From: a virus
Length of the DNA stretch: 24,398 bases
IMG/VR virus record: IMGVR_UViG_3300027833_001158
Coordinates: 1-24,398 of that record
Reading direction: 5' to 3' (one strand)
The position numbers and the translations under genes were made by a program. Under the pieces are notes generated by a model. The model worked only from the letters and a program-made list of their open reading frames with translations. It had not been told where the DNA came from and made no database searches. This document shows positions 1 to 24,398 of the stretch, piece by piece (the stretch's first letter is position 1; each line of letters begins with the position of its first letter).

Positions 1-182
1 ATATAGCTGCAAACATAAACTTCATGTTTATAGCCGGTGGTGTTTTAGGTATTATTTTAGTTGGTCTTAAAGAAATAGTTTACGATTGGTTAATGGATTT
101 AGGAACACCTGAATGGTGGGATTTTATAGCCTCTGCAATACCTATTGTATTTCCTATAGTAACTTATCTACTAAACGTGTAA
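1..182 (+). CDS. Small membrane protein, 3' end only
   Basis: A frame open from the left edge (third position) encodes the last 59 residues of a protein ending at TAA 180-182; an internal ATG lies at 24. The visible part has a hydrophobic glycine-rich helix (FIAGGVLGIILVG), then a polar stretch LKEIVYDW...TPEWWDF, then a second hydrophobic helix ending in YLLNV. This alternation (Gly-rich helix, K-E-x-x-Y-D, a D/W turn, second helix) resembles small phage and bacterial membrane proteins that often sit near lysis genes, but the family is not certain. The true start is outside the window. It is followed by a 53-base gap before groEL. I infer a membrane location only; no specific function is claimed. 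Confidence 0.6.
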   Translation, partial: IAANINFMFIAGGVLGIILVGLKEIVYDWLMDLGTPEWWDFIASAIPIVFPIVTYLLNV

Positions 183-235
183 TAATAACGGTAAGTTATA
201 AGACTTAAATATAATCTAATTAAATAAAATACAAA

Positions 236-1789
236 ATGGATGCAATTGTTAAGAACCTTAACTTCGGAGACGAAGCTAGGGACAATGTATTAAGAGGTAT
301 AAACAAACTGACTAAAGCAGTTAGTTCTACTCTAGGCGCTAGTGGTAAATGCGTCATGCTAGAAGACCAAACCGGTAATCCTATTATAACAAAAGATGGT
401 GTAACTGTAGCTGATTCAATAATACTTAGAGATCCTGTAGAAAACATGGGTGCAACTCTACTTAAAGAAGCTGCTAGAAAAACAGTTAGAGAAGCTGGTG
501 ATGGTACCACAACTGCAACAGTATTAGCTCACGCTATACTGCAAGAAGCTTATAAGGTTATAGGTAAACAAAATTCTAGAGAATTAAAAAATGGCATAAA
601 CTCTGCTACGGAAAAAGTTGTTAAATATTTAAAATCAATTTCAGTAAGCGTTGAAGGAGATATGATAGACCAGATAGCTACTATATCAACTAATAACGAT
701 CCGGAGCTTGGTAAAATTATAGCAAATGCTTTTAGAGCTGTTAACAATACAGGTGTAGTGATGATGGAAACTTCGGCTGACGGAGAAACAGAGGTAGAAA
801 TTGTAGATGGTGTTCAGTATGATAAAGGAATAACTAACTCGCATTTCATTACTAATCAACAGCTAAAAACAGCTGAATTAGATAATCCATTAGTCTTGCT
901 AGTAGAATCTCCAATAGATACAATTAGACAAATACAATCAGTGCTAGAGTACGTAATAAAAAACAATAAACCTTTGCTTATTATAGGCGATTTAGATCAA
1001 GGTGTTTTATCGGCTTTAGCTATGAATAAAAATAAAGGTAATATAAAAGTAAACGTCATAGACGCACCTACTTACGGTGTCAGTAAGAAAGAGGTTTTAG
1101 ATGATTTAGCTTTATTAACAGGCGCCACTATCATAAACGAAGACTTAGGTGACGATATGGATATGATTCAGGTAGAACATTTAGGAACATGTTTAAAAAG
1201 TGTTACATCTCACAGCGAGACAGTTTTACAAGTAAAAGATTCTAGTGATGAAGTTAAAGATATTATAGAAGATATTAAAACTAAATTAACAGAATCAAGT
1301 CAATCACATGAGACAATTCAACTTGAAAGAAGGTTAGCAATGCTATCAGCTAAAATAGCTATAGTTAAAATAGGTGCTAATTCTGCAATTGAATTAAAAG
1401 AAAAAACTGATAGAGTTGAAGACGCTATCTGCGCTACTAAAGCGGCTATTAAAGAAGGTATTGTTCCAGGTGGTGGAATTGCACTACTAAATGCTTCTGA
1501 CAGAATAACAAGTAGGTCAGAGGGCGAGAGTGTTCTTCTAGAGGCTATTAGAGCACCTTTTAAGACAATATTAGATAATGCTGGTATAAAAGGTTACGAA
1601 TCACCTAAAACTAAAGGAGTCGGCTTAAATGTAGTTAATGGTAAAACTATTAATATGATTAAAGCTGGTATTATAGATCCTTTGCTAGTTACAAAGAGCG
1701 CACTAAGAAACGCAGCTTCAGTAGCTACTACTATTTTGTCAACAGATTGTGTAATAAACAACTTGAGAATAGATGAAAGCAATAGGTAG
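236..1789 (+). CDS. groEL: Phage-encoded chaperonin GroEL (Hsp60)
   Basis: This is a 517-residue group I chaperonin, the ATP-driven folding chamber that works with a GroES lid. The equatorial ATP-binding signature GDGTTTATV lies at residues 88-96 (Asp89), the catalytic-region RVEDAICATKAA at 393-404 (Asp396 equivalent to the hydrolytic Asp398 of E. coli), and PGGGIALL at 411-418. The apical domain spans roughly 190-375 and keeps the Y...F hydrophobic pattern (Tyr195, Phe204) used for substrate and GroES binding. It is shorter than the roughly 548-residue bacterial protein, mainly because the C-terminal Gly-Gly-Met tail is missing; it ends in DESNR. The early P-loop-like LGPKGR of bacteria reads LGASGK here. 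The start is preceded by an A-rich leader (aaatacaaaATG). It overlaps groES by 17 bases. Bacterial operons usually run groES-groEL; here the order is reversed. It probably folds phage structural proteins. Confidence 0.97.
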   Translation: MDAIVKNLNFGDEARDNVLRGINKLTKAVSSTLGASGKCVMLEDQTGNPIITKDGVTVADSIILRDPVENMGATLLKEAARKTVREAGDGTTTATVLAHAILQEAYKVIGKQNSRELKNGINSATEKVVKYLKSISVSVEGDMIDQIATISTNNDPELGKIIANAFRAVNNTGVVMMETSADGETEVEIVDGVQYDKGITNSHFITNQQLKTAELDNPLVLLVESPIDTIRQIQSVLEYVIKNNKPLLIIGDLDQGVLSALAMNKNKGNIKVNVIDAPTYGVSKKEVLDDLALLTGATIINEDLGDDMDMIQVEHLGTCLKSVTSHSETVLQVKDSSDEVKDIIEDIKTKLTESSQSHETIQLERRLAMLSAKIAIVKIGANSAIELKEKTDRVEDAICATKAAIKEGIVPGGGIALLNASDRITSRSEGESVLLEAIRAPFKTILDNAGIKGYESPKTKGVGLNVVNGKTINMIKAGIIDPLLVTKSALRNAASVATTILSTDCVINNLRIDESNR

Positions 1790-2039
1790 AAATATAATTA
1801 TAAACAAAGAAAAAGAAGGGACCACCAAAACAAAGGGTGGTTTACTTCTTGCTCAGAACCAGAGAGAAGATATTAGGTACACTAAAGCAACTATAGTTTC
1901 GGTTGGTGAAGAAGCAGAGGCCGCGGGTTTAAAAGAAGGTAGTAATATATACTTTGATAGACATGCTGGTCATAAAATAGAATTTGAAAAAGATATTTAC
2001 CACGTTATAAAGTTACAAGATATAGTTGTTGTTTTATGA
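1773..2039 (+). CDS. groES: Co-chaperonin GroES (Cpn10)
   Basis: This is an 88-residue single-domain GroES-type beta barrel, the heptameric lid of the GroEL chamber. The mobile-loop region is visible at residues 14-27 (EGTTKTKGGLLLAQ), where LLL takes the place of the IVL tripeptide that docks on GroEL. ATIVSVGEEA follows as the GEVLAVG strand, then GSNIYFDRHAG as the GDIVIFNDGYG strand, and the end IKLQDIVVVL matches the ESDILAIVE strand. The usual N-terminal RPLHDR is degenerate (AIGRNIII). The start lies inside the last codons of groEL and the stop forms an ATGA overlap with the next gene, so translational coupling of the three genes is likely. The assignment rests on the pattern of strands plus the adjacent GroEL. 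Confidence 0.93.
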   Translation: MKAIGRNIIINKEKEGTTKTKGGLLLAQNQREDIRYTKATIVSVGEEAEAAGLKEGSNIYFDRHAGHKIEFEKDIYHVIKLQDIVVVL

Positions 2040-2482
2040 GAAGGCTAGAAGCAAGGGATATAAAAGATATGAACTTGTTAAAACATTATCGCATAATACG
2101 TAAATGGGCTTGTAAAAACAATGACTTAAATGATTCTGATTTAGAGCTATTAATTTATTTTGATTGCATAGAGTATTTTACTAAAAATGATTTTATAGAA
2201 GGTACTTATTCTTATAGCTGGGACAATAGAAGATGGAACAGGCTTCTTAAAGAAGGTTGGATAGTTGTTTGGAGAAAAAGAAATCATACAACTCAAAAAT
2301 ACCACATATACAAAGTGTCTTTTAAATGCAAGCATCTTATAAACAAAATGTATAAGATAATGCTAGGCGAAGAAGATATTTCAATGAATGGTAGAAGCAA
2401 TAAGTTAGTTAAAGGTGAGTCTTACACAGATAAGGTTTTAACTAAAGCTATAAGTTACGTAAACAAAGATAAAAATAGATAA
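2036..2482 (+). CDS. Winged-helix protein, probable DNA-binding regulator
   Basis: A 148-residue basic protein begins at the ATGA overlap with the groES stop. Residues about 31-72 (LNDSDLELLIYFDC ... WNRLLKEGWI) read as the helix-turn-helix core of a MarR-like winged helix: a helix-starting L-N/T-x-x-D/E-L-E-L-L motif, a linking helix, and a recognition helix ending in LLKEGWI. VVWRKRNHTTQKYHIYKVS (73-95) has the two-strand basic wing, followed by a long C-terminal helix. Proteins of this pattern are common in marine phage genomes with no defined target. The position directly after groEL/groES suggests control of phage gene expression or simple cotranscription. The winged-helix fold is moderately sure; the regulatory role is inferred. 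Confidence 0.7.
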   Translation: MRRLEARDIKDMNLLKHYRIIRKWACKNNDLNDSDLELLIYFDCIEYFTKNDFIEGTYSYSWDNRRWNRLLKEGWIVVWRKRNHTTQKYHIYKVSFKCKHLINKMYKIMLGEEDISMNGRSNKLVKGESYTDKVLTKAISYVNKDKNR

Positions 2483-2483
2483 T

Positions 2484-2750
2484 ATGATAAATCAAAATAC
2501 TCCACAACCAAACAACGAAATGGTTGATCAAGAACCTCAGTACACACTGACACCACCTAAAGCTGGTAATCAATTAGGTATGGCTAAGCCTTTATTTAAT
2601 GACAATGTACAAGCATCTGCTAATTCTATATTTGGAAACGAGACACAAAGACAAACGTCATTAGCTAACCCACCTTTCTATCAGCTAGACCCAATGTACA
2701 ACGGTGAACCTGGAGTTCAAAAGGAAGATTTTAAACAATTTAAAAAATAA
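2484..2750 (+). CDS. Disordered small protein of unknown function
   Basis: An 88-residue protein starts one base after the previous stop. It is rich in Asn, Gln and Pro, lacks a hydrophobic core or membrane helix, and has recurring NPPFYQLDPM / AKPLFNDN-type aromatic-proline patches followed by a lysine-rich end (FKQFKK). I do not recognise the family. Low complexity and the neighbouring set of small charged proteins suggest a flexible virion-associated or scaffold-like peptide, but this is a guess. The reading frame is supported by tight spacing, an unambiguous single start and + strand continuity. Confidence 0.6.
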   Translation: MINQNTPQPNNEMVDQEPQYTLTPPKAGNQLGMAKPLFNDNVQASANSIFGNETQRQTSLANPPFYQLDPMYNGEPGVQKEDFKQFKK

Positions 2751-2756
2751 ATTATT

Positions 2757-2942
2757 ATGAAAGATAAAGCAAAAGGTCAAGTTGGTGAAAACGCAATATG
2801 GGATGGACCACTAGACGTTACAGGTTTTCCAATGGGCAAAGGATCTAGTTCAGGTATAAATGGTATGCAGATATCTAAAGCGCCTTGTGGTTGTGGGAAG
2901 TCGAAAGGACTACCTATTACTAAAATTGCTCAAGGTCTATAA
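2757..2942 (+). CDS. Small Gly/Cys protein of unknown function
   Basis: A 61-residue protein follows a six-base gap. It contains GFPMGKGSSSG around residues 24-34 and a PCGCGKSKG patch near residue 43, so two cysteines are separated by one glycine. There is no second Cys pair to form a classical zinc knuckle. The GFPMGKG patch resembles the short K/SP-type motifs in the downstream small proteins. It is not a recognised family. The frame is accepted because it fits exactly between two tightly packed genes and no competing frame here has a better start. Confidence 0.55.
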   Translation: MKDKAKGQVGENAIWDGPLDVTGFPMGKGSSSGINGMQISKAPCGCGKSKGLPITKIAQGL

Positions 2943-2943
2943 A

Positions 2944-3102
2944 ATGTTAGGCAATATGCAAGATTTAAAAATATGGTTTTTCAATGCAATGACATTAAGC
3001 GTTGCTACTTTTTCTACTATAGAATTAGGTTTAAAAATTGTTTTACTTTTAGTGAGTATAGGCTACACGTTAGATAGATGGTTTAATAGCAAAAAAAAAT
3101 AA
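2944..3102 (+). CDS. Small membrane protein, possible holin-like
   Basis: A 52-residue protein from the ATG at 2944, one base after the previous stop. A longer frame opens at 2860 but its extra 28 residues run inside the preceding gene, so the internal start is preferred; an ATG at 2956 is also possible. The sequence has FFNAMTLSVATFS followed by a hydrophobic helix ELGLKIVLLLVSIGYT, then DRWFNSKKK, a basic tail. One strong and perhaps one weak membrane span with a positively charged C-terminus is the layout of many small phage holins and related membrane proteins. A clearer holin is encoded at 4933, so this one may be an accessory lysis or an unrelated membrane peptide. Confidence 0.65.
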   Translation: MLGNMQDLKIWFFNAMTLSVATFSTIELGLKIVLLLVSIGYTLDRWFNSKKK

Positions 3103-3103
3103 A

Positions 3104-3385
3104 ATGCCTTACACTCAACCAGACTCATCACCTTTCTTAAGAGTTCGTAAAACAACTAAAGGAAAAGGTAGAAACTTTTTATCTACTAAAGAAGGAGCTG
3201 GTATGACTTCCGCTGGGGTTAAAAAATATAGAAAAGAAAACCCAGGTAGTAAACTAAAGACAGCTGTAACCGGTGATGTTAAACCGGGTAGCAAAGACGC
3301 TAAAAGAAGAAAATCTTTTTGCGCTAGATCCAAAGGATGGAAGGGTGAAAGAGGATTAGCAGCGCGTAGAAGATGGAAATGTTAA
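3104..3385 (+). CDS. Basic DUF6321-like phage protein
   Basis: A 93-residue, strongly basic protein. Residues about 33-75 carry the pattern GMTSAGVKKYRKENPGSK, then KTAVTG, KPGSKDAKRRKSFCARSKG, and a C-terminal ARRRWKC. From memory this matches a widely distributed family of small phage proteins of unknown function (DUF6321-type), conserved around RRKSFCAR and the terminal R-W-x-C. The two Cys (in SFCAR and at the very end) may form a disulfide or metal site. The N-terminal part (PYTQPDSSPFLRVRK) is variable. The charge suggests nucleic-acid or capsid-interior binding; that is inference. It is separated from the previous stop by one base. Confidence 0.75.
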   Translation: MPYTQPDSSPFLRVRKTTKGKGRNFLSTKEGAGMTSAGVKKYRKENPGSKLKTAVTGDVKPGSKDAKRRKSFCARSKGWKGERGLAARRRWKC

Positions 3386-3408
3386 ATAATAAATAAATAT
3401 AAATAAAA

Positions 3409-3702
3409 ATGAAAAAGTCACCTTTAAAAAAATCAAAACAAAAAGTAGAACAAGACTACGCTAGAAACGCTATCGCTGACTATAAAAGCGGAGATAAAAA
3501 AGCAGCTAAATACGAAAAGAAAAAAGAATTAGAAGTAGCAGCTGGAGAATCAGGTATTATGATGAAAAAATCTCCTTTGCATAATCAAAACAAAGGTTAT
3601 GAATCTAATAAACAAGAAAAGAAAAACTTACTAAGTGACAATCCAATTGATTCACGAGCTGGTGGTTCTTTTATGTCTAAGCACTCTAAGAGTAGAATGT
3701 AA
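3409..3702 (+). CDS. Lysine-rich small protein with repeated KKSPL motif
   Basis: A 97-residue, lysine-rich, mostly polar protein with no predicted membrane span. It begins MKKSPLKKSKQK and repeats the motif near residue 52 as MMKKSPLHNQNKGY; the segment between is helical and charged. The end SFMSKHSKSRM is again basic. I recognise the general style (very short proteins with K-S-P-L/M patches) from marine phage genomes but not a named family. The start follows an A-rich leader (aataaaaATG). It is a candidate internal virion or DNA-binding peptide; no activity is shown by the sequence. Confidence 0.6.
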   Translation: MKKSPLKKSKQKVEQDYARNAIADYKSGDKKAAKYEKKKELEVAAGESGIMMKKSPLHNQNKGYESNKQEKKNLLSDNPIDSRAGGSFMSKHSKSRM

Positions 3703-3727
3703 ATATTTTAACAGTAGAGATCTGTGA

Positions 3728-3781
3728 TAAAACTCAAAAACGCCACACACTAACACTAACTTAACACTAACACTAACAAAA
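3728..3781 (+). promoter_or_regulatory. G-poor leader with ACTAAC repeats
   Basis: The 54 bases before the 3782 start are C/A-rich with a single G (in cgcc, 3742). They contain the 14-mer acactaacactaac twice (3747-3760 and 3764-3777), that is four copies of ACTAAC. With almost no G the transcript leader cannot fold stably, a common feature of well-translated leaders. A terminator closes the gene downstream, so this unit may be transcribed strongly by itself. No sure promoter boxes were found upstream. Confidence 0.45.
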
Positions 3782-4129
3782 ATGGCAACATTTATTAAAT
3801 TTCCTTTAACGGGAGCACAAGAAGAAGTATTGATTCCAGTATCTGAAATCGCAAACGTAGTAACAGTTAATACTACATCTACAAAAATTGACTTAGCTAA
3901 TGGTACTAAAAAGTTTACAATAACTCACGTAGCTCCATTAGTAGCTAACGCAGTTGTTTTGGCTATTTATGATGCTATAAAAGCTAATCCAGGTGGAGTA
4001 GTATCTACAGTAGGAGCACCAATTGCTGTCGCTCAAGTTCCAGCAGCACAAACTGGATCTGGTAGACAAGTTATAACTACTAAGCAATCACAAGCAACTT
4101 ATACTTCAGCTGTATACGCAAACGTATAG
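3782..4129 (+). CDS. Small probable virion (decoration-type) protein
   Basis: A 115-residue beta-rich protein starting MATFIKFPLTGAQEEVLIPVSEI. It has alternating strands, a single helix (ANAVVLAIYDAIKANPG, about 58-73) and a flexible Ala/Gln/Thr-rich tail. Proteins with the opening M-A-T-F-I-K-x-P-x-T-G-A-Q are frequent in marine phages and occur near structural genes; the function is not established. Evidence for high expression is local: an unstructured leader directly upstream and a rho-independent terminator 22 bases after the stop, so it may be an individual transcript. A capsid decoration or abundant virion role is the favoured inference. Another possibility is a small tail component. 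Confidence 0.65.
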   Translation: MATFIKFPLTGAQEEVLIPVSEIANVVTVNTTSTKIDLANGTKKFTITHVAPLVANAVVLAIYDAIKANPGGVVSTVGAPIAVAQVPAAQTGSGRQVITTKQSQATYTSAVYANV

Positions 4130-4150
4130 GTCTTAATTAAACTAATTAAT

Positions 4151-4182
4151 CTTACGGGCGTAAAAACCCGTAGGATTTTTTT
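4151..4182 (+). terminator. Rho-independent terminator
   Basis: Inverted repeat cttacggg (4151-4158) and cccgtagg (4167-4174), an eight-base-pair stem with one G-T pair and an eight-base loop, followed by atttttttaa (seven T, 4176-4182). It lies 22 bases after the 3782 gene and just before the 4193 gene. This is the clearest terminator in the window. Confidence 0.85.
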
Positions 4183-4192
4183 AAAAAAACTT

Positions 4193-4516
4193 ATGGCATT
4201 CAAACTAAACACACCACCTTATAATTACGATAGTACTCCTATTTACAGTGTAGATATGGAAGACGGTGTTTTAGGTAAAGCTAACAAAAACGGTTCTATA
4301 ATAGTAGGTAAAAATTTAAGCCAACTAGAACAAGAAGACGTGATTAGACATGAGAAAGTTCACTTAGATCAAATGAAGAGAGGTGATCTTGATTATGACA
4401 ATGACAACGTTTATTGGAAAGGTAAAAAAATACCAAGATCTACAATGGATGAAGGTAATAAAAGCTTACCTTGGGAAAAAGAAGCGTACAAAGCAAATAG
4501 ATTAAAAACAAGTTAA
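4193..4516 (+). CDS. Small HExxH putative zinc metallopeptidase
   Basis: A 107-residue protein with the motif RHEKVHLDQ at residues 52-60, giving HExxH (His53, Glu54, His57), the zinc-binding and catalytic signature of many metallopeptidases. A downstream acidic patch PWEKEAY (Glu95, Glu97) could provide the third ligand, as in gluzincin-like enzymes. The spacer contains GDLDYDNDNVYWKGKK, seen from memory in homologous small phage proteins. The N-terminal MAFKLNTPPYNYDSTP is probably flexible. It is much shorter than typical secreted peptidases, so it could be a minimal protease for virion maturation, a virion-borne enzyme acting on host envelope, or a degenerate fold. No signal peptide is visible. 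The start lies immediately after the terminator's T run. Confidence 0.7.
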   Translation: MAFKLNTPPYNYDSTPIYSVDMEDGVLGKANKNGSIIVGKNLSQLEQEDVIRHEKVHLDQMKRGDLDYDNDNVYWKGKKIPRSTMDEGNKSLPWEKEAYKANRLKTS

Positions 4517-4534
4517 TAGATTAAAAACAAGTTA
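4497..4534 (+). repeat. Perfect 19-base tandem duplication at gene end
   Basis: The 19-mer atagattaaaaacaagtta occurs at 4497-4515 and again at 4516-4534 without mismatch. The first copy contains the last codons of the metallopeptidase gene and all but the last base of its TAA stop (4514-4516), so the second copy is a duplicated 3' end in the intergenic space. It looks like recent replication slippage. Confidence 0.9.
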
Positions 4535-4555
4535 ATAAACAAAAAAAACAAAACA

Positions 4556-4906
4556 ATGGCATACAAACAAACAGCAGGAAGGTCTCCAATGGCTAAAACA
4601 GGTAGAGGATTAGATTCAGCTTTATTACAAGTTGATCCAGATCCAAAAAAATCTCAAAAACAATTACTTAAAGAAAACAGAGAGAAAATATTAAGTGGAG
4701 CTACAGGTTCTATAGGTATGACGGATAGAATTGCAAGTAAATTTAGTTCTGGTAAAATGTCATCAGGTGATTTTGAAAAAGCGATGAAAGGAGCTGCAAG
4801 AATACAACGTAAAAGTGATTCTATAACAATGACTAAGTCTCCTAAGTCTTTCTACGATCGTAGCGAAAGTACTGGAGAAATCTCAAGAAGAAAAAAATCT
4901 AAGTAA
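4556..4906 (+). CDS. Basic small protein with SP motifs, unknown function
   Basis: A 116-residue, lysine/serine-rich protein following an A-rich leader (aaaacaATG). It starts MAYKQTAGRSPMAKTGRG and has GLDSALLQ, then a helical middle (KKSQKQLLKENREKILSG), a Gly/Ser/Met-rich region (SKFSSGKMSSGDFEKAMKG) and near the end TMTKSPKSFYDRSE. The two SP patches echo those of the 3409 gene. No named family is recognised. The absence of any hydrophobic domain and the position among virion-type genes suggest an internal or disordered structural peptide, but this is inferred. Confidence 0.6.
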   Translation: MAYKQTAGRSPMAKTGRGLDSALLQVDPDPKKSQKQLLKENREKILSGATGSIGMTDRIASKFSSGKMSSGDFEKAMKGAARIQRKSDSITMTKSPKSFYDRSESTGEISRRKKSK

Positions 4907-4932
4907 GCTTTATAAGCTATAAAACTTAAATA

Positions 4933-5331
4933 ATGAGTTGGTTAAGTAGATTATTAGGCAGCGGAACAAAAGGTCTTGGTGATTTAGCTAAAGATATTAG
5001 AGAAGCGATAAAAGGTAAAGAGCTTGATCCTAATAAAAAATTAGATATAGCCGCTAAATTGGCAGAAGTGCAAATAAAAATAAATGAAGCCGAAGCAACA
5101 CACAGAACGGTGTTTGTTGCAGGCTGGAGACCATTTATTGGTTGGGTTTGCGGATTAGGTTTATTATACGCTGTGTTTATAGAACCTTTGTTAAGGTTTG
5201 TGTTTACAGTAAACGGATGGGAGATAGAGTTTCCACGTATAGATACAACTATTACAATGCAAGTACTATTCGGAATGTTAGGATTAGTAGGAGCTAGATC
5301 ATACGAAAAGAAAAATAATTTAACAAAATAA
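4933..5331 (+). CDS. Holin of the 3TM gene-transfer-agent type
   Basis: A 132-residue protein that matches the GTA_holin_3TM family (known from prophages and gene transfer agents), which forms membrane lesions to release virions. Residues 1-55 are an amphipathic charged helical region. Then comes the family hallmark EATHRTVFVAGWRPFIGWV (about 54-72), followed by hydrophobic segments CGLGLLYAVFIEPLLRFVF and, after a polar loop (NGWEIEFPRIDTT), a last helix QVLFGMLGLVGARSYEKK. The family normally ends with the GMLGLxGxRxxEK pattern, seen here at 114-126. An endolysin is not in the window, so its partner is probably elsewhere. It sits among virion genes with short gaps on both sides. Confidence 0.88.
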   Translation: MSWLSRLLGSGTKGLGDLAKDIREAIKGKELDPNKKLDIAAKLAEVQIKINEAEATHRTVFVAGWRPFIGWVCGLGLLYAVFIEPLLRFVFTVNGWEIEFPRIDTTITMQVLFGMLGLVGARSYEKKNNLTK

Positions 5332-5343
5332 CAAATAATAAAA

Positions 5344-5877
5344 ATGGGACAATTCGGAAATCAACCTGATTTTGCTACAAATGATGTAAAGGTTTGTACA
5401 CCTAGTAATGATATAAACAGCACTACTTTTTTAAACGGTGCTGTTATATACATTGGAGACAATACAACTGCTGGAAAAGACCTAAAGGTTATACCTGGTG
5501 GAACTGTAGGTGTTCAAGGCGTAGTATCTACTATTACATTAGGATCTGGAGGTAGCGGTTATACAGCTGGCGTAGGTCAAGCAACTACTTCGGCTAGCGG
5601 TTTAGGTACTGGTCTTACTTTAACTACAACAGTCGTAGGTGGTGCAATAACAGCGGCAACTATTGTAGCTGCTGGTACTGGCTACAGACAGGGTGATATA
5701 GTAACTGTATCAGGAGGTACAGCTGGTGAATTCACTATAAATGTAGTAAACGCTCTTCCAGTAGCTGGCGACGCTGTAACTTTTAAAGGTTTAGGAACTG
5801 GTGGTTTTTTACCAGTAACTGTAGATTATGTTTTAGCAACTGGAACTACTGTTCAACAATTAATATCAGCTAAGTAA
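5344..5877 (+). CDS. Beta-rich virion surface protein with inserted glycine-rich domain
   Basis: A 177-residue protein with no membrane span. Residues 1-58 (DFATNDVKVCTPS, LNGAVIYIGD, DLKVIPGG) and 140-177 (GDAVTFKGLGTGGFLP, VDYVLATGTTVQQL) read together as one small beta domain common in marine phage structural modules. Between them, residues about 61-139, is a Gly/Thr-rich double repeat: GSGGSGYTAGVGQA and AAGTGYRQGDIVTVSGG, the GYxxGD-type hairpin found in many phage fibres and decoration proteins. The gene is followed by the DUF285 gene one base after the stop. A capsid decoration or fibre role is likely. Family memory, not a search, supports the split-domain reading. Confidence 0.68.
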   Translation: MGQFGNQPDFATNDVKVCTPSNDINSTTFLNGAVIYIGDNTTAGKDLKVIPGGTVGVQGVVSTITLGSGGSGYTAGVGQATTSASGLGTGLTLTTTVVGGAITAATIVAAGTGYRQGDIVTVSGGTAGEFTINVVNALPVAGDAVTFKGLGTGGFLPVTVDYVLATGTTVQQLISAK

Positions 5878-5878
5878 T

Positions 5879-6826
5879 ATGGCTATGGGTATCAGTATAG
5901 GTATTGGTATACCTAGCGGAGTGTTAAGTTCAGGATCTGGATTAGATGGAACATCTTTTATAACTACTTGGAGAACAACAGTAGATGGAGAAACTATAAC
6001 TATACCGATTGGGACTGGTAGTTATAATTATACTGTTAAAACAAGTGATGGTCAAGAAATCCCAAATATAACTGGAGACGCTACAATAACATTTACTACT
6101 GCTGGAGACTATGATGTTTCTATAAGTGGAACATTTCCTCAAATAAAACTTAATAACGGTGGAGATAAACTAAAAATAGTAGATATCAAGCAATGGGGGA
6201 ATATTGTTTGGGGTTCTTTCTCTGCTTCTTTTAGAGGTTGTAGTAATTTAGTTGGAACTTATACGGATGCTCCTAATTTAAGTAGTGTTGGTAATATGAG
6301 CAATACTTTTAGAGACTGTGATATTTTTACTGGTAAAACATCAAATTGGGATACAAGTATTGTAACTAATATGAATGGTATGTTTAGAAGCGCTGAATCG
6401 TTTAACTCTGATTGTTCTTCTTGGGATGTTAGTAGTCTTACTACTGCAGTAAGTATGTTTCAACAAGCAAGAGCATTTAATCAAGATATTGGTGCTTGGG
6501 ATGTGAGTAATGTGACTAATATGAATCAAATGTTTAGCACTACCAATCTTTTTGACCAAAATTTAGAAAGTTGGAATATTTCAAAAGTAACAACCTTTGG
6601 TAACTTTAAAACAGTTGGAGTCTTTTCAACAGCAAACTATGATGCGCTATTAATTGGATGGAATAATACTTTACTTGCACAGTTTCCTGGAGGTGGAGGA
6701 TATACTTTAACACCTTCAATAAGTCTTGGTAATTCACAATATACAGCAGGTGGAGCAGCTGAAGCAGCAAGAACTTCTTTAGACTCGGTATTTGGTTGGA
6801 CTATAACAGACGGAGGAACAGCTTAA
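5879..6826 (+). CDS. DUF285 / BspA-like surface repeat protein
   Basis: A 315-residue protein. Residues about 25-100 form a PKD-like beta domain (TFTTAGDYDVSISGTFP). Then come repeats with 25-residue spacing: Trp157, Trp182, Trp207 and Trp232 each begin W-D/N-x-S, as in WDVSNVTNMNQMF (207-219), and Phe144, 169, 194 and 219 keep the same period. This is the DUF285 (Pfam) / 26-residue bacterial surface repeat found in Bacteroidota and Mycoplasma lipoproteins. The end AALDSVFG-like region ARTSLDSVFGWTITDGG (297-313) is the usual C-terminal cap of such proteins. No signal peptide is present, so it is a virion protein rather than a secreted one. Adhesion to host or particle surface is the likely role; its location next to the 5344 decoration-like gene supports that. 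Confidence 0.9.
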   Translation: MAMGISIGIGIPSGVLSSGSGLDGTSFITTWRTTVDGETITIPIGTGSYNYTVKTSDGQEIPNITGDATITFTTAGDYDVSISGTFPQIKLNNGGDKLKIVDIKQWGNIVWGSFSASFRGCSNLVGTYTDAPNLSSVGNMSNTFRDCDIFTGKTSNWDTSIVTNMNGMFRSAESFNSDCSSWDVSSLTTAVSMFQQARAFNQDIGAWDVSNVTNMNQMFSTTNLFDQNLESWNISKVTTFGNFKTVGVFSTANYDALLIGWNNTLLAQFPGGGGYTLTPSISLGNSQYTAGGAAEAARTSLDSVFGWTITDGGTA

Positions 6827-6836
6827 AATATACAAA

Positions 6837-7046
6837 ATGATAAAAACATCAAAATTAAATTACCCTTCAGTAGAAACTTGGTTTATAGGTTGGGATAGTG
6901 ATAGAGAAGAAATAAAAACTTATGGTTCTGTTTTACCAACTCAATGTATGATTTCACCTTGGGATGAAATGGATTATTTTACAAATGAAGCTGAATGGCT
7001 GGAAGTGTTGTTAGAAAATGGGATTAATCCTTTTCAGGAAGACTAA
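6837..7046 (+). CDS. Conserved small acidic protein, unknown function
   Basis: A 69-residue protein starting MIKTSKLNYPSVETWFIGWDSDRE. It is aromatic-rich and acidic, ends with EWLEVLLENGINPFQED, and has no membrane segment. I recall similar short proteins (K-L-x-Y-P-S-V-E-T-W-F-I-G-W pattern) in marine phage genomes near virion genes, without a known function. The start follows an A-rich leader (tacaaaATG) ten bases after the DUF285 stop. Confidence 0.65.
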   Translation: MIKTSKLNYPSVETWFIGWDSDREEIKTYGSVLPTQCMISPWDEMDYFTNEAEWLEVLLENGINPFQED

Positions 7047-7065
7047 ATAAGTAATTAAACGATAC

Positions 7066-7084
7066 ACTATGTGACTATCATAGT
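7066..7084 (+). promoter_or_regulatory. Short hairpin ahead of the 7085 start
   Basis: The bases actatg (7066-7071) and catagt (7079-7084) are exact inverted complements separated by seven bases, and the ATG at 7085 follows immediately. It could be a structured leader or simply chance in A/T-rich sequence. If the real start is the internal ATG at 7109, the hairpin lies in the leader. Confidence 0.25.
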
Positions 7085-7366
7085 ATGAAAACAATTAAAT
7101 TAAATACAATGTCAAAAGAACAAAAGATTACAACAGAAGAATTAACAAGTATTAAAGAAAAACAAAAAACTGTTAACGATTTATTATCAAATATTGGTTA
7201 CCTAGAAGCTCAAAAGCATTCAACGCTACATCAATTGTCTGAGTTTAATTCAGATATAGAAAAAAGCAAAAATGATCTAGAAGAAAAATACGGTGCTATT
7301 AGCATTAATTTAGAAGATGGTTCATATACTTTTATTGAAAAAGAAAATAAACCTGAAGATGTCTAA
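7085..7366 (+). CDS. Coiled-coil small protein, unknown function
   Basis: A 93-residue charged protein. Residues about 15-70 (TEELTSIKEKQKTVND ... IEKSKNDLEEKYG) form a long helix or coiled coil with regular hydrophobic positions; the end ISINLEDGSYTFIEKE is probably a short beta hairpin. The ATG at 7109 (giving 85 residues, MSKEQKITTEEL) has a more typical A-rich context than the one at 7085, so the true start may be 7109. The family is not recognised by name but the type is common in phages. It overlaps the next gene by eight bases. Confidence 0.6.
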   Translation: MKTIKLNTMSKEQKITTEELTSIKEKQKTVNDLLSNIGYLEAQKHSTLHQLSEFNSDIEKSKNDLEEKYGAISINLEDGSYTFIEKENKPEDV

Positions 7367-7586
7367 TGTTATAAGAAAAATAAGTATTGGTTCTGATTAC
7401 AAAAACGATGCAATGCATTATGCTGTAAGTCAACAAGTTTATGGAGGACACACAATATCAGCAATCTTACACAATCAAGAATCAAACTCTTATAGTATAT
7501 TCATAAAAAAAGGAGATGAGATAATGCCATGGAAGAAATTTAATTCTAACATGGCTATATCCGTTGAATATGATTTAGAATATTAG
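7359..7586 (+). CDS. Conserved small phage protein, unknown function
   Basis: A 75-residue protein from the ATG at 7359, which lies within the last codons of the preceding gene. The frame opens further upstream at 7317, but that start would extend into the previous gene with a lysine/leucine-rich stretch of no coding value. The opening MSNVIRKISIGSDYKNDAMHYAV is a pattern I recall from phage proteins upstream of terminase genes, with the later SYSIFIKKG strand and MPWKKFNSNMAISVEY ending. No catalytic motif is visible. The stop TAG is directly followed by the next ATG. Confidence 0.65.
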   Translation: MSNVIRKISIGSDYKNDAMHYAVSQQVYGGHTISAILHNQESNSYSIFIKKGDEIMPWKKFNSNMAISVEYDLEY

Positions 7587-8192
7587 ATGAAAAGTTTATA
7601 CGATTTCATAATTAAGCCATTAGGTGATAGATATGAAAATGAAATAAAACTTGGTGATAAGACCTTAGTCTTGAACACGAAAATAGAAAGCTTTAAATCA
7701 GTCAATAATATGGCTGTAGTTGTTGAAACTCCTAAAGCTTTTAAAACAGATATAAAAAAAGGAGATATAATAGTAGTTCATCACAATGTTTTTAGAGTAT
7801 TCTACGACATGAAAGGTGTTAAAAAAAATAGTAGATCTTATTTTGAAGATGGATTATACTTTTGTGCTATAGATCAAATATATTTGTATAAAAATACAGG
7901 CAATTGGAAATCATTTGGGGACAGATGTTTTGTAATGCCTTTAAAGAATAATAACTCTTTAGAGCTAGAAAAAGAACAAAAACTTATTGGTATACTAAAA
8001 TACGGAAATAAGTCCTTAGAAGCTCTTAAAATAATCCCAGGAGATGTATTAGGTTTTACACCTAACAGTGAATGGGATTTTATTATAGACAAGCAAAGAG
8101 TTTATTGTATGAAATCTAATGATATTGTAATTAAATATGAACACAAAGGAAACCAAGAAGAATATAATCCTAGCTGGGCAGAAAGCAGTTGA
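7587..8192 (+). CDS. Tandem GroES-like (two Cpn10 folds) protein
   Basis: A 201-residue protein that I read as two GroES-like beta barrels. Repeat 1 (about 5-102): PLGDRY (11-16) for the bacterial RPLHDR, KTLVLNT (25-31) for GGIVLT, NMAVVVETP for GEVLAVG, DIKKGDIIVVHHN (55-67) for VKVGDIVIFND, and YFCAIDQIYLYK (91-102) for the final ESDILAIVE strand. Repeat 2 (about 112-185): RCFVMPLKN, KLIGILKYGN, LKIIPGDVLGFTP and RVYCMKSNDIVIKYE (171-185), which aligns well with GroES EEVLIMSESDILAIVE. The two halves share the Y-x-C-x-x-x-[DN]-x-I end. Repeat 2 has no obvious long mobile loop. Double-Cpn10 proteins are known in chloroplasts (Cpn20). A normal groES lies upstream, so this may be a second co-chaperonin or a virion barrel. 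The last 56 bases overlap the next gene. Confidence 0.72.
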   Translation: MKSLYDFIIKPLGDRYENEIKLGDKTLVLNTKIESFKSVNNMAVVVETPKAFKTDIKKGDIIVVHHNVFRVFYDMKGVKKNSRSYFEDGLYFCAIDQIYLYKNTGNWKSFGDRCFVMPLKNNNSLELEKEQKLIGILKYGNKSLEALKIIPGDVLGFTPNSEWDFIIDKQRVYCMKSNDIVIKYEHKGNQEEYNPSWAESS

Positions 8193-8412
8193 AGAGTTAA
8201 TTAAAGTAGCTAAGGAAGCTATTGTTGATTCTGATGATGATCTATCTGCTGATAAACTTAAAAACGCTGCAGCTACTAAGAAGCTAGCTATATTCGATGC
8301 TTTTGAAATTCTTAATCGTATTGAAGAAGAAGAGAATATGCTTGATCCTAAAAAAGAAGAAGTTAAACAAGAAAAGTCTTTTAGAGGTTTTGCTGAAGGA
8401 AGATCTAAGTAA
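8137..8412 (+). CDS. Helical protein upstream of terminase, possible small terminase
   Basis: A 91-residue helical protein. The segment LAGQKAVEELIKVAKEAI (12-29) is one helix; DDDLSADKLKNAAATKKLAIFDAFEILNRIEEEE (33-66) forms another pair, followed by a disordered tail. From memory, proteins with the SADKLKNAAATKKLAIFDAFEIL pattern sit directly before TerL in many marine phages. A small-terminase or packaging-accessory role is suggested by position only; no helix-turn-helix is obvious. It begins within the preceding gene (56-base overlap) and its stop shares one base with the terL start (TAATG). The start is supported by the good match of residues 1-20 to the remembered family. Confidence 0.6.
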   Translation: MNTKETKKNIILAGQKAVEELIKVAKEAIVDSDDDLSADKLKNAAATKKLAIFDAFEILNRIEEEENMLDPKKEEVKQEKSFRGFAEGRSK

Positions 8413-10622
8413 TGTACGAGCAAACTCTATATAGCGTCTTAAAACACCACATAAAACCCAAAATTGTAAATAGATTAAACAAATACAAAAAATGGGAGTA
8501 TGGTTATAACAAAGAATATGACGTTGTTGTTATAAGTAAGACTGGTCAAATAGGTGAAATTTACAATATACAAGGTTTAAATATAGCTTTACCAAAACAA
8601 GAGAATGTTGTTTCTTTTGAATCAAACAAGTGGCAGCATACTCAATACCCTAAAGAGCTAAAAAAAATAAAATCTGTTTTTGATTGGGATGATTACCCTA
8701 CTAACTTTAAAGAAGAATGGTATGACTATATCGATACAGAGTTTAAAAGAAGAGATGAAGGAATGTGGTTTAATAATAAAGACGTTCCTACTTATATTAC
8801 TGGTACTAACTACATGTACCTGCAGTGGTCCAAGATTGATGTTGGGCAGCCAGATTTTAGGGAGTCAAACAGATTATTCTACTTATTCTGGGAAGCTTGT
8901 AAAGCAGACGTCAGATCATACGGTATGTGTTATCTTAAAAACAGACGTTCTGGATTCTCGTTTATGGCATCTGGAGAAACAGTTAACCAGGCAACAATAT
9001 CAACAGATTCAAGGTTTGGTATATTATCAAAATCTGGGCCTGATGCGAAGAAAATGTTTACAGACAAAGTTGTACCAATATCGATCAACTACCCTTTCTT
9101 TTTCAAACCGATACAAGACGGTATGGACAGGCCAAAAACAGAACTCGCGTATAGAGTACCAGCGTCGAAGTTTACACGAAAGAAACTTGATACCAACGAA
9201 AAGTTACAAGAAATATCGGGGCTCGACACAACAATTGACTGGAAAAACACAGGAGACAACTCGTATGACGGGGAAAAATTAAAACTACTAGTACACGATG
9301 AAAGTGGAAAGTGGGAAAGACCTACAAATATATTAAACAACTGGAGGGTAACTAAAACTTGTTTAAGATTAGGTTCTAGAATTATAGGTAAATGTATGAT
9401 GGGCTCAACATCAAACGCTCTAGACAAGGGTGGTGAAAATTTTAAAAAATTATACTATGATTCAAATATTAACGAAAGAAACGCCAATGGGCAGACTCGT
9501 TCAGGACTCTATAGTTTGTTCATACCTATGGAATGGAACTACGAAGGATACATTGATTCTTATGGATTTCCTGTATTCAACACTCCAGGTAAAGAAATAA
9601 AAGGACCACAGGGTGATCCAATAGATCAAGGAGTAATAGAGTATTGGCAAAACGAAGTAGATGGTTTAAAAAACGATCAAGATGGTTTAAACGAATACTA
9701 TCGTCAATTTCCAAGAACAGAGCAGCACGCTTTTAGAGATGAAACAAAGCAATCGCTTTTTAATCTTACAAAAATATACGAGCAAATAGATTACAATGAA
9801 GACTTAAGAAACACCTCTGTAGTAACTAAAGGTAGTTTTCAATGGGAGAATGGTGTTAAAGATTCTAAGGTTTTATTTATGCCTAATAAAGACGGTAGAT
9901 TTAATATAACTTGGGTTCCACCTACGAATCTTCAGAATCGTGTAATAATTAAAGGTAATACTAAGTATCCAGGTAATGATCACTGTGGAGCGTTTGGTTG
10001 TGATAGTTATGATATATCAGGTACAGTTGATGGTAGAGGTTCTAATGGAGCTTTACACGGTTTAACAAAATTTAGTATGGAGGACATACCTCCTAATCAT
10101 TTCTTTTTAGAATATATTGCTAGACCACAAACAGCTGAGATGTTTTTTGAAGATGTATTAATGGCATGTATATTTTACGGTATGCCTTTACTTTGTGAAA
10201 ACAACAAGCCTAGATTATTATATTATTTCAGAAGAAGAGGTTATAGAGGTTACTCTATGAATAGACCAGATAAGGTTTGGAACAAATTATCAGTAACTGA
10301 AAAAGAAATAGGTGGAATACCTAACTCTAGTGAAGACATAAAACAAGCTCACGCTTCTGCTATAGAAACATATGTAGATACAAACATTGGTAAAACTGAA
10401 GGAGGTTATGGAGACATGTACTTTCAAAGAACCTTAGAAGATTGGGCTAAATTTAATATAAATAACAGAACAAAACATGATGCTTCCATAAGTTCTGGTT
10501 TAGCTTTAATGGCATGTAACAAGAATAGATACACACCAACAGCTAAAAAAGAATATAAAAGTATAAACTTAGGTATAAAAAAATATGACAACACAGGCGC
10601 GTCATCAAAAATGATTAAATAA
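8412..10622 (+). CDS. terL: Terminase large subunit (packaging ATPase/nuclease)
   Basis: A 736-residue DNA-packaging motor that cuts and pumps the genome into proheads. The ATPase has a deviant P-loop LKNRRSGFSFMAS (175-187), with Phe182 in place of the usual Lys of GK[ST]; this form is also known in crAss-like TerL. The Walker B is KLLVHDESG (291-299, Asp296 and Glu297) and the coupling motif is GSTSN (331-335). The segment QFPRTEQHAF (432-441) is the typical link after the ATPase. The RNase H-like nuclease shows GAFGCDSYD (Asp531), LLCENNK (Glu596) and TKHDASIS (Asp690) as metal ligands. Length agrees with crAss-like enzymes. The codon use of the ATPase core (about 8820-9310) is richer in G/C than the rest. 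It ends directly against the portal start. Confidence 0.95.
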   Translation: MYEQTLYSVLKHHIKPKIVNRLNKYKKWEYGYNKEYDVVVISKTGQIGEIYNIQGLNIALPKQENVVSFESNKWQHTQYPKELKKIKSVFDWDDYPTNFKEEWYDYIDTEFKRRDEGMWFNNKDVPTYITGTNYMYLQWSKIDVGQPDFRESNRLFYLFWEACKADVRSYGMCYLKNRRSGFSFMASGETVNQATISTDSRFGILSKSGPDAKKMFTDKVVPISINYPFFFKPIQDGMDRPKTELAYRVPASKFTRKKLDTNEKLQEISGLDTTIDWKNTGDNSYDGEKLKLLVHDESGKWERPTNILNNWRVTKTCLRLGSRIIGKCMMGSTSNALDKGGENFKKLYYDSNINERNANGQTRSGLYSLFIPMEWNYEGYIDSYGFPVFNTPGKEIKGPQGDPIDQGVIEYWQNEVDGLKNDQDGLNEYYRQFPRTEQHAFRDETKQSLFNLTKIYEQIDYNEDLRNTSVVTKGSFQWENGVKDSKVLFMPNKDGRFNITWVPPTNLQNRVIIKGNTKYPGNDHCGAFGCDSYDISGTVDGRGSNGALHGLTKFSMEDIPPNHFFLEYIARPQTAEMFFEDVLMACIFYGMPLLCENNKPRLLYYFRRRGYRGYSMNRPDKVWNKLSVTEKEIGGIPNSSEDIKQAHASAIETYVDTNIGKTEGGYGDMYFQRTLEDWAKFNINNRTKHDASISSGLALMACNKNRYTPTAKKEYKSINLGIKKYDNTGASSKMIK

Positions 10623-13028
10623 ATGAAGATACAAACTAATACTTATAGTTCATTCCCTAGTCAAGTAGTTAGCGATGAAGAAAAAGCAAGTCTAGATTAC
10701 GGTATACAAGTGGGTAGAGCCATAGAGCAAGAGTGGTTTCAAGGAGGAAGATCCGGAAACAGATATGCTAAGTATTATAGTAATTTTCATCAATTAAGAT
10801 TATATGCTAGAGGAGAGCAAAGTGTTCAAAAGTATAAAAATGAATTATCTATAAATGGTGATTTATCATACTTGAACTTAGACTGGACACCTGTTCCTAT
10901 TATATCTAAGTTTGTAGACATAGTTGCTAATGGATTGTCTAATAAATCATACGATATAACAGCTTACGCTCAAGATCCTTTTTCTGTAAAAAACAGAACA
11001 GACTATGCACAAGCTATAGAGCAGGATATGAATACCAAAAAAGCTCTTGTTAACTTACAAGAAAACTTAGGTATGGATTTTTCTAGAACTCAAAATATGG
11101 AAGATCTACCCGAAAGCGATGAAGAGCTTGATCTACACATGCAGATGACTTATAAGCAAAACGTAGAAGTAGCTGAGGAAGAAGTTATAAATAACGTTCT
11201 AGCAGGTAATAAATTTGATGAAACAAAGAAAAGAATAGCTCAAGACTTAACCGTTATAGGTATAGGAGCTACTAAAACTAGGTTTGATAAATCACAAGGT
11301 ATAGTTGTAGATTACGTTGATCCAGCTTATATGGTTTACTCTTATACAGAAGATCCAAACTTTGAAGACATATATTATGTAGGAGAAGTAAAAGCTGTAA
11401 CAATACCTGAATTAAAAAAGCAGTTTCCAAACCTTTCAAACGAAGAGTTAGAAAGAATACAAAAAACTCCAGGTAATTCTCAATACGTTACAGGTTGGGG
11501 TAATTACGATGAAAACACGGTTCAAGTAATGTACTTTGAGTATAAAACCTATATGAACCAAGTTTTTAAAATTAAAAGAACAGAACAAGGCTTAGAAAAA
11601 GCTTTAGAAAAAACAGATTCTTTTAATCCTCCAGAAAATGATAATTTTGAAAGAGTTTCTAGAAGTATAGAAGTGTTATACACTGGCGCTAAAGTGTTAG
11701 GTACTAATCTAATGCTAGAGTGGAAAATGGCTGAAAACATGACTAGGCCAAATGCTGATACTACTAAAGTAGAAATGAACTACTGTATTAGTGCACCTAA
11801 GATGTATAAAGGACGTATAGAGTCTCTTGTTAGTAAGATAACTGGTTTTGCTGATATGATTCAGTTAACACATTTAAAACTGCAACAAGTTATGTCTAGA
11901 ATAGTTCCTGATGGTGTATTCTTAGATATGGATGGTTTAGCTGAAGTTGATTTAGGTAACGGTACAAATTATAATCCAGCAGAAGCTCTTAATATGTATT
12001 TTCAAACTGGTTCTATAGTAGGTAGATCACTTAATCAAGAAGGTGGTTTAAATCCTGGGAAAGTACCTATACAAGAATTATCAACATCTTCTGGACAAGC
12101 TAAAATACAAAGTTTAATAGGTACGTATCAATATTACCTACAAATGATAAGAGACGTAACTGGATTAAACGAAGCTAGAGATGGTAGTCAACCAGATAAA
12201 GATGCTTTAGTTGGGGTTCAGAAATTAGCAGCAAACGCTTCTAATACAGCTACAAGACACCTATTAGATTCTTTATTGTTTGTTACTTTAAGAGTGTGTG
12301 AAAACATAAGTCTTAAAGTTGCTGATTTAATAAAAAACCCTTTAACTGAAAACTCATTAATAAATTCTATAAGCACTTTTAATACTAAAACATTAGAAGA
12401 GTTTATGGATTTACAGCTTCATGACTTTGGTATCTTTTTACAGTTAGAACCTGAAGAAGATGAAAAAGCTTTACTAGAACAGAATATTCAAATGGCTTTA
12501 CAAACAGGTGCTATAGCTTTGTCAGATGCTATTGACATTAGACAAATAAGAAATATTAAAGTAGCTAACCAGTTTTTAAAACTTAGACAAACTCAGAAAA
12601 TAAAAAGAGAGCAACAACAACAACAGCAAAATATACAAGCACAAGCTCAAGCGAATTCTGAGGCTGCTGAAAAAGCTGCTATGTTTGAGGTTCAAAAACA
12701 ACAAGCTCTTACTTCTGAAAAAGTTAATGTAGAACAAGCTAAGTCTCAGTTTGAAATACAGAGAATGCAAACTGAAGCTCAAATAAAAAGAGAGCTTATG
12801 GCTGAAGAGTTTAATTATAACATACAATTAGCTCAAGCTCAAATGAATACACAAAATCAAAGAGAGCAAGAGATAGAAGATAGGAAAGATCAAAGAATAA
12901 AACTACAGGGAACACAGCAATCAGAATTAATAAATCAAAGACAAACAGAAGGATTACCTCAGAATTTTGAATCTTCAGGTAATGACGTTTTAGGTGGTTT
13001 TGGTTTAGAAGGTTTTGGACCTAGATAA
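10623..13028 (+). CDS. Portal protein
   Basis: An 801-residue portal, the dodecameric channel at the capsid vertex through which TerL packages DNA. The N-terminal part includes LNLDWTPVPIISKFVDIVANGL (85-106), and the middle YVDPAYMVYSYTEDPNFEDI. The segment YLQMIRDVTGLNEARDGSQPD (505-525) is the typical portal stem/clip pattern also seen in crAss-like portals, followed by DALVGVQKLAANASNTATRH. Residues about 640-765 are a long Gln- and Glu-rich helix (REQQQQQQNI, then QKQQALTSEK), suggesting a long barrel or crown extension. The end GGFGLEGFGPR is glycine-rich. The start abuts terL (TAA then ATG). A 32-base gap containing the repeated pre-start element leads to the next gene. Confidence 0.93.
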   Translation: MKIQTNTYSSFPSQVVSDEEKASLDYGIQVGRAIEQEWFQGGRSGNRYAKYYSNFHQLRLYARGEQSVQKYKNELSINGDLSYLNLDWTPVPIISKFVDIVANGLSNKSYDITAYAQDPFSVKNRTDYAQAIEQDMNTKKALVNLQENLGMDFSRTQNMEDLPESDEELDLHMQMTYKQNVEVAEEEVINNVLAGNKFDETKKRIAQDLTVIGIGATKTRFDKSQGIVVDYVDPAYMVYSYTEDPNFEDIYYVGEVKAVTIPELKKQFPNLSNEELERIQKTPGNSQYVTGWGNYDENTVQVMYFEYKTYMNQVFKIKRTEQGLEKALEKTDSFNPPENDNFERVSRSIEVLYTGAKVLGTNLMLEWKMAENMTRPNADTTKVEMNYCISAPKMYKGRIESLVSKITGFADMIQLTHLKLQQVMSRIVPDGVFLDMDGLAEVDLGNGTNYNPAEALNMYFQTGSIVGRSLNQEGGLNPGKVPIQELSTSSGQAKIQSLIGTYQYYLQMIRDVTGLNEARDGSQPDKDALVGVQKLAANASNTATRHLLDSLLFVTLRVCENISLKVADLIKNPLTENSLINSISTFNTKTLEEFMDLQLHDFGIFLQLEPEEDEKALLEQNIQMALQTGAIALSDAIDIRQIRNIKVANQFLKLRQTQKIKREQQQQQQNIQAQAQANSEAAEKAAMFEVQKQQALTSEKVNVEQAKSQFEIQRMQTEAQIKRELMAEEFNYNIQLAQAQMNTQNQREQEIEDRKDQRIKLQGTQQSELINQRQTEGLPQNFESSGNDVLGGFGLEGFGPR

Positions 13029-13040
13029 AGCTGTATTTAA

Positions 13041-13060
13041 TTATTTAATTATATCATATT
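13041..13060 (+). promoter_or_regulatory. Conserved 20-base pre-start element, copy 1
   Basis: The 20 bases right before the 13061 ATG differ at one position from the 20 bases right before the 15901 ATG. The shared core is aattatatcatattATG. Its fixed distance to the ATG suggests a role in translation initiation or a promoter with a very short leader. No equal copy was seen before the other genes. Confidence 0.45.
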
Positions 13061-14284
13061 ATGTCAGAAGTAAAAACAAATGAACCTGCTAAGCAGGAAG
13101 GTGAATTTAGCCTTAAAGGTAAGGCAAAGAAACCTAAGCAATTAGCTAAAAAAGATCAAGAAATTACTAAAGTTAATATTAAGGAGCCTTTGATAGATGC
13201 GCCTGATACTGTAACTAAAGTAGTTATTCCAAAACAAGAAGAAGAAAATGCCATTCAAAACGAAAGCTCAGAGGAAAGCGTGCTACGCACAGAACAGCCC
13301 AAAGTGGGATTGCAAGAAGTGGGATCAGGAGACGAAGTCACCTCTTCAAATGATACTTCCGAGTTCACGCAGCTGCAAGAAATAACAGAAGAAGAAACCG
13401 AAGAAGTTAAAGAAGTTACTAAAGAAGTAAAAGAAGCTTTAAGAGATGAAAAAGTTTTAGGTAAAAAACTACCTGAAAACATCGAAAAACTTGTTAACTT
13501 CATGGAAGATACTGGAGGTACTGTAGAAGACTATGTTAGATTAAATGCTGACTACTCTGCTATAGATGAAACTTCTTTACTTAAAGAATATTATAAAAAA
13601 ACAAAACCATATCTAGATTCACAAGATATAGACGTAGTACTAGAAGACTATGAATATGACGAAGATCTAGATGATGACAAAGATATACGCAAGAAAAAAA
13701 TTGCGTTTAAAGAAGAAGTTGAGAAAGCTAAAAACTTTTTAGAGGAAACAAAGAGTAAATATTACGACGAGATCAAGTTGAGACCAGGCGTAACTCAAGA
13801 CCAACAAAAAGCTACTGACTTTTTCAACCGATACAAAGAAGATCAAAATAAAGTTGCTAAACAGCACGAAGATTTCACGTCTCAAACTAAAGACTATTTC
13901 GCTAACGATTTCAAAGGTTTTGATTTCGATGTTAGTGGTAAAAAGTTTAGGTATGGAGTTCAAAATCCTAGTAAAGTTGCAGAAGACCAATCTAACATTA
14001 ATAATTTCGTAGGGAAGTTCCTTAACGACAAAGGTGATGTAACAGATACAAAAGGTTATCACAAAGCTCTTTATATTGCTGCTAATGCAGATAGTATTGT
14101 AAATCATTTTTATGAACAAGGAAAAGCTGACGCGGTTCGAGACGTTGTCAACAAATCTAAGAACATTACAGACACACCGAGAGCTGCGGTAAACGGTAGT
14201 GAATTTATAAATGGTTTAAAAGTTAAATCTATTAGCGGTCTTGATTCTTCAAAATTAAGAATAAAAACAAAAAAGTTTAACTAA
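13061..14284 (+). CDS. Putative scaffolding protein
   Basis: A 407-residue, very acidic and helical protein located between portal and capsid genes, the usual place of a scaffold, which guides capsid assembly and then leaves. The N-terminal 40 residues are basic; residues about 55-130 are acidic and low in complexity (EEETEEVKEVTKEV). Long helices follow (IAFKEEVEKAKNFLEETK), and the end KLRIKTKKFN is a small basic patch, the type of C-terminal motif that binds capsid protein in other phages. There is no enzyme motif. Bases 13261-13380 (residues 67-107) have 61 G/C of 120 by my count, against 17 of 60 just after, so this linker may be of different origin. The scaffold role is inferred from position and composition. 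Confidence 0.7.
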   Translation: MSEVKTNEPAKQEGEFSLKGKAKKPKQLAKKDQEITKVNIKEPLIDAPDTVTKVVIPKQEEENAIQNESSEESVLRTEQPKVGLQEVGSGDEVTSSNDTSEFTQLQEITEEETEEVKEVTKEVKEALRDEKVLGKKLPENIEKLVNFMEDTGGTVEDYVRLNADYSAIDETSLLKEYYKKTKPYLDSQDIDVVLEDYEYDEDLDDDKDIRKKKIAFKEEVEKAKNFLEETKSKYYDEIKLRPGVTQDQQKATDFFNRYKEDQNKVAKQHEDFTSQTKDYFANDFKGFDFDVSGKKFRYGVQNPSKVAEDQSNINNFVGKFLNDKGDVTDTKGYHKALYIAANADSIVNHFYEQGKADAVRDVVNKSKNITDTPRAAVNGSEFINGLKVKSISGLDSSKLRIKTKKFN

Positions 14285-14298
14285 AAAAAACAAAAATT

Positions 14299-15759
14299 AT
14301 GAGTTTAACTCCTCAGTTTGGTGGTTTAGTACCATCTCAAACACAACAATTACTAGCTTCAAACTATTTACAGTTTAATGCAGCTGGTGCAGGTGGTGCA
14401 ACTTTCGCGCAACAATATTTACCTGAAATTTACGAACAAGAAGTAGAGCGTTATGGAAACAGAACGTTATCTGGATTCTTAAAAATGGTTGGCGCTGAAA
14501 TGCCAATGACTTCTGATCAAGTAATTTGGTCTGAGCAAAACAGATTGCATATCTCTTACCAGGGAATTGGTATTGGAGCTAACGTTGGTACAACTAACGT
14601 AATTACTGTAGCGGGTAACGTTAATAACGTTGTTTCTATAAATGATACTGTAGTTCTTTTAAACCCTACAACTGGTGTTGAAGTAAAAGCAATCGTAACA
14701 GCTACTGTTGCTGGTGCTGGTGGTAACTTTACTGTTGCTCCTTTTAATGGTGCTGGTTTAGTTACTGGATTTGTAGCTGGAGCTACTGCTGTTGGTGCAA
14801 TACCAAGTTTAAAAGTATTTGTATATGGTTCTGCTTATACAAAAGGAAGTAGCTTAGGTGCAGGAGCTGGTAATTCAGCTGCTCGTCTTAGTGTAGATCC
14901 TCAATTAACTCAATTTTCTAACTCTCCTGTGATCATCAGAAGTCAGTACCAAGTTTCTGGATCTGATATGGCTCAAATTGGATGGGTAGAAGTTGCAACT
15001 GAAGACGGAACATCTGGATACCTATGGTACTTAAAAGCTGAATCTGAAACAAGATTACGTTTTGAAGACTACTTAGAAATGAGTATGGTAGAAGGTGAGT
15101 ACAACCAAATCGCAGCAGGTGTTAACGCTTCAGCTGGATTACCTGGTACTCAAGGTTTATTCTCTGCTATTCAATCTCGTGGAAACGTAGAAGTAGGATT
15201 TACTGCTGCTGCTGGTCTTGACGAATTTGATGCTATCTTGAAAAACTTAGATACTCAAGGAGCTATTGAAGAGAACATGTTGTTTTTACAAAGACAAACT
15301 TCTTTAGATTTTGACGATATGCTAGCTGCTATCTCTGGTGGATTCGCTGGTGGTACTGCTTTTGGTTTATTCGAAAACTCTGAAGAAATGGCTCTTAACT
15401 TAGGTTTCTCTGGATTCAGAAGAGGTTCTTATGACTTCTATAAGACTGACTGGAAATACTTAAACGATGCTTCTACTCGTGGTGGAATTAATGGTATCAG
15501 TTCTGTTGAAGGTGTATTAATACCTGCTGGAACATCTACAGTATATGACCAAATTTTAGGAACTAACATTAGAAGACCTTTCTTACACGTAAGATATAGA
15601 GCGTCTGCATCTGATGATAGACGTATGAAATCTTGGTTAACTGGTTCTGCTGGTGGTGCTGCAACTTCTGATTTAGATGCAATGCAAGTTAACTTCTTAT
15701 CAGAAAGATGTTTAGTAACTCAAGCTGCTAACAACTTTGTATTATTCAAAGGAATCTAA
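14299..15759 (+). CDS. Major capsid protein (HK97-like fold)
   Basis: A 486-residue protein placed directly after portal and scaffold. It starts MSLTPQFGGLVPSQTQQLL, has an N-arm and ERYGNRTLSGFLKMVG (50-65), then MTSDQVIWSEQNRLHISY (70-87). A Gly/Thr/Val-rich beta stretch at about 96-166 may be an inserted projecting domain. The conserved core ENSEEMALNLGFSGFRRGSYDF lies in the later half, and the end LSERCLVTQAANNFVLF (468-483) is typical of crAss-like capsid proteins. The gene uses codons such as GCT, TCT and GGT heavily, unlike its neighbours, as expected for the most abundant protein. The leader is A-rich (aaaaattATG). A hairpin follows the gene. Confidence 0.9.
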   Translation: MSLTPQFGGLVPSQTQQLLASNYLQFNAAGAGGATFAQQYLPEIYEQEVERYGNRTLSGFLKMVGAEMPMTSDQVIWSEQNRLHISYQGIGIGANVGTTNVITVAGNVNNVVSINDTVVLLNPTTGVEVKAIVTATVAGAGGNFTVAPFNGAGLVTGFVAGATAVGAIPSLKVFVYGSAYTKGSSLGAGAGNSAARLSVDPQLTQFSNSPVIIRSQYQVSGSDMAQIGWVEVATEDGTSGYLWYLKAESETRLRFEDYLEMSMVEGEYNQIAAGVNASAGLPGTQGLFSAIQSRGNVEVGFTAAAGLDEFDAILKNLDTQGAIEENMLFLQRQTSLDFDDMLAAISGGFAGGTAFGLFENSEEMALNLGFSGFRRGSYDFYKTDWKYLNDASTRGGINGISSVEGVLIPAGTSTVYDQILGTNIRRPFLHVRYRASASDDRRMKSWLTGSAGGAATSDLDAMQVNFLSERCLVTQAANNFVLFKGI

Positions 15760-15786
15760 GGATTCAAAAGTAAATTAATGTAATTT

Positions 15787-15813
15787 TTACCCTCGTTGAA
15801 ACTACGGGGGTAA
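15787..15813 (+). terminator. Hairpin after capsid gene
   Basis: The arms ttaccctcgt (15787-15796) and acgggggtaa (15804-15813) pair over ten bases with one G-T pair and a seven-base loop. The hairpin lies 27 bases after the capsid stop. There is no T run after it, so it may be a partial terminator, or a transcript end protecting the capsid mRNA. It is less sure than the one at 4151. Confidence 0.55.
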
Positions 15814-15880
15814 TCATTACTCTTATATGACATTAGCCCCTTACTATATATATACTAAGGCTATTGTCACACTTTTCAAA

Positions 15881-15900
15881 TTATTAAATTATATCATATT
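15881..15900 (+). promoter_or_regulatory. Conserved 20-base pre-start element, copy 2
   Basis: This copy reads like the one at 13041-13060 apart from one base (the sixth position is a instead of t) and also ends exactly at the ATG. It belongs to a 141-base gap between the capsid gene and the 15901 gene, which also holds the hairpin at 15787. No certain promoter boxes were found in that gap. Confidence 0.45.
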
Positions 15901-16731
15901 ATGGCTACTAAAAAAGCTCCAGCAAAAAAAGTTGAGGTTGCTCCTCAAGAAGAAAAAGTTGTTACAACAACTTCAATTAAAAAAGAAATTAAACCTGAAT
16001 GGGAAACAAAAGATAGAATATACTATCTAAAAGGAGATAAAAGCCCTTTAACTCTTACAATACCAGGAAGACACACTAGAAAACATGCTTTATTGTATTT
16101 TGATAAAAAGTCTGGAAAACAAAGAGAGATAAGATATGCTACAAACCAATCTTCTCCACTAGTAGATGAACAAAAAGGAGAATGCACAATGGGTCACATT
16201 AGGTTCATGGACGGTGTTTTAACTGTTCCAAAAGAAAAACAAAATTTACAAAAACTATTATCTCTTTATCACCCACTTAAAAATAAGTTATACGAAGAGT
16301 TTAGCGCGGTTGAAAAAGCTGAAGACGAATTAGATGTTTTAGATCTTCAAATAGATGCTTTAAATGCTGCTCGTGAAATGGATGTAGATCAATGCGAAGC
16401 TATATTAAGAGTTGAGTTAGGTTCTAAGGTATCTAGCATGAGTTCTAAGGAGCTTAGAAGAGATTTATTATTGTTTGCTAGAAACAATCCATCTTTATTC
16501 TTAGAATTAGCTAATGATGAAAATGTACAACTTAGAAACGTAGCTATTACAGCTTCTGAATTAGGTATTATAGTTTTATCTCAAGACCAAAGAACGTTTA
16601 ACTGGGGATCAAATGGTAGAAAACTTATGACAGTACCTTTTGACGAAAACCCTTATTCAGCTATGGCTTCTTATTTTAAGACAGACGAAGGTGTAGAAGT
16701 TTTTAGATCAATAGAGAAAAACATGAATTAA
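15901..16731 (+). CDS. Conserved virion-module protein of unknown function
   Basis: A 276-residue protein. The N-terminal 35 residues are Lys/Ala/Pro-rich (MATKKAPAKKVEVAPQEEK), then a mixed domain RIYYLKGDKSPLTLTIPGR, HALLYFDKKSGKQREIRYATNQSS and GHIRFMDGVLTVPKEKQNLQ. The second half (about 140-276) is helical, with KELRRDLLLFARNNPSLFLEL and ending in SIEKNMN. This layout is recalled from phages of marine Bacteroidota and crAss-like relatives directly after the capsid gene, without established function. Possible roles are capsid vertex, head completion or internal protein. A 67-residue alternative frame at 15827 is a Leu/Lys shadow. The start is supported by the repeated 20-base element. It is followed by a hairpin at 16751. 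Confidence 0.68.
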   Translation: MATKKAPAKKVEVAPQEEKVVTTTSIKKEIKPEWETKDRIYYLKGDKSPLTLTIPGRHTRKHALLYFDKKSGKQREIRYATNQSSPLVDEQKGECTMGHIRFMDGVLTVPKEKQNLQKLLSLYHPLKNKLYEEFSAVEKAEDELDVLDLQIDALNAAREMDVDQCEAILRVELGSKVSSMSSKELRRDLLLFARNNPSLFLELANDENVQLRNVAITASELGIIVLSQDQRTFNWGSNGRKLMTVPFDENPYSAMASYFKTDEGVEVFRSIEKNMN

Positions 16732-16750
16732 CATGTAATAATTAATATAT

Positions 16751-16773
16751 ACCGGTCGCTAATTGTGGCCGGT
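16751..16773 (+). terminator. Hairpin before the 16796 gene
   Basis: The arms accggtc (16751-16757) and ggccggt (16767-16773) pair over seven bases with one G-T pair and a nine-base loop; the A/T flanks could lengthen the stem with a bulge. There is no T run, only an A/T-rich continuation. It is a possible weak terminator or processing site between two virion genes. Confidence 0.45.
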
Positions 16774-16795
16774 TATATTATAATAAAAAATAAAA

Positions 16796-17563
16796 ATGGC
16801 AATAAACGTAGATACAGTATATAAAACAGTTTTATTAATACTAAACAAAGAGCAGCGTGGATATATTACACCTGACGAGTTTAATAGAACAGCTACACAA
16901 GTACAGCTTGATATATTCGAGCAGTATTTTGATGACTTAAACCAACAACTACGAGTGCCACAATCAGATTACGATTACTCAGATAGACAAATGAGCATCG
17001 ACGAAAAAATATCTCCTTTTAAAACTGAAGGCGATTGTGTTTATGCTAATGGAAAATTTGATTTACCTACAAACCCTGTTTTCGGTAATCCTACTATTTT
17101 GTATAACGGCGAAATACCTTTAGGAAGCTCTCAAGTATCTTTTTATAAATTAGGTACTCCTATATATACTCCTTCTAGTGGTTTTCCGAGCGAAATACAA
17201 AGACTTTCTAGGAATGAATTCTACAACATACAAAAATCACCATTAACATCTTCAACTGTTGATTTTCCAACTTACTTATACGAGTCTGGTAAATTAATAG
17301 TTAGACCAGCGTCTATACAAAGCGGTGTTTCAACTAGTCTACTTAGAGCACCTAGAAACATAAACTGGGCGTTTACTCTAGGTACTGTTGGTCAATATAT
17401 ATATGATAGTGCTAATTCTGTAAACTTTGAAGTGAATTCTTCTGAGCAAGTTGAGGTTATAACTAGAATATTATTTTACTCTGGTGTTATAATTAGAGAT
17501 CCTCAGATTATACAAGTGGCTGCTCAAGAAATACAACAAAACGAAATAAATCAAAAAAGCTAA
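16796..17563 (+). CDS. Head-tail connector / ring-type protein
   Basis: A 255-residue protein starting MAINVDTVYKTVLLILNKEQRGYITPDEF, a helix-loop-helix opening (TPDEFNRTATQVQLDIFEQYF) known in crAss-like and marine phages after the capsid gene. The middle is beta-rich (PVFGNPTILYNGEIPLGS) and the end helical with a Gln-rich tail (AAQEIQQNEINQKS). No enzyme motif is seen. It sits immediately before the 17567 gene with only three bases between them, and the pair probably form adjacent connector rings. Its exact structural role is inferred from position and family memory. Confidence 0.65.
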   Translation: MAINVDTVYKTVLLILNKEQRGYITPDEFNRTATQVQLDIFEQYFDDLNQQLRVPQSDYDYSDRQMSIDEKISPFKTEGDCVYANGKFDLPTNPVFGNPTILYNGEIPLGSSQVSFYKLGTPIYTPSSGFPSEIQRLSRNEFYNIQKSPLTSSTVDFPTYLYESGKLIVRPASIQSGVSTSLLRAPRNINWAFTLGTVGQYIYDSANSVNFEVNSSEQVEVITRILFYSGVIIRDPQIIQVAAQEIQQNEINQKS

Positions 17564-17566
17564 TAG

Positions 17567-18772
17567 ATGTCATTAATAACAGAAACTAACGAACAGTATT
17601 ACGCAGGTGCTCAAGGTTTTACCTCAGCTACTGGCGCTATCAATGAGTCTTTTACAACTACTTTTAATACTAATTTAGTATTTGGCAGCAATGATCCTTC
17701 TCAAACAAATTACGCTTTAAACAATTTTAAACTTTACACTGCGGCTCCTGGTGTTTTTACTTATACTGAGTACACAGCGGCTTATACTGTTATAGGTAAT
17801 GTTGTAACTTTTACGGCAGCTTTACCTGTTAACACTAGTGTAGTTGTTCAATTAAAAATATTAGACGGAGGTAATTACGGAAACAGAGATGCTTTTGGGC
17901 AAACTGTTGAAAATAATTACGGAGGTTATTCTTACACTAAGCTTAGTGATGTTATAAATAATTTTTTAGTCGCTTACGTGGGAGCTGGTAAATTAATTCC
18001 AAGTGTTAAACGTACGGATGTAATATTTCACGCTAAAAGAGGTTTACAAGAATTTAGCTATGATACATTGAAAAGTGTAAAGTCTCAAGAATTAAGTATA
18101 CCACCTAGTTTAAGCGTTGTTATACCTCAAGACTATGTTAATTACGTTAGCGTTTCTTGGATAGATCAACTAGGTGTTAAAAGACCTATATACCCAGCCA
18201 ATAACTTAACTACAAATCCTTATGAAAACCCTATACAGGACAATAAAGGTGTTCCAACTCAAGATAATTTTGGTCAAAACTTACAAGGTACTTCGCTAAC
18301 TGAGGAAAGATGGAGAAATGCTAACGACAATTTAATAAGTGGTAACACATTAAATGACAATGTTATTCTTGATTATGATGCATATGGTGTATTTAGCTCT
18401 ATAGGAGTTGGTCAACAATACGGCTTAGATCCTCAAACATCGCAGAGTAATGGTTGGTTTACTATAAATGATAGGGAAGGTAAAATGTCTTTTTCTAGTA
18501 ATTTAAAAGATAAATTAATAGTTTTAGAGTATGTATCAGATGGTTTATCAAGTGATTTACATACTAGAATACCTAAGCTAGCAGAAGAAGCTTTGTATGC
18601 TTATATAAACTATGCTGTTATGGCTATTAAGTCAAACCAGCCTGAGTATGTTATCAATAGATTAAAAAGAGAAAAAGTTGCTAAACTTAGAAATGCTAAA
18701 ATAAGGTTATCTAATATTAAACTAGAAGAGATAACGCAGGTAATGAGAGGTAAATCTAAGTGGATAAAATAA
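17567..18772 (+). CDS. Tail tubular / ring-type protein
   Basis: A 401-residue protein. Residues 1-110 are a beta-rich N-terminal domain (FTTTFNTNLVFGSN, VITFTAAL-like strands). A second domain from about 120 contains YTKLSDVINNFLVAYVGAGK and RTDVIFHAKRGLQEFSYDT (about 150-168), helices expected of a ring or tail-tube adaptor, and then a region of beta structure. The end is basic and helical (INRLKREKVAKLRNAKIRLSN). The N-terminal domain looks like an added surface domain, since the helical core alone would serve as connector. It belongs with the 16796 gene as connector/tail components of a short-tailed phage. Role inferred from order and fold pattern. Confidence 0.68.
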   Translation: MSLITETNEQYYAGAQGFTSATGAINESFTTTFNTNLVFGSNDPSQTNYALNNFKLYTAAPGVFTYTEYTAAYTVIGNVVTFTAALPVNTSVVVQLKILDGGNYGNRDAFGQTVENNYGGYSYTKLSDVINNFLVAYVGAGKLIPSVKRTDVIFHAKRGLQEFSYDTLKSVKSQELSIPPSLSVVIPQDYVNYVSVSWIDQLGVKRPIYPANNLTTNPYENPIQDNKGVPTQDNFGQNLQGTSLTEERWRNANDNLISGNTLNDNVILDYDAYGVFSSIGVGQQYGLDPQTSQSNGWFTINDREGKMSFSSNLKDKLIVLEYVSDGLSSDLHTRIPKLAEEALYAYINYAVMAIKSNQPEYVINRLKREKVAKLRNAKIRLSNIKLEEITQVMRGKSKWIK

Positions 18773-18781
18773 TATATAGAT

Positions 18782-21700
18782 ATGGCAGAAGTTAAAAACG
18801 CTTTTATAAAGTCTAAAATGAATAAGGATCTTGATAGTAGACTTGTACCATCAGGAGAATATAGAAACGCTATAAATGCTCAGGTAAGTAAGTCAGAAGG
18901 ATCAGATATAGGTGCTTTAGAAAACGTGTTAGGAAACACATTAATACAAAGCTTTGGAAACAATGTAGCTAATCTGTTATGTATAGGTTTTTTAATTGAC
19001 GGAAGTAATAATGATATTTATTTATTTTTAACAGACAACGATACAAATGTCGAAACTTATACTGCTTCAGGGGTTGGTTCAAATCATTTTATATATAAGT
19101 ATAACCCTGAGACAGAGGTTACTAATCTTTTAGTTACTGGGCCTTTTTTAAATTTCTCTAAACTAAACCCTGTGTATGGCGTTAATATTCTTGAAAATTT
19201 GTTATTTTGGACAGATAATAGAAATCAACCAAGAAAAATAAATGTTATTAGCGCTGAGACGACTGGTTTTTACACGTCAGAGCATCAAATATCAGTTGCT
19301 AAATATAATCCTTATAAGGCTATAGATTTATTTAAAGAAAGTGTTATAGTTGCTGGTGAACATGAAACAACAATGAAAGACGTTACAAGCAAATTCATGC
19401 CAAACGGTGGTTCTTGTGTTACTAGTCAAGCTAAAACAAACTCTAACACCGTAACTGTTGATCAACTTTCTATACCATTTTATCCAAAAGAACCTTTACT
19501 TGGAATGACTATAAAACAAGTTAATAGTTTAGGTGCTATAATACCTCTAAAATTATCAGGCACTGACGTAGTTAGAACTGTTGCCGGTTTCACTGGATCT
19601 ACTTTAACTTTAAGTGGTAATATTGATACAGCGGACAATGTAGAATTAATACTTAACGCTAATCCTTACTATATAAATAATTATCCTGGTGATTCTAATC
19701 TAAATAAAGATAATTTTATTAGATTTAGTTATAGATTCAAGTTTAACGACGGAGAGTATTCTATAATGGCTCCTTTTACACAAACGTGCTTTATACCAGA
19801 GCAAGATGGGTATTTTTTAACTCAAGAAGTTAACCAAGGAGATGAAGAACAGGCTTATAGTTCTACTATAGTTAGTTTTATGCAAAACAAAGTAGATAAA
19901 ATCAACTTACAAGTACCATTACCTTCTATAGGTAGTTCTTTGTCAAGTGAGTTTAATATATCAGAAATAGATATACTGTATAAAGAATCTGATGGCCTGT
20001 CTGTCAAAGTTGTTGAGTCTGTGCCCGTCTCTGAGTTAAGTAGCAACAGCTCTAGTGTGTACGAATATTCTTATCAATCTCAAAAACCTTACAAAACTTT
20101 ACCAAGTAGTGATATTACTAGGGTTTATGATAAAATCCCAGTTAGAGCTTTTGGTCAAGAAATAATAAGCAATAGAGTAGTTTATTCAAACTTTCAAAAC
20201 AAACATACCCCTCCAGCTTTTATAGATTATAATGTTTCCGCTGGAATTAAGAGCGGTTTTAATTTAAGAAAAGGTAGCGCTACTAACACAAGTGGTGCAA
20301 CATATGCTGCAGGAGCAACTATAAACGTTGGAAATTTCGCTGGCACGATAGTTGTAGGTAGTATAATTACTACAGCTACTTCTGGAAACACTATACCTTC
20401 AAACACCCAAGTAACAACTACTAATGGATCTTCAAACATTGTTTTAAATAAAGAAGTAATACTAACAACTAGCGCTGCTCTTGTTTTCAACCCTGCTAGT
20501 TCTGATTCAAATACTACTAGTTCTGTAGAATATCCAAACAATTCATTAAAAACAAATAGAAACTATCAAGTTGGAGTGGTTTTATCTGATAAGTTTGGTA
20601 GACAATCAACTGTTATATTATCAAACTCTGAGGCTTCTTTTGTGGTTGGCGGATTAACTTACGAAGGTTCTACATTGTATTCTCCTTACATAGACGAAGG
20701 TGTAGAAGCTGACGAATGGTTTGGTAATTCTTTAAAAATGATTTTCAACAATACTCTAGTTACAGGAAGTTACAACTCTACAACTAATGAGCCAGGTGTT
20801 TACAACGGGGATTCTACTAGTTCTAGCTATAATCCTTTAGGTTGGTATTCTTATAAGATAGTTGTTAAACAAACAGAACAAGAGTATTACAATGTTTACT
20901 CAGCTGGAGCCATGAAAGGGCTTCCTTACGATTACGAAATTAGTCCTCCAGGACCAAACACTAGCTTAGATCAAAACACTTCTTTTATTACGTTGATAAA
21001 TGATAATATAAACAAAGTGCCTAGAGATTTATCTATAGTAGGTCCACAAGATAAATCTTTTAGAAGTTCTGTTGCACTGTTTGGTAGAGTGGAAAATTCA
21101 TTAGAAAACATTGGAGGCACGGATACTCCTATAAATAAACAATTTTATACTGGTAGAGATTCTTTTACAACTTCTTCCATAGAAGATTTATTTGGATTGT
21201 TCGACGTTTCTAGTTTTGAAATATCTAGTGCTGTTGTTCCTATAACAGATACAACTAACCCTTATTCTTCTTTTTATAAATCTCAATCAGATCCTTTTAT
21301 AGCTCAAATAACAACTTCACAACAAGTTAACAGACAGTTTGGCGTTAATAATAGAAAACCACAAAGCAGTATTTACAATAGTATAAACGAACTTGCTGTA
21401 TTTGAAACTGCTCCAACAGTATCTGCTTTAGATATATTTTGGGAAACATCTTCTTCTGGTTTAGTTAATGATTTAAACAGCTTAATAGTAGAATCTGGTG
21501 ATGCAGGAGGCGGTATAAGCGATTTTAATGCTAATATTTTTACAGAAGCAATACAAACTAATCAAAATATTTTATCTTCAACATTTACTATAGTGGATGC
21601 TTTTGGAGCAAACATAGATCCAACAGACTTTCAATCGGATATTATTATAGAAAGCGTATTCAATAAACAGTCACCTGCTTTAAATGTTAATTTGCAAAAT

Positions 21701-22606
21701 CCTTATTTTGAGATATATAAACCAGATGCAGCGTCGGCTCCTCAAGAATATAACATAAGAGTAACTCAAGATTTTATAAATGATATTTTTTACGGATCAG
21801 ATAGTAATTTAAGAAATTTTGTATTTACGCTTTCAGTAATAGTCAGTAACAATCCTAGACAGTATTTTACAGAATCAGTTAGTTTAATTAATGTAGCCCC
21901 TGTGATTGATCAAGGTCAAAATCCACCAGCATCTATTAATTCTTTAGTTTCCACTAGCATAGTGGCTACTCACAATGGTACTAATGGCGCTTGGTCAAGT
22001 AATCCAAATAAAACTTCAGAGTTGAGTTGGAGCATAACGTCTCAAACTAATGCTAATGGTGTTGATGTTTCAACGGGTCAGTTTCCTTATTTTTCTATGG
22101 CAAGCAACAACAACGCTAGCAATCAAGTTAACAATGATTTATTTAACATACCTCCTAGTGAATATACTATAGTTGTTCAACTGCAAGACGCTAGAGGAAT
22201 TGGTTTAAGCGACACTGTTACAGACGTAGTAAATTACATTGCTAATATAAATCTTTCTCAAAGTTATTATTTAACAGTAACTACTGGCCAGCAATTTGGT
22301 CAAACTGAAGAATTTCCAGCTTTCGTATTTGAGGTTACTAACTTTGGTCTTCCTGGTGGAGGAAGTGCTAATGGTTTTTATGTTTACGACGGAACTTTTT
22401 CAGATCTTACTAACAATGCTCTTTCTGGTAACATTGTTTTAGATTTAACAGGTGCTAACAGTTGCAGTGGTAATTGGTTTTATTCGTCAACATCAAAAGA
22501 AGCTGCTATAGCATTGTGGAAAGCATGTCTTAATCCTCCATCAGGAACTCAAAACGAACAATATAGTAATTTTAATACTAGCAATTTTGTATTTTCAATA
22601 AAATAA
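18782..22606 (+). CDS. Large tail (stabilization-type) protein
   Basis: A 1274-residue protein, the largest in the window. It opens with NAFIKSKMNKDLDSRLVPSG (6-25) and GALENVLGNTLIQ (44-56), a marker of tail stabilization proteins in crAss-like and marine phages. A propeller-like region has LLFWTDNRNQPRKINVI (140-156). Residues about 218-296 and 503-572 are small beta domains that look inserted (see the findings). RVYDKIPVRAFGQEIISNRVVY (447-468) and KFGRQSTVILSN (604-615) belong to the main body. The C-terminal part from about 1040 holds a cadherin-like beta domain, and the last 130 residues contain a Cys pair (near 1228 and 1249). It probably forms the tail nozzle below the connector rings. 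The role is known by family pattern, not by motif. Confidence 0.75.
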   Translation: MAEVKNAFIKSKMNKDLDSRLVPSGEYRNAINAQVSKSEGSDIGALENVLGNTLIQSFGNNVANLLCIGFLIDGSNNDIYLFLTDNDTNVETYTASGVGSNHFIYKYNPETEVTNLLVTGPFLNFSKLNPVYGVNILENLLFWTDNRNQPRKINVISAETTGFYTSEHQISVAKYNPYKAIDLFKESVIVAGEHETTMKDVTSKFMPNGGSCVTSQAKTNSNTVTVDQLSIPFYPKEPLLGMTIKQVNSLGAIIPLKLSGTDVVRTVAGFTGSTLTLSGNIDTADNVELILNANPYYINNYPGDSNLNKDNFIRFSYRFKFNDGEYSIMAPFTQTCFIPEQDGYFLTQEVNQGDEEQAYSSTIVSFMQNKVDKINLQVPLPSIGSSLSSEFNISEIDILYKESDGLSVKVVESVPVSELSSNSSSVYEYSYQSQKPYKTLPSSDITRVYDKIPVRAFGQEIISNRVVYSNFQNKHTPPAFIDYNVSAGIKSGFNLRKGSATNTSGATYAAGATINVGNFAGTIVVGSIITTATSGNTIPSNTQVTTTNGSSNIVLNKEVILTTSAALVFNPASSDSNTTSSVEYPNNSLKTNRNYQVGVVLSDKFGRQSTVILSNSEASFVVGGLTYEGSTLYSPYIDEGVEADEWFGNSLKMIFNNTLVTGSYNSTTNEPGVYNGDSTSSSYNPLGWYSYKIVVKQTEQEYYNVYSAGAMKGLPYDYEISPPGPNTSLDQNTSFITLINDNINKVPRDLSIVGPQDKSFRSSVALFGRVENSLENIGGTDTPINKQFYTGRDSFTTSSIEDLFGLFDVSSFEISSAVVPITDTTNPYSSFYKSQSDPFIAQITTSQQVNRQFGVNNRKPQSSIYNSINELAVFETAPTVSALDIFWETSSSGLVNDLNSLIVESGDAGGGISDFNANIFTEAIQTNQNILSSTFTIVDAFGANIDPTDFQSDIIIESVFNKQSPALNVNLQNPYFEIYKPDAASAPQEYNIRVTQDFINDIFYGSDSNLRNFVFTLSVIVSNNPRQYFTESVSLINVAPVIDQGQNPPASINSLVSTSIVATHNGTNGAWSSNPNKTSELSWSITSQTNANGVDVSTGQFPYFSMASNNNASNQVNNDLFNIPPSEYTIVVQLQDARGIGLSDTVTDVVNYIANINLSQSYYLTVTTGQQFGQTEEFPAFVFEVTNFGLPGGGSANGFYVYDGTFSDLTNNALSGNIVLDLTGANSCSGNWFYSSTSKEAAIALWKACLNPPSGTQNEQYSNFNTSNFVFSIK

Positions 22607-22666
22607 ATTTTACAAGCTACGCCACGACTGTAACAAGTAAATAAAACAAGTAATAATAATAATAAC

Positions 22667-24289
22667 ATGGGAGCTATAATAGAAGTAAAATACTTTAACA
22701 GTTTTATTTTAAAAAAAATAAACGCAACGGTTACTAATAATGCAGTGCCAGTGTGGAACGGTTCACCAGGAATACCTGGTTCTAGTGGTTATCCAATAAC
22801 ATCAGGATTTTTAACAAATAACTGGGCTATAGAGGAAGCTAGAATTAGAGGAGGTTTTAACAACACTAATGTTGATTATGGTGTTAAAGCTTATTTAGTT
22901 GAAGACGAACCTAACGCCGTTATTAGAGGTAATTCTTTGATATATTCAGGTATATTTAATTCAAGAACCGGTATAAACAATACTAATGTATTTTCAGTTG
23001 GTGAAGAAATAACAAAATCAGCTGATCCAGCAAACGGTACAATACAAAAACTATACGCTGAAGATACTAATTTAATAATTTTTCAAGAATCAAAAGTATC
23101 TAGAGCGTTAATAGATAAAGACGCTATATACTCAGCTGAAGGTGGTGGAAGTATTACAAATGCTAACACTACCATTGGAACTATACAACCTTATGGAGGT
23201 AACTTTGGTATAAGTAGAGACCCTGGTAGTTTTGCTACGTACGGATATAGAAAATATTTTACAGACAAAGATAGAAATGCTGTTTTAAGACTATCTATGG
23301 ATGGTTTAACTGAAATATCTACATACGGTATGTATGATTATTTTAGAGATGATTTTAGCAACATAGATATTCAAGGGACTAACGGAGTTATTATAGGTGG
23401 ATGGGATATTCATAACAAGCAATATGTTGTATCTACTAAACCAAACGCTTCCGTAGATACTGAAGAGTTTTCTACATTATCTTTTGATGAAAGCGTGAAA
23501 GGTTGGACGAGTTTTTTTACTTATAATCCAGATCAAGTTTTTAGTATGAGAAATAATTTTTATACTATGAAAGACAATGCTCTTTACAAGCATTATTCTA
23601 CAACGGATGTTAACAACAACATTGTTAATAGAGGTAGTTTTTACGGTATAACAAGTCCTGCTTCTGTTTCTTTTATATTTAATCCTTCTGTTAGTTTATC
23701 TAAAGTATTTAATACAGTTAACTACGAAGGTAGTAATGGCTGGCAGGTTGACAGTTTTGTTTCGGACAGTACTGGTAGAGATGCTACCAATGGTTCATGG
23801 ATTATTAATGTAGATTCATCTGCTTTGATTAGAAGCTATGATGAAGGTATTTACACTGAAAATGGTGTAATTTATAGAGCGGGTTTTGTTAGAAAAGAAA
23901 ATAAATATAACGCAAATCTAGTAAATAATTCAACTATAAGATCAGGCGAAGTTTTAGGTGGACAAAGTGTTACTGGTATAAAAGGTTATTTTACCAATGT
24001 TACCATTTCAACAGATGGAACCTCTGCGTTGTCTTCAGCTGCTGTAAACAATAGTACAACAATACCATTAAAACAAGTTAAAGGACCAATAGTAGTAGGA
24101 AAAGCTGTCACAGGTATAGGCGTGTCTTATGGAACTGTTATAGTTTCTGTACCTTCTAACAATAGTATAATAGTAAATCTTTCTCAAACAATAAGTATTG
24201 ATACAGAAATAATGATAGGTGGTACAGATCCAGGTGGAGCTAAAGAGCTTTTTGCAGTATCTTCAAACTACTCAGAATCATCTTATTAA
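22667..24289 (+). CDS. Muzzle/tail-tip-type structural protein
   Basis: A 540-residue protein after a gap that ends in five TAA trinucleotides. Conserved segments include NNWAIEEARIRGGFNNT (51-67), LIYSGIFNSRTGINNTNVFS (91-110), KLYAEDTNLIIFQESKVSRA (128-147), IDKDAIYSAEG (149-159) and SFATYGYRKYFTDK (188-201). These form a pattern recalled from tail proteins of marine and crAss-like phages, following the stabilization protein. The blades (GWDIHNKQYVVS, LSFDESVKGW) suggest a beta propeller. Near the end is an inserted Val/Ile/Thr-rich domain (about 455-518), after which the conserved end GGAKELFAVSSNYSESSY resumes. It probably forms the tail muzzle with the 18782 protein. Role inferred. Confidence 0.72.
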   Translation: MGAIIEVKYFNSFILKKINATVTNNAVPVWNGSPGIPGSSGYPITSGFLTNNWAIEEARIRGGFNNTNVDYGVKAYLVEDEPNAVIRGNSLIYSGIFNSRTGINNTNVFSVGEEITKSADPANGTIQKLYAEDTNLIIFQESKVSRALIDKDAIYSAEGGGSITNANTTIGTIQPYGGNFGISRDPGSFATYGYRKYFTDKDRNAVLRLSMDGLTEISTYGMYDYFRDDFSNIDIQGTNGVIIGGWDIHNKQYVVSTKPNASVDTEEFSTLSFDESVKGWTSFFTYNPDQVFSMRNNFYTMKDNALYKHYSTTDVNNNIVNRGSFYGITSPASVSFIFNPSVSLSKVFNTVNYEGSNGWQVDSFVSDSTGRDATNGSWIINVDSSALIRSYDEGIYTENGVIYRAGFVRKENKYNANLVNNSTIRSGEVLGGQSVTGIKGYFTNVTISTDGTSALSSAAVNNSTTIPLKQVKGPIVVGKAVTGIGVSYGTVIVSVPSNNSIIVNLSQTISIDTEIMIGGTDPGGAKELFAVSSNYSESSY

Positions 24290-24292
24290 ATT

Positions 24293-24398
24293 ATGTTAAA
24301 TAACGAAAACAATAAATTAAGTAATTTTACACAAAGATTAGAAGACTTACAAAACACTTTAATAGACAATAATAACTTAGACAATGTTTTTGGGGATG
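24293..24398 (+). CDS. Start of a further gene, cut by window end
   Basis: An ATG three bases after the preceding stop opens a frame of 35 codons that runs off the window. It starts MLNNENNKLSNFTQRLEDL and is Asn-rich and helical, with no recognisable domain yet. In the same order of genes, tail accessory or internal virion proteins commonly follow, but nothing specific can be said. Confidence 0.6.
   Translation, partial: MLNNENNKLSNFTQRLEDLQNTLIDNNNLDNVFGD

Follow-up and report, generated by a model that had tools for sequence, protein, structure and literature searches.

A phage-encoded group I chaperonin with two candidate co-chaperonin lids of different architecture in a marine, probably flavobacterial, phage group

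The DNA analyzed here (the window, meaning the whole stretch at its full length) is a virus record of 24,398 nt, IMGVR_UViG_3300027833_001158, positions 1–24,398. It encodes a groEL–groES–winged-helix cluster at one end and, further along the same strand, a predicted second co-chaperonin next to the packaging module. The features on which the analysis turns are the following:

236–1789, plus strand: groEL, a group I chaperonin of 517 aa (PF00118, phrog_5725) with an intact ATP site, altered apical contacts and no Gly-Gly-Met tail
1773–1789, plus strand: overlap of 17 bases between the end of groEL and the start of groES, kept in 78 of 80 relatives
1773–2039, plus strand: groES, a one-domain co-chaperonin of 88 aa (PF00166) with the mobile loop TKGGLLLA and a short roof segment
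2036–2482, plus strand: MarR-like winged-helix protein of 148 aa (predicted fold), with an ATGA overlap with groES
7587–8192, plus strand: predicted second co-chaperonin, a tandem-GroES protein of 201 aa, domain 1 at ~1–105 and domain 2 at ~106–186 (phrog_13932, fold model)
8137–8412, plus strand: ORF of 91 aa between the tandem co-chaperonin and TerL
8412–10622, plus strand: terminase large subunit (TerL; phrog_6681), marker of the packaging module with which the tandem lid is associated
10623–13028, plus strand: portal protein (phrog_6547)
14299–15759, plus strand: virion structural protein, likely the major capsid protein (phrog_13704; weak Crass_capsid match), a candidate client

The relatives of the window are phages of Flavobacterium, Cellulophaga, Maribacter and Tenacibaculum, which makes a Bacteroidota host likely, and we regard the window as derived from a marine phage with probably flavobacteria as its host. 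Other parts of the window hold a 107-aa ORF with an HEKVH (HExxH) motif, possibly a small metallopeptidase (4193–4516), a holin of the GTA_holin_3TM family (4933–5331; PF11351, 4.5e-12) with many short ORFs nearby, and a stretch of BspA/DUF285-like repeats (5879–6826; NMSNTFRDC, NMNGMF, NMNQMF), a DUF285 protein being similarly placed in the elemo phages.

Within the cluster, groEL lies ahead of groES and overlaps it by 17 bases, and groES in turn overlaps the third ORF by the four bases ATGA, exactly as the original prediction had it. Its further claim that bacterial operons usually run from groES to groEL is borne out by 80 cellular GroEL loci, in which groES is found upstream in 76, downstream in none, and not at all in 4. 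All 80 IMG/VR relatives examined have the order groEL to groES, and the winged-helix ORF follows groES in every locus that is long enough (L047 is truncated). Counted over 80 sets, with the window's own copy (L001) included and the truncated L047 left out, 78 show a groEL/groES overlap of 17 bases and the other 2 an overlap of 1 base, and the groES/winged-helix overlap measures 4 bases in 77. The two relatives with the 1-base overlap are L077, with a groEL product of 514 aa, and L080. With pN/pS values of 0.21 for groEL, 0.34 for groES, 0.21 for the winged-helix ORF and 0.31 for the tandem gene discussed below, all four genes are under purifying selection. The kept order, the conserved overlaps and the pN/pS values of its three genes show that the cluster is no product of chance, and the overlapping frames suggest that groEL and groES are coupled in translation.

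The reversed order is seen as well in elemo phages, MW202828-like phages and Panino, while groES comes first, as in hosts, in immuto, Calle/phi38:1 and MW202566, so that reversal is a lineage trait and not a phage rule. An apparent 44-base groEL/groES overlap in MW202828 was discarded, the annotated groES start lying upstream of the conserved MKAIGK start. Complete phage GroEL/GroES pairs had been called uncommon, which is true of phages in general, with GroEL matched in 280 of 50,697 records, but not of the window's own clade, relatives of its GroEL being encoded by more than 500 IMG/VR loci. One record, L051 (G015), contains an intact GroEL plus GroEL fragments in three pieces (2087–3529, near the other end), reflecting either a broken second copy or an assembly effect.

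The short GroES matches PF00166 (Cpn10) with E 1.5e-14 and, in alignment, has the mobile loop of two glycines and a hydrophobic tripeptide (TKGGLLLA, with GGLLL at its core). Its roof segment after VGE is several residues shorter than that of E. coli GroES, as it is in many host GroES proteins, and a roof β-hairpin of E. coli length is not essential for GroES/Cpn10 membership. A tblastn search of phage records with the 88-aa protein gave no match, which we ascribe to these proteins being short and divergent and not to their absence. The third ORF (2036–2482) finds no match in Pfam and matches mainly phrog_17028, a family of unknown function; here the original assignment as a winged-helix gene agrees with the predicted fold and has no counterpart in the domain search. 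Its AlphaFold model (pLDDT 87.9) retrieves in Foldseek a MarR protein at rank 1 (probability 1.00, weak E 0.012, TM ~0.4–0.5), and nearly all of the matches listed are MarR-type proteins. Homologues adjoin groES in MW202828 and elemo and lie near groES, on the opposite strand, in Panino; the groES/winged-helix neighborhood is kept while orientation changes among lineages.

The GroEL of the window matches PF00118 (Cpn60) over residues 25–508 (E 6e-58) and phrog_5725 (2e-136). Its residues are numbered here as in E. coli GroEL, the numbering of the E. coli sequence having been verified at six known residues. The residues for ATP binding and hydrolysis, D52, D87, T89–T91, D398 and D495, are all present; across the 72 GroELs of the family, D52, D87, T89–T91 and D398 are invariant, as are G414–416, and D495 is kept in 71. 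The apical contacts with GroES and substrate are changed in all 72 at Y199 (to L or I), Y203 (to H), L234 (to Q) and V263 (to A), and in 71 at V264 (to M), with F204, L237 and L259 kept. Two peculiarities noted earlier for the window protein prove to be family traits: the Gly-Gly-Met tail, present in 74 of 78 cellular GroELs, is absent from all 72, and the early LGPKGR loop that reads LGASGK in the window has P33 replaced by A in 72/72 and K34 by S in 71/72, LGAS standing in place of LGPK in the Panino and Calle GroELs too. The segment with the E. coli inter-ring residues 461–464 is shortened or changed in the family, depending on the alignment, which makes single-ring behavior of the phage GroEL possible. 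Judged from their sequences, GroEL and GroES look like a co-adapted pair, and the virus may be tuning chamber and lid for its own proteins, as had been proposed.

The altered apical residues, the lost tail and the altered or deleted inter-ring segment could also be those of a chaperonin that prevents aggregation without encapsulating its substrates. Such a mode of action has been proposed for the chaperonin of Pseudomonas phage EL, which works without GroES and shows no interaction with E. coli GroES (PMC7185714). In nearly all relatives of the window, however, groEL is overlapped by a groES whose mobile loop is conserved, and the tree puts the EL-type GroEL far away; we hold this explanation to be improbable.

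The best cellular matches of the window GroEL reach 37–41% identity and are scattered without distinction over Acidobacteria, Flavobacteria, Proteobacteria, Firmicutes and other groups. In a tree of 67 rows, the phage GroEL family is a single clade (100/100), set on a long stem and lying outside the cellular sequences altogether, and in a tree from which other phages were left out the Bacteroidota GroELs form a clade (SH-aLRT 100) that does not contain the phage family. The AU test does not reject a grouping of the phage family with the Bacteroidota as a whole (p 0.67), and an ancient Bacteroidota origin is possible on these data. The phylogeny that had been suggested as a check of the original prediction places this GroEL outside the host clades. 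A recent host copy, carried along as a passenger, could appeal to the Bacteroidota hosts of related phages and to the deep grouping that survives the AU test, but is rejected on identity, trees and gene order and retains hardly any probability: cellular matches are remote and scattered over many phyla, the phage family sits on its own long branch with the Bacteroidota clade closed to it, the gene order is reversed and the tail lost, and relatives are spread over many viral contigs.

The tandem co-chaperonin gene (7587–8192), missed in the original prediction, is a more unusual feature than the groEL–groES pair. Its 201-aa product matches phrog_13932, annotated as 'co-chaperonin GroES' (1.7e-21). 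With Pfam only, Cpn10 is recognized, weakly, in 34 of 60 members, and the sequence profile run against the PDB reaches a best E of 0.11, with GroES at 0.19, so that the fold model is decisive for its identity. The AlphaFold model, made with 60 relatives (pLDDT 84.5, pTM 0.78), has low confidence at residues 21–40, the mobile-loop position of domain 1. Foldseek returns as best matches 7ekq chains R and Q (E 2.7e-5 and 9e-4), followed by GroES chains, with probability ~1; the PDB sequence file names chain R as a subunit of a Cpn20 co-chaperonin. VIA-align superposes 7ekq_R on 156 residues over 1–185 (Z 9.9), GroES on 106–185 (Z 8.2) and T4 gp31 (1g31) on 1–103 (Z 6.8). The protein is predicted from this model to be a head-to-tail double GroES resembling plastid Cpn20, which is itself a head-to-tail double GroES (PMC5780408). 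Domain 1 carries a long flexible loop that in several lineages bears the residues GG-[IV]-x-[FL] or GLxL, and the loop at the GroES mobile-loop site of domain 2 measures ~10 residues in the window lineage. As the mobile loop is long in domain 1 only, we describe the tandem protein as one that may work like the Cpn20 type and not as a member of it.

Of 258 IMG/VR loci, belonging to three lineages, 256 have the tandem gene just ahead of TerL, and it likewise precedes TerL in elemo, Panino, phi38:1 and phi19:3-like phages. This fixed place, together with a domain 2 devoid of a long mobile loop and the weak sequence similarity to Cpn10, might befit a factor with a structural, portal or packaging-assembly role, one that puts the GroES fold to another use and is no lid, with the chaperonin then consisting of the groEL–groES pair only. 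Against this stand the motif-bearing flexible loop of domain 1, the Pachyviridae orthologues, which score with the Cpn10 model, and the phi18:3 orthologue, which unlike the portal is not among the proteins marked as virion MS/MS finds, a result that weakly favors an assembly over a structural role; we therefore regard it as unlikely that the tandem protein is such a factor. Comparable genes occur elsewhere: Flavobacterium phage MaF61 (L354, 1412–1975) has a separate tandem GroES of 187 aa, possibly an independent duplication, in which each domain scores with the GroES profile and whose gene directly precedes that of a very divergent GroEL. In crAss-like cr111_1 (L352, 5834–6244), a 'putative 10kDa chaperonin' of 136 aa is encoded a short way ahead of the terminase, a position that recalls that of the tandem lid.

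All 18 larger IMG/VR records with the tandem protein also encode GroEL, and 15 of them have a separate short GroES detectable by profile. That the tandem lid always goes with a phage GroEL is a rule that these records fit and the Pachyviridae break: phi19:3 (NC_021789), 13:2, 46:3 and 18:3 each have the tandem gene before TerL as well as a short GroES, and no phage GroEL was found in these four genomes. Their tandem orthologue was missed by tblastn and revealed by genome annotation combined with PF00166; a scan with the Panino tandem protein found no relatives, which we again ascribe to a short divergent protein and not to absence. In Gundel, also of the Pachyviridae, neither GroEL, short GroES nor tandem GroES was found. 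Since these four phages possess both lids and no ring, a phage GroEL is not a prerequisite for the lids, which may also serve that of the host and need not be dedicated to the phage protein. Both co-chaperonins could then be primarily adaptors for host GroEL, in the manner of T4 gp31, with the phage GroEL a later addition gained or lost by lineage, and the position and order of GroEL do vary between lineages. The presence of GroEL in 18/18 of the larger records and in the window, the tight overlap of the pair in 78/80 relatives and the changed apical contacts, which suggest a dedicated partner, argue the other way; we consider such adaptors doubtful, yet the likeliest of the alternatives.

We favor, with a probability of roughly 60%, a phage-encoded group I chaperonin system in which one ring is served by two different lids. 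GroEL (236–1789) would form the ATP-driven ring, and the one-domain GroES (1773–2039), made from the same message through the overlapping frames, would be the everyday lid. The tandem-GroES protein would act as an alternative lid that, like T4 gp31, fits the ring for the phage head or other virion proteins, and may be used late in infection; that virion proteins are clients is suggested by gene position and by analogy with T4. Besides the Pachyviridae, we count against two lids on one ring the short loop of domain 2 and the inter-ring contact residues, changed or deleted depending on the alignment. A more elaborate form of the two-lid system, which we put forward tentatively as a possibility, would have one ring switching between the ordinary GroES and a tandem lid with a single mobile loop, head proteins being folded under a special lid timed with the packaging genes, as a viral counterpart of chloroplast Cpn10/Cpn20.

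GroEL in phi38:1-like flavophages is not new, having been known since Nishimura 2017 described it in 36 genomes (PMC5332604), and the phi38:1 protein has been seen both in infected cells and in a sample of free virions (PMC13288928). GroEL/GroES analogues are common in Southern Ocean viromes (PMC8407431), Panino has been described with GroEL and GroES (PMC11590407), and the core genes listed for the Pervagoviridae include a 'chaperonin cpn10', without domain analysis in that part of the paper (PMC8776804). The layout of a ring with two lids appears to be undescribed so far: a search of the open-access literature found no description of two or tandem GroES proteins in phages or of a two-lid layout. 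Annotations that call both lids merely 'co-chaperonin GroES' or 'hypothetical protein' are corrected by the present assignments. The group concerned is an abundant one of marine, probably flavobacterial, phages, with one lid fixed beside the packaging genes and sister phages that keep two lids and no ring, and the role of the virus-specific lid becomes testable in the cultured Cellulophaga phages phi38:1 and phi19:3.

Among known systems, phi38:1 and the marine 'group 2' flavophages (PMC5332604) share with the window a group I GroEL in podovirus-like Bacteroidota phages, and in phi38:1 a tandem GroES, gp089, precedes TerL and a short GroES, gp007, is encoded close to groEL. The phi38:1 genus differs in that the Calle GroEL is ~38% identical to that of the window and that, in Calle/phi38:1, groEL lies downstream of the short GroES, in host-like order with one ORF between. 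The Flavobacterium elemo phages (Elemovirus) have the reversed groEL–groES order, a winged-helix homologue beside groES and a tandem gene at TerL, which it overlaps; unlike in the window, their groEL is ~40% identical, the overlap is 1 base, and groEL–groES lies on the strand opposite the late genes. The Cpn20 type of chloroplasts and apicoplasts (7ekq), the best structural match of the tandem protein, likewise has two GroES domains head to tail, but identity is ~11%, the window lineage has a long flexible loop in domain 1 only, and the tandem protein is phage-encoded and sits beside TerL; an odd-numbered ring with an even-domained lid would now be met outside plastids. T4 gp31 is also a phage-encoded co-chaperonin of GroES fold, and domain 1 of the tandem protein aligns with it (1g31); gp31 consists of one domain and partners the GroEL of its host, whereas the window phage encodes a GroEL and a second lid besides. 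Pseudomonas phage EL (gp146) has a phage GroEL homologue as well, but on a distant branch, whereas the GroEL of the window is coupled to a GroES gene. EL has a ring that is proposed to act without a lid, T4 a lid without a ring, and the group of the window a ring with two putative lids of different architecture.
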